Source of the DNA: Flavobacteriales bacterium | Lineage (GTDB): Bacteria; Bacteroidota; Bacteroidia; CAIKAF01 | DNA length: 64,000 nt | Assembly: GCA_025451235.1 (NCBI GenBank) | Contig: JANWKT010000001.1 | Span: 62,001 to 126,000, forward strand | Direction of reading: 5' to 3' | Part shown: one piece after another, positions 1 to 64,000 of the stretch | How the letters are laid out: every line of letters begins with the position of its first letter | Numbering within the stretch: the first letter of the stretch is position 1 | Notes under the pieces: generated by a model | The model's database searches: none | Told to the model about the DNA's origin: nothing | What the model saw: the letters and a program-made list of their open reading frames with translations, nothing else | Program-made: the position numbers and the translations under genes

Positions 1-3000
1 CCAATGCCTGCTCATTTAATTGGGTGAGCTGCGGGTTAGCAGGATCCACCTCTCTTGTAATTCCAGGAGGCATGGCATAGGGGAAGGGTAACTTACCGGT
101 ATTCTCTTCAATATTAACCGTAGTTGAATTAAAATCGGCAGCATCTTGGGTAACAAATGCAGTAGGATCCCATAAGCTCGACTGGTACATCCTCCAATCG
201 GCACGAACCAATTGCAAGGTGGCTAGTCTTAAGAAAATATCATCCGGAAAATCCGTCATCAACATTCTCATGTATCGGATAGAACGGAAATTATCAATGG
301 TACCGATCTGCTCCCTGTCTTCCGACCGGATCGGGATTCTGAACTGGATCCATTTTACAGATTTGGTTACCGTTTGTCCATTTACTTCATAAGGTTTACT
401 GATCCCTGTTCTGATATCGGTAATATAATTTTCCCCGATCTCATCCAGGTCTTCCGGTTTAATGCTCAAGGTATACTGGTAATATCCCTCCGGTTGATCC
501 AGTGTAAAGTTGGAATTCACGTCCTCTGTATTCGGAGTTTGTTGGAAGGATTCATTGATATTTCCTGCAGGTGAATTTCTCTCAGCACCTAAATAATGTT
601 TATATCGCTGATGTGGATAACCACCAGTCAAAATATCATCGTTATAGGCCGAGCCATTATAATGGCGATAGTTATCAGCAGATGGATCTGCATCAAGATC
701 GGCATATGCTGGGATGGTGGTAGTACCATATGCAGAGGCAGCCGCTTGTAAATAACTATCAAAGAAAGTTCTTTCTGTTCCATCAATCAATCCATCATAC
801 CCTACATCCTGCGAATCACGGGTAGCCGGATCATTATCAAAATTACTATTGATCGGTTGTAATAAAGGAGCTCTTCCCCAGGCAGTATTTGTTGTAGGGC
901 GGTCTTGTGTTGGCGTAGGTAATCCGTTCTCATAATTCAGTCTTCCATCGCGACAAACGTCTTCATTCATGTTCCCGATCTGGATAATAAATTTACCACC
1001 ACCTCCGGCAGCCAGGTTCGCATTCGTTGATCCAGGTCCGTCATCCCATGCTTTCAATGAATCCAGGTCAGGAGAAAATGGATCCATCATCCAGAACTCA
1101 ATATAAGATACGTTCGCTGCATCCCAGTTAGTGGTTTCCATTCTTCTCATCATGGAACCAAAATTACTTTTGGGATTTTGTAAAACTACTTTGTTGATTT
1201 CTCCTGTATTCAAAGAAGCAACATCATAATTGTATGGTCCTCTTTCATCCGGGTAAAAATGCAGATCTAAAATTTGTTGAGTGGAAATTACTCCTAAATT
1301 CTTCGGAGGCTGATAACCAGGGAACACTTCTTTACTGTCAATTTCACGCAGGTAATCGTTCGTCATTACATGCTGGTTATTCTTGATAGCATTGGGTGTA
1401 TAAGAGTTATTCCTGTAAAACAATGGATCCTGTATGAACCAGGTCATTTTTGCCCGGTTAAAATTATATCTTACATCATTGAAATAATTTCCGTTCGGGA
1501 ACAAAGGATTGTCTTGGGGCACCGTACCCAATCTCCAGAAAAATGGATTCCGGATATCAATCGGTGTTTCTGCTCCTTCGAAGTCGTCAATATAAGAGAT
1601 CCCGTTCTCACCGGTCTTATCGATCACCGTATTATATCCCGGAATTAACCCTGCAAACTCTCCGTTTATTTTAAAATTACTCGGGGCTTTGGTATCTATC
1701 CCCGGAATGAGATCGACTATCCGGGTGATCAAATTCGATTGGGTGGAATAATTGATATCATATCCCAACATGGTATTCGAAATAGGTTCGTTACCAATGT
1801 CAATTTTTTGGGTAAGGGGTCGTTCATGTAAATTCATGAAGGTGGCTCCCATCTGGAAATTCTTGCTGAATTTATAATCCGCATGCACGCCTATCATCCG
1901 CTTTTGCTGGATGTTAAAAGTGGCATTGTTTTCTAAAGAGATATTAATGGGTAATCCTGAGTTGAGGATACTTTCATTCACGATCCTTACTTTACCCGCA
2001 GAATAATCAACCGTATAGTCTACTCCTTCGGTTAATGTTTTTCCTCCGGCTGTAACTGTAACCGAACCTTGAGGTACATTAAAAGCATTCAAAGAAATTT
2101 CGTTACCGGATGCTCCTTTATAGCTACCTGCTACATAAAAACGATTTTTCTCCTGGTTCAACTCCGCCAATTGCTGGATGGTAGTATATAAAGAATCAAA
2201 CGCATATTGCTGAACGAATGCTTCAGTTCCCGCCGGGAATACAGAGCTTAAATAGGTTGAGCTAAAGGGTTGTCGTACCGGGAAAATAATTCTTCCGTTC
2301 TGGGCTTTGATGGTTTTTCCTTCCACAAAATCGAAAAATCCATCAGCGATCTGGTCATTTTGCTGATTCAACCTATCCAGGTTAAATAACTTGAGTAAGG
2401 GGGTTCCACCTAATCCGGGAACGGCAGGGAAAAAATTCTGTTTCAATCCTGTTTCGGTATCCTGGTAAAGAATATTCAATGTAAAGTCTTCCTGTCCGAT
2501 ATTATAGCCACCTATACTATAAATATTTTTCATCATCCAGTTCCAGTTCGGTTGTTTTACATCCAGGTTCGATGATTTTAATAATTTAACGCAAAGTGCA
2601 TTTGGAGCCGAAATATCCGTACCGAATTCACCCACCTGAAAAGTTTGACCTCCCACCGTATATTGATAGGCCACTCCCAATACTTCATCTGCATTCAATC
2701 CCTGATTCAAGGAAATATAACCTAAAATAGGATCAAAGGTATATTCATTCACCGCAAGCAATCTTGCATTGGCTAATTTCTCTATTTGAATACCAGGTTT
2801 TAACTGGTCGAACAAATACTGACTGGTGATGTCACGCAGAGGTACTTGAGATAATTGTTGCGGATCATAGGTGGGATTGGCTGAGTTGGCTGGGAAAACA
2901 GTGGTATTGGGGAAACTTGGCTCACCCAATGGGATCATGGCCACTATATTTCTTAAATTTTCGGTAGCATTTACCCTATTGGTTACCCACACTTCTATAC

Positions 3001-3949
3001 GGGTGATATAAACCGGCGAAGTAATAAATGGCAATGAAGCATTCGCAGCATCATACAGGTTCATAAAATAGTCACTCACAAAATAGTGACGGTTGGCTTC
3101 GTAATTAGAACAAGGCACTTCAAATTTTGTGATCTGCGCTCCCCCTTGTACCTGGATGTTTTGTTTTTGTCCTTGTTGTTGACTGAATACCGAAGTAATT
3201 TCGAGCTTGCCAAACTTGAGTTTATTCTTTACTCCAAACAAAGCCTGACTTCCCTGGATCAGGGTTCCGGTAAGTGGCAAAGATACGTTCCCAAATTCCA
3301 ATACTTGTAAAATATCATCCTCGTCCCCTTCGTATTTTAAATTCATCTGGTTTTCAAAATTGAAAACCGCTTTTGTATTAAAGTTTGCCTGTAGTTGGAT
3401 CTTATCCCCAATCTTTCCTAACAAACTCATCTGGATGTTCTGATCAAAATTGAAAGTGGCAACCGTACGCTGCTGTACCGGGATGTTGGGGTTCTCCGTT
3501 TTATTTACCCTCACCCCTAAGATCAACTCGGCAGTTCCCTGCGGTCGGATCTCAATCTTGCTACTTCCGAAAATATTCTTGAATATTTCATTATTGATAT
3601 TGATCTTCGGAATAAGACTATTGGTTTCCGTACCCTGGCTGTTGGCATTTTCTTTTTTGCGCCAATAGTCAGCCGTATTTTTATCCATCTTTCTTTTACG
3701 GTATTCAGCAGCCGATAATACTTCGGTGCTGATCACAATGGTCCCTACCTTTTTGGTAATGGTGTATTCATCCGTTGACGGATTGTAAGTAACCTCTTCA
3801 ACAATATTACTAGGGGTAAAACTCCCTATGTGGTGAACATTGCTTTTCGACGTATCTGATTCATCGGTTTGAGAAAAAACCGGCATCGCTCCAAGACATA
3901 GCATTACTAATGTGAATACTATCCTCCAATTACAAAATCTCCTTTTCAT
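1..3949 (-). CDS. sprA: SprA, type IX secretion/gliding outer-membrane translocon (partial, N-terminal half)
   Basis: About 1316 residues of an open frame that runs off the left edge. The family is usually about 2400 residues, so only the N-terminal half is here. SprA forms the very large outer-membrane barrel that exports type IX cargo. The frame starts with a signal peptide (MKRRF, then a hydrophobic run ending AMPVFSQ). It contains family-typical stretches such as SLLGKIGDKIQLQANFNTKA, FEVPCSNYEANRHYFVSDYF and TRIEVWVTN. An in-frame ATG 15 bases upstream (3964) is an alternative start; I chose 3949 because it places the basic residues directly before the hydrophobic core. It lies just downstream of ruvA on the same strand, a pairing common in Bacteroidota, and is probably co-transcribed. 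No frameshift was seen in the parts read. Confidence 0.93.
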   Translation of the reverse strand, partial: MKRRFCNWRIVFTLVMLCLGAMPVFSQTDESDTSKSNVHHIGSFTPSNIVEEVTYNPSTDEYTITKKVGTIVISTEVLSAAEYRKRKMDKNTADYWRKKENANSQGTETNSLIPKININNEIFKNIFGSSKIEIRPQGTAELILGVRVNKTENPNIPVQQRTVATFNFDQNIQMSLLGKIGDKIQLQANFNTKAVFNFENQMNLKYEGDEDDILQVLEFGNVSLPLTGTLIQGSQALFGVKNKLKFGKLEITSVFSQQQGQKQNIQVQGGAQITKFEVPCSNYEANRHYFVSDYFMNLYDAANASLPFITSPVYITRIEVWVTNRVNATENLRNIVAMIPLGEPSFPNTTVFPANSANPTYDPQQLSQVPLRDITSQYLFDQLKPGIQIEKLANARLLAVNEYTFDPILGYISLNQGLNADEVLGVAYQYTVGGQTFQVGEFGTDISAPNALCVKLLKSSNLDVKQPNWNWMMKNIYSIGGYNIGQEDFTLNILYQDTETGLKQNFFPAVPGLGGTPLLKLFNLDRLNQQNDQIADGFFDFVEGKTIKAQNGRIIFPVRQPFSSTYLSSVFPAGTEAFVQQYAFDSLYTTIQQLAELNQEKNRFYVAGSYKGASGNEISLNAFNVPQGSVTVTAGGKTLTEGVDYTVDYSAGKVRIVNESILNSGLPINISLENNATFNIQQKRMIGVHADYKFSKNFQMGATFMNLHERPLTQKIDIGNEPISNTMLGYDINYSTQSNLITRIVDLIPGIDTKAPSNFKINGEFAGLIPGYNTVIDKTGENGISYIDDFEGAETPIDIRNPFFWRLGTVPQDNPLFPNGNYFNDVRYNFNRAKMTWFIQDPLFYRNNSYTPNAIKNNQHVMTNDYLREIDSKEVFPGYQPPKNLGVISTQQILDLHFYPDERGPYNYDVASLNTGEINKVVLQNPKSNFGSMMRRMETTNWDAANVSYIEFWMMDPFSPDLDSLKAWDDGPGSTNANLAAGGGGKFIIQIGNMNEDVCRDGRLNYENGLPTPTQDRPTTNTAWGRAPLLQPINSNFDNDPATRDSQDVGYDGLIDGTERTFFDSYLQAAASAYGTTTIPAYADLDADPSADNYRHYNGSAYNDDILTGGYPHQRYKHYLGAERNSPAGNINESFQQTPNTEDVNSNFTLDQPEGYYQYTLSIKPEDLDEIGENYITDIRTGISKPYEVNGQTVTKSVKWIQFRIPIRSEDREQIGTIDNFRSIRYMRMLMTDFPDDIFLRLATLQLVRADWRMYQSSLWDPTAFVTQDAADFNSTTVNIEENTGKLPFPYAMPPGITREVDPANPQLTQLNEQAL

Positions 3950-3993
3950 TCCCTTTGAGTTCATCCTAAAAACTATCCTATAACCGATTTTTT

Positions 3994-4575
3994 TTATAAA
4001 TATTTTAATGCCAGCTTAATTATTTCTTCCACTTTTAAATCAGCACCACCCTCCTGCCTCACCCTTAGCAAGGCCTTTTCCACAGCCGGCTTGGTAAAGC
4101 CCAAGGCAACCAATGCCAACATCGATTCTGAATTTCCCCCCAAAGTATGAGAGCTTTCCGTTCCTGTAAATCCTGATCTGCCTACCTTCTCTTTTAAATC
4201 AACAATGATTCTTTCTGCACTTTTAGCTCCGATGCCTTTGATCCTTTTCAGTGTAACCAGGTCTCCAACTGCAATGGCCTTTTCAATTTCTACCGGATTT
4301 AAGGATGATAATATCATTCTTGCGGTAGCCGCACCAATTCCACTTACACTGATCAAAAGCCTGAAAAGTTCTCTTTCATGCTCATCTGCAAACCCATACA
4401 AAACGTGGGCATCCTCCCTAATCGCTAAATGGGTAAGCATTTTTACGGTGGTGGCATCTTTCATTTGGGTATAAGTATGCAGGGAGATATGGGTAATATA
4501 TCCCACTCCGTTACAGTCAATAACTGCATACGTAGGTGTCATCCTATCTACTTTTCCGGCCAGGTGATCGATCAT
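3994..4575 (-). CDS. ruvA: Holliday junction DNA helicase subunit RuvA
   Basis: 193 residues, the normal RuvA length. RuvA tetramers bind Holliday junctions and load the RuvB motor for branch migration. An N-terminal OB-fold (about 1-62, MIDHLAGKVD) is followed by two helix-hairpin-helix motifs (SVSGIGAATARMIL and RIKGIGAKSAERII, about 75-125). A flexible linker leads to the C-terminal RuvB-contacting domain (ALVALGFTKPAVEKAL, about 150-193). It is the first gene of a likely ruvA-sprA transcript: a good promoter lies about 110 bases upstream and the gap to sprA is under 50 bases. A short hairpin lies in its leader. Confidence 0.96.
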   Translation of the reverse strand: MIDHLAGKVDRMTPTYAVIDCNGVGYITHISLHTYTQMKDATTVKMLTHLAIREDAHVLYGFADEHERELFRLLISVSGIGAATARMILSSLNPVEIEKAIAVGDLVTLKRIKGIGAKSAERIIVDLKEKVGRSGFTGTESSHTLGGNSESMLALVALGFTKPAVEKALLRVRQEGGADLKVEEIIKLALKYL

Positions 4576-4587
4576 AACAACAACATC

Positions 4588-4609
4588 TTACCACTCCATA
4601 AGTAGTGGT
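4588..4609 (-). other. Hairpin in ruvA leader
   Basis: TACCACT and AGTGGTA pair perfectly over 7 bases around an 8-base loop, 12 bases upstream of the ruvA start codon on the transcribed strand. There is no T tract, so it is not an intrinsic terminator. Its position could affect translation initiation, but that is inference. Confidence 0.4.
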
Positions 4610-4682
4610 AACTAGTTCATTTTTAAGCTTTTAATTCTAGTAAATGTATGCTATAGGCCGAAATTTTTGAGTTTTAGAGTGC

Positions 4683-4711
4683 CAAATATAGTAAAAATGG
4701 CGTTCTGCAAA
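4683..4711 (-). promoter_or_regulatory. Bacteroidota-type promoter for ruvA-sprA
   Basis: On the minus strand, TTTG (4708-4711), a 17-base spacer, then TATATTTG (4683-4690). This matches the -33 TTTG and -7 TAnnTTTG consensus of the Bacteroidota primary sigma factor. Predicted transcription start is near 4676, giving a leader of about 100 bases. Confidence 0.6.
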
Positions 4712-4782
4712 TGATTTAGACGGGTTTTAACGTTGAAAAGTTGTATGATGGAGGAGGTGGGTACGACCATATGCTTTATCTC

Positions 4783-4874
4783 TTCCAATCGGCAATATGC
4801 AATTGGCAATTGGCAAAGCCATCCGGCGTATACCTTCTTGCTTATTGCTTATTGTCAATTAGAAAAGGTCCCTA
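4783..4874. repeat. Copy 1 of a two-copy ~100-bp inverted-repeat element
   Basis: The element starts CCAATCGGCAAT and ends GTCAATTAG...AAGGTCCCT. Its ends pair imperfectly: about 17 of 23 positions match between the left arm and the reverse complement of the right arm. The centre contains CATCCGG followed by an AT-rich stretch and TTGCT. A diverged second copy lies at 14145-14246 with the same ends, centre and flank. The right end touches the stop codon of the hydroxylase gene. No coding capacity. Confidence 0.6.
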
Positions 4875-5792
4875 TGCCGAAGCTAGTTCAGTCTTGATTT
4901 CCTTGCGAAGTTGTACCGCAGTTTTGGTACTTCCATCATGGCTCCAACCGGGGGGCATGAACATGTATTTGAGTTTATTGAGGATCCCGGGAGCTTTTAT
5001 TACATCCCTTGCTAAAGCAATATATTCATGCGAAGCAATTTTGATCAGGTTATAGGTATGGATATTCGTAGTTAAACCGTAAACGGCCTTTTCATTTTCT
5101 TTTTCAAAAGTACCGAATAACCTGTCCCAGATAATAAAAATACCTGCATGGTTCCGGTCAAGATAAAGTACGTTGGTTCCATGATGAACCCTATGATGCG
5201 ATGGCGTATTCATGAACCATTCTAAAAAACCCATTCTTTTGATCGTTTCGGTATGTAACCAGAATTGGTAGATCAAACTAATGGACATCTGCATGAGAAT
5301 GAAGATAGGATGAAAACCTAACAAGGGTAACCAGGTCCACCAGATATATTTATGGGTAAGTTCTCCCCAGCCCTGGCGAAGCGCAGTTGCCAGGTTATAT
5401 TCTACACTGCTGTGGTGGTTCACATGTCCGCACCAGAACAAACGAACCTGATGGCAAGAGCGGTGGTGGGTATAAAAAGCCAGGTCTTCTAAGAACAATA
5501 AAGCTCCAAAATACAATACCCATTGCCACCATATGGTAGGTTGAAGATCGAAAATCCGGAATTGGTAAATAAGGAGAAATACATTCAAAGCTATGTACTT
5601 CATAAAAATGTTGATGATGGCACTGCCTACTCCCATTCCAATACTGGCAAAGGCTTCCTTCCCACTGTATTTGGGTAGGTTTTCACGCCAGCGTACAAAC
5701 AATTCTATCAGAATTAATAGCACAAAACCGGGCATCGCCCAGGTAATCACTGGATCTGTTTCGGCTGAGTTAAAATTAATAGGGGGTAACAT
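4872..5792 (-). CDS. Fatty acid hydroxylase superfamily protein, alkylglycerol monooxygenase-like
   Basis: 306 residues, a multi-pass membrane protein with the histidine boxes of the sterol desaturase/fatty acid hydroxylase superfamily: HHRSCH, HVNHHSS and SHHRVHHG bind a di-iron centre. Several stretches resemble alkylglycerol monooxygenase (TMEM195) rather than ERG3 or ERG25: YNLATALRQ, LIYQFWLHTE, NHAGIFIIWDRLFGTF and VYGLT. The best guess is therefore O2-dependent cleavage or hydroxylation of an ether or alkyl lipid. It lies upstream of, and diverges from, the prenyl/oxidosqualene locus, so a role in sterol oxidation cannot be excluded. The start follows a TACTTTTG box by 20 bases. Subfamily is inferred by recall, not by alignment. 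Confidence 0.85.
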   Translation of the reverse strand: MLPPINFNSAETDPVITWAMPGFVLLILIELFVRWRENLPKYSGKEAFASIGMGVGSAIINIFMKYIALNVFLLIYQFRIFDLQPTIWWQWVLYFGALLFLEDLAFYTHHRSCHQVRLFWCGHVNHHSSVEYNLATALRQGWGELTHKYIWWTWLPLLGFHPIFILMQMSISLIYQFWLHTETIKRMGFLEWFMNTPSHHRVHHGTNVLYLDRNHAGIFIIWDRLFGTFEKENEKAVYGLTTNIHTYNLIKIASHEYIALARDVIKAPGILNKLKYMFMPPGWSHDGSTKTAVQLRKEIKTELASA

Positions 5793-5812
5793 ATGTTGAT
5801 TTGGATAGGATA

Positions 5813-5820
5813 CAAAAGTA
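5813..5820 (-). promoter_or_regulatory. -7 box (TACTTTTG) for the hydroxylase gene
   Basis: A perfect TAnnTTTG match on the minus strand, 20 bases upstream of the hydroxylase ATG. Predicted transcription start is near 5806. The -33 element is weak. The rest of 5821-6079 is AT-rich and shows no gene; it must also hold the promoter of the divergent prenyl synthase. Confidence 0.45.
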
Positions 5821-6079
5821 CAATGCGCCGGGAGAAAGTATGCATGCAGATAAAAATAAAAATGAACAAGTCACCAAAACCTTTACAGAACAAGGAATTA
5901 AATGTTATGCTGTGCAGAGAAATCATCTCTTCTGAATGAATCAGTAGCAAGATATTAGAGGAATACAGATTTGGGGGCTTAAAAATAAAACTTTATAAAA
6001 CAGTATTTTAAGTTTCGGAACCCTACTATTTTAACATAATTTTAAACTTTGGCACGATTTTTCGTATGGTATCACTCAT

Positions 6080-7060
6080 ATGGTCAGCGTTTTACAAACT
6101 ACGGACGAATTGTTACAGCAATATGATTCTTATGCTGCTTCCAATACCTTCCCTTCAGAGCCCAAAGGCATCTATGATGGTGCCAGGCATATCATGAGTA
6201 TTAAGGGAAAAAGGATCCGTCCGCTGTTAGCCTTGCATGCCTGTGAAATTTTTGATGGCAACATAAAAAAAGCGCTGGGTGTGGCCCATGCAGTGGAAGT
6301 ATTCCACAATTTTACCTTGGTACATGATGATATTATGGACAATGCTTCCGTTCGCAGAGGTGTAAAAACCGTGCATGAAGTATATGGAAATAATGTGGCC
6401 ATACTTGCAGGTGATGTAATGTTGTCGTTAGCTTACCAATACTTAGCAGATAACAATGATGATTGTCTGGTTGATCTGATCCAGGTTTTTAACAGGACCG
6501 GAGTACAAGTAATGGAAGGCCAGCAATGGGATGTTGATTTTGAAACACGTTTGGATGTTACTGAAAAAGAATACATCGAAATGATCAAATATAAAACTTC
6601 GGTGTTGATTGCCTGCAGCGTAAAGCTAGGTGCCATTATTGCCGGGGCCAATAAAGAAGACCAGGAAAACTTATACCAGTTTGGTTTACATTTGGGCCTG
6701 GCCTTCCAGATAAAAGATGATTACCTGGATACTTTCGGTGAGGCAGATAAAGTAGGAAAAAGAATCGGTGGAGACATTCTCAACAATAAAAAAACGCTTT
6801 TATTGATCACTGCCTTAAGCAAAGCCGAAGAAAACGACAAGAAAGAATTACTTTCTTTATTAAAAGAAGGAGACGAAAATAAAAAGATAACTAATATAAA
6901 AACGCTTTTCGAAAAAACAGGGGTAAAAGAATATGCAGAACAAAAAATGCAGGAACTATTTACCACCGCGTTGGAGTACCTCGCCAAAGTAAAGGCGGAT
7001 AATGACCGTAAAAATAAACTGGCCCAGTTCGCCGAAAAAGTTTATTACAGAGAGTTTTAA
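6080..7060 (+). CDS. Polyprenyl (farnesyl/geranylgeranyl-type) diphosphate synthase
   Basis: 326 residues, trans-isoprenyl diphosphate synthase. It condenses isopentenyl-PP onto allylic diphosphates. The first aspartate-rich motif is DDIMD at 83-87, followed by RRG. The second is DDYLD at 213-217 with the downstream KVGKRIGGDI. GKRIRP near 43-48 binds isopentenyl-PP. Phe78, five residues before the first motif, is bulky, as in enzymes that stop at C15-C20. With squalene synthase and oxidosqualene cyclase encoded 1.3-3.4 kb away, farnesyl-PP is the product that fits best, but chain length cannot be set from sequence alone. The gene is followed after 51 bases by a zinc-ribbon gene on the same strand. 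Confidence 0.9.
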   Translation: MVSVLQTTDELLQQYDSYAASNTFPSEPKGIYDGARHIMSIKGKRIRPLLALHACEIFDGNIKKALGVAHAVEVFHNFTLVHDDIMDNASVRRGVKTVHEVYGNNVAILAGDVMLSLAYQYLADNNDDCLVDLIQVFNRTGVQVMEGQQWDVDFETRLDVTEKEYIEMIKYKTSVLIACSVKLGAIIAGANKEDQENLYQFGLHLGLAFQIKDDYLDTFGEADKVGKRIGGDILNNKKTLLLITALSKAEENDKKELLSLLKEGDENKKITNIKTLFEKTGVKEYAEQKMQELFTTALEYLAKVKADNDRKNKLAQFAEKVYYREF

Positions 7061-7111
7061 CTTCACTATCCATTCTTAATTATTTATTACCTTTATGGAA
7101 ACTGGTTTCCA

Positions 7112-8020
7112 ATGAAGATCAAAAGATTTAATTGTCCCGAATGTGGAGCGGCCAAAATAAATCCTTATAAGACCCCTTATGTTTGTTGTGATTATTGTGG
7201 TAGCTGGATCGACCTGGATGCAAGTTTATGGACCGAGATATATGCCAGTCCGAAAAAATTAAAATTATTTGAGGAGCTGCAAGAGCGCATACTGACCAAA
7301 ACTCGGAAAGCCATCAACGAGAAAAACAGGGAGCTCTATTTTTTGGCTCAGCGCGACTACTTCAATAGTTTTTACAATATATATCCGGAGTTTATTCCAC
7401 CTACCATTGGTAAAGGTGAAAAGTTCAAATCATTTTTAAAACTAAAGGCCGAATGGGTTACTGACCTGAAGTTTGATGATCTACAGAATTTAAAGAAAAA
7501 GAAATCAGCTTCCGATCGTGCCATGCAGAACCTGCAATCACCTAAAGAGCCACTGGTGGATTTTTTTGCTGCATTTATTGAAGCGGCAGATGTCTATCAT
7601 CGCTACCTCCAACAAGAGGAGGCGGTAAAGAGTTCAACTCCTAAATATGCCTGGCTGAAAGAAGTGTATCCAGAGAAGTTTGAGCATAAAATGAAAATGG
7701 GATTGATGGTGAATGCATACCTCATGCGCTTATCCGATCTGGAACTCAAACATTTTCAAAAAAAATATGGTCTTGAATATGAATATGTGGAGATCCCACA
7801 ACCCGATAAGATCCAGGTCAGTTGCAGCCATTGTTATCAAAATACCGAAGCGGTAAAAGGAGCTATTCGATGTGTTTGTGAACATTGTTTGGAACTAACT
7901 ATTATCCACCATCATATCAATTGTAGCAATTGTGGAATGGAAAATCAACTTCCAGAAAAATTCAGCATGCTATTGAACTGCTCAGGATGCGGAACTGAAA
8001 TAAGGGTGATCAAATTTTAA
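7112..8020 (+). CDS. Multi-zinc-ribbon protein of unknown function
   Basis: 302 residues, not assigned to a named family. The N-terminus has a CPECG / CCDYCG zinc ribbon (Cys8, Cys11, Cys26, Cys29). A charged, mostly helical middle (about 45-230) is rich in Lys, Glu and aromatic residues. The C-terminus carries four more CxxC pairs (CSHC, CEHC, CSNC, CSGC; about 237-300), enough for two more ribbons. No signal peptide or membrane segment, so it is probably cytoplasmic. It lies between the prenyl synthase and the oxidosqualene cyclase gene, converging on the latter with 8 bases between stops. A functional link to the lipid pathway is only positional. A shorter protein with ribbons at both ends is encoded at 46669-47307. 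Confidence 0.8.
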   Translation: MKIKRFNCPECGAAKINPYKTPYVCCDYCGSWIDLDASLWTEIYASPKKLKLFEELQERILTKTRKAINEKNRELYFLAQRDYFNSFYNIYPEFIPPTIGKGEKFKSFLKLKAEWVTDLKFDDLQNLKKKKSASDRAMQNLQSPKEPLVDFFAAFIEAADVYHRYLQQEEAVKSSTPKYAWLKEVYPEKFEHKMKMGLMVNAYLMRLSDLELKHFQKKYGLEYEYVEIPQPDKIQVSCSHCYQNTEAVKGAIRCVCEHCLELTIIHHHINCSNCGMENQLPEKFSMLLNCSGCGTEIRVIKF

Positions 8021-8028
8021 TGAAGCCG

Positions 8029-10323
8029 TCAAAAAGCTTGCCCGGATAGTTTAGCATACCTGCTTAAAGCCCAGAGAGGAAATACATTCCGGTAGGAAGT
8101 ATAGGTGATCATACAATTAAAATTAAATACCCCTGAAATTTGCTGTTGAGGAAAATCCCCCCAGGCATCCTGCATGGAAAGCAAGTATTTTATTCCCCGA
8201 TCAATGGCTTCTTTATTTGAACTACCGGCAGCCATTAATGCCAGCAGTGCCCAGGCGGTATTGGTGATCTGTGATTGTGGATGTTCAACATATTTTTTCT
8301 GAACACAACTTTCGTAATGCTCACCCCAGCCACCATCTTCTTTTTGTATGGATAATAAAAACTCACAAGCTTTTTTTATCTCAAGTGACGACGCAGGATC
8401 TTCTCCGGAAGCAATCAGCCCTTCAATCCCAAACCAAGTGGCATACGTAAAACAAATGGCCCATGAGCCCATCCAGGATCCATCCATCCGCTGAATGGAT
8501 TTCAAAAATTCGTTTCCTTTTTTGATCGCCGCATTGATTTCTGAGGCACGATAGTCGGCATATTCTGATCTGAATTTTACCAATCCTTGCAAACATGCGG
8601 AAGTACATTCTGCATAACTATAATCCAGCATAATATCTCCAAATACTTCGGCTGCATTGAGTTTTTCAATCCATTTCGGGGCTCTGGTTGGTTCATAAGA
8701 AGCCCAGCCTCCGTCCTTATTCTGGTAAGCCAACAATACGTTGATCGAGTATTGTAATCGCTCTTTGCTGATCGTTTTTTCTTCCTCCTTCAATATCCCC
8801 GAATGCATGTATTTGATAGAAGTTTTCATTCCTTCCGCTGTACAGTCAGTAATAGGCCAGCCTTGTTCGAAAGTTGAAAATGCCCATCCTCCTTTGCGTA
8901 TGGAACGGTCGTATTTTTTTCTGTTGGGTATTTCTGTTTTTATTTGCTGATCATCCAACCAACGATAGATATTTTTTGCCATAGAAGGAAACTCCTTGTC
9001 CAGGCCACCTTCCATTAAAGCCAATGCCGCAAAATTAGTATCCCAAAACTGACTTCCATTGTATCCGTTCATCTTCATTCCATCTTCTGCCAGCCATAAA
9101 TAATCGAACCACCTTTCTGAATTTTCTTTGAACTCCATGCTTTCTTTTCCATAAGCATGGTACATACACAAGGCATTCATTACATGGTTTACAGGACCCA
9201 GGTTGATGGAAAAAGTATGGGTATTCTCCTGTTTCATTTGTTCGATCAGGAATTTTGAAGTTGATTTTCTCCAACTTTTTAGATGGATCTTTTCGTACAT
9301 ATTCATGATCCGGGTTGCCAACTTCAACAAGCCACTATGAGGGGTATACAGGTCCTTTAAACAAAACTGGTTCCTGGCTTTCTTCCAGTTCACTTCGTTA
9401 TAGGGTGTGGTATATAATTCCGTTTGAAGTTCTTTGATCAATGCGGTTTCTTCTCCTTTCAATTTATGGGCAAAACAGTAAGCCATGGGCATATGAACCA
9501 TTCTTGCATGGCACCAATATTTCGCGGGATGAATAGGTAGCCATTTCGGAAATTTCCATATTTCCGGCAAGATGGAATTATATCCCTTCCAATCATATAC
9601 TCCTAAAACTGATAAATAGAATTTTCCCCAGCTGGGAATATAATTGGCGCCTCCATTTGCATGGATCCACATTTTTGCTTTTTCGATGGCAGGCTCATTT
9701 TTTTTCTCTCCCAATAATCGGAGTGCCACATATTGGAGCACAGTACCCAACATGGTAGATGCACCTTCGATGTGCAATCCCCAGCCTCCATCTTCATTCT
9801 GCATATTGAGCATGTATTGCCTGCATAACATGGCATAAGGGGCTGAGATAGGAGTTTGGCTAAGATGGGAAACGATCACCATGCCGGGTAATAAGAAAAG
9901 AGGCCCTCCATAATCACCAGGCCAGTTTCCATCCGGAGCCTGCAATGCCTGATAAAAATGAAATCCCTTTCTGGCAGCTGATGTTGCCTGGTCATTCAAT
10001 TGATCGGAGGAAGGTTCCTCTGGCAGTGGATTGAAGTTGGTTTTATATAAGCTACCGGTCCTAAAGACCAGGTCAGCTGAATGTGGCTGGCTTTTCTTAT
10101 CATATTCGAAGGCAGCCTTCATTTTTAGCAAAAAATCCTGAGCCTCAGGCTTTTGCCAGTCAGACTCTGTTTTAACCAATTCCTTTAGCGAATCAGGTGG
10201 TATAAATTTCCAGACCTGCCTCCCTCTGCGGGTTTCAAGGGTCCAGCAATCCCAATAGGCCCGTTTCTGGGAATCTATCTTATTGAGGATCTTTGAGTTC
10301 TCGACCACTTCACTAACAGGCAT
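8029..10323 (-). CDS. Oxidosqualene cyclase (sterol/triterpenol-forming, cycloartenol/lanosterol synthase family)
   Basis: 764 residues, the size of eukaryotic oxidosqualene cyclases. It should fold and cyclise 2,3-oxidosqualene at the membrane face. The catalytic motif is DCTAE (Asp493), not the DxDD of squalene-hopene cyclases. The residue two before the Asp is Ile (GWPITDCTAE), as in cycloartenol synthase; lanosterol synthases usually have Val. The WCHAR...MPMAY block keeps the active-site His. Several QW repeats are visible (QAPDGNW, QNEDGGW, QNKDGGW, QRMDGSW, QKEDGGW). The C-terminus reads MITYTSYRNVFPLWALSRY, as in the family. I start at ATG 10323; the 18 codons upstream depend on a TTG and look non-coding. 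It diverges from squalene synthase and squalene monooxygenase. Product identity is not decided. Confidence 0.93.
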   Translation of the reverse strand: MPVSEVVENSKILNKIDSQKRAYWDCWTLETRRGRQVWKFIPPDSLKELVKTESDWQKPEAQDFLLKMKAAFEYDKKSQPHSADLVFRTGSLYKTNFNPLPEEPSSDQLNDQATSAARKGFHFYQALQAPDGNWPGDYGGPLFLLPGMVIVSHLSQTPISAPYAMLCRQYMLNMQNEDGGWGLHIEGASTMLGTVLQYVALRLLGEKKNEPAIEKAKMWIHANGGANYIPSWGKFYLSVLGVYDWKGYNSILPEIWKFPKWLPIHPAKYWCHARMVHMPMAYCFAHKLKGEETALIKELQTELYTTPYNEVNWKKARNQFCLKDLYTPHSGLLKLATRIMNMYEKIHLKSWRKSTSKFLIEQMKQENTHTFSINLGPVNHVMNALCMYHAYGKESMEFKENSERWFDYLWLAEDGMKMNGYNGSQFWDTNFAALALMEGGLDKEFPSMAKNIYRWLDDQQIKTEIPNRKKYDRSIRKGGWAFSTFEQGWPITDCTAEGMKTSIKYMHSGILKEEEKTISKERLQYSINVLLAYQNKDGGWASYEPTRAPKWIEKLNAAEVFGDIMLDYSYAECTSACLQGLVKFRSEYADYRASEINAAIKKGNEFLKSIQRMDGSWMGSWAICFTYATWFGIEGLIASGEDPASSLEIKKACEFLLSIQKEDGGWGEHYESCVQKKYVEHPQSQITNTAWALLALMAAGSSNKEAIDRGIKYLLSMQDAWGDFPQQQISGVFNFNCMITYTSYRNVFPLWALSRYAKLSGQAF

Positions 10324-10413
10324 GTTTGATAATTTTTTGTTAAAAAACCACCTAGAATGGCACAAAAATTGCACCAAAAAGGGGGTTGAATAAAATTAAT
10401 TCATTTCGCTTGC

Positions 10414-10421
10414 CAAATTTA
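10414..10421 (-). promoter_or_regulatory. -7 box (TAAATTTG) for oxidosqualene cyclase
   Basis: A perfect TAnnTTTG match on the minus strand in the 106-base region shared by the divergent cyclase and squalene synthase genes. Predicted transcription start is near 10407, leaving a leader of about 84 bases. The box lies only about 10 bases from the squalene synthase ATG, so the two transcription units must share or overlap control sequence. No clear plus-strand -7 box was found. Confidence 0.4.
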
Positions 10422-10429
10422 GTTGATTT

Positions 10430-11620
10430 ATGTTGAAAGATCTGTACCAATCGGCCTTATTTCCTAGTGAGATCAAAGCAATGCTGAAGATCAAGATCGA
10501 AGGACAGAAGTTTGCTCCCAGCAAACATTCGTTGGAGGAATTGGCATTGATGGAATCAGATAAAGAGTTTTGTTATTCGGCCCTCAATAAAGTATCACGT
10601 TCATTTGCTATGGTGATCCAACAATTGCCGGAAGACCTGAAGGATGCTGTTTGTGTTTTTTACTTAGTATTAAGAGCATTGGATACCGTAGAGGATGATA
10701 TGAAATTTCCTGAGGCTGAGAAATGGCCCCTATTAAGAGAATTCCATAAAAAATCATACGATGAAACATTTAAACTTTCAGGAGTGGGTGATCAGGACGA
10801 CTATACTGTTCTCCTTGAGAATTATCCTAAAGTAACCAGGGTATTTAAATCATTGCATCCTTCGTACCAATATGTTATTTCCGATATCTGTTATAAAATG
10901 GGGAATGGGATGGCAGACTTCAGCGAGAAAAAAGTACATAGCATAGAGGATTATGATCTTTATTGCCATTATGTAGCTGGGTTGGTTGGAATTGGTCTGA
11001 GTGGTTTATTCAGTGCTTCAGGTGCTGAACATCCAGGATTAAAAGATCAGAACCAACTATCGAACTCAATGGGTTTGTTGTTACAAAAGACCAATATTAT
11101 TCGTGACTATTGTGAAGATCTGCAGGGTGATAGGGTATTCTGGCCTTCGGATGTATGGAAACAATATGCCGATGACCTGGATTTCTTTCATAAAAATCCC
11201 CACCATCCAAAATCGGTGGCCTGTTTAAATCACCTGGTAACGGATGCACTCCGGCATGTTTCGGATGCATTGGCTTACATGAGCATATTAAGGAATAAAA
11301 AAGTATTTCGTTTTTGTGCCATTCCGCAAGTAATGGCCATAGCTACCCTGGCGAAAGTTTACAATAACCCTCAGGTATTTGTAGGCAATGTAAAGATCCG
11401 CAAAGGTTTGGCGGCTAAACTCATGTTGGAAACCCATAATATCGAAGATGTATATGAATACTTCGATCAATTTGCCCGTGAGATCTTAAGGAAGCTATCT
11501 ACCAATGACCCAAATTATCATAATACCAAAGCGCAACTAGAATTGATATTTGCCACCATTGATGAACCTGCTAATCTGGCCAAAAACATTTTAGTTCAGG
11601 AAGAAAAAATGAGTGTATAA
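10430..11620 (+). CDS. Squalene synthase (eukaryote-type farnesyl-diphosphate farnesyltransferase)
   Basis: 396 residues. It joins two farnesyl-PP through presqualene-PP and reduces the product to squalene with NADPH. The first aspartate motif is DTVED (85-89) within FYLVLRALDTVEDDM, and the second is DYCED (226-230) within LLLQKTNIIRDYCEDL. These match the ERG9-type enzyme better than the bacterial HpnC/HpnD pair or phytoene synthases. YCHYVAGLVGIGLSGLF also matches. The C-terminal membrane anchor of eukaryotic enzymes is absent. ATG start; the squalene monooxygenase gene follows after 19 bases, so the two are probably one operon. Confidence 0.93.
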   Translation: MLKDLYQSALFPSEIKAMLKIKIEGQKFAPSKHSLEELALMESDKEFCYSALNKVSRSFAMVIQQLPEDLKDAVCVFYLVLRALDTVEDDMKFPEAEKWPLLREFHKKSYDETFKLSGVGDQDDYTVLLENYPKVTRVFKSLHPSYQYVISDICYKMGNGMADFSEKKVHSIEDYDLYCHYVAGLVGIGLSGLFSASGAEHPGLKDQNQLSNSMGLLLQKTNIIRDYCEDLQGDRVFWPSDVWKQYADDLDFFHKNPHHPKSVACLNHLVTDALRHVSDALAYMSILRNKKVFRFCAIPQVMAIATLAKVYNNPQVFVGNVKIRKGLAAKLMLETHNIEDVYEYFDQFAREILRKLSTNDPNYHNTKAQLELIFATIDEPANLAKNILVQEEKMSV

Positions 11621-11624
11621 TCGT

Positions 11625-11632
11625 TAGCTTTG
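11625..11632 (+). promoter_or_regulatory. Possible internal -7 box (TAGCTTTG) before squalene monooxygenase
   Basis: A perfect TAnnTTTG match between squalene synthase and squalene monooxygenase. The predicted transcription start would fall on or next to the monooxygenase ATG, giving a leaderless transcript. No convincing -33 element precedes it, so it may be chance. Confidence 0.3.
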
Positions 11633-11639
11633 CGGTGTC

Positions 11640-13019
11640 ATGAATTCTACCCCTTCTTATGATGTTTGCATAATTGGTGCCGGTGTGGCTGGTGCTGCCA
11701 TGGCTGCATACTTGGGTAAAAATGGTAAAAAAGTAGTAGTGATCGAAAAAAGCCTGGCCGAAATGGACAGGATATTAGGTGAGCTTTTACAGCCTGGGGG
11801 TGTTCAAATGCTCAAGAAAATGGGACTTGAACATTGCCTGGAAAATATCGATGCACAGCCAGTGGTTGGCTATGGAATGTTCCTGGATGGAAAGAGTTTC
11901 CAAATCGGATATCAGGCCAAAGAAAAAGGGTTAACAGGTTTTGGATTTAGAAATGGGAAATTTGTACAAAACCTGCGGGCCTATATGCAAAGTATTCCCA
12001 ACATCACCGTTATAGAGGCAACTGCCCAATCATTAATAGAAGAAGGGGGTATAGTAAAAGGAGTGAACTATACCAACCATGAGGATATCCCTGTTCAACT
12101 CACAGCCAGAATAACCATCGTATGCGATGGTGCACTTTCTATATTCCGACAACAGCTTTCTGCTTCTGAAAAAAAGATCACCGGATATTTTTTAGGCCTG
12201 GTATTAGAAAACTGTATTTTACCTTATCCTAATCATGGACATGTGATCATGTCGGGTACATCCCCTATTTTATTATATCCCATTACATCTACCGGTACCC
12301 GGGCATTGATCGATTTTCAAGGTGATCAAGCCCCCAGGATGGGTGAAGAGCTCAAACAACATTTACTCAACAAAATTGGCGCTGTGATCCCTGAATCCGC
12401 CAAGCCATCGTATATCAACGCGGTGAATGCCGGGAAATATAAAGTATTCCCGAATCACCGGTTACCGGCCCATCCAGTTCTGAAAAAAGGGGTCGTACTC
12501 TTGGGGGATTCATTGAATATGAGACATCCCCTTACCGGAGGTGGAATGACCGCTGCTTTTTCGGATAGTTATAACCTGGGAAATTGTTTACTCGAAGTAA
12601 AAGACTGGTGGAATGCAAAAGAGATTGAATTAGCGGTTAAAAAATTCTATGATACAAAAACAACCCAAACTGCTTCCATCAATATTCTTGCCGATGCTTT
12701 ATATGGAGTCATGACCAGCCAGGACTTAAAAGAAGCTTGTTATAGCTATTTAATGCAGGGAGGATTAAAAGCATCAGAGCCGGTTTCTATTTTATCTGTT
12801 CTGTCGAGAGATAAAGAAATGTTGCAACGGCATTTTTTCGCAGTGGCATTTCATGGCGCAGGAAATATCATGCGATCAAAATCAGGTGGCGGAAAAATAA
12901 AAAGGAGTTATCGCATGATCAAAGATGCGATCCATATTATTTCACCCCTTCTTCTCCACGAAAGACCCACATGGCTCATGAAGAGTTTATTGAAGGTAGG
13001 GAAAAAGGTTTTTAGATAG
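11640..13019 (+). CDS. Squalene monooxygenase (squalene epoxidase)
   Basis: 459 residues, an FAD-dependent enzyme making 2,3-oxidosqualene from squalene, O2 and reducing power. The N-terminal Rossmann motif GAGVAG is at 13-18, followed by an E ending the second strand (VVVIEK). The second FAD motif, GDSLNMRHPLTGGGM, starts at Gly289 and is a hallmark of squalene epoxidases (GD plus NMRHPLTGGGMT). RILGELLQPGG near residues 42-52 also matches the family. No N-terminal anchor is seen; a basic, hydrophobic C-terminus may associate with the membrane. It lies in the squalene synthase operon and supplies the substrate of the divergent cyclase. It strongly supports an oxidosqualene rather than a hopane pathway. 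Confidence 0.95.
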   Translation: MNSTPSYDVCIIGAGVAGAAMAAYLGKNGKKVVVIEKSLAEMDRILGELLQPGGVQMLKKMGLEHCLENIDAQPVVGYGMFLDGKSFQIGYQAKEKGLTGFGFRNGKFVQNLRAYMQSIPNITVIEATAQSLIEEGGIVKGVNYTNHEDIPVQLTARITIVCDGALSIFRQQLSASEKKITGYFLGLVLENCILPYPNHGHVIMSGTSPILLYPITSTGTRALIDFQGDQAPRMGEELKQHLLNKIGAVIPESAKPSYINAVNAGKYKVFPNHRLPAHPVLKKGVVLLGDSLNMRHPLTGGGMTAAFSDSYNLGNCLLEVKDWWNAKEIELAVKKFYDTKTTQTASINILADALYGVMTSQDLKEACYSYLMQGGLKASEPVSILSVLSRDKEMLQRHFFAVAFHGAGNIMRSKSGGGKIKRSYRMIKDAIHIISPLLLHERPTWLMKSLLKVGKKVFR

Positions 13020-13042
13020 AACAAAAATGGTATCTTCATTTC

Positions 13043-13411
13043 ATGAAAGCTTTTCTCTTTGTATTTCTTGGTAGCGGGGTGGGTGGAGTACTTCGATACG
13101 GAATTTCCCTTGCCTTTGCGCCGGCCACCGGTATTAAATTTCCTTGGCCCACCTTTATCGCCAATATAGCAGCTGCTTTTTTAGTGGGGTTGTTTTATGC
13201 CATCGCCGCTCAAAAAACCTGGATGGATAAAAATTACCTGCTTTTGCTTACCGCTGGATTATGCGGAGGCTTTAGTACCTTCAGTGCGTTTAGCTATGAA
13301 ACAATGAAGTTATGGCAGGGACAGCAATATGTCATGGGTATTTTATATGTGGGACTCAGCGTAGCTACCTGTTTGGTATTTACTTTCATCGGAACTAAGG
13401 TGGTGCAATAG
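13043..13411 (+). CDS. crcB: Fluoride efflux transporter CrcB
   Basis: 122 residues with four predicted membrane helices, the usual size for CrcB/Fluc dual-topology fluoride channels. Typical motifs are GSGVGGVLRYG at the N-terminus, PTFIANIAAAFLVG (pore Asn), and GLCGGFSTFSAFSYE (the conserved FSTF with nearby Gly). It follows squalene monooxygenase by 23 bases on the same strand and may be read through with it. A functional link to lipid synthesis is not expected. There is no room for a fluoride riboswitch directly upstream. Confidence 0.93.
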   Translation: MKAFLFVFLGSGVGGVLRYGISLAFAPATGIKFPWPTFIANIAAAFLVGLFYAIAAQKTWMDKNYLLLLTAGLCGGFSTFSAFSYETMKLWQGQQYVMGILYVGLSVATCLVFTFIGTKVVQ

Positions 13412-13419
13412 GTCCGCTG

Positions 13420-14025
13420 CTATCGCCCTTTACAATCGTTTTTATACAGATCGATATATTCAAAAATACCCGTTATGGAAGGAGCCGCCATATCCTGTTT
13501 CAGTTCGGTATTGGATCTTACATCTGCACAAACTTTATATACCATGCACCAATCCGATTCGAAATATTCCTGTGCTTTGATAAGCGCTAATACCATTTGA
13601 AAGGTAAAACTCTTTGGATTTTTCCCAACAGCCAATTCAGCATACTTTTTTGCCTGGGTTACTTTAAAATAATTTCCCAAACCATATAGATATGCCAGGC
13701 ATAAATTTTCGTCTGCCGAATACTTATCTTCAGATTTTCTTTTATTCATTAAAAAATCTTTGAACTTATTGGCATTGTTCATAGCATTGTCACCCCAACT
13801 GAGTGTGTTGATCACAGCTATTTTTTCTGCAATGGCTCCACTACCCGCCAGGAATTGGATAAGCTCATCGCTCAGGATACCTTTGGCGCCTTTTGCTGCT
13901 ATTACATTTTTGCTTTCCTGGTAACCGCGAGCCAGATCGGTTGAGGTTAAGGGTGAATCAGCTTTAAGTACAAGAAAAAAGAAAAAAGCCGAAATACTAA
14001 GTATTACTTTTTTCATACGAGTCAT
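13420..14025 (-). CDS. Hypothetical secreted protein
   Basis: 201 residues, family not recognised. The N-terminus (MKKVILSISAFFFFLVLKA) looks like a signal peptide, so the protein is probably periplasmic or outer-membrane associated. Two ATGs nine bases apart can start it (14025 and 14016); the second gives a more usual signal peptide. The mature part is predicted helical, with a stretch (YLYGLGNYFKVTQAKKYAEL) reminiscent of TPR or Sel1 helices, but no clear repeat. It converges with crcB and is probably monocistronic. Confidence 0.65.
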   Translation of the reverse strand: MTRMKKVILSISAFFFFLVLKADSPLTSTDLARGYQESKNVIAAKGAKGILSDELIQFLAGSGAIAEKIAVINTLSWGDNAMNNANKFKDFLMNKRKSEDKYSADENLCLAYLYGLGNYFKVTQAKKYAELAVGKNPKSFTFQMVLALIKAQEYFESDWCMVYKVCADVRSNTELKQDMAAPSITGIFEYIDLYKNDCKGR

Positions 14026-14144
14026 TTTTGGTGGTTATTCAAATTTACAGCAAAAAATTGTTCGGATCACCAAAATAGCCCAATTTACTAAGGAAAGGTT
14101 GTTAATATCGCAGCCTCAGGGGGTAAAACAACCCTCCCGACCCT

Positions 14145-14246
14145 TTCCAATTGGCAATAAGTAATGGGCAATACATCCATATGGGCATCCGGATATATAT
14201 GCCTTTTTTGCTAATTGCTTATTGCCGATTGAATAGTAAGGTCCCC
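14145..14246. repeat. Copy 2 of the two-copy ~100-bp inverted-repeat element
   Basis: It begins TTCCAATTGGCAATAAG and ends ATTGCCGATTG...AAGGTCCCCT. The two ends pair as an imperfect inverted repeat of about 22 bases (roughly 18 matches). The centre (GCATCCGGATAT...TTTTTTGCT) and the right flank (AAGGTCCC) match copy 1 at 4783-4874. It fills much of the gap between the hypothetical gene and the LuxR-type gene; the remaining bases show no gene. Confidence 0.6.
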
Positions 14247-14307
14247 TAAAAATCACCCCTGCTCTACACAATATATGTTAAACTAAGGTCGTTATTGGTT
14301 TTTTATA

Positions 14308-14547
14308 ATGAACCCCATGTTAAAAAATAACTTGCCAGTTGCTGCTCTGAGTCAGCGAGAAAAGGAAATATTTGATGTACTCCTTCAAGGATTATCGTAC
14401 AAAGCAATCGCTGATCAGCATTTTATTTCGATAAATACTGTAAAAACCCATGCCAAAAAGATCTATTCTAAACTGGGTATTAAAAACAGGATAGAATTGC
14501 TCACTGCATTTAGAGAACCGGTTTTAGAAAATCATCCTGCTGGGTGA
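14308..14547 (+). CDS. Orphan LuxR/GerE-type helix-turn-helix regulator
   Basis: 79 residues, essentially only the LuxR C-terminal DNA-binding domain: LSQREKEIFDVLLQGLSYK, then IADQHFISINTVKTHAKKIY and SKLGIKNRIELL (about 14-70). The conserved Glu of the first helix and the TVKTH recognition helix are present. There is no receiver or sensor domain, so control must come from expression level or a partner. Start is an ATG at 14308. A separate ATG-started gene for a type IX cargo follows on the same strand. Confidence 0.85.
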   Translation: MNPMLKNNLPVAALSQREKEIFDVLLQGLSYKAIADQHFISINTVKTHAKKIYSKLGIKNRIELLTAFREPVLENHPAG

Positions 14548-14606
14548 TGTGATTGAAAAAACTTAACCGGACATTTGTAAAAGCTGCGTTTATTTCAGTA
14601 TCCGTT

Positions 14607-15308
14607 ATGAGAAAAAATATATGGACATTATTGACTGGATCGGTGATCCTTCTTTGTAATCATTCACTGCAAGCCTGCGATTATTATGTATGGATAGGCT
14701 CCTCTTCACATCAAAACTATTTTGGGTCGGATACCATATGCATCAACGAAGGTGAATCCGTTCCTTTGTACGCATTACATACCTATAATTTTACCACTTT
14801 TTTTCAGGACCCTATCAGATCATTAATATGGACCAGGGACGGAATACCCTTTGATACCACCAACCATACCCACTCTATTTATGATGGTAACCTCTATTAT
14901 GTGACCACCATGATGGTATCCCAGCCCGGTGTTTATAAAGTAAAATATATTACTCCCCATAACCAGGTAATGGAAGTAAGCCAGGTAACCATCCTCTTTT
15001 GTGGCAGTTCATCCACCTCCTTTAGTGCTTTGCCAGCTGCCGGCACTCCTCCCGAAAGTGCGGAAGAAAGTGTAACGGTCTATCCGAATCCATCTTATAA
15101 CGGATATGTATATGTTGAACCTGGAACAAATATGGATGTCTATACGTTGGAAGTTTTTGACCTAAATGGTAAGAAGGTCTTTTCTACTCTCCCAAATTCA
15201 AATGAATCGATCACGATTAATACCTTTGATTATCAGGATGGGATTTATTTTATCAGCATTCATTCTACGGCAGGCACTTTTAGGAAAAAGATAATAGTCA
15301 CCCATTAA
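14607..15308 (+). CDS. Secreted protein with type IX C-terminal sorting domain
   Basis: 233 residues. The ATG at 14607 gives a signal peptide ([16 protein letters not shown]...SLQAC); a longer frame would need a TTG at 14553. The cleavage region reads LQAC, close to a lipobox, though the Cys may simply be mature. The middle is an Ig-like beta region ([24 protein letters not shown]). The last 80 residues are a type A sorting domain: [15 protein letters not shown], then [14 protein letters not shown] and [13 protein letters not shown]. Expected to be exported by the SprA system. Function of the cargo part unknown. Confidence 0.8.
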
Positions 15309-16096
15309 CCTGCTCCACCCCCAGTATTCTTTTTCTTCTTCTTGGTTAAGCTGGCCATTACAAATTCGCGGTTCATCCGGGCGATATTTTCCAATGAAAT
15401 TTCTTTAGGGCATTCCACTTCGCAAGCACCGGTATTCGTGCAATTACCAAAACCTTCATGGTCCATTTGTTCCACCATACTCAACACCCTTGAATTTCTT
15501 TCCGGCTGCCCTTGAGGCAATAAAGCCAATTGGGAAATTTTTGCAGAAACAAATAACATGGCCGAACTATTTACACAAGTAGCCACACATGCTCCACAAC
15601 CAATGCAAGCAGCTGCCTCAAGCGCTTCATCCACTTTATCTTTTGGAATGGGAATATTATTGGCATCCTTTACTGAACCAGTATTTACCGAAATGTACCC
15701 ACCTTTCGCAATGATACGGTCAAATGCAGTGCGGTCCACCACCAGATCTTTAATAATCGGAAATGATTTTGCCTTCCAGGGTTCAATAACAATGGTATCC
15801 CCATCCTTAAAAGAACGCATGTGGAGTTGGCAAGTTGTAATAGCTCTTTTAGGTCCGTGTGCCCTGCCATTGATATACATGGAACACATTCCGCAAATAC
15901 CTTCACGGCAGTCATGGTCAAAAGCAACGGGTTCCTGTCCTTTGTTGATCAACTCCTCATTGAGCACATCAATCATTTCAAGAAATGACATATCAGGAGA
16001 AATTCCACTTATTGGATAGGTCACCAATTTCCCTTCGGAGTGGGTGTTTTTTTGTCTCCAGACTTTTAATGTAAGATTCATGTTTCCTGCACTCAT
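15305..16096 (-). CDS. sdhB: Succinate dehydrogenase/fumarate reductase iron-sulfur subunit
   Basis: 263 residues. It carries electrons between the flavoprotein and the quinone site. The [2Fe-2S] ferredoxin part shows CREGICGMC and a later Cys (about 62-88). The C-terminal part has [11 protein letters not shown] and [12 protein letters not shown] for the [4Fe-4S] and [3Fe-4S] clusters. It is the last gene of an sdhC-A-B operon, 30 bases after sdhA. The C-terminus ends in a Lys run and Gly-rich tail. Its stop region overlaps the 3' end of the convergent cargo gene by 4 bases. Confidence 0.95.
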
Positions 16097-16126
16097 ATAT
16101 TCGAAATTTTGCTATCAGTTATTTTT

Positions 16127-18163
16127 TTATTTATAGGATCTAGCTGCAATTTTAATGGCTTCAAATTTTAATTCTTCCTTATTCAATTCAAATTGTCCTT
16201 CTCCCTTATATTCCCAGGCAGCAGCATAGGCAAAATTGTCATCATCCCTCATGGCCTCTCCCTCATCCGTTTGATATTCCTCCCGGAAATGTCCACCGCA
16301 TGATTCGTTTCTATGCAATGCATCAATACACATGAGCTCTCCCAATTCCAAGAAGTCGGCTACACGACCTGCTTTTTCAAGTTCAGTATTTAATTCATCT
16401 CCAGAACCAAGAACTCTCAGATCTTTCCAAAACTCGGCCCTTATTTTTCTGATTTCTTCAATCGCTTTTTTGAGTCCGTCTGCATTCCTGGCCATTCCAC
16501 ATTTATCCCACATTACATGGCCCAATTGCTTGTGAAAATGGTCTACAGATTTGGTTCCTTTGATATTGAGCAATCGATCGATTCTTTCTTTTACTTCTTT
16601 TTCTGATTTTTCAAACTCAGGATGATTGGTCTTTACTTTATCGATGGAATCTGTTTTTCCTTTTTCAGCACTCATCCTGGTAACTTCAGCAGATAGATAA
16701 GCTCCAATGGTATATGGAATTACAAAGTATCCATCGGCTAATCCTTGCATCAAGGCAGATGCACCTAATCGATTGGCACCGTGATCAGAAAAATTGGCTT
16801 CTCCGAGGGCATACATTCCAGGAACCGTGGTCATTAAATTATAATCTACCCATAATCCACCCATGGTATAATGCACTGCCGGATAGATCATCATGGGTTG
16901 CTCATAGGGATCCACTCCTGTGATCTGGGCATACATATCGAAGAGGTTTCCGTATTTTTCTTTCACCACAGCTTGTCCCAATTCTTTTAACTGATCATCT
17001 GTTGGTTTTTCAATTCCCAGTTTGGTGGCTTCCGTTCTTCCGTATTTTTCCTTCATGTTAAAGGTGAAATCTAAAAATACAGCATGCCCTGTTTGATTAA
17101 CTCCAAAACCTGCATCACATCTTTCTTTAGCTGCACGGCTGGCAACATCACGTGGCACGAGGTTTCCAAAGGCCGGATATCTTCTTTCCAGATAATAATC
17201 CCTGTCCTCCTCTATTATTTCATTAGGTTTTTTCTTTCCTGTACGAAGTGCTTCCGCATCTTCTTTTTTCTTGGGTACCCAAATTCTTCCATCATTCCTC
17301 AATGATTCACTCATCAATGTTAATTTCGATTGATGGTCACCCGAAACCGGAATACAAGTAGGATGGATCTGTGTATAACAAGGGTTACCGAAAAAAGCAC
17401 CTTTCTTATGTGCTTTCCAGGCTGCAGTAACATTGCTTCCCATCGCATTGGTTGAAAGGAAAAACACATTTCCATAACCACCTGTGCAAAGCAATACTGC
17501 ATGACCGAAATGTCTTTCTAATTTTCCGGTAACCAAATCCCTGGCTATAATTCCTCTTGCTTTTCCATCGATGGTAACCACATCCAACATTTCATGACGG
17601 GAAAACATTTGAACGGTCCCTAAACCAATTTGTCTTTCCAGGGCACTGTATGCCCCCAATAACAATTGCTGGCCCGTTTGTCCGGCGGCATAAAAAGTTC
17701 TTTGTACCTGTGTTCCTCCAAATGAGCGGTTGCTTAGCATTCCACCATATTCACGTGCCAAAGGAACCCCTTGGGCAACACATTGGTCGATAATATTTCC
17801 GCTTACTTCCGAGAGTCGATGTACATTGGCTTCACGGGCTCTATAATCTCCCCCTTTGATAGTATCATAAAACAAACGATAAATACTGTCACCATCGTTC
17901 TGGTAATTTTTAGCAGCATTTATTCCACCTTGTGCAGCAATAGAGTGGGCTCTTCTGGGAGAATCCTGGAAACAAAATACTTTTACTTTATACCCCATTT
18001 CGGCCAAGGTAGCTGCAGCTGATGCACCCGCCAATCCCGATCCTACTACCACAATTTCCAAACTTCTTTTGTTAGCAGGATTTACCAAAGCCACTTTTGA
18101 TTTATACGTGGTCCACTTTTGATCGAGTTGACCTTCGGGTATTTTTGAATCAAGTTTTGACAT
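16127..18163 (-). CDS. sdhA: Succinate dehydrogenase/fumarate reductase flavoprotein subunit
   Basis: 678 residues. It oxidises succinate to fumarate, or the reverse. The FAD-binding motif is [12 protein letters not shown] near 35-46. [12 protein letters not shown] contains the His that carries covalent FAD. Substrate-site blocks include [22 protein letters not shown] and [10 protein letters not shown], and [19 protein letters not shown] lies near the active site. Length and the partner single cytochrome subunit fit the type B enzymes of Bacteroidota. It lies between sdhC (37 bases upstream) and sdhB. Confidence 0.96.
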
Positions 18164-18200
18164 AGTTTCTATATCTATCTATTTGAAAAAATATTTCTTT

Positions 18201-18848
18201 TTATTTTATCCAACCAAAAAACATGGTAATCGGCATCATAGCAAAAACGAAGGGGCAAATAATTGCAAAACCGGTTCCTGCGATCTTTATGATGGGGTTA
18301 TATTTTGAATGGTTGATCCCTAAGGATTGAAAAGCACTTCTAAACCCATGCAATAAATGCCAGAATAGTGAAATGCAACCCAATACATATAGGACCACCC
18401 ACAACGGTTGCGAAAAAATGTTTTTCATTCTCTCAAAAAGAGGTAGTTCATGCCCGGTAGTAAATTGATTGGCTCTATTGGGGATCCAGAAATCAGCCGT
18501 ATGCAAAATGAGGAATAGCAATAGCAATGTGCCTAAAAGTCCCATGCTCCTCGAATACCAGGTACTATTGGCTGATCCACCTTTGGCTTTGTATTTTTGT
18601 GGACGGGCCTTGGTGTTCTGATACCATAATACAAAACCATCGATGATATGAATCAAAAAGCCTATTACCAAGCCAATCTCCATGATCCGGATCACAGGAT
18701 TGGTACCCATGAAATGACCTGCAGCTTCAAAGGTCTTACCACCATCGTTTAGAAAAATAAGGGAGTTAATGCCACAATGGACCACCAAAAACGAGATCAG
18801 GAACAGTCCTGTTAGTCCCATCACCACTTTTTTCCAAATAGATATCAT
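18201..18848 (-). CDS. sdhC: Succinate dehydrogenase cytochrome b subunit (type B)
   Basis: 215 residues with five predicted membrane helices, the single-subunit di-heme anchor of type B succinate:quinone oxidoreductases. Candidate heme ligands are the His residues in VVHCGINS, HIIDGFVL, ILHTADFW and HLLHGFRS. No sdhD is needed or present. It is the first gene of the operon; a TACATTTG -7 box and a short palindrome lie in its leader. Confidence 0.94.
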   Translation of the reverse strand: MISIWKKVVMGLTGLFLISFLVVHCGINSLIFLNDGGKTFEAAGHFMGTNPVIRIMEIGLVIGFLIHIIDGFVLWYQNTKARPQKYKAKGGSANSTWYSRSMGLLGTLLLLFLILHTADFWIPNRANQFTTGHELPLFERMKNIFSQPLWVVLYVLGCISLFWHLLHGFRSAFQSLGINHSKYNPIIKIAGTGFAIICPFVFAMMPITMFFGWIK

Positions 18849-18896
18849 AGCTAAGTCTGAGTTTATTTTGTGTTATTCTTACAAGTACACATGAAC

Positions 18897-18930
18897 TGAC
18901 TGCCTCAGGCAGTTTAGTTGTGCAAATGTA
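18897..18930 (-). promoter_or_regulatory. sdhCAB promoter -7 box and leader palindrome
   Basis: Minus-strand TACATTTG at 18923-18930 is a perfect TAnnTTTG match; predicted start near 18916. ACTGCCTCAGGCAGT (18897-18911) is a near-perfect palindrome in the first bases of the transcript and could form a small hairpin or bind a regulator. No strong -33 TTTG lies at ideal spacing. Confidence 0.45.
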
Positions 18931-19055
18931 GCAATTGCTCAACAGGATAAAAGGAGGTTTTTTCAACCGGTTTATTTAGAATAGTTCTATATAACAAAGC
19001 TTAGCGTTCCTTAAAAAATGAGAATAAAATTGCTCTCCTTGTTTTAAGCACTTAC

Positions 19056-19084
19056 TTTCGTTGTAGAAAATATGCATATTTTTG
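19056..19084 (+). promoter_or_regulatory. Promoter for the aminopeptidase P gene
   Basis: TTTC at 19056-19059, a 17-base spacer, then TATTTTTG at 19077-19084 (perfect TAnnTTTG). Predicted start is near 19091, about 13 bases before the ATG. Confidence 0.5.
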
Positions 19085-19103
19085 CTGACTTAATACCCTG
19101 ATT

Positions 19104-20393
19104 ATGAGATACACCCCTATTGCACAAGAGCTTTATATTACAAATCGTAAAAATCTAGCTAATAAGCTTTTAAAAAATAGTCTGGCAATTATCAATAGCA
19201 ACGACATCATGCCCACGAATGCAGATGGATCTATGGGTTTCCGCCAAAACAGCGACCTGCTTTATCTTTCCGGGATTGATCAGGAAGAATCGATCTTGGT
19301 CATTTATCCCGAAGCAAAAGATCCTAAACAAAGGGAGATCCTTTTTTTAAAAGAGACCAGTGAAACCATTGCTATTTGGGAAGGGGCTAAATTCAGTAAA
19401 AAAGAGGCCATGGAGTTGAGTGGTGTAAAAACGGTGCATTGGCTGCAGGATTTTCAAACCGTGCTCAAAGGACTCATGGCTGACGCAGAAAATATTTATC
19501 TCGGTACCAATGAACATACAAGGAATAGCAACGAAGTGGAGACCAGAGATGCCCGTTTTATCAAATGGTGTAAAGAACATTATCCTTTGCATCAGTATCA
19601 TCGACTTGCACCTATCGTCAACAGGCTGCGCTCCATCAAGCATCCTTTAGAGATTGCCCAAATGCAAAAGGCCTGCGATATTACAGAGAAAGGCTTCCGC
19701 CGGTTACTTAGATTCGTTAAGCCTGGTGTTACCGAAAATCAGATCGAAGCAGAATTGATCCACGAATTCCTCTATAACGGGAGCAATGGTTTTGCCTACG
19801 GCCCTATCATTGCTTCGGGTATCCATTCTTGTACCTTGCATTATGTAGAGAATAAAGAAGTTTGTAAAGACGGTGATATTATCTTACTAGATGTTGCCGC
19901 AGAGTACGGCAACTATGCAAGCGACCTTACCAGGGTTCTTCCGATCAATGGGAAATTCACTAAACGTCAGAAAGATGTATACAATGCAGTACTAAGGGTT
20001 CAACGGCAAGCTACTCAGATGCTGCAACCTGGTGCTATTGTAAAAGACATCAACGAGCATGTGGGTAAATTGGTAGAGAAGGAACTGGTGAGCCTGGGCT
20101 TACTTACCATGGAAGAAATTAAAAAGGAAGACCCCGCATGGCCCGCCTACAAAAAATATTTCATGCATGGAACCTCCCATTTTCTGGGATTAGATGTGCA
20201 TGATGTTGGCTATTTCAACGAGCCCATCCAAGCCGGAATGGTATTTACCTGTGAGCCTGGAATATACATTAGGGAAGAAAGCCTGGGGATCAGGATTGAG
20301 AATGATATTCTGGTGACTGATAAGGGACCGGTTGACCTGATGAAAAATATTCCTATTGAGGCCGAGGAAATTGAGGACTTAATGAACTCCTAG
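19104..20393 (+). CDS. pepP: Xaa-Pro aminopeptidase (aminopeptidase P family)
   Basis: 429 residues. It releases N-terminal residues that precede proline. The N-terminal AMP_N domain is about 1-150; the pita-bread metallopeptidase domain is about 175-425. The five metal ligands are visible: the Asp pair in LDVAAEYGNYASDLTR, His in HGTSHFLGLDVHDVG, Glu in CEPGIYI, and Glu in RIENDIL. No signal peptide, so it is probably cytoplasmic. It is monocistronic, with its own promoter; a 16-base palindrome follows the stop. Confidence 0.94.
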   Translation: MRYTPIAQELYITNRKNLANKLLKNSLAIINSNDIMPTNADGSMGFRQNSDLLYLSGIDQEESILVIYPEAKDPKQREILFLKETSETIAIWEGAKFSKKEAMELSGVKTVHWLQDFQTVLKGLMADAENIYLGTNEHTRNSNEVETRDARFIKWCKEHYPLHQYHRLAPIVNRLRSIKHPLEIAQMQKACDITEKGFRRLLRFVKPGVTENQIEAELIHEFLYNGSNGFAYGPIIASGIHSCTLHYVENKEVCKDGDIILLDVAAEYGNYASDLTRVLPINGKFTKRQKDVYNAVLRVQRQATQMLQPGAIVKDINEHVGKLVEKELVSLGLLTMEEIKKEDPAWPAYKKYFMHGTSHFLGLDVHDVGYFNEPIQAGMVFTCEPGIYIREESLGIRIENDILVTDKGPVDLMKNIPIEAEEIEDLMNS

Positions 20394-20402
20394 CATCCAT
20401 AT

Positions 20403-20418
20403 ACCTAAATATTTAGGT
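20403..20418. repeat. 16-bp perfect palindrome downstream of pepP
   Basis: ACCTAAATATTTAGGT, perfectly self-complementary, 10 bases past the pepP stop. It is followed by GTGTGC rather than a T tract, so it is not a clear terminator. The remaining bases to 20640 show no gene; the region must hold the promoter of the large cargo gene. Confidence 0.5.
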
Positions 20419-20640
20419 GTGCATTAACGCTAATATTTGATAAACATAGGATTTTGTTAATGCCATCGTGCAACCTTTCTATTTATATTAGTATCTGAAT
20501 TAGCAGAAGTCTGAAAAAAATAGTGGAAGCATTTCTTTTATCCATGAAATATCTGCCATTATCCAGTATTTTCTTTTAGTCTCTCATTGCCAAATTCAAT
20601 ACCTTAGTTACCACTTTTAGAACTATTTAAACCTGAGAAT

Positions 20641-23600
20641 GTGATTACCTATTTATGTAAACCAAAATTTCTGCTCGGCTTCATTTTTATGATAGCCTTG
20701 TTTTTACCTTCAGCGGTAATTGCACAGCAGAATACAAATACTACTTACCTTTTCCAAGAAAATAAAAACCAGTATCCGGCACAGGTAAAATACAAGGCGG
20801 GTATTGGAGAAGGTCTGAGCCTTTTTATGGAGAAGGATAAATTTACTTTCCTGAAATTTGATCCTGCCCAGCTGGAACAGATCCACGAGGAATCACATGA
20901 GAAAAAAACAAAAAAATCAGGAAATGTCAATTTTCACGCATTCCATATGGACTTTATCGGTTCTAATCCGGGCGTTGAAATGACTGCCTCCAATAAAAGT
21001 GCTTCTTATAGTAATTTTTTCAGGGGAAATGATCCTGCGCATTGGGCTTCCGAAGTGTATGCTTATCAGCAGGTAAATTACAAGAATATATATCCAGGTA
21101 TCGATATTCATGCTTATAACCAGGATCAGTTTTTTAAATATGATTTTGTGGTAAGTGCCGGAATTGATCCCTCCATCATTCAAATGCAATTTATTGGTGC
21201 CGATAATATTGTATTGCAGGATAATAAGTTGATCATCAAAACCAGTGTAGGTGACATCATCGAAAACATTCCTTTTACTTATCAAATCATTAACGGAGTA
21301 AAAAAAGAAGTAAAATGCAGCTATGTACTGTCGGGAGATAATACCGTTAGTTTTGATTTCCCTGAAGGTTATGATCCTACCCAAATATTGATCATCGATC
21401 CGGTTCTTATTGCAGCTACCTATTCAGGAGGTCCATTTTCATGCACTACTTATGGCCATTGTGCTACATACGATGGTGCAGGAAATATTTATACAGGTGG
21501 GGAATGTTTCGACCCGGGTTATCCTACCACCGCAGGTGCATTTCAATCAGCATTTGCTGGTATGGTTGATATTTCCATCAGCAAATTCAATCCGAATGGC
21601 TCTGCTTTGATATGGGCCAGTTATGTTGGAGGCACAGATGGAGATATTCCAAATAGTTTATTTGTGAACAGTAACCAGGAGATCTATATCCTCGGCGCAT
21701 CCAGCTCCAACAATTATCCTACTTCCGCAGGCTGTTTTGATAATTCGTACAATGGTTTAGAAGATATTGTAGTTACTCATTTTAATAGCACCGGAACTGC
21801 ACTCATAGGCTCTACCTATGTTGGTGGAACAGGAGATGATGGCGGTGGATGGGTTTCATGGAGTATCAATGGACATGATGGAATGAGAGGAGAAATTATT
21901 GTGGATGGATCGGATAATGCATGGATCGCCAGCTTTACTTCATCAGCAAATTTCCCTACCTCGGCAGGAACTTATGACAATGGTTTAGATGGAGCATGGG
22001 ATGGATGTGCATTTCGCCTGTCTCCCAATCTATCGACTTTGCAATGGAGTACCTATTTAGGAGGTACAAGTGATGATGGCTCATATGGATTAAGATTGAA
22101 CACTGCCGGAGAATTATATGTAACCGGAATTACCCAAAGTGCAAATTTCCCGTCTACGGCAGGCGTGTACGACAATACCCATAATGGAATGTCGGATGCG
22201 TATCTTACCAGATTCAATGCTGCCGGAAATGGGGTCATGTCTTCTACGTTTTTGGGAACCGCCCAAAGCGAAATAGGATATTTTATGGACCTGGATATTT
22301 ATGAGAATCCTTACGTATATGGTATCAGTCAGGGTGCTATGCCGGTTACTGCCGGAGTCTATAGCAATGCGGGAAGTGGTAATTTTATTTCCAAGTTTGA
22401 TCCTGCATTAACCACCCTGGTTTTATCAACAGTGTTTGGTGATGGAATGGGAGGGTACCTGGAGCCGGAAGCATTTATGGTAGACCAATGTGAAAATATT
22501 TATGTATCCGGTTTCGGATCAAGTGGAACTTATCCTACTACAGCGAATGCGCTTTATCCTACCCAGGCATCAGCTGGTGGTGGTAGCTGTTATTTTATGG
22601 TGCTTGATAAAGACGCTGTGGCCATTAATTTTGGGTCATTTTATTTCGGATGGCACGTGGATGGAGGAACCAGTAGGTTCGATCCAAGCGGAGCTATTTA
22701 TCAGGGAATTTGTATTGGTAGTGGTGGTGCTACTACTCCTGCCTGGGCCTATAAAGACAATGTAAATGCTCCTTCATGGGACATGTATGTAGTAAAAATA
22801 GATTTTGAACAGCAAGGTGTGGTTGCACAGGCAGTGGCCCAACCCTCATCGGTTGGTTGCGCTCCTTTCAATGTAAGTTTTACCAATAACAGTAACAATG
22901 CCCAATCTTATTTCTGGGATTTTGATGATGGAGGTGCTACCTCTACTCTTTTCGAACCATCACATATTTTCAATAATCCCGGAACGTATGATGTGATGTT
23001 GATTGCTATTGACTCAACTACCTGTAATATTTCCGATACTACGTATTTAACCATCACTGTGGGTGCTGGCGCAAATGTGGTAGCTGATTTTGATTACCAG
23101 TTGGAAAGTTGTGCAACATTTACTTTAATTACCCAAAATACTTCCATTGGTGCACAGGTATACAACTGGGATTTTGGCGATGGAAATACTTCTACAGCTG
23201 AAGATCCATCCCATAATTATGCAACACCCGGTCCATGGACCATAACGCTCATCTCAACCGATACGGTTTGTAATGGGGCTGATACGATTACGATAGATAT
23301 ATTATTTACTCCACCCACAGCACCGGTCGCTGATTTCATTGCACAGCAATCACCCAATTGCGATTTAATTATTGTCAATTGCCAGAATAATTCGCAAAAT
23401 TACAATACATGCCTTTGGAATTTTGGAGATGGAGGAACTTCTACCTTAACCAATCCATCCCATACTTATGCAAATCCAGGGAATTATGTGATCACACTTA
23501 TTGTCTACGATACCGTTTGTAACCAGCAGGATCAAATAGCCATTCCTATTACGGTGGATGGGGGCTTAGTCATTAGCATCCCGGATGGTGAGATCTGCCA

Positions 23601-24249
23601 AGATCAACCTGCTATTTTAGATGCTGGACCTGGAGGAGATTCTTATGCATGGTCAACAGGCGATACTACCCAAACTGTTACGGTAACACAACCCGGAACC
23701 TATACAGTACTGGTTACGTTGGGAAATTGTACTGACCTGGAAACCGTAGTGCTCACAGAACTTATTTTTAATCCTGCTCCTGATACTCCTTTGGTTTGTC
23801 CCGGAAGCACATTGTTACATGCAGGAGCCGGAAGCCAATATCTATGGTCAACAGGTGCCACTAGCGAAAGTATTACCGTGTCGGATGAAGTAACTGTTTG
23901 GTATCAGAAAATGGTAGGTTATTGTTTGGTAACCGATACCATTGTGGTACGCTACCGATATAAATCTCCGGATGTATTTATCCCAAATAGTTTCACACCG
24001 AACGAAGATGGATTGAATGAAGTATATTATGTAGTTGGGGCCGATGAAGAAGAATACCAGTTCATGATCTTCGACCGCTGGGGAGAAATGATATTTTATT
24101 CGAATGATCCGGCCAAAGGGTGGGATGGAACTTATAAAAACGGCAAGCTGGTTCAACAGGGAGTATATGTATGGAAAATATTTTACAAGAACTATTGTTT
24201 AGCTCCTACCTACCAAACCAAGTTTGGGCATGTAAATGTGATTAGATAA
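20641..24249 (+). CDS. Large secreted SBBP/PKD-repeat protein with gliding-associated C-terminal (type IX type B) domain
   Basis: 1202 residues from a GTG start; the next ATG (20689) would cut off the basic start of the signal peptide (ending SAVIAQQ). The N-terminal domain, about 30-260, starts FQENKNQYPAQVKY as in DUF7948-type proteins. About 260-720 holds SBBP beta-propeller repeats (YVGGTGDDG, YLGGTSDDGS). Three PKD domains follow (FWDFDDGG, NWDFGDGNTS, LWNFGDGGTS; about 735-985). Two short Ig-like units (AWSTGDT, LWSTGAT) precede the C-terminal gliding-motility-associated sorting domain, which contains IPNSFTPNEDGLNE, FDRWGE and GWDGTYKNG. Probably a surface adhesin-like cargo of the type IX system. 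Confidence 0.9.
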   Translation: MITYLCKPKFLLGFIFMIALFLPSAVIAQQNTNTTYLFQENKNQYPAQVKYKAGIGEGLSLFMEKDKFTFLKFDPAQLEQIHEESHEKKTKKSGNVNFHAFHMDFIGSNPGVEMTASNKSASYSNFFRGNDPAHWASEVYAYQQVNYKNIYPGIDIHAYNQDQFFKYDFVVSAGIDPSIIQMQFIGADNIVLQDNKLIIKTSVGDIIENIPFTYQIINGVKKEVKCSYVLSGDNTVSFDFPEGYDPTQILIIDPVLIAATYSGGPFSCTTYGHCATYDGAGNIYTGGECFDPGYPTTAGAFQSAFAGMVDISISKFNPNGSALIWASYVGGTDGDIPNSLFVNSNQEIYILGASSSNNYPTSAGCFDNSYNGLEDIVVTHFNSTGTALIGSTYVGGTGDDGGGWVSWSINGHDGMRGEIIVDGSDNAWIASFTSSANFPTSAGTYDNGLDGAWDGCAFRLSPNLSTLQWSTYLGGTSDDGSYGLRLNTAGELYVTGITQSANFPSTAGVYDNTHNGMSDAYLTRFNAAGNGVMSSTFLGTAQSEIGYFMDLDIYENPYVYGISQGAMPVTAGVYSNAGSGNFISKFDPALTTLVLSTVFGDGMGGYLEPEAFMVDQCENIYVSGFGSSGTYPTTANALYPTQASAGGGSCYFMVLDKDAVAINFGSFYFGWHVDGGTSRFDPSGAIYQGICIGSGGATTPAWAYKDNVNAPSWDMYVVKIDFEQQGVVAQAVAQPSSVGCAPFNVSFTNNSNNAQSYFWDFDDGGATSTLFEPSHIFNNPGTYDVMLIAIDSTTCNISDTTYLTITVGAGANVVADFDYQLESCATFTLITQNTSIGAQVYNWDFGDGNTSTAEDPSHNYATPGPWTITLISTDTVCNGADTITIDILFTPPTAPVADFIAQQSPNCDLIIVNCQNNSQNYNTCLWNFGDGGTSTLTNPSHTYANPGNYVITLIVYDTVCNQQDQIAIPITVDGGLVISIPDGEICQDQPAILDAGPGGDSYAWSTGDTTQTVTVTQPGTYTVLVTLGNCTDLETVVLTELIFNPAPDTPLVCPGSTLLHAGAGSQYLWSTGATSESITVSDEVTVWYQKMVGYCLVTDTIVVRYRYKSPDVFIPNSFTPNEDGLNEVYYVVGADEEEYQFMIFDRWGEMIFYSNDPAKGWDGTYKNGKLVQQGVYVWKIFYKNYCLAPTYQTKFGHVNVIR

Positions 24250-24307
24250 TTCACCCATTTCCAAATTTTCTCATACCTCTTTCCTGCTGCTACTGTCGGG
24301 GGGAGAA

Positions 24308-24393
24308 AGGTTCAATGTTCAAGAGGTTCAAAGGGATCAAAGTCCTGTTTTAACTACATCTTGAACTTTTTGAATCAATGAACTCTTGAACCT
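24308..24393. repeat. GTTCAA-rich imperfect inverted repeat
   Basis: The left arm AGGTTCAATGTTCAAGAGG faces a right arm reading TTGAACTTTTTGAATC and CTCTTGAACCT. Short tandem words (GTTCAA and its complement) make up both arms. It lies between the large cargo gene and trpS and could form a long imperfect hairpin. Not coding. Confidence 0.5.
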
Positions 24394-24455
24394 CCTCCTC
24401 GCTTCAAACTAAAAATCTTACCTTTACTGCACAGTATCATTAAAAAGAATAAATC

Positions 24456-25433
24456 ATGTCACGCATTCTTACCGGCATACAAAGTACAGGAAAACAACAC
24501 CTGGGAAATATCCTGGGTGCGATTAAACCATTAATAGAATTAAGTAATCAACCCCAACACGAAGCATTTGCTTTTGTAGCTGATTTCCATTCATTAACCA
24601 CGGTGCGTAATGCCGAAGAGTTGAAGGAAAGCACCAAAAATGCCGTAGCTGTTTGGATCGCCTGTGGCTTTGATCATCATAAAAACACTATTTATTTACA
24701 AAGCGATGTGCCTGAAGTGGCCGAGCTTACCTGGTACCTCAGTTGTTTTACCCCCTTTCCTATGCTGTCGAATGCACATTCATTTAAAGACAAAAGCAGT
24801 AGGCGAAATGAAGTAAATGCAGGATTGTTTACCTACCCGGTTTTAATGGCCGCAGATATTATTGGATATGATGCCAATTTTGTACCGGTAGGAAAAGATC
24901 AGGTGCAACACCTCGAAATGACACGTGACATCGCCCAGTCCTTCAATCACCTCTATGGAGAAACCTTTGTAATACCAGAGGCAAAGGTGGATGAAAATGT
25001 AAAAGTGGTCCCAGGAACAGATGGACAAAAAATGAGCAAATCTTACGGGAATATTATCAATATCTTTTTATCTGAAAAGGAGCTTAAAAAACAAATCGGG
25101 ACCATCATAACAGACAGTACCCCATTGGAAGAACCTAAAAATCCTGATACCTGTAACGTGTATGCCTTGTATCGTTTAATGGCAACAGCTGACCAACAAA
25201 TAGAAATGCGCAATAAGTATCAGGCAGGAGGATACGGTTATGGGCATGCCAAAGCAGAATTATTAGAATTGATCGTCAACTATTTCTCTAAAGAACGGGA
25301 AACCTATAACCGACTGATGGAAAACGAGGATGAACTCAATACGATTCTACTAGAAGGTGCGAAAAAGGCGAGGCCGGTTATTTCAAAGGTAATGAACCGA
25401 GTAAGAGGAAAACTGGGGTATCGCACAATGTAA
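24456..25433 (+). CDS. trpS: Tryptophan--tRNA ligase
   Basis: 325 residues, the usual bacterial TrpRS length. A class I synthetase charging tRNA-Trp. The HIGH-like signature is KQHLGN (residues 14-19, in GIQSTGKQHLGNILGA). The KMSKS loop is GQKMSKSYGN near 190-199. GKDQVQHLEMTRDIA is the typical block between them. ATG start; apparently monocistronic. Confidence 0.96.
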   Translation: MSRILTGIQSTGKQHLGNILGAIKPLIELSNQPQHEAFAFVADFHSLTTVRNAEELKESTKNAVAVWIACGFDHHKNTIYLQSDVPEVAELTWYLSCFTPFPMLSNAHSFKDKSSRRNEVNAGLFTYPVLMAADIIGYDANFVPVGKDQVQHLEMTRDIAQSFNHLYGETFVIPEAKVDENVKVVPGTDGQKMSKSYGNIINIFLSEKELKKQIGTIITDSTPLEEPKNPDTCNVYALYRLMATADQQIEMRNKYQAGGYGYGHAKAELLELIVNYFSKERETYNRLMENEDELNTILLEGAKKARPVISKVMNRVRGKLGYRTM

Positions 25434-25494
25434 AATACTCTTTATCAAAACATTAAAAGTAATTCACCGATTTTAATAAGCGCATGTATTTTCA

Positions 25495-25502
25495 TACCTT
25501 TG
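25495..25502 (+). promoter_or_regulatory. -7 box (TACCTTTG) for the antiporter gene
   Basis: A perfect TAnnTTTG ends one base before an ATG (25504). Transcription would start near 25509, inside the first codons of that longer frame, which favours the ATG at 25516 as the true start. Confidence 0.45.
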
Positions 25503-25515
25503 CATGAACAGCTGT

Positions 25516-27168
25516 ATGAAGAAAAATTTACTCCTTTACTTATTAATTGTTGGAGTTTTTACCTTCCTTATCTGGTATATTATTGATCAGGGAAAGGATA
25601 TGAAACCTAAGGCAGAAACTTCAGCACCTGTTGTTAATCCTAATCATGTTCTCGGATTCCAGGTAAACAATCTCAATCCACAATTGATCACTCAATTATG
25701 CAATAACTACAATGCACAAAAGGGTATTGAGGTAAAAGCTTCCTTCAGGAATGACAGCGTTTTATTCAAATCTGTGGCTTTACAGCCTGCTCCCATAAAA
25801 GAATCCAAACAATCATCTTCTCTGGATCTTACCTCCAATGAATCGGTATGGGATCAATTCAAACATAATATTCAAAATCCGCTTAGCTTATTATTGCTAC
25901 AGATCATTATTATTTTAGCCGTATCCAGGTCTTTTGGACTTCTTCTTACAAAGATCGGTCAGCCTTCGGTAGTAGGAGAAATCATTGCTGGAATTTTTTT
26001 AGGGCCATCCATTGTCGGATATTTCTTTCCTGAATTTTCGATCCTTATTTTTCCGAAAACTTCCATGTCAACTTTACAATTCCTGAGTCAGATCGGTCTT
26101 GCATTTTTTATGTTCATTGTAGGAATGGAATTAGACCTTGAAAAACTAAAGAACAAAGCACAAAATGCAGTGATCATTAGCCATGCCAGCATTATTGTTC
26201 CATTTTTTCTGGGTGTATTACTAGCCACCAAAATATACGAAGACTTTGCCCCTGCAAATGTAAGCTTCCTGGCATTTTCGCTTTTTATGGGAATTGCGAT
26301 GAGTATTACAGCATTTCCGGTATTGGCCAGAATTATTCAGGAGCGTGGCTTAACCAAAACTCCTCTGGGGGCCATGGCCATTACCTGTGCAGCTGCAGAT
26401 GATGTGACCGCCTGGTGCATCCTGGCAGCCGTGATCGCTATTGTAAAAGCCGGAGGTATATTGAGTGCTTTATTCACCATTGGACTTGCGGTTATATTTG
26501 TTCTTTTCATGTTGCGCATTGTGGGTCCATGGATAAAAAAGATCAGCACAACGGTGGTTGAAAAAGAAAAGATCAGCAAAACGGTTGTTGCGATTGCATT
26601 TTTTATTCTCCTTGGGTCGGCATATATTGCCGAGCTGATAGGAATTCACGCTTTGTTCGGGGCTTTTCTTGCAGGTGTGATCATGCCACATAATATTAAA
26701 TTCAAAAATCTTCTTGCAGGAAAAATTGAGGATGTTTCCCTTCTGCTTTTACTCCCCATATTTTTTGCTTTTACCGGATTAAGGACCCATATTGAAATGC
26801 TCAATCAGGGGCATTTATGGGGTACTTGTATGCTGGTGATTGGTGTTGCGGTTGCTGGTAAGTTTGGAGGTAGCATGTTTGCCGCAAAACTGGTAGGTCA
26901 AAGCTGGAAGGATTCACTTTCGCTCGGGGCATTGATGAATACTCGAGGATTAATGGAACTGATCGTGCTGAATATTGGTTTGGATCTAAAAATCTTATCT
27001 CCGGAAATATTTTCTATCATGGTATTAATGGCGTTGGCTACCACTTTTATGACTGGCCCATCTTTGAGCCTGATCAATTTTGTTTCAAAAAAATTGGATG
27101 GTATCCGGAATAAAAAAGAAACACATCCCCCCGAAATGGCTGAGAACGACAAATCCTTACTCAGCTAA
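25516..27168 (+). CDS. CPA2-family cation:proton antiporter with N-terminal periplasmic domain
   Basis: 550 residues from ATG 25516 (554 if ATG 25504 is used). One N-terminal membrane helix (LLLYLLIVGVFTFLIWYII) is followed by a soluble segment of about 100 residues, which would face the periplasm. A Kef/NhaS-like transport domain of about 11-13 helices follows. Family marks are GQPSVVGEIIAGIFLGPS, the acidic FIVGMELDL, and the ion-site AADDVTAW. No C-terminal TrkA-N domain is present, so this is not a full KefB/KefC. Ion specificity (K+ or Na+ against H+) is not decided. The 3' region carries a strong terminator about 210 bases past the stop. Confidence 0.88.
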   Translation: MKKNLLLYLLIVGVFTFLIWYIIDQGKDMKPKAETSAPVVNPNHVLGFQVNNLNPQLITQLCNNYNAQKGIEVKASFRNDSVLFKSVALQPAPIKESKQSSSLDLTSNESVWDQFKHNIQNPLSLLLLQIIIILAVSRSFGLLLTKIGQPSVVGEIIAGIFLGPSIVGYFFPEFSILIFPKTSMSTLQFLSQIGLAFFMFIVGMELDLEKLKNKAQNAVIISHASIIVPFFLGVLLATKIYEDFAPANVSFLAFSLFMGIAMSITAFPVLARIIQERGLTKTPLGAMAITCAAADDVTAWCILAAVIAIVKAGGILSALFTIGLAVIFVLFMLRIVGPWIKKISTTVVEKEKISKTVVAIAFFILLGSAYIAELIGIHALFGAFLAGVIMPHNIKFKNLLAGKIEDVSLLLLLPIFFAFTGLRTHIEMLNQGHLWGTCMLVIGVAVAGKFGGSMFAAKLVGQSWKDSLSLGALMNTRGLMELIVLNIGLDLKILSPEIFSIMVLMALATTFMTGPSLSLINFVSKKLDGIRNKKETHPPEMAENDKSLLS

Positions 27169-27278
27169 TTCTTCTAATTATTAATTAACTTTTCAGTAAG
27201 ATATTTAAACAATATATTACTGATTTACAAGTCATTATATTTTATTTTATAATAATCATATCCGTAAGACTTTGGTTG

Positions 27279-27416
27279 TTTGGTAGAACAAGAAAGAAGT
27301 TTCAGCGTACCTTTAGTCTATAAACATAAAAACAAGCTATCAACAAACAGCTTTTTCTCAACATAGGTTTACATAAGGGCAAAGGGCCAGTACTAACGTG
27401 TGCTGGCCCTTTTTTT
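27279..27416 (+). ncRNA. Possible small RNA or long 3' UTR ending in a terminator
   Basis: TACCTTTA (27308-27315), one mismatch from the -7 consensus, precedes about 100 non-coding bases that end in a strong terminator. A small AAGCT...AGCTT hairpin lies in between. The spacing to the nearest upstream TTTG (25 bases) is long. It may only be the antiporter's 3' UTR. Weakly supported. Confidence 0.25.
27381..27416 (+). terminator. Intrinsic terminator
   Basis: AGGGCCAG (27383-27390) and CTGGCCCT (27403-27410) pair perfectly over 8 bases around a 12-base loop. A run of seven T follows on the plus strand. It ends the antiporter transcript or a small RNA. Confidence 0.85.
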
Positions 27417-27428
27417 ATACCCTATATT

Positions 27429-28988
27429 TTATTTCTGAATTTTTACTATTACCATTCCATGCGGTGAAGAAAGCACTACAAAGTAGGTCCCTGATATGAA
27501 TCCTTCCTTCAACCTTAGGCATTGTTCATGATGTCCTGGAGACTGCCACTCATGATCTACGAAGGTCTGTACAAGCTTGCCTTCGATATCCATTAGCTGG
27601 ATAGATATTTCTTCCGGGTCTGTCAATATATATTTCAATCTCGCTTCCTCCAAAACCGGGTTTGGATATATAAGAACTGAATGGACATCATCTGAAAAAT
27701 CCACTACCCCAATATTCAATCCGGAAATATATCTGGCCAATGCCATATCTTGTTCTATACCATTACTCGAATAACCTGCCAGTATAATTTTTAGATCAGG
27801 TTGAATGGCCGCACCATAAGCCATATCGCCGTATCCACTAAAATCCGTGATCACTATTCCATCGGTATCGAAACTATTATCAAGGCTACCATTCGTATGA
27901 TATCTGACCAATGCAAAATCGGATGCTGGGCCTGTTCCTGTATAACCCGCTACAACAGTTTTTCCATCCGGCTGTAAAAGCAAAGAAAATATCCAATCAT
28001 CGGCTCCTAAAGGAGTAACTACTTTTCCATCTCCATCAAAACTCATATCCAAACTTCCGTCAGCATTAAAACGAGCTAAAGAAAAATCATCATCCACTCC
28101 ATTAAAAGTACATCCACCGATGATGATCTTACCATCTTGTTGCACCGCCAATGCATATGCTAGATTATAATCAATCCCAAAAGAAATACTTGCCTTACCA
28201 TCCGCACTAAAGCTATTGTCTAGGCTACCATCTGCATGATACCTGGCAATACCCCAATTTAATGTAGTTCCATCATCTGTATAACCCGCCACTACTATCT
28301 TACCATCCGGCTGAAGAGTAATTCCAAATATTTTATCATCGTAGGCACTAAAGTCGGTCATCAATTTTCCATCCGTATCAAAACCACTATCCAAACTTCC
28401 ATCCACATTATACCGGGCCAATGCAAAATCCTGATCCGTTCCATTCACTGCACTACCCGCAACCACAATCTTTCCATCTGTTTGAATAACCATTCCATAG
28501 ATGAGATCATCACTGGTGTCTATTTGGGTGATCACTATACCGTCACCATCAAAACTATTGTCCAAAGTTCCAGTCGGATCGTATCTCACCAGGGCAAAAT
28601 CATTGGTGGACCCATTGAAAGAATACCCCGCAGCAATTATTTTTCCGTCTGTTTGCAACGCGATGGTATAAGCCATGTCTTCACCCATACCTATGGGTGT
28701 TGTTAATTTCCCATCAGTACTAAAGCTATTGTCGAAAGTTCCATCGGGATTGAAACGGGCCAGGGCAAAATCATTATTAGTTCCGTTGTAGGCAAATCCG
28801 GCAACCACTATTTTTCCGTCAGGCTGAACCACCACAGCCCGAGCTACATCATTTCCAGCACCTATAGAAGTGGTTAGTTTCCCGTCTCCATCCAAACCAG
28901 GATCTAGGCTGCCTGGTTGACCATATAACAAGGATATAGAAAACAATAAGGATATAATCGATTTTTGTATGGAAGAGGGAACTAACAT
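27429..28988 (-). CDS. Secreted delta-60-repeat beta-propeller protein with type IX sorting domain
   Basis: 519 residues. A signal peptide (ending LLYGQPGSLD) leads into seven delta-60 repeats of about 52-55 residues. Each repeat reads like QPDGKIVVAG, then DFALARF or DFALVRY, then DGSLDNSF and DGK. The repeats suggest a beta-propeller. The last 85 residues form a type A sorting domain (VLIYPNPVLEEARLKY, IQLMDIEGKLVQTF, ISGTYFVVL). Cargo of the type IX system; binding partner unknown. ATG start, monocistronic on the minus strand. Confidence 0.9.
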   Translation of the reverse strand: MLVPSSIQKSIISLLFSISLLYGQPGSLDPGLDGDGKLTTSIGAGNDVARAVVVQPDGKIVVAGFAYNGTNNDFALARFNPDGTFDNSFSTDGKLTTPIGMGEDMAYTIALQTDGKIIAAGYSFNGSTNDFALVRYDPTGTLDNSFDGDGIVITQIDTSDDLIYGMVIQTDGKIVVAGSAVNGTDQDFALARYNVDGSLDSGFDTDGKLMTDFSAYDDKIFGITLQPDGKIVVAGYTDDGTTLNWGIARYHADGSLDNSFSADGKASISFGIDYNLAYALAVQQDGKIIIGGCTFNGVDDDFSLARFNADGSLDMSFDGDGKVVTPLGADDWIFSLLLQPDGKTVVAGYTGTGPASDFALVRYHTNGSLDNSFDTDGIVITDFSGYGDMAYGAAIQPDLKIILAGYSSNGIEQDMALARYISGLNIGVVDFSDDVHSVLIYPNPVLEEARLKYILTDPEEISIQLMDIEGKLVQTFVDHEWQSPGHHEQCLRLKEGFISGTYFVVLSSPHGMVIVKIQK

Positions 28989-29058
28989 TCACTAAATTTG
29001 ATGAATATTATCCGCATCTGCAATAAAATTCATTTAAAAAAAGCTATGGCCCTGGCTT

Positions 29059-29919
29059 TTATGACTTCTTGCATTTAAACATCAGCAAAGTGGCCTTGCC
29101 TAATTGACCTTCGTTTGAAATAAACATATCCCCATTTTTCTTAAAACTAATCCCCTCCGCCTTATTAAACAGAAGAGGGTCTAATCTTTCTGCATATTCC
29201 AAATTTCCGTTATTGAAAATGCAAAGTACCTTTCCGGAAGCGCTCAGCATATATAACTTGCCGTTCAGTGGATGAATAGCAATAGCTGAAGGTTTGAACT
29301 TGATGGCATTGGCTACCGAGTCCACCAACCCGTATTTTTGACCCAAATAGGTTTTTATAGCAGGTATATTGATCTCGAAAACCGGTTCAGGACTCAACAC
29401 TTTCTTTTCAAGATCGAAGGCATAAATCATTCTTTTGTCTTTGTCAATATTGTTACTTCTACTTTTACAAGCAATCAACAGTCGGTTCTTGTTTTTATCG
29501 TAGCAAAGTCCTTCACTATTTATCGCCGGCACCCCGGTTGCATAGGTCTTCATGTTTTCTACCGTTTTCAATCCATTGAGTAGCTCAATTAATATCCCAT
29601 CCGCCCTTAATATATATACATCCTTATTTACCACTGCCAAACCCTCATAGTCACCATCCACATAAAAGCTATCCTGCGTAGCGATACAGTTTTTCTTTAC
29701 ATTGTATTTGAACAATATTCCTTTCTCGTCCTGTACACATGCGATAGTAGTTGGGTTAACCACCGAAATATCCGATATTTCTCTCAAAATATCTGGTAGG
29801 ACGAGCTTAAGATCGGGAGAACTGAGGTTATAAGTTTGCGGAAAGCCTATATTTAGCTGAAGGAAGAATGAAAAAATAGCCGCTAAGCCTGGTCTATATT
29901 TTTTCATCCATTCTGGCAT
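29059..29919 (-). CDS. SdiA-regulated (YjiK)-like secreted beta-propeller protein
   Basis: 286 residues from ATG 29919; a further 10 codons would depend on a TTG. A hydrophobic N-terminus (PGLAAIFSFFLQLNIGFPQ) looks like a signal peptide. The body resembles the SdiA-regulated/YjiK family, with ISDISVV, IACVQDEKGILFKY, GDYEGLAVV, SEGLCYDKNKNRLLIACK, KPSAIAIHPLNGKLYML and KAEGISFKKNGDMFISNEG. These proteins fold as six-bladed propellers related to phytases. Enzymatic activity is not shown. It is divergent from the AlkD-like gene. Confidence 0.75.
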   Translation of the reverse strand: MPEWMKKYRPGLAAIFSFFLQLNIGFPQTYNLSSPDLKLVLPDILREISDISVVNPTTIACVQDEKGILFKYNVKKNCIATQDSFYVDGDYEGLAVVNKDVYILRADGILIELLNGLKTVENMKTYATGVPAINSEGLCYDKNKNRLLIACKSRSNNIDKDKRMIYAFDLEKKVLSPEPVFEINIPAIKTYLGQKYGLVDSVANAIKFKPSAIAIHPLNGKLYMLSASGKVLCIFNNGNLEYAERLDPLLFNKAEGISFKKNGDMFISNEGQLGKATLLMFKCKKS

Positions 29920-29997
29920 AAGTCGAGGTTTTTTTTCAAATTTGACCAAACATAGTTCATTAAGTTTAACTGAACGTTAAGAATCAGGTTTTAGCAT

Positions 29998-30726
29998 ATG
30001 TACGTAGAAGAAATAGAGAAGAAACTTATGATAAGTATACCCAAGGGCAACAAGGAGTCTTATTTCGATCCTGAATCCTATATGGGTACCCGTTATCCAA
30101 TGCTGGGATTGGCCGTACCATTGCAAAGAGAAATATTTAAACAAGGATATAGTTTCTCCTCCTTGCCATTGGCCGATCAGTTGAAGATATGGGATAATGT
30201 TTGGAAAAAAGCCAAGGTATTTGAAGTGCTTACCCAGGCAGCCTTCTTTCCAGAAAAGTTCATCAACAAATTTAAAACGCAGGACCTTTGGCCGGTGCTA
30301 AAAACATGGGTTGAGAGGGTAGATAATTGGGGGCATTCGGATATGCTTTCGGCCATGTTCGCCAAAATGCTGGTAAAAGATAAAAACCTGCTATTACCTC
30401 AGTTAAAAAAATGGAATTCGTCCATCAACCCGTGGGACCGGCGACAATCGATTGTTCCCTTAGCCATGTACCATCGAAGGAACCAATCCATAGGGTTTAA
30501 GGAAAGCATTGGCTTAGTGGAAAACCTGTTATTGGATGAGGATTATTTTGTGCAAAAAGGAGTGGGATGGAGTTTAAGAGAAATGGGTGTTCAATATCCA
30601 GAAGATACCTGGAAATTTTTAAAGAAAAATGCCAAAAAAATTTCAGCAGCGGCGTTTTCTGCTTCGGTGGAAAAGATCACAAACGACAAAAAAGAAGAAT
30701 TAAAGGCAGTCCGAAAGAAAAAATAA
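29998..30726 (+). CDS. DNA alkylation repair protein (AlkD-like HEAT-repeat glycosylase)
   Basis: 242 residues, mostly helical, in the length range of AlkD (about 235). The AlkD family excises bulky or charged alkylated bases through HEAT-like repeats. Typical blocks are WVERVDNWGHSDMLS (the conserved Trp, Asp and Ser), WDRRQSIVPLAMYHRR and VQKGVGWSLREMGVQYPEDT (Trp and Arg that contact DNA). No signal peptide; cytoplasmic. The C-terminus is Lys-rich. Confidence 0.88.
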   Translation: MYVEEIEKKLMISIPKGNKESYFDPESYMGTRYPMLGLAVPLQREIFKQGYSFSSLPLADQLKIWDNVWKKAKVFEVLTQAAFFPEKFINKFKTQDLWPVLKTWVERVDNWGHSDMLSAMFAKMLVKDKNLLLPQLKKWNSSINPWDRRQSIVPLAMYHRRNQSIGFKESIGLVENLLLDEDYFVQKGVGWSLREMGVQYPEDTWKFLKKNAKKISAAAFSASVEKITNDKKEELKAVRKKK

Positions 30727-30788
30727 ATGCACGACTAAAACCAACGGCCGAAAAAAGGTCTTATCAAGTATTTCGTATTTATATTAGC

Positions 30789-31829
30789 CTACCACGAAAT
30801 GATCACCATTCCGTTTCCTGAATGAGCACCTGGTGTATTCACTTGATTAACCCCGATATTATAGGATCCACCTCCGCCGCCGCTTTGATTGATGTTAGCC
30901 GAACCTCCACCGGAGTATCCACCACCTCCGCCGCCGCAGTTACACCAGCCATAACCTACTGATCCGCCACCACCGCCCAGACCAAATGTACCCGCAGTAT
31001 ATGTGGTGCTTGCTGACACTCCATCCTGCCCCAGTGAACCTGAATTACCCGAATTCCATCCTCTTCCTCCCCGGCTGATATGGCTACCACTATAGATAAC
31101 ATCCCCTCCATCTCCACCACCTGTTCCTCCTACACCACCTGAACCATTTCCCTGAACCCCATTGGGCGTTATTACCGCATGCGCTCCGGAATAAGAAGGA
31201 TCCTGAAAATCAAATCCGGCACCTCCACCAGCAACTATAAATGGTGTAGCACCATCTGCTACTCCTGAAGCCCCTCCTCCTCCTGCAGAAGAAGGGTCAT
31301 CGTTCCCTTTTCCACCTACTACAACCGTAAGCACCTGTCCATTGGTTACATTAAATTTTCCACTCATAATAGCTCCCAATCCTCCTATAGGATAGGGTGA
31401 ATAACCAGTAACATCTCCTCCTTGTGCTCCATAGCAGGTAATGGTTACAGAATCTATGCAACCACTCACGGTAAACTGCTGAAATGCGCCTGTAAAAAAG
31501 AAAGTATCCACTCCACTGGAACCTCCACCAAGTACGGTAAGCAAAGTAGTATCCGAATAAATAGGATCGCAGGTACCATTGATCACCTCAGCTCTATAAT
31601 AGCTGGTACTTCCTGCCGGAAAACAAAAAGTATCTGTGGTTGCTGAAGGAATATTGGACCAGCTTAAAAGGTCGTTGGAATTTTGCCATTGAATATTTCC
31701 ATTGAAAGCTCCAGCCACCAAACAAACATTGGTACCACTGCAAGGTACATTCACCATATTGATCTGCGCAGTTGCAGAAAAGGAAGAAGCCAGAACTCCA
31801 AGTATGATATATATAGATAATTTTTTCAT
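30789..31829 (-). CDS. Secreted glycine-rich protein
   Basis: 346 residues. A signal peptide (MKKLSIYIILGVLASSFSATAQ) is followed by an Ig-like segment (IQWQNSNDLLSWSNIPS, about 45-105). A long glycine-rich domain, about 115-346, matches the PF12810-type pattern (GGLGAIMSGKFNV, GGGGASGVADG, GGGGGGYSGGGS) and ends NGMVIISW. No type IX sorting domain is visible at the C-terminus, unlike the neighbouring gene 17 bases upstream. The two are probably one transcript. Function unknown. Confidence 0.82.
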   Translation of the reverse strand: MKKLSIYIILGVLASSFSATAQINMVNVPCSGTNVCLVAGAFNGNIQWQNSNDLLSWSNIPSATTDTFCFPAGSTSYYRAEVINGTCDPIYSDTTLLTVLGGGSSGVDTFFFTGAFQQFTVSGCIDSVTITCYGAQGGDVTGYSPYPIGGLGAIMSGKFNVTNGQVLTVVVGGKGNDDPSSAGGGGASGVADGATPFIVAGGGAGFDFQDPSYSGAHAVITPNGVQGNGSGGVGGTGGGDGGDVIYSGSHISRGGRGWNSGNSGSLGQDGVSASTTYTAGTFGLGGGGGSVGYGWCNCGGGGGGYSGGGSANINQSGGGGGSYNIGVNQVNTPGAHSGNGMVIISW

Positions 31830-31846
31830 GGTCGATTTTTAAAAAA

Positions 31847-32710
31847 TTATTGTATAACGATTTTATGTGAAAATGAGGCAACGCCTGAATGATAAAGTGT
31901 AAGGGTATACATCCCAGCAGCAAGGCTTGAGAGATCAACCGGGAAGCTCCCGTTACCTGGATATTCTTTTTGGTAGACAATGCTTCCGGCCACATTAAAT
32001 ATTTTTATATCATAAAGATCATTTGCATTGAGTTGATCCAATAAAAGAGTAAATATTCCATTGCTTGGATTTGGATATACCTGCATCGTTCCCGCATTGG
32101 ATTCATCCTCTATTCCGGAACAATCAATCACTGTAATGGTAACACTATCCGTTGCTGAGCATTGCTCAGCATCTGTAACTGTAATGAAACAAGTAACCGT
32201 TGACCCCGGAGTTACTGTAGGATTAATAGAAGTAGAATCAGAGAATATATTTCCAGGCGACCAATCGTAGGTATTACCTCCATATCCACCGCCAGGTGTT
32301 GCTGTTAAAATAACATTGTTTCCCATACAAATGGTGGATGGGCTTCCAGCATCCACGGATAAAGGAGTCGAGGGAAGGGTAACCACCATGGTATCGGTTT
32401 TCGAGCAATTGTTACCATCTGTAACCGAAAAGGTATACAGGGTAGTTGAGGATGGATTGGCTGTGGTGGTAGCACTGGATGGGCCAATTACATCTGCCGA
32501 AGGCGTCCATAGATAGGTATAAGAACCATCTCCTCCGGATGCATTGCCATTCAAATTGGCAAATTCTCCATCACAGATAATAGCGCTTGCACCTGCGTTA
32601 GCAGTTACATCAGGATCCTGGTTAAAGCTAAAGTTAATATAGGTCTGTGCGATGATGGAAGGGCAAATATGGAACATACATGCCAATCCGATTAGGTAAA
32701 ATAATTTCAT
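31847..32710 (-). CDS. Secreted Ig-like protein with type IX sorting domain
   Basis: 287 residues from ATG 32710, which gives a clean signal peptide (MKLFYLIGLACMFHICPSIIAQ). The frame continues upstream but reads as non-coding. Two Ig-like/PKD-like repeats contain AGASAIICDGEFANLNG, YTYLWTPSAD and YDWSPGN, each about 85 residues. The final 80 residues are a type A sorting domain (VYPNPSNGIFTLLLD, IKIFNVAGSIVYQ, LAAGMYTLTLYH). Cargo of the type IX system. It lies 17 bases upstream of the glycine-rich gene. Confidence 0.87.
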   Translation of the reverse strand: MKLFYLIGLACMFHICPSIIAQTYINFSFNQDPDVTANAGASAIICDGEFANLNGNASGGDGSYTYLWTPSADVIGPSSATTTANPSSTTLYTFSVTDGNNCSKTDTMVVTLPSTPLSVDAGSPSTICMGNNVILTATPGGGYGGNTYDWSPGNIFSDSTSINPTVTPGSTVTCFITVTDAEQCSATDSVTITVIDCSGIEDESNAGTMQVYPNPSNGIFTLLLDQLNANDLYDIKIFNVAGSIVYQKEYPGNGSFPVDLSSLAAGMYTLTLYHSGVASFSHKIVIQ

Positions 32711-32763
32711 AAACTGAGTATAGTTACGAAGGTAAAAATAAGATTTTATTCGAAAAAAAATAC

Positions 32764-32985
32764 TTATTCGGTAAATAAAATCAACAGCCAAATAACCAAA
32801 GCTATAATTAACAGGTACATAAATACCTTGCGGTATTTGTATTTATACAAAGGGGTTTTGTACAAAGGGGTAGTAGCCTTTTGATAACGATAAGTAAGTT
32901 TCTTAAAATCCTTAGTAGATTTTATTTCCTCATCGGTTAATTGATCAGGTTTACGATCGATAATATATTTAGGGTTACTAGCCAT
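32764..32985 (-). CDS. Small single-helix membrane protein coupled to the ECF sigma factor
   Basis: 73 residues from ATG 32985. The ATG overlaps the sigma factor stop (ATGGCTAG), so translation is likely coupled. The first 50 residues are charged and cytoplasmic (NPKYIIDRKPDQLTDEEI), followed by one C-terminal membrane helix (VFMYLLIIALVIWLLILF). The arrangement could fit a small sigma-associated membrane factor, but there is no recognised anti-sigma motif. Function unknown. Confidence 0.72.
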   Translation of the reverse strand: MASNPKYIIDRKPDQLTDEEIKSTKDFKKLTYRYQKATTPLYKTPLYKYKYRKVFMYLLIIALVIWLLILFTE

Positions 32986-33694
32986 TATAATTCTCCTGAT
33001 AGATCTTTTTAAGTTTATCAATGATCCTGTAAAATTTCACTTTGGCATTATTCTCCGTAATGCCTAAAATATCGCCGATCTCCTTAAAAGCTCTGGCTTC
33101 AAAGATACGCAATTCTATTAAACCTACTTCTTCCAAATCCAAATGCTCCAATAGCTTGGCTACCAATTCAAGGTTTTCCAGGTGAGGCTGGGAATCCAAT
33201 TCTTTTAAAAAGAAAACCACCTTTTCATCATCCACTGCCACCACCCTTGCCTTCGACGATTTACGATAAAACTGGGCCACTTCATTTAAAGCGATCCGGA
33301 TAAGCCAGGCGATAAAGGGAGTTCCCTGGAAAGTATAATTCTTTAAATTGAGCATGGCCTTTAAAAAAACATCGGCAGTAATATCAGCTGCCAGCTCCTT
33401 TTCCCGGGTACGGGAATATACAAACCTGAATACCTGGGTATAGTGCTTATGGTACAATGCCTCAAAAAAACGAGGTTCCTGATGGGAAGCCTTGATCAGC
33501 TCCCATTCTTTCTTTAAGGCATCATCGGGTATCGGTTGGTCCGGATCCAAATGTTCAGATATTTTTAAGGATAATGCCCGAAGATAAGAAAAGATACAAC
33601 CGGGTTCCCCAACCGATAGCGATCGGGAAGAATGTCTATCTCCCATTGGCTTAAGCCAACGGGAATAGATGTGAGAAGCCGGCCTTAGCCCCAT
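32978..33694 (-). CDS. ECF-type RNA polymerase sigma factor
   Basis: 238 residues by the longest ATG frame. Region 2 is about 70-145 (FFEALYHKHYTQVFRFVYSR, ELAADITADVFLKAM, FIAWLIRIALNEV). Region 4 is about 185-235 (LELRIFEARAFKEIGDIL, ITENNAKVKFYRII). The first 40 codons lie over a hairpin repeat (33613-33668) and have a composition unlike the rest, so the native start may lie further in or the repeat inserted into the 5' end. Downstream, a small membrane protein overlaps its stop. Targets unknown. Confidence 0.85.
   Translation of the reverse strand: MGLRPASHIYSRWLKPMGDRHSSRSLSVGEPGCIFSYLRALSLKISEHLDPDQPIPDDALKKEWELIKASHQEPRFFEALYHKHYTQVFRFVYSRTREKELAADITADVFLKAMLNLKNYTFQGTPFIAWLIRIALNEVAQFYRKSSKARVVAVDDEKVVFFLKELDSQPHLENLELVAKLLEHLDLEEVGLIELRIFEARAFKEIGDILGITENNAKVKFYRIIDKLKKIYQENYNG
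33613..33668. repeat. Hairpin repeats inside the 5' end of the sigma gene
   Basis: CCGAT-AGCG-ATCGG (33613-33626) is followed by an imperfect inverted repeat whose arms read TCTATCTCCCATTGGC and GCCAACGGGAATAGA around TTAA. Both occur within the first 30 codons of the frame. Confidence 0.55.
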
Positions 33695-33736
33695 AAAAAA
33701 GATGTCGCACCAATCAGGCTATAAGGGCTTATTATC

Positions 33737-34294
33737 TTACAATTTCAGCCTAACGATGATGGAAGAAGTATCCGGGGTATAGTTATTATTTTTTATGTCA
33801 AGCGGCAAGGCAATAAATAAATCAGTAAAATTTTTTATGGTCCCATCCTCCGGGCTTTGGTATTGTTTATTCAACTCTTTAAATTCATGGGGTTTCATAT
33901 TATCCACCTGGCCCGCATCGATAAAATACCGTGCCACCGTTCCAACTTGATACAAGCGATATTCACCCACCATTTTGGGTTTTTTATAAAAAGAAAAAAA
34001 TATGGAGGTATTAGATTGAATGATATAGATACTGCTATCTTTTGCCCAGGTAACATGATTTGTTTGTTGGAGAATCCTTAAGATTTTTTTATCATAACCA
34101 TAATATGCATAATATAGTTTTTCATATTCCTCGTTCAATTGTTCATACTCCGTTTGCAACATCGTATGCTCTCTGTTAACTCTGTTAAATGCGATTTGGA
34201 GATGGTTGCTATGCCATTGAATATAAACCGTGCTGGCTGCCAGCATAACGACCAATGCAATCAATATACCTGTTAACAATTTTCTTTTGCCCAC
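33737..34294 (-). CDS. Hypothetical membrane-anchored protein with coiled coil
   Basis: 185 residues from a GTG. An N-terminal membrane helix (LLTGILIALVVMLAASTVYI) is followed by a likely coiled coil (FNRVNREHTMLQTEYEQLNEEYEKLYYA, about 35-65). A soluble C-terminal part of about 115 residues has no recognised family and ends TSSIIVRLKL. It probably faces the periplasm. It lies 42 bases upstream of the sigma gene on the same strand. Confidence 0.65.
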   Translation of the reverse strand: MGKRKLLTGILIALVVMLAASTVYIQWHSNHLQIAFNRVNREHTMLQTEYEQLNEEYEKLYYAYYGYDKKILRILQQTNHVTWAKDSSIYIIQSNTSIFFSFYKKPKMVGEYRLYQVGTVARYFIDAGQVDNMKPHEFKELNKQYQSPEDGTIKNFTDLFIALPLDIKNNNYTPDTSSIIVRLKL

Positions 34295-34406
34295 CTAATA
34301 AGGGTTTTAAACAATTAGGGGCAAAAAAACGAATAAAAACCCGAAATTCCCTCAAAAAAATGTATATTAGATTAGGAATGTAGTTTTATTTATTTTTATT
34401 TGTGTT

Positions 34407-35483
34407 ATGACAACAACCGCAGGCATTTTGGATATAGCGATTACACGAAACGAACACTCAAAGATCGGGGAAATAGATTTTGAGAACCTCACCTTTGGAA
34501 AGAATTTTTCTGACCATATGTTGATGGCCGATTTTGAAAATGGAAGGTGGGGCGATTTTAGAATTGTTCCTTTCGGTAATTTTGAAATTCATCCAAGTAT
34601 GGCATCTCTCCATTATGGCCAGGCCCTGTTCGAAGGATTAAAAGCATATAAAAGCCCGGAAGGGGAGATCTTACTTTTTCGACCTATGGAAAATGCCCGT
34701 AGAATGAACCGCTCTGCCGAAAGATTGTGTATGGCTCAAATGCCTGAAGAAATGTTCATCGAGGCGTTGACTACATTTCTGGATATAGAAAGAGAATGGG
34801 TAAGTAATAAAGAAGGATGTTCATTATATGTAAGGCCTTTTATGTTTGGAACAGAACCTTTTTTAGGCGTAAAACCAAGCGATTCATATAGGTTTATGAT
34901 CATCACTTCACCTGTGGGTAATTATTACGATGGAGCGATCAAGGTAAAGGTGGAAATGGAATATACCAGGGCCGCCAAAGGTGGTACTGGAACAGCTAAG
35001 GCTGCAGGAAACTACGGGGCTGCATTGTATCCCGCCAAAATGGGTCAGGATAAAGGTTATCGGCAATTGGTATGGACCGATGCTGCCGAACATAAATATA
35101 TTGAGGAATCAGGTACCATGAATATTTTCTTCGTGATCGACGGTAAGATCATTACTCCGTCGCTTGATTCAGGAACCATACTGGCAGGTGTAACCAGAGA
35201 TAGCATTATCCAGGTTGCCAAAGCCTGGGGATGGCCTATTGAAGAAAGAAAGATCAGCGTTGAAGAAGTGGTAGAAAATATCAATAATAAAAAGCTCACC
35301 GAAGTATTTGGTGCCGGAACTGCGGCTACCATAGCTCAAATACAACTCATGCATATCGGAGGTATCGACTATACCCTGCCTGAGGTGGAAACCAGGGAGT
35401 TTTCCAACAAAGTAGGCAAATATCTATCCGATTTGAGAACCGGAAAAATCGATGACCCTTTTGGTTGGGTGGTTAGGATTTAA
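34407..35483 (+). CDS. ilvE: Branched-chain amino acid aminotransferase
   Basis: 358 residues, a PLP fold-type IV transaminase of the longer branched-chain class. It interconverts Leu, Ile and Val with their 2-oxo acids. Markers are SLHYGQALFEGLKAY, the Lys-bearing AKAAGNYGAALYPAK, EESGTMNIFFV and EVFGAGTAATIAQI. ATG start. An ion-channel-like gene follows after 27 bases on the same strand. Confidence 0.95.
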   Translation: MTTTAGILDIAITRNEHSKIGEIDFENLTFGKNFSDHMLMADFENGRWGDFRIVPFGNFEIHPSMASLHYGQALFEGLKAYKSPEGEILLFRPMENARRMNRSAERLCMAQMPEEMFIEALTTFLDIEREWVSNKEGCSLYVRPFMFGTEPFLGVKPSDSYRFMIITSPVGNYYDGAIKVKVEMEYTRAAKGGTGTAKAAGNYGAALYPAKMGQDKGYRQLVWTDAAEHKYIEESGTMNIFFVIDGKIITPSLDSGTILAGVTRDSIIQVAKAWGWPIEERKISVEEVVENINNKKLTEVFGAGTAATIAQIQLMHIGGIDYTLPEVETREFSNKVGKYLSDLRTGKIDDPFGWVVRI

Positions 35484-35510
35484 TATACTTGTACTACTTA
35501 AGTATTTACT

Positions 35511-36476
35511 ATGAAAAAACTATTTTTTCTGATTCTCCTTTTAACAGGAGCATGGAGTAGATCGTATGCACAAACTGAAGAAGTGGTTCCTCCTGATACG
35601 GTTAAACTGGGCGTATTTTTCACTTCTGTATATGATCTTAACCTTGCCGAAAAGTCTTTTACGGCTGATTTCTGGATCTGGTATAATTATACCAATGACA
35701 GTATAAATCCTTTGGAAAGTGTTGAGATTTCGAATGCAAAAGAATTTGAATTTCAATCAGAGGACGTTGAAAAAATAGGAAATATTAATTGGGCCACACA
35801 TAAATGCAAAGCAACCGTTAAAAAAGAGTGGAACCTGCAGAATTTCCCTTTCGATAAACAAGAATTGCATGTAGAAATCGAGGATGCCATTTACGATAGC
35901 GAGCAACTCATCTACATTGCGGATACTGCTAACTCCAAATACGACAAAAACATCAGGCTCGACGAGTGGCGGATCAAAAAATTTAAGGTGGAACAAATGA
36001 AAAAAAATTACGAAACCACCTATGGGAATCCTGAGTTGGAAGGAAGCAGTGAATACCCTGGGTTGGTGGCTTCGTTTACCTTAGAAAGAGATGGGGTGGG
36101 TTTGTTCTTTAAATTATTCATCGGAATTTATGTAGCTTATCTGATCTCTCTGTCTGTATTCTTTATGGGACCTGAAAATCCGGAGCGTTTCGGAATGATC
36201 GTGGGTGCATTGTTTGCAGGGGTGGCGAATAAATACATCGTGGAATCACTCATGCCTCAAACCATTATGCTCACCTTGCCCGATAAGATCCATAACCTCA
36301 CTTTTATTTATATCATTTTTCACCTGATCATTACGGTATTGGCTTATAGGCTTACGGTAAAAGAAAAGATAAAGTTGGGGTGGCGAGTAGATATCCTCTG
36401 TTTCCTGGCCTCTATTATTAGTTTTATAGGGATCAATTTCTATTGGGTGTATGAAGCCATTCAGCATACAAAGTAG
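35511..36476 (+). CDS. Pentameric ligand-gated ion channel homologue (Cys-loop superfamily, prokaryotic)
   Basis: 321 residues. Signal peptide (about 1-21, ending SYAQ). A beta-rich extracellular domain, about 30-190, opens VKLGVFFTSVYDLNLAEKSF and contains the superfamily Pro-loop FPFDKQELHVEIED (112-125) without the flanking cysteines, as in GLIC and ELIC. Four membrane helices follow at about 199-219, 226-246, 258-280 and 293-316. The second, RFGMIVGALFAGVANKYIVE, would line the pore. The M2-M3 loop (MPQTIMLTLPDKI) retains a Pro. Ligand and ion selectivity are unknown. It is 27 bases after ilvE and may be co-transcribed. Confidence 0.8.
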   Translation: MKKLFFLILLLTGAWSRSYAQTEEVVPPDTVKLGVFFTSVYDLNLAEKSFTADFWIWYNYTNDSINPLESVEISNAKEFEFQSEDVEKIGNINWATHKCKATVKKEWNLQNFPFDKQELHVEIEDAIYDSEQLIYIADTANSKYDKNIRLDEWRIKKFKVEQMKKNYETTYGNPELEGSSEYPGLVASFTLERDGVGLFFKLFIGIYVAYLISLSVFFMGPENPERFGMIVGALFAGVANKYIVESLMPQTIMLTLPDKIHNLTFIYIIFHLIITVLAYRLTVKEKIKLGWRVDILCFLASIISFIGINFYWVYEAIQHTK

Positions 36477-36510
36477 AGGTAAGTCCCGATATCTATCGAA
36501 AGCGCAAATA

Positions 36511-36534
36511 AAAAAGGGAGCCCATAGGCTCCCT
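36511..36534 (-). terminator. Intrinsic terminator between channel and RRM genes
   Basis: AAGGGAGCC and GGCTCCCTT pair over 9 bases around a short ATA-type loop. A-rich bases on the left give a T tract on the minus strand, so it terminates the RRM gene and may also serve the channel gene. Confidence 0.75.
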
Positions 36535-36560
36535 TCAATCTTTTCAGAGGTAAAAAAAGC

Positions 36561-36851
36561 TTAGTACCTGTCAGAATTAAAATTTCTTTTGGGTTTAAAA
36601 GAAGATTTTTCCTTTGGGATGGCTTTCTTCACGACCATAGCCCTACCTTGAAACTCCTGGCCATTTAATTCTTCAATGGCTTTGTTAGCTTCATCATCGT
36701 TTGGCATTTCTACAAATGCAAAACCTTTACTACGACCACTCATAGAATCCTTGATTAATTTGGCAGATTCCACCTGGCCCTTACCTGAAAATAAATCCAG
36801 GATTTGTTCTTCTGAAACCTTAAAATCCAGATTTCCTACATAGATGTTCAT
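36561..36851 (-). CDS. RNA-binding protein with single RRM domain
   Basis: 96 residues. One RNA recognition motif with RNP2 (IYVGNL, 3-8) and RNP1 (KGFAFVEM, about 43-50), the usual architecture of small bacterial RRM proteins. The last 20 residues are basic and contain FKPKRNFNSDRY. Cytoplasmic; probably binds single-stranded RNA and may be cold- or stress-related, which is inference. Followed by a good intrinsic terminator. Confidence 0.93.
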   Translation of the reverse strand: MNIYVGNLDFKVSEEQILDLFSGKGQVESAKLIKDSMSGRSKGFAFVEMPNDDEANKAIEELNGQEFQGRAMVVKKAIPKEKSSFKPKRNFNSDRY

Positions 36852-37010
36852 AAAAAAAGAATAAGAATTAATAATGATTTGGGTACAATATAATTAAAAA
36901 AATCCTTCATACTAGCAAGTATTTGGCAAAAAACACCATTATTCAGAGCCTTAAGGACTAAAATTCGTAAATTGGCAGGTATTTAACTCTTTTCTGAAGA
37001 TATCATCCCT

Positions 37011-37391
37011 ATGGTAAAAAAGATCGGTTTCCTGCTGCTGACCATCGTAATGCTGAGTTCCTGCAGCCGGGATGCATTTATGGACGATATTCAAGGCCAA
37101 TGGAAAATTACCCAGATCAATTATGTTTTCGATTCCTCCACCCAAACCTTTTACCCAGCAGATATGGTCATGCATTTTAATAATTACAACTATGCTACCT
37201 ATGAAGATGGCACCCTTACCGAATCGGGTACCTTCAATGTAAATCTGAAAGCCAGTCAAATTATTTTTTATTCCACCCTGGGAACCAATATCTATTTGAT
37301 CAACGAAAAAACAGAGATCTACCAACATTGGAGACGCAAAAAGCAGTTAGAAGGAATGTATATTGATTTTAAACTGGAGAAGATCGAATGA
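37011..37391 (+). CDS. Small lipoprotein, lipocalin-like
   Basis: 126 residues. A lipoprotein signal (MVKKIGFLLLTIVMLSSC) with lipobox LSSC places it on a membrane. The mature part is a beta-rich stretch (GQWKITQINYVF, GTLTESGTFNV, IIFYSTLG, YIDFKLEKIE), similar to lipocalin-like proteins of Bacteroidota. No ligand-binding evidence. It overlaps an antisense frame that I rejected. Confidence 0.75.
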   Translation: MVKKIGFLLLTIVMLSSCSRDAFMDDIQGQWKITQINYVFDSSTQTFYPADMVMHFNNYNYATYEDGTLTESGTFNVNLKASQIIFYSTLGTNIYLINEKTEIYQHWRRKKQLEGMYIDFKLEKIE

Positions 37392-38483
37392 TCAATCCCC
37401 TTTGGGCTTATTCAATTTAAATTTCTTTTCCCCAGGATCTTTAGGCCATCTTCCTTTTTTAAACACATTTGCACCAGGTGCACCGTCTTTTTTAAACACG
37501 TTTGCACCGAAGTTGGTTCCCTTCCTCAATTCCTTTTGTTGCTCAAAAGGTAAATGAATAAAGTCCCTGCATTCATCAGAGCAACAACCTTCGTACCTCC
37601 CGGCACAGGATTTACATTGAATAAATAATAAATGGCAAGCCGGGTTGATGCAATTGGTATGATCGTCACAAGGTGACGAACATTGGTGGCATTTTGCAAT
37701 GATGTCTTCTGTAATTCTTTCTCCCAGCCTCTCGTCGAATACAAAATTCTTTCCGATAAATTTATTAGGGATCCCCTGCTCTTTTGCCGTATTGGTATAG
37801 TGAATGATCCCGCCTTCTATATGATATACGTTTGGGAAACCATGGTGAAGCATATAGGCAGAAGCTTTTTCACACCGGATCCCACCGGTACAGTACATAA
37901 TGATTTTCTTGTTTTTTTTATCCTTCATCATATCCACTGCCATGGGCAATTGATCCCTGAATGCATCTGAGGGAACTTCTATAGCATTCTCAAAATGTCC
38001 CACTTCGAATTCATAATGGTTGCGCATATCAATCACGATGGTTTCCGGATCTTCAGTCATTTGATTGAATTCGACGGCGGATAAATATTTACCTCTTTGA
38101 TCAATCTTAAAGGTAGGATCGTTGATGCCATCGGAAACAATCTTATCCCTCACCTTAATGGTTAATTTTAAAAAGGATTTATTGTTTTGCTCAACGGCAA
38201 TATTCAATCTTATCCCATCTAAAAATGTATGCGAATATAAATACGTCTTAAAAGCTTCAAAACTGGGCTCCGGACAATTCACCTGTGCATTGATCCCTTC
38301 TTTTGCGATATAAACCCTGCCTAAAACACCTAAGTCCTCGAGATTTTCATATAGCTGATCCCTCCACGTGATTGGATCTTCAATATCGGCATATTGATAA
38401 AAAGAGATAGTAATTCTTTTAAAAGGCTCCTGCTCTATTTTTTTTAGCAGGGTCTTTTTATCATACTTGTTATACAGTTGCAT
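37392..38483 (-). CDS. trhO: tRNA uridine(34) hydroxylase / rhodanese-domain protein TrhO
   Basis: 363 residues from ATG 38483 (a TTG eight codons upstream is less likely). TrhO makes 5-hydroxyuridine at tRNA position 34. The N-terminal acylphosphatase-like domain (about 1-115) includes [14 protein letters not shown]. The rhodanese domain (about 135-245) has the active Cys in [16 protein letters not shown] Cys-rich C-terminal zinc region follows ([24 protein letters not shown]). The extreme C-terminus repeats GANVFKKDG and GANVFKKGR, an imperfect duplication in the DNA. Confidence 0.93.
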
Positions 38484-38577
38484 GCTGTACTTTTTTAAGT
38501 TAGACAATAGACCTCAACAAAAAGTTGAAATATTCAATACAAAGATACAAAAAAGCAGAAATGAGTTAAAATACCGG

Positions 38578-39060
38578 TTACTTGGTGGACCCATCCAGTT
38601 CCCGACCAGCTGCAGACCTTATATAGGCATGCGAAGACATAAAAAATACCCATTCATTTTCGCTTCCTTTTTCCTTCAGGGCATAGCTGCCTTCGTTCTT
38701 TGTTTTTCTCAGAAATCCAATATAAACAACATTGCTGTCCATCACTGGCCGATACCTTTTTTCAAATCTTTCTTGGGTGAATTCCATCAATCCCAATTCA
38801 AAAAAACCCATTGTGTCCTGGTATTTTCCCTTAATCAATTCTAAAACGCTGAAAGAAAAACCTCCATAAAAGGTCATATATATTTTTTTTTCTATTTTCA
38901 CTTTCATCACAAGATCCGCTTTTTCAATGGTTTGTTTCCAAGCAGTATCCGTATTTGAATAGTGAAGGTCAATATACCTGCTATCAGTTATTCCAGAACT
39001 GGTCTGTGCATAAGCCTGTAAGGAATATAGAAAGAATAATAGGATGATCAGTTTTTTCAA
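38578..39060 (-). CDS. Hypothetical secreted protein (TTG start)
   Basis: 160 residues starting at a TTG that yields a textbook signal peptide (MKKLIILLFFLYSLQAYAQ). The mature part has no recognised family; it contains a beta-rich KIEKKIYMTFYGGFSFSVLE and a single C-terminal domain. Probably periplasmic or surface. Monocistronic. Confidence 0.65.
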   Translation of the reverse strand: MKKLIILLFFLYSLQAYAQTSSGITDSRYIDLHYSNTDTAWKQTIEKADLVMKVKIEKKIYMTFYGGFSFSVLELIKGKYQDTMGFFELGLMEFTQERFEKRYRPVMDSNVVYIGFLRKTKNEGSYALKEKGSENEWVFFMSSHAYIRSAAGRELDGSTK

Positions 39061-39126
39061 AACAAGGTAATTTTATATGAAAGATATAACTCCAAAATAA
39101 AACTTGTATTGTTGGTAATAGAAGCG

Positions 39127-40401
39127 CTAATAAATTTTAACCGTACTTGTCAGGTTCTCCTGTGTAAAACGAATGATCTTCACTCCGGTAAAGGGGTCGC
39201 TAAAAGTTTCCTGGGTCTGTGCTTGTATATTTTTCTGCATCCATTTACGTCCCACCAGATCAAAAATCTCCATGTTGATCTCCTTGTCGGTTGTATTGGT
39301 GATCACCAGGTTTTCGTATAACCTGAAAGCCCTTACCTGCAATTGAGCCGGTTCATTATTGATCCCTACTCCGGTGCAGGTAAAATTATCTACCAGATAA
39401 GGGGACCGGATGGAATGGATCAACCCATAATTCGGATTGTTCACAATGTCATTCCCATACGTTGTTAGGTTGGCAAAATTACCGGTGGATGACATTTCTC
39501 TTACTCCACATACATCATTGTCCCACGACCAGGCAAGCCATGCAATGTTCATTTCCTGGCAAATGTTCAAGAGGGGTTTATAATTCAGTGTATAGAAACA
39601 TTCATCCACTCCATCGCTCTGGCGATTCGCCAGTTCGCCTAGTACAAAAGGTAAACCTGTATTCACCGCCGTTTGTAAATGGTTGCGAACCTCAACACTG
39701 TCCATATTATTGGCATATGCATACCAGTAAGCATGGCCTGAAAAAATAATATTGGTATCAGGATCATGCATTTTTATCTGGTTACCTATGGTTGAAAAAA
39801 GGTCTAAATGTGTTCCGCAATCTGATGCATCAATCATAATAGGAACATGAATATTGTGAGCCCTCATTGAGTCGATCACTGTATAATAGGTATCCCTAAA
39901 AGTGGTAGCACTTCCACCCCAATTTACATACAATGCTTCGTTCACAAAATTAATAATCAGATAAGCCTTGTGCTCATTGATAAGTGCAACCATAGCTGGG
40001 CTGGTGTAGAAACTGGTAAGTGCAAGAACAGCTGCTGGACTATTGTTACAGGTCTCATCATGTAGATCCATAATAGGGATCATTTGATGCCTGGCACACC
40101 GGGTAAGCACAGAATCAAGCATGGCTATATTCCCATAGGCCGGTCCTCCTCCTCCTGCAGTAGGATTTGTATACCAGGGAATCCTTACACAGTTCGCTCC
40201 AGTTTGCTGTATCTCATCAAACACATCATAATTATTATCCCAGCCCCAGTTTAAAGCAGAATGGTTTACTCCGCGGAGTACAACCGGATTGCCACAAACA
40301 TCAAACAACTGGTCGCCGGAGGTATACATAGTAGACGATACCTGGCCTGATAACGAGAGGATGTAAATGCTCATTGAAACGGTAAAAATTAATTTTCTCA
40401 T
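39127..40401 (-). CDS. Secreted GH5-like glycoside hydrolase with type IX sorting domain
   Basis: 424 residues. Signal peptide (MRKLIFTVSMSIYILSLSGQ). The catalytic domain, about 25-330, looks like a glycosyl hydrolase family 5 cellulase/mannanase. It has VVLRGVNHSALNWGW, CVRIPWY, the acid/base Glu in NFVNEALYVNW, and a probable nucleophile Glu in FVLGELANR. The final 75 residues contain a weak type A sorting domain (MEIFDLVGRKWMQ). Substrate is not decided. Probably surface-exposed through the type IX system. Confidence 0.87.
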   Translation of the reverse strand: MRKLIFTVSMSIYILSLSGQVSSTMYTSGDQLFDVCGNPVVLRGVNHSALNWGWDNNYDVFDEIQQTGANCVRIPWYTNPTAGGGGPAYGNIAMLDSVLTRCARHQMIPIMDLHDETCNNSPAAVLALTSFYTSPAMVALINEHKAYLIINFVNEALYVNWGGSATTFRDTYYTVIDSMRAHNIHVPIMIDASDCGTHLDLFSTIGNQIKMHDPDTNIIFSGHAYWYAYANNMDSVEVRNHLQTAVNTGLPFVLGELANRQSDGVDECFYTLNYKPLLNICQEMNIAWLAWSWDNDVCGVREMSSTGNFANLTTYGNDIVNNPNYGLIHSIRSPYLVDNFTCTGVGINNEPAQLQVRAFRLYENLVITNTTDKEINMEIFDLVGRKWMQKNIQAQTQETFSDPFTGVKIIRFTQENLTSTVKIY

Positions 40402-40554
40402 ATGGGTCTATGCTTAGTGACACAAAAATACAACCCTGAATATACCCATTATTCCGGGATACTGTATACCCCAGAAACCAATTAGTGAACCCCAGGATTG
40501 AATGTTTCAACCACAGATGCATTATTAAATAGTTTAAATACCTTCGTAAGACCG

Positions 40555-43467
40555 ATGAAATACCTGTTTTACATAGCCATATGTGCCGGAAATATCTGTA
40601 TCCAGGCTCAAAGCTATCAGCTTTCATTTCAGCATATTAACTCGAACAATCAGCTACCTGAGGCCGAAATCTCCTGCCTGTATGAACATCACGGCTTGCT
40701 TTATATTGGTACAGAAGCGGGTCTATTTGCTTTTAATGGGGGAACTGTATTTAACATCCCTCTGGAACCAAGCGGAGATAAAGTAAATATTACAAGTATG
40801 ATGAGTGATTCATTGGGAAATCTGTGGATAGGAAGCTATGATGGTCTGTATATTTATAATAAAAAAGAAAAAACAACTGCCATCCATTCGTATGCGGGCC
40901 GTGAATTAAATTATGTAGAAACCATTCATTGCGATGAGAACGGTAATATCTGGCTTTTATCGAGTGCTGATAACAATGCTATTGTGAGCTATAATATTTT
41001 TTCAAGCCAATTGAATTATTTTGGCAATAATTATAACTCGATCAGAAGTTTTAGAAAGGAAAATGGCAAAATGAAAGAGCTCTGGTTCACCGAAACCAAA
41101 GGTGCCTACAAAATTATATTTGAAAAAGAAAAACCGGTTGTAAAACGTTATCTCGATGGAGGCGATAACACTGAGGTATCGCATGTAAACGATATCTATG
41201 TAGATATAGAAGGTACGGCCTTATTGAGCACCCAAAAAGGACTAAAACTTGTTTCCTCCTTCGATCTGCAGAAAGATGAAGAAGTCCTGCAAAATGTATA
41301 TCCTGGAAACGTAAACTCAACCATCATCTATCGAAATGTATTATTCATATCCACCTCCACGGAGGGTTTAATTGTTTTTGACATGCCCCACCAAAAGGTA
41401 GTAGCCAGGTATAAGGAAAAGAGCAAGGATGAGGGTTCCGCCAGTTCAAATTCAATCAAATTTTCGCGGGTATTCAATCATTGCCTATATGTAGTAACCA
41501 CCAACAATACCATCGATTATTGCGGGTTATCCGACAACGAGTTTTCATTGATCAGGCCATCTTTAGTGAATGACGGATTTAAAGACATTGCAATACATAG
41601 AGATAAAATATGGTTAGTAGGAAATGATTCCGCAATTTATGAGATGAATGGAAATGAATTTACTCCTTCCACGGAGATCAAAGGACCGGCACAAAGAATA
41701 CAAACACTCGGCCGAAGTGTATATACCATGAATGGAAGAACATTAAAAGAATATGGTCCAGAAAAAACAACCACTTATTTCTTCGAAAATTCATACGTCA
41801 CCAATATTTATGGAGTACAAAAAAACGGAGACTCTATCTTTGTTAATACCAATTCGGGGATATTTCAATTGGCGGATGGAAGGGCCGATCGAATCAAAGG
41901 ACTGCAGGATGAAGTATATTTATGGTACGAACATCTTCTGCCCCTGAATGAAACCACCTTATTAGTAAATGCTTATTATTCCTATTTCCTGGTCTTAAAA
42001 AAGCATGGTCCTCAGTATATCAAAGAAAAGCTCATACAACATATAGATAAAGTAAACCAAGTTTGGGTATTTAAGGACAGGATCTCACCGGATAAGATCG
42101 TTATTATCGACGACGAAGGAATTTGTTTGTTGGATACCATCCGGGATACCGTCATACCTATAAAAGCCTCCCAGGGCAACAAACAGTATCGGATGGTGAG
42201 TGAAGGGCTCGCCAGTTTGGTGGTAGTTACAGATAAGAGTGTTGAAACTTGTTATTTCTCGGGGGATAGTTTAAAAACGTTTAAATCGCATACAAATATC
42301 CCCTTGGAAACCATTGAAAATAATGATGTAGTTGTTAAAGAAAGAAAATTATATATTCCAACGAAGAAGGGAGTATTGGTCTATGATGAGCAAAAGCAAC
42401 AATCGGGAACCTATCAATTGAACATCAACAATATTCATATTTCAAATGAAACATACAAAACCACCTTGAACGATGATACCATAAAAACACGGTTCTCAAA
42501 AAGTGAGATCTCGATGGATGTAGGCTTATGGTCATCCCATATCCACCACCAAACCTCTATTAAATATTTCCTGAGCAAAGAAGATGCAGGGTTGGTCACC
42601 GAAGGTAGAAAATCAAAAATATATTTTGAACGGATCAGTCCGGGAACCCATATCTTAACGATACAGGCCTTAGATAAAGAAGGGAAAAAACTAGCGGAAG
42701 AGAAGATCATCATCATTGTTCAGAAAGAATGGTACCAATCCACCTGGTTTTACATGATATTAGGTTTTGTGATCCTATCGATGAGCTATGTATTGTTCAG
42801 ATGGCGGTTAAAAGTTGAAAACAAAAAAACCCAGAAGCAGGAAACGATGTTGAGAAAAATCAAGGAATCCGAAAACCTGGCGTTGAGGTCGCAAATGAAT
42901 CCACATTTTATTTTCAATACTTTAAATTCTATCAATACATACATTGTAAATGAGGATACGGAGAACGCCAGCTCCTATTTAAATATGTTTAGTAAGCTAA
43001 TAAGAAATACGCTTGACCTTACCCGAAGTGAAAAAGTAACCCTTGAGCAGGAATTGACCACCTTAAAATTATATATGGATATAGAAAAATCAAGGACTAA
43101 TTTTAAATTTGATTACCAGATCAGGATCGATAAAAATGTAGACCCTGATTTTATAAAAATCCCTCCTCTTATTATTCAGCCGTTTGTTGAAAATTCAATA
43201 TGGCATGGTATTCAGGGGATGGAAGGAAGGGGATTGATCGAGATCGGTATAGATGAACAGACGGACCACCTGATCACCATTCACATTACTGATAACGGAA
43301 TAGGCCGAAAGGAGGCAAAGTTGAAAGAAAGAGCAAGCCATGGATTAAACATCACCAAGGAAAGGCTATCCATATGGAACGAAAAAAGTTATTTTGAGAT
43401 CATCGACCTGGTCAATGAAAAGAACCAATCTACAGGAACAAAAGCCATTATTTATTTATATTATTAA
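40555..43467 (+). CDS. Two-component regulator propeller sensor histidine kinase (LytS-type)
   Basis: 970 residues from ATG 40555, which gives a signal peptide ending CIQAQSYQ. About 25-640 is a periplasmic region of two-component propeller repeats (GLLYIGTEAGLFAFNG, GNLWIGSYDGLYIYN). A Y_Y_Y-like domain, about 650-725, precedes one membrane helix (731-750). The kinase part belongs to the His_kinase/LytS type: LRSQMNPHFIFNTLNSIN with His784 as phosphoacceptor, then a GHKL ATPase (VENSIWHGI, TDNGIGR, GLNITKERL). The response regulator gene starts 3 bases after its stop. Ligand unknown. Confidence 0.92.
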   Translation: MKYLFYIAICAGNICIQAQSYQLSFQHINSNNQLPEAEISCLYEHHGLLYIGTEAGLFAFNGGTVFNIPLEPSGDKVNITSMMSDSLGNLWIGSYDGLYIYNKKEKTTAIHSYAGRELNYVETIHCDENGNIWLLSSADNNAIVSYNIFSSQLNYFGNNYNSIRSFRKENGKMKELWFTETKGAYKIIFEKEKPVVKRYLDGGDNTEVSHVNDIYVDIEGTALLSTQKGLKLVSSFDLQKDEEVLQNVYPGNVNSTIIYRNVLFISTSTEGLIVFDMPHQKVVARYKEKSKDEGSASSNSIKFSRVFNHCLYVVTTNNTIDYCGLSDNEFSLIRPSLVNDGFKDIAIHRDKIWLVGNDSAIYEMNGNEFTPSTEIKGPAQRIQTLGRSVYTMNGRTLKEYGPEKTTTYFFENSYVTNIYGVQKNGDSIFVNTNSGIFQLADGRADRIKGLQDEVYLWYEHLLPLNETTLLVNAYYSYFLVLKKHGPQYIKEKLIQHIDKVNQVWVFKDRISPDKIVIIDDEGICLLDTIRDTVIPIKASQGNKQYRMVSEGLASLVVVTDKSVETCYFSGDSLKTFKSHTNIPLETIENNDVVVKERKLYIPTKKGVLVYDEQKQQSGTYQLNINNIHISNETYKTTLNDDTIKTRFSKSEISMDVGLWSSHIHHQTSIKYFLSKEDAGLVTEGRKSKIYFERISPGTHILTIQALDKEGKKLAEEKIIIIVQKEWYQSTWFYMILGFVILSMSYVLFRWRLKVENKKTQKQETMLRKIKESENLALRSQMNPHFIFNTLNSINTYIVNEDTENASSYLNMFSKLIRNTLDLTRSEKVTLEQELTTLKLYMDIEKSRTNFKFDYQIRIDKNVDPDFIKIPPLIIQPFVENSIWHGIQGMEGRGLIEIGIDEQTDHLITIHITDNGIGRKEAKLKERASHGLNITKERLSIWNEKSYFEIIDLVNEKNQSTGTKAIIYLYY

Positions 43468-43470
43468 CCT

Positions 43471-44211
43471 ATGAAAATATTAATAATAGACGATGAAGTA
43501 CATTGTATAGATATTCTATCCAAACTTCTAAAAAAGCTGGCCCCTGATTTTGAGATTGTTGGCACAGCAAGCAATGGAAAAGAAGGTCTTGAGCTCATTA
43601 AAAAACTTCAACCTGAGGCTGTATTTCTTGATATCCAGATGCCGGTAATGGGAGGTATTGAAATGCTTGAAAACTGCGACAGCCTGAATTTTAAATTGGT
43701 ATTTACAACCGCATATAACGAATATGCCATTAAAGCCATCAAATTAAATGCGATCGACTATTTGTTGAAGCCATTGGACAAAACTGAGTTGAGCGAATGT
43801 ATTGAGAAGCTGAGGACAGACCCTCAACAAGGAATAGAAAAAGAACAGATCTCGAATTTAAAAAAATCTTCAGGTTCTCAACTCCAGGAGACCATTGCCC
43901 TCAGCACCCAGAAAGGGCTGATATTTATCAATGCTTCGGAGATTATGCTGTTGGAAGCAGACTCCAGCTATACCAATGTTTATCTGGAAGATGAGAGTAA
44001 ATTACTGATAAGTAAAACCATGTTGCATTTTGAAGAGATCCTGGATGAAAAGAAATTTTTCAGACCCCATAAAAGCTATCTCATCAACCTAAAATTCATT
44101 AAGCAGTATATAAGAGGTGATGGTGGGGAGATCATCATGAAAAATGGGATGAATATTCCGCTAAGCAGAACCAAAAAAGACGAGTTCTTGAGTTTGTTCG
44201 ACAAGATTTAG
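43471..44211 (+). CDS. LytTR-family response regulator
   Basis: 246 residues. The receiver domain (1-120) has the acidic pocket in IIDDE, the phosphoacceptor Asp in VFLDIQMPVMGG, and Lys in DYLLKPLDK. The C-terminal LytTR DNA-binding domain, about 140-243, includes QKGLIFINASEIMLLEADS, FFRPHKSYLINLKFI and IPLSRTKKDEF. It is three bases after the kinase gene and is its certain partner. Targets are unknown; the neighbouring esterase gene is a candidate by position only. Confidence 0.95.
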   Translation: MKILIIDDEVHCIDILSKLLKKLAPDFEIVGTASNGKEGLELIKKLQPEAVFLDIQMPVMGGIEMLENCDSLNFKLVFTTAYNEYAIKAIKLNAIDYLLKPLDKTELSECIEKLRTDPQQGIEKEQISNLKKSSGSQLQETIALSTQKGLIFINASEIMLLEADSSYTNVYLEDESKLLISKTMLHFEEILDEKKFFRPHKSYLINLKFIKQYIRGDGGEIIMKNGMNIPLSRTKKDEFLSLFDKI

Positions 44212-44228
44212 AGTTAATTGTCAAAAAA

Positions 44229-44266
44229 AATTCCGGCCTGCCCTATTGACAAAACCGGAATTCTTT
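44229..44266. terminator. Terminator-like hairpin between regulator and esterase genes
   Basis: AATTCCGG and CCGGAATT pair over 8 bases with an 18-base loop, flanked by A-rich bases on the left and CTTTTG on the right. It sits between convergent genes and could stop both. The long loop weakens it. Confidence 0.5.
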
Positions 44267-44282
44267 TGAAAACAATACCCTA

Positions 44283-45434
44283 TTAGTTTTTAATGAACTT
44301 GATTTGCTTGGTTGCGTTTCCTGACTTCAGGGTAAGAAAATAAATCCCAGGAGATAATCCTGAAACATCAATCGTGGTTTGGTTAAATTCTTTCTGGCTA
44401 TAAACAACTCTGCCCAATCCGTCCATCATTTGAACGGTTGAATTTTCGGGAACCTCTCCCCCAATATTTATTTGATCCAATGCCGGAATGGGATATAAAG
44501 AAATATTCTCGAAAACGGCATCATCGTTCAATCCGAAAGTAGCACAGTTGATACCGGTAGTTAAGCCATATTGATTACAAAAATTCCAGATATAAGTAGC
44601 GGCATCAAAACCTGCCACCGCCGGCCAGGAATGTCCCATTCCATTGATACGAACCAATTCAACCTTTTTGTTTCCCACACCATCACAAAAATTAACCGAT
44701 TGGGCTCCGGCAACGATAGTGGTTGAACCTGTATAAGTTTGGTTTCCGCAATTGAGTGGAGAAAAAGCACTCAGCGGATATTCATCGTAAGCAACCGGCG
44801 TAAAATCAGGATCGGGGTATGCCACAACCATGTCTGCATCTCCATGAATATGGCAAATGGGCACAGGAACATAAGCATTTGTAAAATAATTGGTCATAAA
44901 TGGGTCATCTCCCCATAGGCTGGCAGAAACCGGAGCAAACGCGGCCACTTTATTATTCAATTGAATGGATAAATTATAGGCCATAAAACCTCCGGCCGAA
45001 TGACCAGAAGCATATACTTTATTGGGATCGATAAAATAAGTAGCACATAAATAATCGATCAGATCTGAAATAAAAAGAACATCGTCAGGTGCTCCAGGAT
45101 TACCCAAGCCAGCATCTCCTGGTACGTTGTCAACATATCTATTCCATGCACCACCTACCGCATCCGGATAAATAGCCAAAAAATTGTTGGCATCGGCTAC
45201 GGCATCAAAACCAGTAGACCCTTGAATACCAGCACCGGTTCCTCCATCACCGTGCATCACGATCATTACGGGAAGAGCAGGGTCAACCGTAGCGCCTGGC
45301 GCATGATAAGTAAAAGTTCGGGTGATCCCTCCGGAGATAAGATTACCTGTACCATCAATGGCATGGACCCCGGTTATTGCAGCTATTAAGCTGAATGCAA
45401 AAAATACTGTTTTTTTAAAGTTGATTGTTTTCAT
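44283..45434 (-). CDS. Secreted PHB-depolymerase-family esterase with type IX sorting domain
   Basis: 383 residues. Signal peptide (MKTINFKKTVFFAFSLIAAITGVHA). The alpha/beta-hydrolase domain, about 28-300, resembles the LpqC/polyhydroxybutyrate depolymerase-like esterases. It has PVMIVMHGDGGTG (oxyanion region), the nucleophile GHSAGG, CHIHGDADMVV and GMGHSWP (catalytic His). A type A sorting domain occupies the last 75 residues (LYPIPALDQINIGGE, MMDGLGRVVYS, LSPGIYFLTLKSG). Likely cell-surface or released; could equally be a feruloyl or acetyl-xylan esterase. Confidence 0.88.
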   Translation of the reverse strand: MKTINFKKTVFFAFSLIAAITGVHAIDGTGNLISGGITRTFTYHAPGATVDPALPVMIVMHGDGGTGAGIQGSTGFDAVADANNFLAIYPDAVGGAWNRYVDNVPGDAGLGNPGAPDDVLFISDLIDYLCATYFIDPNKVYASGHSAGGFMAYNLSIQLNNKVAAFAPVSASLWGDDPFMTNYFTNAYVPVPICHIHGDADMVVAYPDPDFTPVAYDEYPLSAFSPLNCGNQTYTGSTTIVAGAQSVNFCDGVGNKKVELVRINGMGHSWPAVAGFDAATYIWNFCNQYGLTTGINCATFGLNDDAVFENISLYPIPALDQINIGGEVPENSTVQMMDGLGRVVYSQKEFNQTTIDVSGLSPGIYFLTLKSGNATKQIKFIKN

Positions 45435-45555
45435 ATTGTTTTCATTTATACATCAAATGTACGTTCGACTCTTCGATCCGAAAGTCATCTTTTAGTGAAC
45501 TGCGGGATAGAACTTGTGAAATACAGGAAATGAGGCAAAAAGACATAATTAGGAA

Positions 45556-45597
45556 GGGCCGCGGCCCGAACCGAACGGTTACGTTCGGGCGGGCCCC
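45556..45597. repeat. GC-rich hairpin element
   Basis: GCCCGAAC (45564-45571) pairs with GTTCGGGC (45583-45590) around CGAACGGTTAC. Outer GGGCC and GGCCC extend the stem. The GC content is far above the surrounding AT-rich DNA. It lies in the 243-base gap between divergent genes, and no small gene was found there. Confidence 0.55.
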
Positions 45598-45650
45598 CTA
45601 AAACAGACCTAAGGCCCTCATCCCTTCATTCCTTAATTCCCAAAATTTAC

Positions 45651-45658
45651 TATGTTTG
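45651..45658 (+). promoter_or_regulatory. -7 box (TATGTTTG) for the dehydrogenase gene
   Basis: Perfect TAnnTTTG match, with predicted start near 45665, 13 bases before the ATG. The -33 element is weak. Confidence 0.4.
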
Positions 45659-45677
45659 TAAACATACATCTCATTCT

Positions 45678-46655
45678 ATGGCAAGTGATACGATACTTAT
45701 ACTTGGATCAGGCGGGCAAATCGGAACTGAATTGGTCACTTCTCTCCGAAATATTTATGGGAACGATCATGTAATCGCATCTGATATAAAGCCTGCCGGT
45801 TCCGAACATTCGGACGGGGAAAAAAAGGATACCGAAGGTCCATATGAAGTGATCAACGTATTGGATAAAGACCGCATCTTTGAAGTAATTAAAAAACATA
45901 AGGTTACCCAGCTATATTTATTGGCGGCCATGTTAAGTGCTACTGCCGAAAAACATCCTGAAAAAGGTTGGCAACTCAATATGGAAAGTTTATTCCATGT
46001 ACTTGATATGGCCAAAGAAAAACATATTCAACAAGTATACTGGCCTAGCAGCATTGCTGCATTCGGACCTACCACTCCTAAAGAAGATACCCCACAGCAA
46101 ACCATTACCGAACCCTCCACTATTTATGGGATCAGCAAACTGGCCGGCGAAAGATGGTGCGAATGGTATTTTAATAAATATGCTGTGGATGTAAGAAGTT
46201 TGCGCTATCCAGGACTCATTAGCTATACTGCACCTCCAGGGGGGGGGACTACAGATTATGCAGTAGATATTTTTCACCAGGCATTAAAAACAGGAAGCTA
46301 TGAATGTTTCCTAAGTGCAGGCACAAAATTACCCATGATGTATATGCCGGATGCCATCAGGGCCACGATCGAAATCATGCAGGCCCCTGCTGAAAAAATA
46401 AAAATAAGGTCGAGCTATAACCTCTCCGCTTTTAGTTTTACCCCAGCACAAATTGCACATGAGATCAGGCAACATCTTCCGGATTTCCAAGTAACCTATA
46501 ATCCCGATTTCAGACAAGCCATTGCAGATTCGTGGCCACAAAGTATTGATGACCGCAATGCCCGCGGCGATTGGGGATGGAAACATCAATATAATTTAAA
46601 AGCTGTAGTGGAAGATATGCTGGTGAATTTGAAAAGTTTGAAGTTTGAGGTTTGA
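45678..46655 (+). CDS. SDR-type L-threonine 3-dehydrogenase (NAD-dependent epimerase family)
   Basis: 325 residues, extended short-chain dehydrogenase. The NAD motif is GSGGQIG (10-16). The catalytic Ser is in YWPSSIAAFGP, and Tyr and Lys are in YGISKLAGE. RYPGLISYTAPPGGGTTDYAVDIF and YMPDAIRATI are typical of threonine dehydrogenases of this family. It would convert L-threonine to 2-amino-3-oxobutyrate. Its last codons run over a tandem TTTGAAG repeat. ATG start; its own promoter. Confidence 0.9.
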   Translation: MASDTILILGSGGQIGTELVTSLRNIYGNDHVIASDIKPAGSEHSDGEKKDTEGPYEVINVLDKDRIFEVIKKHKVTQLYLLAAMLSATAEKHPEKGWQLNMESLFHVLDMAKEKHIQQVYWPSSIAAFGPTTPKEDTPQQTITEPSTIYGISKLAGERWCEWYFNKYAVDVRSLRYPGLISYTAPPGGGTTDYAVDIFHQALKTGSYECFLSAGTKLPMMYMPDAIRATIEIMQAPAEKIKIRSSYNLSAFSFTPAQIAHEIRQHLPDFQVTYNPDFRQAIADSWPQSIDDRNARGDWGWKHQYNLKAVVEDMLVNLKSLKFEV

Positions 46656-46660
46656 AGTTC
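46631..46660. repeat. Tandem TTTGAAG repeat at a gene end
   Basis: Four successive near-copies of TTTGAAG cross the stop codon of the dehydrogenase gene and encode part of its C-terminal residues. Similar words occur in the inverted repeat at 24308-24393. Confidence 0.5.
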
Positions 46661-46668
46661 AACTGATC

Positions 46669-47307
46669 CTACCAAACCAAATACCATCTTTTAACCATAC
46701 TTACCGGGTGGAATTTTAACCACAATCCATCAGGAATATAACTGCTGTTTTTACAATAGTTACATTCTAATATTCTGGTGGTACCATCTACCGACAATGC
46801 TCCACCACAGGATAAACAAGAGAATAAAACAGGTTGGATCCCATCGGCCTGCTTACGGGTATCACCAGGTAAGTGGTTGGCTTGTACTTCATCTTCACCT
46901 ACCAGGTATTTTACGTTCGATAATGCCTGATCAAAACCTCTGGGTAACCTTCGCAGGAGAATTTTTTTCTCATGGATGATCACAAAACCTGCCTCTATAT
47001 TTTTTTCGATGGTTTCCATATCTAACTGTGCTCCATCGTAAAAAGGGAATTTTTTTCCATATAACCGGGTGCATTGCATCCCTTCCAGGAAAAAGGGGAT
47101 CACACTGCCGGTAACTTTCAGCCGGTTGTCGTTATCCTTCACCACTCTTCTGATGATTTCAGTATAACATTCGATCAAGGCTCCCTGAGATAGTTTTACA
47201 TATTCACAACATGCTTTGCATTCAAATTCAGTGTTCATGGCGTTCATAGCAATGGAATTTCCACAGCTTTTACATTCCAGTTTTATTTCGAGGGCTATAC
47301 TTTCCAT
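46669..47307 (-). CDS. Zinc-ribbon protein of unknown function
   Basis: 212 residues, no named family. An N-terminal ribbon (CKSCG...CKACCEYVKL, about 12-40) and a C-terminal one (CLSCGGALSV...CNYCKNSSYI, about 160-190) bracket a mixed middle. The C-terminus is Trp-rich. Cytoplasmic. It converges with the threonine dehydrogenase gene and diverges from the thioesterase, separated by an inverted repeat. It has the same ribbon-at-both-ends layout as the protein at 7112-8020 but I see no full-length match. Confidence 0.75.
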   Translation of the reverse strand: MESIALEIKLECKSCGNSIAMNAMNTEFECKACCEYVKLSQGALIECYTEIIRRVVKDNDNRLKVTGSVIPFFLEGMQCTRLYGKKFPFYDGAQLDMETIEKNIEAGFVIIHEKKILLRRLPRGFDQALSNVKYLVGEDEVQANHLPGDTRKQADGIQPVLFSCLSCGGALSVDGTTRILECNYCKNSSYIPDGLWLKFHPVSMVKRWYLVW

Positions 47308-47366
47308 GGTAAATATTTTGATTAAATATATGATTTTTTGGAGCTGTTTCCCGCTTTCCGCTGTAT

Positions 47367-47455
47367 CTTTTCAGTTGTTGGTTGTGGGTTATTGGTTGTT
47401 AGCCGGAATAGCTGAGACTCGAATAACTAACAACCATCAACCAACAACTGAAAAG
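47367..47455. repeat. Inverted repeat with perfect 18-bp arms
   Basis: CTTTTCAGTTGTTGGTTG (47367-47384) and its exact complement (47438-47455). An inner pair GGTTGTTA / TAACAACC (47394-47401 and 47428-47435) is also perfect. Outer bases pair partly. The centre is about 26 bases. It lies in the divergent gap between the zinc-ribbon and thioesterase genes. Confidence 0.75.
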
Positions 47456-47500
47456 GATGCCGCTGCAATCGGGGCTAGGGCAGAACGTTTGCAATTTTAT

Positions 47501-47508
47501 TACCTTTG
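47501..47508 (+). promoter_or_regulatory. -7 box (TACCTTTG) for the thioesterase gene
   Basis: Perfect TAnnTTTG ending four bases before the ATG, so the transcript would start at or just inside the start codon (leaderless). No good -33 element at normal spacing. Confidence 0.4.
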
Positions 47509-47512
47509 CCCC

Positions 47513-48208
47513 ATGAAAGATTTTACTTTATTGATGTTGCCATTTGGGGGGGGGAATGAAACCAGCTACCAAAAGTTTGAGCAATGTCTGGATAAGAAAA
47601 TCAAAATGATGAATGCGGAAGCTCCAGGTAAGGGCAGGAGAATAAAAGAACCGCTCTTAAAGAATATGTACCTCATCGCGGATGCATATTTCGACCAGTT
47701 CAAACCTCATTTAAAAGAGCCTTATGCCATTTTTGGACATAGCATGGGAGCTTACATAGGTCATTTGATCATTCAGCGTGCCATGGATGAAAAATTACCC
47801 CTTCCTAAACATTTTTTTGTTACCAGCAAAATTGCTCCGTCCAGAAATTACAATAAAAAAAGAAGTATTTATACCAATGAGCAATTCGTTCAGCACCTCA
47901 AAGATCTGAAGGGAATGCCCGATGCTATCCTGGAAAATGAAGAGCTACTCCAAATATTTTTGCCTATTATCCGCAACGATTTTGATGCCCTCGATCTATA
48001 TAAATACAAATCGAAAGAACCTTATCCGGTGGATATGACCATGATATGCGGGACCCATGAAGATGTACCGGATGATCAACTCACCGATTGGAAAAAAGAA
48101 ACGAGTGGGGAATTTGTTTTTGAAAGATGGGAAGGCCATCACTTCTGGATCTTCGATCATATACAGGCCCTTTGCCAGCGGATCAACCAAACCCTCGAAA
48201 AATACTAA
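47513..48208 (+). CDS. Type II thioesterase (NRPS/PKS-associated alpha/beta hydrolase)
   Basis: 231 residues from ATG 47513; the frame extends upstream through the inverted repeat but is not coding there. Alpha/beta-hydrolase of the GrsT/SrfAD type, which removes wrong acyl groups from carrier proteins. It begins LLMLPFGGGNETSYQKF, has nucleophile Ser77 in GHSMGAYIG, Asp in TMICGTHEDVPDD, and His in WEGHHFWIFDH. The stop overlaps the next gene's ATG by one base (TAATG), so it is coupled to a phosphopantetheinyl transferase. No carrier-protein gene lies in the window. Confidence 0.92.
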   Translation: MKDFTLLMLPFGGGNETSYQKFEQCLDKKIKMMNAEAPGKGRRIKEPLLKNMYLIADAYFDQFKPHLKEPYAIFGHSMGAYIGHLIIQRAMDEKLPLPKHFFVTSKIAPSRNYNKKRSIYTNEQFVQHLKDLKGMPDAILENEELLQIFLPIIRNDFDALDLYKYKSKEPYPVDMTMICGTHEDVPDDQLTDWKKETSGEFVFERWEGHHFWIFDHIQALCQRINQTLEKY

Positions 48209-48870
48209 TGGCTGAGGTGATCATATATTATACGGTATTCGAAGATATAGACCAACCCATCGATGAGAAATGGATCCATGCGTTGCCGGCATCCCTCGCT
48301 GCTGAAATTCTATTGTATAAAAAGCAGGACGATATCAACCGACTTACTGCTGGGAAATATTTATTGAAAAAATCGTTGACCGACCAGGGATTTGATCCAG
48401 CCTTGTTCTCCTCCTATCAAATAGATGAGATGGGAAAACCATTTATTGAAAAGTTCCATCCTTTTAACATCAGCCATTCGGGACAGGTGGTGGCTTGTGC
48501 GGTTTTACTGGAGCAGGGTAATATCGGCATCGATGTAGAAAGAATAAGAGAGATAGAGATCACCAAATTCAACAAACAATTTTCCCCACCCGAGATGATG
48601 CAAATATTGACGGCCAACGATCCACAGAAAAAATTCTTCGATTATTGGACCATGAAGGAAGCCGTGATGAAAGCAGATGGAAGGGGAATGAGGATACCTT
48701 TACATAGCATACGGCTTCAACAAGATCATGCTACCATCGATGATAAAGAATGTAAGTGGAATTTACATACACTTCATTTACATGAATCTGTAAAGGCACA
48801 TATATGTACCGATCTATTACTGAAAAATATTTTCCTAAAAAAGTGGGAATTGATCGAGCTGCTCCATTAA
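48208..48870 (+). CDS. Sfp-type 4'-phosphopantetheinyl transferase
   Basis: 220 residues. It moves phosphopantetheine from CoA onto carrier proteins. Motifs: FNISHSGQVVACAV (His), GIDVERIREIE (metal Asp and Glu), and FFDYWTMKEAVMKADGRGM (WxxKEA with Glu and Lys). Longer and two-domain, so of the Sfp rather than AcpS class. It overlaps the thioesterase stop by one base. A diverged, broken copy of its 3' end lies at 49895-50064. Confidence 0.93.
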   Translation: MAEVIIYYTVFEDIDQPIDEKWIHALPASLAAEILLYKKQDDINRLTAGKYLLKKSLTDQGFDPALFSSYQIDEMGKPFIEKFHPFNISHSGQVVACAVLLEQGNIGIDVERIREIEITKFNKQFSPPEMMQILTANDPQKKFFDYWTMKEAVMKADGRGMRIPLHSIRLQQDHATIDDKECKWNLHTLHLHESVKAHICTDLLLKNIFLKKWELIELLH

Positions 48871-48890
48871 CTACAGGCTGTATCAGCACC

Positions 48891-49853
48891 TTATTTAGGG
48901 CAATCACAAAACTCCCTACTCGCCGGACCTGTTACAATGTTAGAAGATGAATACGAAGATCCACTATAATTTTGGGCCACATGATAAGTAATGATCCTGC
49001 ATATTCCATCCGTTGATTTTACCAATGAATATACATCGATGGTTCGGTTGAGAATAGTACCATAGCTATTTCGAACGATGGTCCAATCTCCATCCTTTAT
49101 TTTAACGGATAAGGCGGTTCCCCAATCACCACATACTTTTGAAATGGATGACAAAAATGACTTCTCTAACGTTGAGCTTGACATACCAGGTTGAACACTT
49201 TCGAAGGACTTGCCTATGCTTAGTTTTTTCCCCTCTTCGATCTTTAAATTAAATTCACCCACTGCAACAGGATGTGCAGATTTTGAAACACCATATTCTC
49301 CGGCATAAGCAGTTACCACCATCTTATGCGTTCCTACCGAAAGACTGTTAAAGCCCTGCATTTGGTTGGTATTTAGTACTCTTTGTTCAAAATCAGTGGG
49401 GTCAGAAAAGATAGGTAACTGAACCGTAGTAACATACTTTCCATCATCCATGCTTTCCAGTTCTGTAATATAAATGGGTACATTATTGGGCATAAATTCT
49501 GCGCCGTCGGCTGTTATTAATGCAAAAACATAAGTAGCTCCCTTTTTTTCATTTACATGTTGACTTCCGCCTTCATCCACCAGCGTACCGGCTAATGTCT
49601 TCTCTAAAAAAGCCCTTCCATAGATAAGATCTGTCAGCAAAAAAGTTTCCTGATAAGTATCTGGACTATTCATGATCGTTCGTCTGATCCTTTTTTTTCC
49701 AAAAAGGATCTTACCTATATTATTTTTATGTACATCACACGTTACTCCTTCACTTTTGCTCTCAATGGTGCTTTGATCAAGGTTTTGAGCAAAAATATTC
49801 ATGCCTGGGATGAGGTATCCCACAAAAAATAAAAAAAATAATTTCCTTTTCAT
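48891..49853 (-). CDS. Hypothetical secreted protein
   Basis: 320 residues from ATG 49853 (an upstream TTG is less likely). The signal peptide (MKRKLFFLFFVGYLIPGMNIFAQ) is clear. The mature part is beta-rich with short segments (YVFALITADGAEFMPNN, VGTHKMVVTAYAGEYG, WTIVRNSYGTILNR), and ends CDCPK. No family recognised and no type IX sorting domain. It lies on the minus strand between the phosphopantetheinyl transferase and a remnant of its 3' end. Confidence 0.7.
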   Translation of the reverse strand: MKRKLFFLFFVGYLIPGMNIFAQNLDQSTIESKSEGVTCDVHKNNIGKILFGKKRIRRTIMNSPDTYQETFLLTDLIYGRAFLEKTLAGTLVDEGGSQHVNEKKGATYVFALITADGAEFMPNNVPIYITELESMDDGKYVTTVQLPIFSDPTDFEQRVLNTNQMQGFNSLSVGTHKMVVTAYAGEYGVSKSAHPVAVGEFNLKIEEGKKLSIGKSFESVQPGMSSSTLEKSFLSSISKVCGDWGTALSVKIKDGDWTIVRNSYGTILNRTIDVYSLVKSTDGICRIITYHVAQNYSGSSYSSSNIVTGPASREFCDCPK

Positions 49854-49894
49854 ATCAAGTATTTTGTTCAAAGGTATAGACGAGTGTGGTTAAT

Positions 49895-50064
49895 AAATTG
49901 CACCAACTACTCAATGATGCCATGCTCTTATTGAATGAAAGCAACGAATGATTGGTAGAACAAACACAGCTTCTAATTGAATTTATATGCACTTGATCTG
50001 CATGAATCTGAAAGTCATATACATGTTATGGAATGGAAGATAGTAGAATTAAAAAAAATAGATT
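49895..50064 (+). pseudogene. Remnant of a second phosphopantetheinyl transferase 3' end
   Basis: About 32 bases from 49979 (GAATTTATATGCACTTGATC...) match the intact transferase gene near 48758 with about five differences. Translation gives LYALDLHESESHIHV, then EWKIVELKKID, paralleling LHTLHLHESVKAHIC and KKWELIELLH of the intact protein. Upstream, in another frame, LHQLLNDAMLL may continue it, with stops between. A short deletion relative to the intact gene is apparent. Homology is by eye over a short length. Confidence 0.45.
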
Positions 50065-50074
50065 GAAATTTATT

Positions 50075-51478
50075 TTAATTCAACCCATATTCCGAAAACA
50101 ACCAAACCAGGGCAGCAATACTGGCGGAGCCTAGTTCAAGTTCCCTTTTATTTACATTCTTAAAATTATCTGCTGCTGCATGGTGAACATCAAAATACCG
50201 TTGTGAATCAGGAATAAAACCTAGCAACGCTACATTCTGATCTTTCAGCCTGGATACATCTACTCCGCTTCCACCAATTACAAAAATATGGACCAGGTAG
50301 GGAGCAAATAAAGGTTTCCAAGCTAATAATTTGTTGAAGCATTGGGTTTGGATGGGTTCATTTCCCTCCACAGAAAATCCCCTTGGTGCGAATCCACCTC
50401 GATCGCTTTCGATGGCCACTATATGTTTTTCACCTTTGTTTTTTGCCGTTAAGGCATAGGTATCGGCTCCCTTGGCTCCATTCTCTTCGTTCATGAACAT
50501 TACACAACGAATGGTACGCTTTGGTTTTAATCCCAGCTCCTTAAAAATATGCAATACATCGATGGATTGTATACAACCTGCTCCATCATCATGAGCACCT
50601 TCGCTATTGTCCCAGCTATCCAGATGTCCGCCAATTACAATGATCTCATCGGGATAGACCGATCCTTTGATTTCACCCATCACATTGTATGATTTTTCAT
50701 CCGGAAAATTCTGGCAATTCATTTTTAAATAAAGATCCAGGTCTTTGTTTTCTTTTAAAAGGTCACTGAGTTTATTGGCATCATTGGTAGACAATGCTGC
50801 AGCAGGAATTTTTTGATCTGTTTTATAGATCATTACTCCGGTATGTGGAAAATCGTCATTACTTAAAGTTAACGACCGGATCACAACAGCCACCGCTCCT
50901 TTGGCAGCTGCTTCATCTGCCCCACGAACCCGTATCCCGGCGCAACCTCCATAGGCATGGAAGGTATCGATGAATTTTGCATCCATTGGCTGGTTGATAA
51001 ATACGATCTTCCCTTTTACCTGGTTATCATCGAGTTTTTTTAATTCGTCAATAGAACCTACTTCAACCACATCGGCTGTGATCCCTTTTTCGGGAGTGGC
51101 CACCGATCCTCCCAAGGCACATATATTCAGACTGATCTTTTTGCCTCCCAGTTTTACATAGCTTTTTTCAGCTTCTCCCCGTTCCCAATGAGGCACCATG
51201 GTTTCTTGCAACCACGCAGTATCTGCTACCAATTGGATCATCCCGTAAGTAAGCTCAACTGCTTTGGCAGCATTGGCACTTCCACTTAACCTGGCAGGCG
51301 CTTTTTTACATAGCGTATATAAGTTAGTATATGCGCTTCCCTTGGTAAGAGCCACATCAAAGATCTTTCTCATCATGAGGGAATCCTTGTTGGGACTTTG
51401 ACCGAATGTGCAAGGATTGATCCCCAGGTATATCATACATAGAAGGATGATCGCCGGAACTGTTCTGGTTGAAATCAT
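50075..51478 (-). CDS. Secreted M28-family metallopeptidase
   Basis: 467 residues. Signal peptide (ending GINPCTFGQS). A PA-like domain (about 135-260) is inserted before the M28 catalytic core. Zinc ligands are visible: His and Asp in GGHLDSWD, Asp in EGAHDDGAG, Glu-Glu in MNEENGAKG, Asp in AIESDRGG, and a late His in YFDVHHAAADNFK. Aminopeptidase or carboxypeptidase activity is likely. Divergent from AMP nucleosidase across 38 bases. Confidence 0.92.
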   Translation of the reverse strand: MISTRTVPAIILLCMIYLGINPCTFGQSPNKDSLMMRKIFDVALTKGSAYTNLYTLCKKAPARLSGSANAAKAVELTYGMIQLVADTAWLQETMVPHWERGEAEKSYVKLGGKKISLNICALGGSVATPEKGITADVVEVGSIDELKKLDDNQVKGKIVFINQPMDAKFIDTFHAYGGCAGIRVRGADEAAAKGAVAVVIRSLTLSNDDFPHTGVMIYKTDQKIPAAALSTNDANKLSDLLKENKDLDLYLKMNCQNFPDEKSYNVMGEIKGSVYPDEIIVIGGHLDSWDNSEGAHDDGAGCIQSIDVLHIFKELGLKPKRTIRCVMFMNEENGAKGADTYALTAKNKGEKHIVAIESDRGGFAPRGFSVEGNEPIQTQCFNKLLAWKPLFAPYLVHIFVIGGSGVDVSRLKDQNVALLGFIPDSQRYFDVHHAAADNFKNVNKRELELGSASIAALVWLFSEYGLN

Positions 51479-51516
51479 ACACTAAAAATACTATCTTTAT
51501 CGAAAATAACGGGTTT

Positions 51517-52287
51517 ATGCAAACCAAAGAAGATATTGTAAAAGATTGGCTTCCCCGGTATACAGGTACCGGCCTGAAAGACTTCGGTCAATATATACTT
51601 ATTTGTAATTTTAAGAACTACCTGGAAATGTTTGCCACCAAGTTCAAAGTACCCATTATTGGGTTGGACAAGCCTATGCAAACTGCTACCCATGATAATA
51701 TTACCATCATCAATTTCGGCATGGGTTCGGCAATGGCTGCCACCATTATGGACCTGCTTTCGGCCATTGAACCCAAGGCAGTGCTTTTATTGGGCAAATG
51801 TGGTGGATTAAAGAAAACCAAGATTGGAGATTTGATCTTACCCATTGCCGCCATCCGGGGAGAAGGAACCAGCAATGAATACATGCCTCCCGAAATACCT
51901 GCCCTTCCTTCCTTCCGTTTACAAAGTGCTATCTCACATAGCATTAAATATTTTGAATGTGATTACCGCACGGGGACCATTTATAGCACCAACAGAAGGG
52001 TATGGGAACACGATAAAAAATTTAAAGATTACCTGGTTGACACAAAAGCCATTGGTATTGATATGGAAACCGCCACTATCTTTACCACTGGATTTGCCAA
52101 TAAGATCCCCCGCGGGGCGTTGATGTTGGTCTCAGATAATCCCCTGGTGCCTGAAGGGGTGAAAACCTCCGCCAGCGATAAATCGGTAACCGAAAAATTT
52201 GTAAATTTACAATTAGAGATAGGCATCCATGCCTTAAAAGAATTGAGGGATAGCGGAGAATCAGTTAAACATTTAATTTTTGAATAG
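51517..52287 (+). CDS. amn: AMP nucleosidase (short form)
   Basis: 256 residues from ATG 51517; the upstream extension overlaps the divergent promoter region. It belongs to the nucleoside phosphorylase fold and would split AMP into adenine and ribose 5-phosphate. Markers are ITIINFGMGSAMAATIMDLL, VLLLGKCGGLKKTKIGDL, AIRGEGTSNEYMP, GIDMETATIF and LVSDNPLVPEG. The short, one-domain form is typical of Bacteroidota. A small secreted-protein gene starts one base after its stop. Confidence 0.9.
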   Translation: MQTKEDIVKDWLPRYTGTGLKDFGQYILICNFKNYLEMFATKFKVPIIGLDKPMQTATHDNITIINFGMGSAMAATIMDLLSAIEPKAVLLLGKCGGLKKTKIGDLILPIAAIRGEGTSNEYMPPEIPALPSFRLQSAISHSIKYFECDYRTGTIYSTNRRVWEHDKKFKDYLVDTKAIGIDMETATIFTTGFANKIPRGALMLVSDNPLVPEGVKTSASDKSVTEKFVNLQLEIGIHALKELRDSGESVKHLIFE

Positions 52288-52288
52288 G

Positions 52289-52525
52289 ATGAAGAAGATA
52301 TTAAGTACTCTTTTAGTGATCGCTTGCTGTGGATTCGGATTTTCGCAGAGCACTAACATTATCACTAACAATGCGGATACTGCAAAAACAACCACAACTG
52401 CCAAGAAAAAACTCATCAGGGTGAATTCTAAAAAGCTGAATGCTGTTCAGGCAGGCCCAACCATAAGTAGTAAATCAAACAACAACACCGGGACCAAAGA
52501 AGAAGAGAAATCTACTCCGCAATAA
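52289..52525 (+). CDS. Small secreted Thr/Lys-rich protein
   Basis: 78 residues from ATG 52289. Signal peptide (MKKILSTLLVIACCGFGFSQ), then a low-complexity tail rich in Thr, Asn, Lys and Ser, with no fold recognised. It is one base after the AMP nucleosidase stop, so probably in its operon. May be coding by signal peptide only; moderate support. Confidence 0.55.
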   Translation: MKKILSTLLVIACCGFGFSQSTNIITNNADTAKTTTTAKKKLIRVNSKKLNAVQAGPTISSKSNNNTGTKEEEKSTPQ

Positions 52526-52544
52526 TTGGGGAATAGAAAATAGC

Positions 52545-53183
52545 TTATTCGTTTTCGGCAACCACAGATTCAACTCCGGGTACCATTCTTTTTAATAGCT
52601 GTTCGATCCCTGCCTTTAAGGTTAAGGTAGATGAAGGACATCCACTGCAGGATCCACGTAATACCACACTTACCACACCCTCATCGAAAGACCTGAAAGA
52701 TATTTCGCCACCATCCTGTTCAACAGCCGGTTTAATATATTCATCCAGGATCTCAATGATCTTTGCTTCGGCTTCTGTTGGATTTAACGGCAACTCCGGA
52801 GCGGTGGTTTTTTTCTCTTTCTTTTCCCCACCTGAAACTTCAGAACGGGTGGACTTTTTATCGGTTACTTGTGGAAGTTCGGTGATGGGCACTTTCTCTT
52901 TTACAAAAAAATCAAGGATGAATTCTCGTAATTCGTGCATGATCTCTATCCATTCTACCACAGGGACTTTAGTGATAGTAACAAAATTATTTTTCATATA
53001 CACCCCTTTTACAAAAGGGAATTTAAACAGCGCCGCAGCCAATGGTGAAATATTGGTTTGAGAAATGTCACTGAACTCTACACTGCCATCCATGATAATG
53101 GGGCGGTTCACCACATACTTCATCGTAGCTGGATTGGGGGTCGATTCAGCATATACTTCAACTGGCGGCATCTGCTTTTCCAT
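52545..53183 (-). CDS. nfu: Nfu-type iron-sulfur carrier protein
   Basis: 212 residues. An N-terminal Nfu_N domain (about 8-95; ESTPNPATMKYVVNRPI) is followed by a charged linker and a C-terminal NifU domain (about 135-208). The latter contains AVEQDGGEISFRSF and the cluster-binding CSGCPSS. It would deliver Fe-S clusters to apoproteins. It may be the last gene of a minus-strand series beginning with slyD. Confidence 0.93.
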   Translation of the reverse strand: MEKQMPPVEVYAESTPNPATMKYVVNRPIIMDGSVEFSDISQTNISPLAAALFKFPFVKGVYMKNNFVTITKVPVVEWIEIMHELREFILDFFVKEKVPITELPQVTDKKSTRSEVSGGEKKEKKTTAPELPLNPTEAEAKIIEILDEYIKPAVEQDGGEISFRSFDEGVVSVVLRGSCSGCPSSTLTLKAGIEQLLKRMVPGVESVVAENE

Positions 53184-53232
53184 AATTCTGCTTTAAGCCA
53201 CAAAGGTAGTTAAATTAACCCGAAGAAGGGGT

Positions 53233-53400
53233 TTATTTGCGATTCTTATGATTGCTGGAGTTGGTTTTGAACACTCCGGTTTTCGTGGTTGCGTGGTTTC
53301 CAAAAGTGGGACAATCACATCCTTTTTTTGTTTTGCATGAATAAGCCCCGATCAACAACCAGGCTCCTAAAAAGAATATGACCCATTTTTGTTTACTCAT
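53233..53400 (-). CDS. Small lipoprotein of 55 residues
   Basis: Read directly: MSKQKWVIFFLGAWLLIGAY, then SCKTKKGCDCPTFG and a basic tail to NRK and a TAA. A hydrophobic N-terminus followed by SC suggests a lipoprotein with Cys22 lipidated; the lipobox (AYSC) is imperfect. CDCPTFG adds two more Cys. The start codon is directly next to the upstream gene's stop (53401), which implies co-translation. Function unknown. Confidence 0.6.
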   Translation of the reverse strand: MSKQKWVIFFLGAWLLIGAYSCKTKKGCDCPTFGNHATTKTGVFKTNSSNHKNRK

Positions 53401-53838
53401 TTAGAAATCATCAATTTCTGGCAAAGGCGCAATTTCGTATGCCTTTTTCTTTGGTTTTAAATGATTGATGAATATAACATTCACCAAATCATCATCCATG
53501 GTTTGCATGGTTTTGGTAATTCCATTGGTTACAGTGGCCTTTTGGTCGGTATACTTCCATTCAGGCTTATAAACTTCGAATTTACCATCCACATACTTAA
53601 TGAATATTTCTTTGATATATCCTTCAGTAACTTCCACTTTGGCTGTAAAGCACTTTGTTCTGCTTCCAGAACGAATGGAAAGAACCACACCATCGTGCCA
53701 ACCATCCTTAATATCATCTGCTCCTCTGACCTCAAATGCCTTGGCCCACTGGGTATAGCAACTGGCTTCATCACCTGTTTGTGCACTCAACCTGCTGATA
53801 CCTGCTACTAAAATTGTTAAAAGGAAAAGTTTTTTCAT
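53401..53838 (-). CDS. Hypothetical secreted protein
   Basis: 145 residues. Signal peptide (MKKLFLLTILVAGISRLSAQ). The mature part has two Cys (ASCYTQW and TKCFTAKVEV) and beta-strand-like segments (GVVLSIRSGS, FIKYVDGKFEVY), with a charged C-terminus. Family not recognised. It abuts the 55-residue lipoprotein gene and follows the oxygenase gene by 67 bases, so an operon is likely. Confidence 0.68.
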   Translation of the reverse strand: MKKLFLLTILVAGISRLSAQTGDEASCYTQWAKAFEVRGADDIKDGWHDGVVLSIRSGSRTKCFTAKVEVTEGYIKEIFIKYVDGKFEVYKPEWKYTDQKATVTNGITKTMQTMDDDLVNVIFINHLKPKKKAYEIAPLPEIDDF

Positions 53839-53905
53839 AGAAATAGAATTATACTCAAAGTTAAAATTTAGGTTTATAAATACAAACGTTATACCAATTT
53901 ACGTA

Positions 53906-54862
53906 TTATTTCTTGAGGCCGATTTCCATTAACCTTTCATTAAGATAATCCCCGGCAGTAATGGGTTCATAACTAATAGGGTGATTTTCAGAAATACAGC
54001 TTGGAAGGCAGTCCAGCCTCATATCGGACCTGGGGTGTAAGAAGAAAGGAATGGAAAAACGACTGGTATGCCAAAATTCTTTGGGTGGATTCACCACCCG
54101 GTGGGTGGTCGACTTGAGCTTGTTATTGGTAAGCCTTTGTAGCATATCTCCAACATTCACAACAATTTGCTCAGGCAAGGCGGTTACGGAGACCCATTCA
54201 TTGTTTTTGTTGAGCACCTGTAATCCATCGGCAGAGGCACCCACCAACAAAGTAATAAGATTAATATCCTCATGTTGTTCGGCCCTTACCGCCGATTTAG
54301 GCTCCTGTGTAATGGGCGGATAATGAATAGCCCGAAGGATAGAATTCCCATTATGGGTCTGATCCTCAAAATAATTTTCGTCCAAACCCAGGTATAAAGC
54401 AATGGCTCTCAATAAATGTCCACCACTTATTTCGAATTGCTTATATGCATTTTTAAAGGTGGCATCAAAGCCTGAGACCACATCCACTTTTACATTGTCG
54501 GGGTATTCCAGTCTGATATAATCTCCATCAACAACATTCTGGCCGTATTGAAAAAATTCCTTCAGATCCGGTTGGTCATATCCTTTGGCCTGCTCTTTGC
54601 CAAAAGAAGTATAACCCCGCTGTCCGGCCAATCCCTCTATTTCATATTTTCTTTTCTGTTCAACCGGGAGTTCGAAAAAGGCTTTTGACAGCTTATATAA
54701 ATTATTCACCACATCTTCAGGAATGCCATGATTTTTTACGGCCACAAAACCTACGGTTTCGTATGCCTCACCCAGTTCCTGCACAAACTTTTTTCTTTTC
54801 TGTTCGTTGCCCTTCGTAAATTCACTAAGGTCAACAGAAGGAATGCCTAGCTCGCCTGACAT
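53906..54862 (-). CDS. 2-oxoglutarate/Fe(II) oxygenase, isopenicillin-N-synthase-like
   Basis: 318 residues. The N-terminal DIOX_N part (about 5-110) has VDLSEFTKGN and GFVAVKNHGIPE. The jelly-roll core has His and Asp in EQHEDINLITLL, His in TTHRVVNPP, and the 2-oxoglutarate Arg in SRFSIPFFLHP. The substrate is not predictable; the family includes desaturases, hydroxylases and isopenicillin N synthase. It follows slyD by 27 bases. Confidence 0.92.
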   Translation of the reverse strand: MSGELGIPSVDLSEFTKGNEQKRKKFVQELGEAYETVGFVAVKNHGIPEDVVNNLYKLSKAFFELPVEQKRKYEIEGLAGQRGYTSFGKEQAKGYDQPDLKEFFQYGQNVVDGDYIRLEYPDNVKVDVVSGFDATFKNAYKQFEISGGHLLRAIALYLGLDENYFEDQTHNGNSILRAIHYPPITQEPKSAVRAEQHEDINLITLLVGASADGLQVLNKNNEWVSVTALPEQIVVNVGDMLQRLTNNKLKSTTHRVVNPPKEFWHTSRFSIPFFLHPRSDMRLDCLPSCISENHPISYEPITAGDYLNERLMEIGLKK

Positions 54863-54889
54863 AGTTAATGATTTAATAAAGGTTTATAA

Positions 54890-55393
54890 TTAATGATGAT
54901 GCCCTCCTGGTCCATGTACATGTCCATGATCCAATTCTTCCTGGGTGGCTTTCCTAACCTCAATTACTTTTCCAACAAAATGAAGGTCTTTGCCGGCCAT
55001 AGGGTGGTTAAAATCGATCTTGATCTTTTCCAGCCCTCTTTCAAGCACGATGCCGGTAAGTGGATTTCCCTGCTGGTCTACCAACCTTACCTGTTTGCCC
55101 GGGATCACAATATCTTCCATGAGTTTGCCTTCGTGCATAAATACTTCAATGGGTACGTCAACAATGGCATCTGCTTCCAGGTTCCCATAAGCATCCGGTG
55201 CTAACAGAATAAAGTCGAAATCGTCACCCATGGCTTTACCATTGAGGTTTTCTTCAAATTTTTCCAATAAATTCCCGGCTCCAAAGAGAAACACAAATGG
55301 TTCTGAAGCTTCTACCTTTTCGATGATGTTGTCCGACCCCTTTTCTTTTAAAGTGTAGCTAATGGCAACAACATGGTTTTGATCAATTGTCAT
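54890..55393 (-). CDS. slyD: FKBP-type peptidyl-prolyl isomerase, SlyD-like
   Basis: 167 residues. A SlyD arrangement: FKBP strands (VVAISYTLKEKGSDNIIEK, FLFGAGNLLEKFEENLNG) with an inserted chaperone flap (about 70-125), then KIDFNHPMAGKDLHFVGKVIEV. The C-terminus is short and His-rich (GHVHGPGGHHH), likely metal-binding, as in other SlyD proteins. First gene of the probable slyD-oxygenase operon. Confidence 0.94.
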   Translation of the reverse strand: MTIDQNHVVAISYTLKEKGSDNIIEKVEASEPFVFLFGAGNLLEKFEENLNGKAMGDDFDFILLAPDAYGNLEADAIVDVPIEVFMHEGKLMEDIVIPGKQVRLVDQQGNPLTGIVLERGLEKIKIDFNHPMAGKDLHFVGKVIEVRKATQEELDHGHVHGPGGHHH

Positions 55394-55573
55394 ACAATAA
55401 ATTTAATAGTAATTATTCCTAATTATCAGGTCCTAATAAGAGGTATATAATAGCATCAAAGCCGCCCTACAACCTGTTTTATCCTGTAAACACAAAACTA
55501 ATATTAATTATTAAATTATGCCGTGAAATCGGGTTTTTTCGTAAATATTTGACCCTGAAAGGCAAAAAAAATC

Positions 55574-55603
55574 TTGTTATTCCCATTTACCCTTTTATTT
55601 TTG
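55574..55603 (+). promoter_or_regulatory. Strong Bacteroidota promoter for the His/Cys-rich peptide gene
   Basis: TTG (55574-55576), a 19-base spacer, and TATTTTTG (55596-55603). This is close to the ideal -33/-7 arrangement. Predicted start is near 55610, leaving a leader of about 23 bases. Confidence 0.6.
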
Positions 55604-55632
55604 TGTGAAATTATCCTAACACTTAAAAGTAT

Positions 55633-55929
55633 ATGGAAGATCATCACGACCACGAAACCAAACCAAAAAACAGATGGATAGCACCTCCTATCCTGGGAGC
55701 TGTTATCGTTATAGCGCTTGTAGTATGTTTTATTTCATTTGCAAGTGGACAATGCTGTGGAGGCGATTGCTGTGAATCCAAAAACAAAAATGAACATGGG
55801 ACCGAGCAGCATGATGCTACACACGGTAATGAGCATGAAACTCCGGTATCAAATGTAGATACCACTGCCAGCACATCAGACACGAATGCTGTGGAAGAAC
55901 ATGAAGGCCATGGTGACCATGACCATTAA
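55633..55929 (+). CDS. Small membrane protein with Cys cluster and His-rich termini
   Basis: 98 residues, family unknown. The N-terminus MEDHHDHE is His-rich and cytoplasmic. One membrane helix spans about 16-38 (PPILGAVIVIALVVCFISFA). Directly after it is CCGGDCC (41-47), then a flexible, Thr/Glu-rich tail ending HEGHGDHDH. Such a layout suggests binding of a soft or transition metal at the outer face of the inner membrane. No known metallochaperone motif. It is preceded by a strong promoter and followed by an intrinsic terminator, so it is a single-gene unit. Confidence 0.75.
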   Translation: MEDHHDHETKPKNRWIAPPILGAVIVIALVVCFISFASGQCCGGDCCESKNKNEHGTEQHDATHGNEHETPVSNVDTTASTSDTNAVEEHEGHGDHDH

Positions 55930-55970
55930 TTACTTTATTGCGTAAAAGGATTAAGTATAATATAAATACG

Positions 55971-56002
55971 AAACCGCTGATATGCCTATCAGCGGTTTTT
56001 TT
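55971..56002 (+). terminator. Intrinsic terminator after the His/Cys-rich gene
   Basis: AACCGCTGAT and ATCAGCGGTT pair over 10 bases around ATGCCT, followed by a run of T. Confidence 0.9.
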
Positions 56003-56104
56003 ATTTTGGAGCAGCCATACCCTTTGCATAGGTGGCACAAAAATAGCCCAGATGGAAGTGACATCCTTTTCAGTTGACACGAAGATCATTTCGTAGACGT
56101 TTGT

Positions 56105-56193
56105 AAAGACGGGCAATTGCCCGTCTTTGCAACTTTTGTTAAGATATCTATAGTAAGCAACAACAAAAGATATAGCGTCCCGATGGCTATCGG
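56105..56193. repeat. Cluster of hairpins upstream of nadK
   Basis: A perfect 24-base palindrome (AAAGACGGGC, AATT, GCCCGTCTTT) lies at 56105-56128. A CTTTTGTT/AACAAAAG pair follows. CCGAT-GGCT-ATCGG is at 56180-56193. The 352-base gap between the His-rich gene and nadK holds these, the terminator and the nadK promoter, and no gene that I can see. Confidence 0.6.
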
Positions 56194-56259
56194 ACAGCCG
56201 GATCAGCTCCAACAAAAATCGTAATTCAAGCATTTCTAGCTTCTAATCATTAAATCTAA

Positions 56260-56267
56260 TACCTTTG
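56260..56267 (+). promoter_or_regulatory. -7 box (TACCTTTG) for nadK
   Basis: Perfect TAnnTTTG, predicted start near 56274, eight bases before the ATG. -33 element weak. Confidence 0.45.
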
Positions 56268-56281
56268 TAAAAATTTATCTC

Positions 56282-57160
56282 ATGAAGATCGCTATTTACG
56301 GGCAACAAATTGCCGCAGAAAACATAGCATATCTAACCGCTTTATTTAACTGGCTCAATACACATAATGTAAAAGTGACCATTTATAAGCCGTATAGTGA
56401 TTATCTATTGAGAGAATTTCAGCTTGCGCCTCAATATCCCGTTTTTTCATCTGATACCAATCTGGATACCGATATAGATTGCCTTATTAGCATTGGGGGT
56501 GATGGAACTATGCTCAATACCATGCTGCTGGTGAGAGATACCGGTATTCCTGTAATTGGCTTAAACACTGGCCGCCTGGGCTTTTTAAGTTCGGTGCCCA
56601 AAGAAAATATGGAGCAGGCTCTTACCCAATTGCTGGACAGAAAATACACCCTCGAACATAGGGTTTTACTTGAAGTAAATGCAGGCAATGATATCAAGGG
56701 TTCTGAGATCCTGGCATTGAATGATGCCACGGTGCTTAAAAAGGATACTTCGAGCATGATCTCCATTCATACCTGGCTAAATGGGGAATTCTTTACTACT
56801 TATTGGGCGGATGGATTGATTGTTTCAACCCCAACCGGCTCTACCGGATATTCTTTAAGTTGTGGAGGACCCATTATTTTGCCTACCTCCCAAAGTTTTG
56901 TGATCACCCCTATTGCTCCACATAACCTCAACATGAGACCTGTGATCGTTCCAGACTCGACCCATATCAAACTGGTGGTGGAATCAAGGCAAGAGTCGAA
57001 TTTAATATCTTTGGACTCAAGAAGTTATGCATTGAAAACCGGGACTGAGATCTTGATCCAAAAAGCCAAATTTGCGGTCAATCTGATCAAAATGCCGAAT
57101 ATTAGTTATATCGAAACCCTCAGAAACAAGCTCTTATGGGGGGTTGACAAGAGAAATTAA
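56282..57160 (+). CDS. nadK: NAD kinase
   Basis: 292 residues. It phosphorylates NAD to NADP. The catalytic GGDGT is in CLISIGGDGTMLNT. Other marks are GLNTGRLGFLSSVP, ALNDATVLKKDT, the conserved STPTGSTGYSLSCGGPI, and TPIAPHNLNMRPVIVPD. ATG start. It heads the block of envelope genes typical for Bacteroidota. Confidence 0.96.
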   Translation: MKIAIYGQQIAAENIAYLTALFNWLNTHNVKVTIYKPYSDYLLREFQLAPQYPVFSSDTNLDTDIDCLISIGGDGTMLNTMLLVRDTGIPVIGLNTGRLGFLSSVPKENMEQALTQLLDRKYTLEHRVLLEVNAGNDIKGSEILALNDATVLKKDTSSMISIHTWLNGEFFTTYWADGLIVSTPTGSTGYSLSCGGPIILPTSQSFVITPIAPHNLNMRPVIVPDSTHIKLVVESRQESNLISLDSRSYALKTGTEILIQKAKFAVNLIKMPNISYIETLRNKLLWGVDKRN

Positions 57161-57179
57161 TTGTAAATTAACCGTATAA

Positions 57180-57211
57180 TTTGCAGGCAATATCCCTTTT
57201 TTGTATTTTTG
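57180..57211 (+). promoter_or_regulatory. Promoter for the first DUF6089 barrel gene
   Basis: TTTG (57180-57183), a 20-base spacer and TATTTTTG (57204-57211): a near-ideal consensus. Predicted start near 57218, about 27 bases before the chosen ATG at 57245. Confidence 0.6.
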
Positions 57212-57244
57212 TCTTTACTGATCCAATTTTATTATCTTAAGTCT

Positions 57245-58168
57245 ATGAAAAAATTAATAGCAGGAACCCTTTTTCTACTCTTCAGCATTACGTTTGTTAA
57301 CTCACAGGGAGCTCACTTCCATAGGTACAGAACTACCTGGAATGGGATGTGGGATAATTTCGAAGTAATGGGAGGAATGGGATTTACCCAGTTTATGGGA
57401 GATGCCGGTGGTGCCGACCAGATAGGAACCAACTTCCTGGCTGACTTTGATTTTGACGCATTACGTCCAAACTTCCTGATTGGAGCCCGATACAGAATTA
57501 ACCACTTTGTGGCTTTAAGGTTGAATCTCCAATACGGAATTTTAAAAGGACATGACCAATATACTTCTTATCCGGGTCGTGAATTCAGGAATTTAGGTTT
57601 CCGTTCGCCATTGTTTGAGTGGGGTGGATTGGTGGAATTTTATTTCATTCCTGATGAGCCAACGGGCCATAAATACAAACACCGCAAGCTTCGTGGAAAA
57701 AAAGGTAAAGTAATTACAGGTTATATCGCTACTGGTATTGCAGGATGTTATTTCAATCCATTGGGTGATTATATCGACGGTACTACCTATGAATTACATT
57801 TATTACATACCGAAGGACAAGGAATTCTTCCTACCCGTCCTGAATATGAATTGACCTCTTTCGTGGTTCCGGTAAACTTAGGTTTCCGTTATAGGCTGAA
57901 CCAGGCTATTACGATTGACCTTGAGTTATGCTATAGAAAGTCTTTCAGCGATTATATGGACGATATCAGCCAGACTTATATTGATCCATCATTATTAGCT
58001 GATCCGATCGCACAATATTTCTCCAATCCGGTACCTGGAACTCCAGGAACAGAGCCAGGAGCACAAAGAGGAGACCCTACTGATCCAGATGGTTATATGT
58101 TCCTGATGTTAAACGTGTCATGGAGATTTTCAACCAACAACAGATCGGTTCCAAAGTACTATAATTAA
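57245..58168 (+). CDS. DUF6089-family outer-membrane beta-barrel protein (PorG-like), copy 1
   Basis: 307 residues from ATG 57245; the 12 codons upstream would precede the predicted transcription start region. Signal peptide (MKKLIAGTLFLLFSITFVNS). The mature part is an outer-membrane barrel of the DUF6089/PorG type: FEVMGGMGFTQFMGDAGG, NFLIGARYRINHFVALRLN, GYIATGIAGCYFNPLGDY, YRLNQAITIDLELCYRKSFSDYMDDIS. PorG is a component of type IX secretion, and this family member sits upstream of uppS and bamA as in other Bacteroidota. A second, similar gene follows after 69 bases. Confidence 0.85.
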   Translation: MKKLIAGTLFLLFSITFVNSQGAHFHRYRTTWNGMWDNFEVMGGMGFTQFMGDAGGADQIGTNFLADFDFDALRPNFLIGARYRINHFVALRLNLQYGILKGHDQYTSYPGREFRNLGFRSPLFEWGGLVEFYFIPDEPTGHKYKHRKLRGKKGKVITGYIATGIAGCYFNPLGDYIDGTTYELHLLHTEGQGILPTRPEYELTSFVVPVNLGFRYRLNQAITIDLELCYRKSFSDYMDDISQTYIDPSLLADPIAQYFSNPVPGTPGTEPGAQRGDPTDPDGYMFLMLNVSWRFSTNNRSVPKYYN

Positions 58169-58237
58169 AACGTGCTAAACCTACAATAAAGCAGTCTTCA
58201 ACACGTTTTTGAGTTCACTGAAAGTTATAGTTAAAGG

Positions 58238-59119
58238 ATGAAAAAGGTAAGGGCTGTTGCAGTTATTGCTATTATTTTTATTACAAACCTAAGTTGCTTT
58301 GCCCAGAGATGGGAAATAGGGGTAGGTGCAGGCATTTCCTATTATGTCGGCGACCTGAATCCAACAGGGCATTTTAAATTTCCACATCCATCCGGAACCA
58401 TTTTTGTAAAAAGAGTATTGACCGAACATTGGTCGATCAGAGGTGGTTTTACCTATCTAGGTGTTTATGCCGATGACCAACAGGGTGATTTTGCCTATCA
58501 ACCAGTAAGAAATCTCAATTTTACTACCCATATTTTTGAACTTCATGCAGCCGCGGAGCTGAATTTTTTCCCTTTTTCGATGAGTCCTGACCGGTATCAA
58601 AAACATATCAGGAAATGGACCCCTTATATGTTCGCCGGCGTGGGTGCTTATTATTACGACCCCAGAACATTGGACGGAGGCGTTGCTTTACTTCCCCTTG
58701 GCACAGAAGGTCAAGGAACCAGCGCAACGGATAGGGTTCAGTATTCACCCGTAATGCCATGTGTACCCTTTGGATTAGGGGTAAAATTCAATATTAAAAA
58801 TAAGTTTGCCATCGGTTTGGAATATGGAATGCGCCTCACTTTCAATGATTACCTGGATGATGTAAGTACAGATTATTCCATTAACGGGGTGATCGCTGCA
58901 GAAAACGGGGCCACAGCAGCAAATCTGAGTAACCGGTCGTTGGGCGATTATTCTGCTCAATCCAATGATTTTTATCAAAGAGGAATTAAAACAGACCTTG
59001 ATTGGTATGGATATTTAGGTGTATCTTTGATCTTCTATATCAAAGATCCTACGACCTGTAGCAGCGGGATCAAGGGTGGATATGGAACCGGTAAATTAAA
59101 GTCAAAAGGTAAAAAATAA
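58238..59119 (+). CDS. DUF6089-family outer-membrane beta-barrel protein (PorG-like), copy 2
   Basis: 293 residues. Signal peptide ending LSCFAQRWE. The barrel body parallels copy 1: IGVGAGISYYVGDLNPTGHF, WSIRGGFTYLGVYADDQQ, YMFAGVGAYYYDPR, IGLEYGMRLTFNDYLDDVSTDY. It ends with a basic GKLKSKGKK tail. Seven bases before uppS, so probably co-transcribed with it. One of the two copies is the likely PorG orthologue; which one cannot be decided here. Confidence 0.85.
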   Translation: MKKVRAVAVIAIIFITNLSCFAQRWEIGVGAGISYYVGDLNPTGHFKFPHPSGTIFVKRVLTEHWSIRGGFTYLGVYADDQQGDFAYQPVRNLNFTTHIFELHAAAELNFFPFSMSPDRYQKHIRKWTPYMFAGVGAYYYDPRTLDGGVALLPLGTEGQGTSATDRVQYSPVMPCVPFGLGVKFNIKNKFAIGLEYGMRLTFNDYLDDVSTDYSINGVIAAENGATAANLSNRSLGDYSAQSNDFYQRGIKTDLDWYGYLGVSLIFYIKDPTTCSSGIKGGYGTGKLKSKGKK

Positions 59120-59126
59120 AAATAGT

Positions 59127-59873
59127 ATGTCCCTGAAAGATAAGATCATAAAAGATCGGGTACCACAACATATTGCCATCATTATGGATGGTAATGGTCG
59201 TTGGGCCAAACAGCAGGGGCAGATGCGGACCTTTGGTCACCAGGAAGGGGTAAAAGCTGTAAAAGATGTAATTGAAGGTGCCGCAGAAGCCGGTGTAAAA
59301 TATGTTACACTCTATACTTTCTCTACAGAAAACTGGAAAAGACCCAAATACGAAATTGATGCGTTGATGGAATTGCTGGTTGACAGCATCCATAAAGAAA
59401 CCGGAACCTTATTGGAAAAAGGGATCAAGCTGGAAACCATTGGCGACCTGGAGGCTTTGCCGAAAGAATGTAAAGAACAATTATCAGAAACTGTAGCAGC
59501 CACTTCAGGATGTGATAAAATGACCATTATACTGGCGTTGAGTTATAGTGCCCGTTGGGAAATTATACATGCCACTAAAAAAATTGCGGAAAAAGTAAAG
59601 GCCGGAGAATTGAAAGTGGAGGACATTAGTGAAGAGGTATTCAATAGCATGCTTTGCACTGCTAATATCCCTGATCCTGAACTTTTGATCAGAACAAGTG
59701 GAGAATTAAGAATTAGTAACTATTTACTATGGCAGATTGCTTATTCAGAATTGTATTTTTCGCCCAAGTTATGGCCTGATTTTAACAGGGAAGATCTATA
59801 CGCAGCCATTATTGATTATCAACAAAGAGAACGAAGATTTGGATTTATTAGCGAGCAGCTCATACCTGCATAA
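59127..59873 (+). CDS. uppS: Isoprenyl transferase (undecaprenyl diphosphate synthase)
   Basis: 248 residues, a cis-prenyltransferase making the lipid carrier for cell-wall precursors. It opens PQHIAIIMDGNGRWAKQQG with the catalytic Asp. Other marks are TLYTFSTENWKRP and the substrate site PDPELLIRTSGELRISNYLLWQ. It links to the bamA-ompH genes downstream and is separated from bamA by one base. Confidence 0.96.
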   Translation: MSLKDKIIKDRVPQHIAIIMDGNGRWAKQQGQMRTFGHQEGVKAVKDVIEGAAEAGVKYVTLYTFSTENWKRPKYEIDALMELLVDSIHKETGTLLEKGIKLETIGDLEALPKECKEQLSETVAATSGCDKMTIILALSYSARWEIIHATKKIAEKVKAGELKVEDISEEVFNSMLCTANIPDPELLIRTSGELRISNYLLWQIAYSELYFSPKLWPDFNREDLYAAIIDYQQRERRFGFISEQLIPA

Positions 59874-59874
59874 A

Positions 59875-62544
59875 ATGAAAAGGAAGATTGTATTTTATAG
59901 CATCGTTTCGACCATTTGGATGGCATGCATAACCAATATGCATTCACAGGTAGATGTGGTTGATTATACTACCCCTGACAATTATATTATTCGTAAACTA
60001 AGCGTTGAAAGTCCTTCGGAGATGATCAGCAAGCCCACTGTTATGATCCTATCAGGATTATCAGAAGGACAGAAAATAAAAATTCCCGGAGACGATATTT
60101 CACAGGCTATTAAAAGATTGTGGGAAGAAAAAGTTTTTACCAATGTAAGGATCTACCATACCGCCATTGAAAAGAATTTTATTGACCTGGTGATCTATGT
60201 GGAAGAAATGCCCAGGTTAAGCCGGTTCTCATTTAAAGGAGTAAAGGGTGAACCTGATATAAAAAAATCAGAAGCCGACGACCTGGCTGAACATCTTCAG
60301 CTAAGGGGAAGGGGTCTGGATATTGTTACGGAATATTTATTAAAAAATATTGAGTATAAGATCAAGGATTTTTATGCGGATAAAAATTTCTTTGATGCGG
60401 AGGTATACATAGAGAACCTGCCTGATACCAGCAAAGATGCTGCTTATCCGGGTGGTCGTTTATTAAGAATAAGTGTCGACAAAAACGAAAAGGTAAGAGT
60501 AGGCCGTATTACAGTAGAAGGGAACGACAGCGTAAGACTAACTAAAATACGAAAAGCTTTAAAGGAATCCATGTACGAAAGGTCGAGGTTCGATATCTTC
60601 CAGGATGTAGTAGACCTTTTTAAAGGTAAGCGCAAAGGAAAAGAAGTCGACAGCATGATATTGGCAGAAGGTTTTTATGAATCTGCCTTTGAATACTTCC
60701 GAAATGCGATCCGGGTAAATATATTTACCTCCTCCAAGTACAATAAAAATAACGTGGCCCAAAGCAAGGCCGCTGTTATTGATCTCTTCAATGCCAAAGG
60801 ATATCGGGATGCAAGATTTGTAAAAGATTCCATTTACTTAAAAGAAGGAGCCATCTACGCAGATTTTAAAATCGACCAGGGGAATAAATATTATTTCAGA
60901 AATATTAGCTGGGTAGGTAATAAAAGATATAGAGCGGGAACATTGGATACTGTTTTGGGTATAAAAAAGGGGGAAGTTTATAACCTGGAGAAACTCAATA
61001 ACGCCTTACATTTTAGCCAAAGCGGGTTGGATGTTACTTCACTCTACCAGGACAATGGCTATCTGTTCTTCAACGCAGATCCTGTAGAAGTAAAAGTAGT
61101 GGGTGATTCAATTGATTTGGAGATCCGGATCTATGAAGGCAAACAAGCCAGGGTGGGTCGGATCAATATTTATGGAAATACAAAGACCAATGATTATGTG
61201 GTATTAAGAGAATTAAGGATCCATCCAGGTGATCTTTTTAACCGGTCGGCCATTATTCGTTCACAACAAGCATTGTCTCAGCTGGGGATTTTTGATGCCC
61301 AGAACATGGATGTAAAACCAAGACCCAATCCTATCGACGGAACAGTTGACCTGGATTTCTATGTCGCCGAAGCACCTTCGGATCAAATACAACTTTCAGG
61401 AGGATGGGGTGCAGGACAGTTGGTAGGAACACTTGGACTTACTTTTAATAATTTTAGCTTAAGAAATATCTTTAAGAAAAATGCATGGACCCCATTGCCC
61501 TCAGGTGATGGTCAAAAACTTTCTATCAATGTACAATCGAACGGTAAATTTTACCAGAACTATAGTTTTAATTTTACAGAGCCCTGGTTAGGAGGTAAAA
61601 AACCCATTTCTTTCGGATTGTTCTTTAGCCATAGCATTATTGATTATTCTTCCTCCGGGTCATATAAACTGAACTCAACCAACGTGGGTATAACCGTTGG
61701 TAAACAATTAAAATGGCCCGATGATTTCTTCGGTGTTTCATTTACATTGGCGTACCAAAGATTTGATGTAAATCAATATCCGTTGTTTGCAGGTTCGTCA
61801 GAAAGATTTACGGGTGTGTCTAATAATATTGCATTTACTGCGCAGATCCAGCGTAATTCTACCAACGATTGGATATTCCCCAGCAGTGGATCCATGTTCT
61901 CGGCATCTGTGGAGGCCACCTTGCCTTATTCCCTGATGACCGGTCAGAACATGAAATCTGCTACCGTGCAGGAAAAATATAATTGGATGGAATACCATAA
62001 ATGGAAAGTAAAAGGGCAATGGTTTATTCCACTTACCAAAAACGAAAAATTTGTTTTAATGGCCAGGGGAGAAATGGGATTCCTGGGATATTATAATCCT
62101 GATATTGGTGTAACACCCTTTAAAAGGTTCTTCTTAGGTGGAGATGGGCTTACCGGATTCAATATTGATGGTAGAGAGATCATTGCTTGCCGTGGATACC
62201 AAAATTCATCATTAACACCTGGATTTAATGGAAATGCGGCCAGTGCAGTTGGAGGGGGAGTGTATACCAAATATACATTGGAGTTCAGGTACCTGATCTC
62301 ACCGAATCCACAAAGTAAGATCTTTGCTTTGGCTTTCATGGAAGCCGGAAACTCCTGGGCAGATGTAAGGGATTTTCAGCCTTTCAAACTCAACCGGAGC
62401 GTTGGAGTGGGGGTAAGAATATTCCTGCCGATGTTTGGATTATTGGGAGTTGATTACGGATGGGGATTTGATCCTATACCCGGAGTGGATGAAAGTAAAA
62501 GACAAAAAGGAGTGTTCCACTTTATGATTGGACAACAGTTTTAA
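59875..62544 (+). CDS. bamA: Outer-membrane protein assembly factor BamA
   Basis: 889 residues from ATG 59875, one base after the uppS stop; the frame continues upstream inside uppS but this ATG gives the signal peptide (MKRKIVFYSIVSTIWMACIT). POTRA domains cover about 35-500 (FKGVKGEPDIKKSEADDLAE, GRITVEGNDSVRLTKIRKA, INIYGNTKTNDYVVLRELRI). The C-terminal 16-strand barrel ends KRQKGVFHFMIGQQF with aromatic final residue. The VNGY-type lid contains LGGDGLTGFNIDGREIIACRGY. Inserts outer-membrane proteins, including the type IX components encoded nearby. Confidence 0.95.
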   Translation: MKRKIVFYSIVSTIWMACITNMHSQVDVVDYTTPDNYIIRKLSVESPSEMISKPTVMILSGLSEGQKIKIPGDDISQAIKRLWEEKVFTNVRIYHTAIEKNFIDLVIYVEEMPRLSRFSFKGVKGEPDIKKSEADDLAEHLQLRGRGLDIVTEYLLKNIEYKIKDFYADKNFFDAEVYIENLPDTSKDAAYPGGRLLRISVDKNEKVRVGRITVEGNDSVRLTKIRKALKESMYERSRFDIFQDVVDLFKGKRKGKEVDSMILAEGFYESAFEYFRNAIRVNIFTSSKYNKNNVAQSKAAVIDLFNAKGYRDARFVKDSIYLKEGAIYADFKIDQGNKYYFRNISWVGNKRYRAGTLDTVLGIKKGEVYNLEKLNNALHFSQSGLDVTSLYQDNGYLFFNADPVEVKVVGDSIDLEIRIYEGKQARVGRINIYGNTKTNDYVVLRELRIHPGDLFNRSAIIRSQQALSQLGIFDAQNMDVKPRPNPIDGTVDLDFYVAEAPSDQIQLSGGWGAGQLVGTLGLTFNNFSLRNIFKKNAWTPLPSGDGQKLSINVQSNGKFYQNYSFNFTEPWLGGKKPISFGLFFSHSIIDYSSSGSYKLNSTNVGITVGKQLKWPDDFFGVSFTLAYQRFDVNQYPLFAGSSERFTGVSNNIAFTAQIQRNSTNDWIFPSSGSMFSASVEATLPYSLMTGQNMKSATVQEKYNWMEYHKWKVKGQWFIPLTKNEKFVLMARGEMGFLGYYNPDIGVTPFKRFFLGGDGLTGFNIDGREIIACRGYQNSSLTPGFNGNAASAVGGGVYTKYTLEFRYLISPNPQSKIFALAFMEAGNSWADVRDFQPFKLNRSVGVGVRIFLPMFGLLGVDYGWGFDPIPGVDESKRQKGVFHFMIGQQF

Positions 62545-62571
62545 TAATTTTATAGATTTAAAAAAAGTAAC

Positions 62572-63174
62572 ATGAAAAATTTCCTCTTATTGATTGGTTT
62601 TGTTGTTTCGACCCTGGGGATTTCAGCGCAGAAATTTGCCTATGTTGATACCGAATATATATTGAGTAATATCCCGGAATATACTGCTGCGAAAAAGGAA
62701 TTGAACAGCATCTCTGTAAAATGGCAGAAAGAAATTGAGACCAAGATCGCAGAAGTGGATAAAATGTACAATGATCTTCAGGTAGAAAAAATTCTTCTTA
62801 CCGAAGACCTTCGCATAAAAAGAGAAGAAGAGATCATTAAAAAAGAAAGAGAAGTAAAGGAGCTTCAAATGAAAAGATTTGGTGTGGATGGAGACTTGTT
62901 CAAAAAACAACAGGAGTTGATTAAACCTATCCAGGACAAAGTATACAATGCCATTATGGAGATCAGCGAAAGCAAAGGATTTGGAATGGTATTCGATAAA
63001 TCAGGGACCACCACCGTTATTTATACCCAGGCCAAATACAATATCAGCGATGATGTGATCAGGCAATTGGGCTATGTACCAGGAGCCAATGAGACCGAAG
63101 AAGATGTAAAGGATGAAGAAGAAGGGGACCTGGAAAACAACGATAAGAACGATACTGAAAAAAAAGAAAAATAA
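62572..63174 (+). CDS. OmpH/Skp-family periplasmic chaperone
   Basis: 200 residues. Signal peptide (MKNFLLLIGFVVSTLGISAQ). FAYVDTEYILSNIPEYTAAKKE starts the typical Skp core. A long coiled coil (about 45-115) makes the tentacles. GFGMVFDKSG is the family's end of the core. The acidic tail is rich in Glu, Asp and Lys. It follows bamA by 27 bases and serves outer-membrane protein transport. Confidence 0.93.
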   Translation: MKNFLLLIGFVVSTLGISAQKFAYVDTEYILSNIPEYTAAKKELNSISVKWQKEIETKIAEVDKMYNDLQVEKILLTEDLRIKREEEIIKKEREVKELQMKRFGVDGDLFKKQQELIKPIQDKVYNAIMEISESKGFGMVFDKSGTTTVIYTQAKYNISDDVIRQLGYVPGANETEEDVKDEEEGDLENNDKNDTEKKEK

Positions 63175-63177
63175 TTC

Positions 63178-64000
63178 ATGCCCGCATCCCTCTCTTCGGC
63201 ACCCATAGGCATATTTGATTCAGGGGTTGGAGGTCTTACCGTTTTAAAAAGCATTCGAAAAGAGCTGGGTCAATACGATTATATTTACCTAGGAGATAAT
63301 GCACGAGCACCTTATGGACCCCGATCGTTTGAAGTTATTTATCAGTATACCCTAGAAGCAGTAGAAAAACTTTTCTCCATGGGTTGTCACCTGGTGATCC
63401 TGGCTTGCAATACTGCCTCAGCAAAGGCATTAAGAACCATTCAGCAAAATGACCTGCCTAAGATAGCACCTGATAAAAGAGTATTAGGGGTGATCCGGCC
63501 CACCACAGAGAATATTCATTTATATACCCAATCGAAACATGTGGGTATTCTTGCTACCTACGGAACGGTAAAATCGGATTCATACGTCATCGAGATCAAT
63601 AAATTTTCACCCGACATTGTGGTGAGCCAGGAGGCCTGCCCCATTTGGGTTCCATTGGTTGAAAATAATGAATACCATACCGAAGGAGGGAAATATTTTA
63701 TTCAAAAACATGTAGAGGCTTTATTCAATAAAGATCCCAAGATCGATACCCTGATCCTGGGATGCACCCACTACCCTATTTTGGTGAATGAATTAAAAAA
63801 ATTTGTGCCTGACCATGTTACCATTCTATCGCAAGGTGAAATTGTGGCTGGTCAGCTCAAAGATTATCTCAAAAGACATCCTGAAATGGACGCGAAATGC
63901 TCCAAAGGAGGGACCATTCAATATTTGACTACCGAAGACCCTGCCAGCTTTCAGGAAAAGGCCGGTATTTTTATGGATGAAAAGATTGAGGTGAAGCATG
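63178..64000 (+). CDS. murI: Glutamate racemase (partial, cut by the window edge)
   Basis: At least 274 residues, with the C-terminal end beyond the window. It makes D-glutamate for peptidoglycan. Catalytic Asp and Cys: IGIFDSGVGGLTVLKSI (DSGVGG), the first Cys in ILACNTASA, and the second in LILGCTHYPIL. ATG start 3 bases after the ompH stop. Part of the uppS-bamA-ompH-murI transcript. Confidence 0.95.
   Translation, partial: MPASLSSAPIGIFDSGVGGLTVLKSIRKELGQYDYIYLGDNARAPYGPRSFEVIYQYTLEAVEKLFSMGCHLVILACNTASAKALRTIQQNDLPKIAPDKRVLGVIRPTTENIHLYTQSKHVGILATYGTVKSDSYVIEINKFSPDIVVSQEACPIWVPLVENNEYHTEGGKYFIQKHVEALFNKDPKIDTLILGCTHYPILVNELKKFVPDHVTILSQGEIVAGQLKDYLKRHPEMDAKCSKGGTIQYLTTEDPASFQEKAGIFMDEKIEVKH

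Follow-up and report, generated by a model that had tools for sequence, protein, structure and literature searches.

What does a bacterial oxidosqualene cyclase (OSC) make when its diagnostic residues point in different directions? The products of bacterial OSCs have so far been predicted from residue 453 (human lanosterol synthase, LSS, numbering, used below unless stated otherwise), and such predictions are drawn on in interpreting sterane biomarkers and the origin of sterol synthesis. The OSC gene in the window analyzed here, a stretch of 64,000 nucleotides, encodes Ile at residue 453 and Gln at residue 449; its genus separates the two residues in nature and is thereby an exception on which the one-residue rule can be tested.

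Identity of the cyclase and its gene cluster

The mechanically called open-reading frame at this locus spans 8029-10377 from a TTG start, and the encoded protein is taken as 764 residues beginning at MPVSEV. Both Pfam profiles PF13249 and PF13243 scored above cut-off in this protein, as did the NCBIfam model TIGR01787 (664 bits against a cut-off of 323), and residues 114-759 aligned to human LSS with E = 2.9e-203 at approximately 42% identity, making the mapping onto Val453 and Asp455 unambiguous. The best PDB matches of an AF2 model (mean pLDDT 89.4) were human OSC structures 1w6j/1w6k, with TM scores of 0.86 by query length and 0.91 by target length. The presence of both squalene cyclase domains (N and C), a closer match to human OSC than to hopene cyclase, the DCTAE acid with its two supporting Cys, His232 and Tyr503, and the co-located squalene synthase and squalene epoxidase genes identify the protein as a sterol-type OSC. 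The score against TIGR03463 (2,3-oxidosqualene cyclase) was 656 bits, below the cut-off of 851, which looks like the effect of a narrow model and not evidence against OSC membership, since the broader TIGR01787 was passed. Assignments as a hopene cyclase (TIGR01507, 269 bits, below the cut-off of 431) or a tetrahymanol cyclase (TIGR04277, below cut-off) were rejected, with human OSC the closest match.

Table 1 Features of the cyclase locus, mapped active-site residues, and epoxidase-cyclase fusions at other loci
Feature	Position	Strand	Evidence or remark
Fatty-acid-hydroxylase/sterol-desaturase superfamily protein	4872-5792	-	PF04116; beside cluster
Short-chain polyprenyl (probably farnesyl) diphosphate synthase (FPPS)	6080..7060	+	PF00348, E = 2.4e-78
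302-aa protein with zinc-ribbon-like CxxC motifs	7112-8020	+	Between FPPS and OSC; no Pfam/NCBIfam match
Oxidosqualene cyclase (OSC), 764 aa, MPVSEV start	8032..10323	-	Pfam, NCBIfam, human LSS match, model
GWPITDCTAE	8833..8862	-	Contains catalytic Asp and Ile; residue mapping
Catalytic Asp (human D455)	codon 8845-8847	-	Residue mapping
Ile (human 453, CAS1 481)	codon 8851-8853	-	Residue mapping
Gln487 (human 449, Arabidopsis CAS1 His477)	8863..8865	-	Departs from cycloartenol-synthase triad
Ala481 (human 443)	8881..8883	-	Beside product-determining Phe444; residue mapping
Tyr421 (human 381, CAS1 Tyr410)	9061..9063	-	Cycloartenol-type; residue mapping
His277 (human 237)	9493..9495	-	Channel-gate Tyr in most OSCs; residue mapping
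His272, His of WCHAR (human His232)	9508..9510	-	Conserved; residue mapping
Squalene synthase (SQS)	10430..11620	+	TIGR01559 above cut-off, 470.6 bits
Squalene epoxidase (SQE), FAD monooxygenase	11640..13019	+	PF08491, E = 1.8e-75
Epoxidase-cyclase fusion	L096 1417-4875	-	PF08491 with PF13249, PF13243
Epoxidase-cyclase fusion	L097, cut by contig end		PF08491 with PF13249, PF13243
Epoxidase-cyclase fusion	L098 46-3537	+	PF08491 with PF13249, PF13243
Epoxidase-cyclase fusion	L099 1-3501	+	PF08491 with PF13249, PF13243

The SQS and SQE genes are divergent from OSC, and FPPS lies on its other side. The same order (FPPS, hypothetical, OSC, SQS, SQE, crcB, hypothetical) was present on a contig from a genus sibling, with identities of 89% for FPPS, 89% for SQS, 83% for SQE and 76% for OSC. 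The cluster is partly conserved across the phylum, as SQE-SQS is divergent from OSC in many other Bacteroidota and FPPS adjoins OSC in many relatives, including Fluviicola-type genomes. Searches of the Pfam and NCBIfam profiles returned no match for the 302-aa protein, which is 37% identical to its counterpart in the sibling compared to 76-89% for its neighbors. No counterpart of the PF04116 protein was found beside OSC in any related locus, so it is probably unrelated to the sterol pathway.

Together, FPPS, SQS, SQE and OSC would constitute a short pathway from farnesyl-PP through squalene and 2,3-oxidosqualene to a tetracyclic triterpenol, with the cyclase as its last enzyme. A search of the genome for a second triterpene cyclase, including a hopene cyclase, found none and returned one distant prenyltransferase-like protein only. 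Downstream sterol demethylation was also considered and rejected: the genome contained no match to ERG4/ERG24 (C-14 reductase) in a search that finds one in a myxobacterial genome, and its sole P450 does not resemble CYP51: its nearest matches are CYP102/BM3-type and CYP97-like chains, and CYP51 is not among the 60 matches listed for it. The pathway therefore probably ends at the cyclase product, and the same minimal pathway has been reported for Fluviicola taffensis (PMC4919349).

Active-site residues

A sequence-only reading of this DNA had pointed to an Ile at position -2 relative to the catalytic Asp in GWPITDCTAE and to a retained His in WCHAR, and both were confirmed by residue mapping (Table 1). 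The cyclase also keeps Y98, W230, F444, C456, Y503, C533, W581 and F696 in addition to H232 and D455; in OSC, His232 forms a hydrogen bond with Tyr503 (PMC9236903). The residue at position 237 is the substrate-channel gate, where a Tyr-to-Phe change lowers the activity of the yeast OSC (PMC3141018).

Cycloartenol and lanosterol synthases are told apart by residues 381/449/453 of human LSS, equivalent to 410/477/481 in Arabidopsis CAS1 (PMC7060231, PMC4919349). In cycloartenol synthases this triad is Tyr/His/Ile and 'invariable', while lanosterol synthases have Val at the third position, Thr or Tyr at the first, and Cys, Gln, His or, rarely, Asn at the second (PMC5101207); in the plant cycloartenol synthases His477 and Ile481 are both 'strictly' needed (PMC4208727). 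The triad in the query is Tyr/Gln/Ile. Six positions before the Asp, where the sequence-only reading was silent, cycloartenol synthases have His but the query and its genus sibling have Gln, and the Ile at 453 is not the Val of lanosterol synthases, so that, as judged by alignment, the triad fits neither the cycloartenol-type nor the lanosterol-type pattern. The alignment at CAS1 Tyr410, His477 and Ile481, which that reading had proposed as a check, thus gave a mixed answer, with Tyr and Ile as expected for a cycloartenol synthase and Gln in place of His. The Leu444 of the Gemmata and sea cucumber type of parkeol synthase is absent, with Phe at this position.

Rarity and ancestry of the triad

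The distribution of these residues was determined in 82 aligned bacterial OSCs, comprising the query, its genus sibling (L005) and 80 loci on named genome contigs, mainly from Bacteroidota and methanotrophs, with eukaryotic OSCs represented by human LSS and by statements in the literature. Residues 449 and 453 were His/Ile in 35 enzymes, Asn/Val in 28, Gln/Val in nine, His/Val in eight, and Gln/Ile in two, the query and the sibling only; all 35 of the other enzymes with Ile453 therefore have His449. Tyr/Gln/Ile may exist outside the surveyed set. Within the family of the query, all other OSCs whose alignment covered the position are Tyr/His/Ile, and one further OSC of the group, read from two samples of 395 genomes each (phylum and class), is His/Ile.

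The sibling enzyme, from a different genome, keeps Gln-Gly-Trp-Pro-Ile-Thr-Asp-Cys and encodes Gln449 with CAG where the query has CAA. These synonymous codons indicate that Gln has persisted since their divergence and make an error in the motif unlikely; with the 764-residue frame intact, a sequencing error or pseudogene was rejected. Several genus-specific changes lie in two cavity segments. Those specific to the genus include Ala at 443, directly before Phe444 (Pro in 80 of the 80 other bacterial OSCs with data), and His at 237 (Tyr or Phe in 79 of 80 others). A delta-proteobacterial OSC (L086) also has His237 and Gln449, but with Val453.

Maximum-likelihood analysis of 59 OSCs grouped the query with its sibling in one clade (support 100) inside the Bacteroidota cyclases, with His449 on the neighboring branches; the resulting tree needed seven changes at residue 449 and five at residue 453. 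Placement of the pair among its nearest neighbors had moderate support (81), but since every candidate neighbor has His449, Gln449 is most simply explained as derived from His in the genus of the query. OSC is less conserved than SQS between the siblings, which could have hinted at a new function, but a similar lag occurs in other congener pairs.

Two side observations came from the same comparison. The Fluviicola/Crocinitomicaceae clade contains close relatives that differ at residue 453 (L020, L022, L023, L025, L034, L051, L090 and L094 versus L021, L092 and L093), some being Tyr/His/Val, with Glu at 702, and others Tyr/His/Ile; such a naturally occurring series could serve to test the one-residue rule. 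Bacteroidota-type OSCs nested among those of Bacteroidota were also found in L021 (CP034120.1, titled as a Glaciecola amylolytica chromosome) and L087 (titled as a Competibacteraceae MAG), reflecting either transfer or mislabelled records.

Predicted product and alternative readings

In OSC chemistry, protonation leads to a protosteryl cation and 1,2-shifts to C8/C9 cations, and the final proton is lost from C8/C9 to give lanosterol, from C11 to give parkeol, or from C19 to give cycloartenol (PMC9236903, PMC6423090); cycloartenol synthase mutants are able to form lanosterol or parkeol (PMC6423090). From this known chemistry, and given the gene, cluster, residues and derived status observed here, we infer the cyclization steps and the product of the query. 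Protonation of the epoxide would come from the catalytic Asp, which two conserved Cys hold in place, and the substrate would fold and cyclize to the protosteryl cation, with hydride and methyl shifts carrying the charge to C8/C9. The ancestral enzyme would have been Tyr/His/Ile, and the second-sphere His that would have steered C19 proton loss would have been replaced by Gln in this genus, accompanied by the substitutions P443A and Y237H, both near other cavity residues in sequence. The final proton would then most likely be taken largely from C11 (parkeol) and from C8/C9 (lanosterol), and less cycloartenol, or none, would form.

The triad of the query is that of CAS1 H477Q, and a parkeol-rich or mixed product would be expected on this basis. 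In their directed evolution of Arabidopsis CAS1, Segura et al. in 2002 reportedly found that His477 alters catalysis, the H477Q enzyme being said to yield about 73% parkeol and 22% lanosterol and the H477N enzyme about 88% lanosterol. To our knowledge, the His477-to-Gln route to parkeol is known only from the laboratory mutant. We put at about even the chances that the query is a cyclase of the cycloartenol synthase lineage with altered final deprotonation and a parkeol-rich or mixed tetracyclic sterol as its predicted product; on the other side, the H477Q product figures stem from a distant plant enzyme, and Phe444 is retained, unlike the Leu444 of the Gemmata parkeol synthase. We propose only tentatively that parkeol would be the dominant product, made by a dedicated natural Tyr/Gln/Ile parkeol synthase that evolved independently of the Leu444 route. 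If parkeol is made, it would be reached in nature by a second route, and dedicated parkeol synthesis by this enzyme would break the rule that in bacteria Ile453 by itself denotes cycloartenol.

The cycloartenol-like product suggested by the sequence-only reading was borne out in part, as Ile453, Tyr381 together with Phe444, and the Tyr/His/Ile triads of the closest lineages all favor it, and Ile453 by itself was a correct predictor of cycloartenol in all bacteria tested, including F. taffensis (Wei et al. 2016, PMC4919349). The equivalent of CAS1 His477, however, is Gln, against the invariable triad and strict His requirement described for cycloartenol synthases (PMC5101207, PMC4208727) and the His449 of every other Ile453 enzyme in the survey, and several of the genus-specific changes fall in the two cavity segments. 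The alignment also suggests that the bacteria tested by Wei et al. carried His449. Because Ile453 has been predictive in every tested bacterium and the Y237H change could supply a compensating His, an ordinary cycloartenol synthase, in which Ile453 and Tyr381 suffice, Gln449 is tolerated or compensated, and the product is essentially cycloartenol, is a less likely but serious alternative, and cycloartenol should not be assumed as the product of this enzyme.

A lanosterol synthase acting by another route, with Gln449 (as in fungal LSS) and a small residue at 443 overriding Ile453, is improbable; nine of the 82 OSCs, of lanosterol type, do combine Gln449 with Val453 and human LSS has Ser at 443, but the query is without Val453, the most consistent marker of these enzymes, and retains Tyr381, a residue that can occur in lanosterol-type OSCs too. 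The arborane-type product that had also been suggested, or another unusual pentacyclic triterpenol, gained no positive evidence and is very improbable, for while Eudoraea adriatica, whose arborane (isoarborinol-type) synthase is likewise a Bacteroidota OSC adjoining squalene epoxidase, belongs to the same phylum and the query has unusual residues near the cavity, the Eudoraea enzyme (not among the 80 loci compared) is listed under the lanosterol type, apart from the Fluviicola lineage (PMC4919349), the query lies among Tyr/His/Ile OSCs in the tree, and all LSS/CAS residues checked around the C20 cation end are kept (H232, F696, Y503, W230).

Comparison with known enzymes

The query shares with the cycloartenol synthases Arabidopsis CAS1 and F. 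taffensis Fluta_3214 its family, fold, DCTAE and GWPI(S/T)DC motifs, Tyr410 and Ile481 equivalents, and phylogenetic neighborhood, and differs from them in having Gln for His477, Ala for the Pro before Phe444, and His for the gate Tyr237. All catalytic residues are shared with the lanosterol synthases (human LSS, 1W6K, and methanotroph OSCs), and many lanosterol-type OSCs have Gln or Asn at 449, whereas the query has Ile for Val at 453 and Tyr for the animal Thr at 381. The parkeol synthases of Gemmata obscuriglobus (GoPS) and sea cucumber (PS) are OSCs with altered final deprotonation whose product the query possibly shares, but they carry Leu444 (PMC9236903), and the query, with Phe444, would use a different residue. 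In its mode of action the query would resemble a cycloartenol or parkeol synthase, while the residue patterns make it a variant within the OSCs that lies outside the cycloartenol, lanosterol and Leu444-type parkeol synthases.

Epoxidase-cyclase fusions in other families

In other families of the phylum, a squalene-epoxidase-like FAD monooxygenase was found joined to an OSC-like cyclase in single frames of ~1150-1170 residues (Table 1). No description of such an epoxidase-cyclase fusion was found in the literature searched. The cyclase portions carry GWPVSDCTAE or GWPVTDCTAE and have Ala at human position 381.
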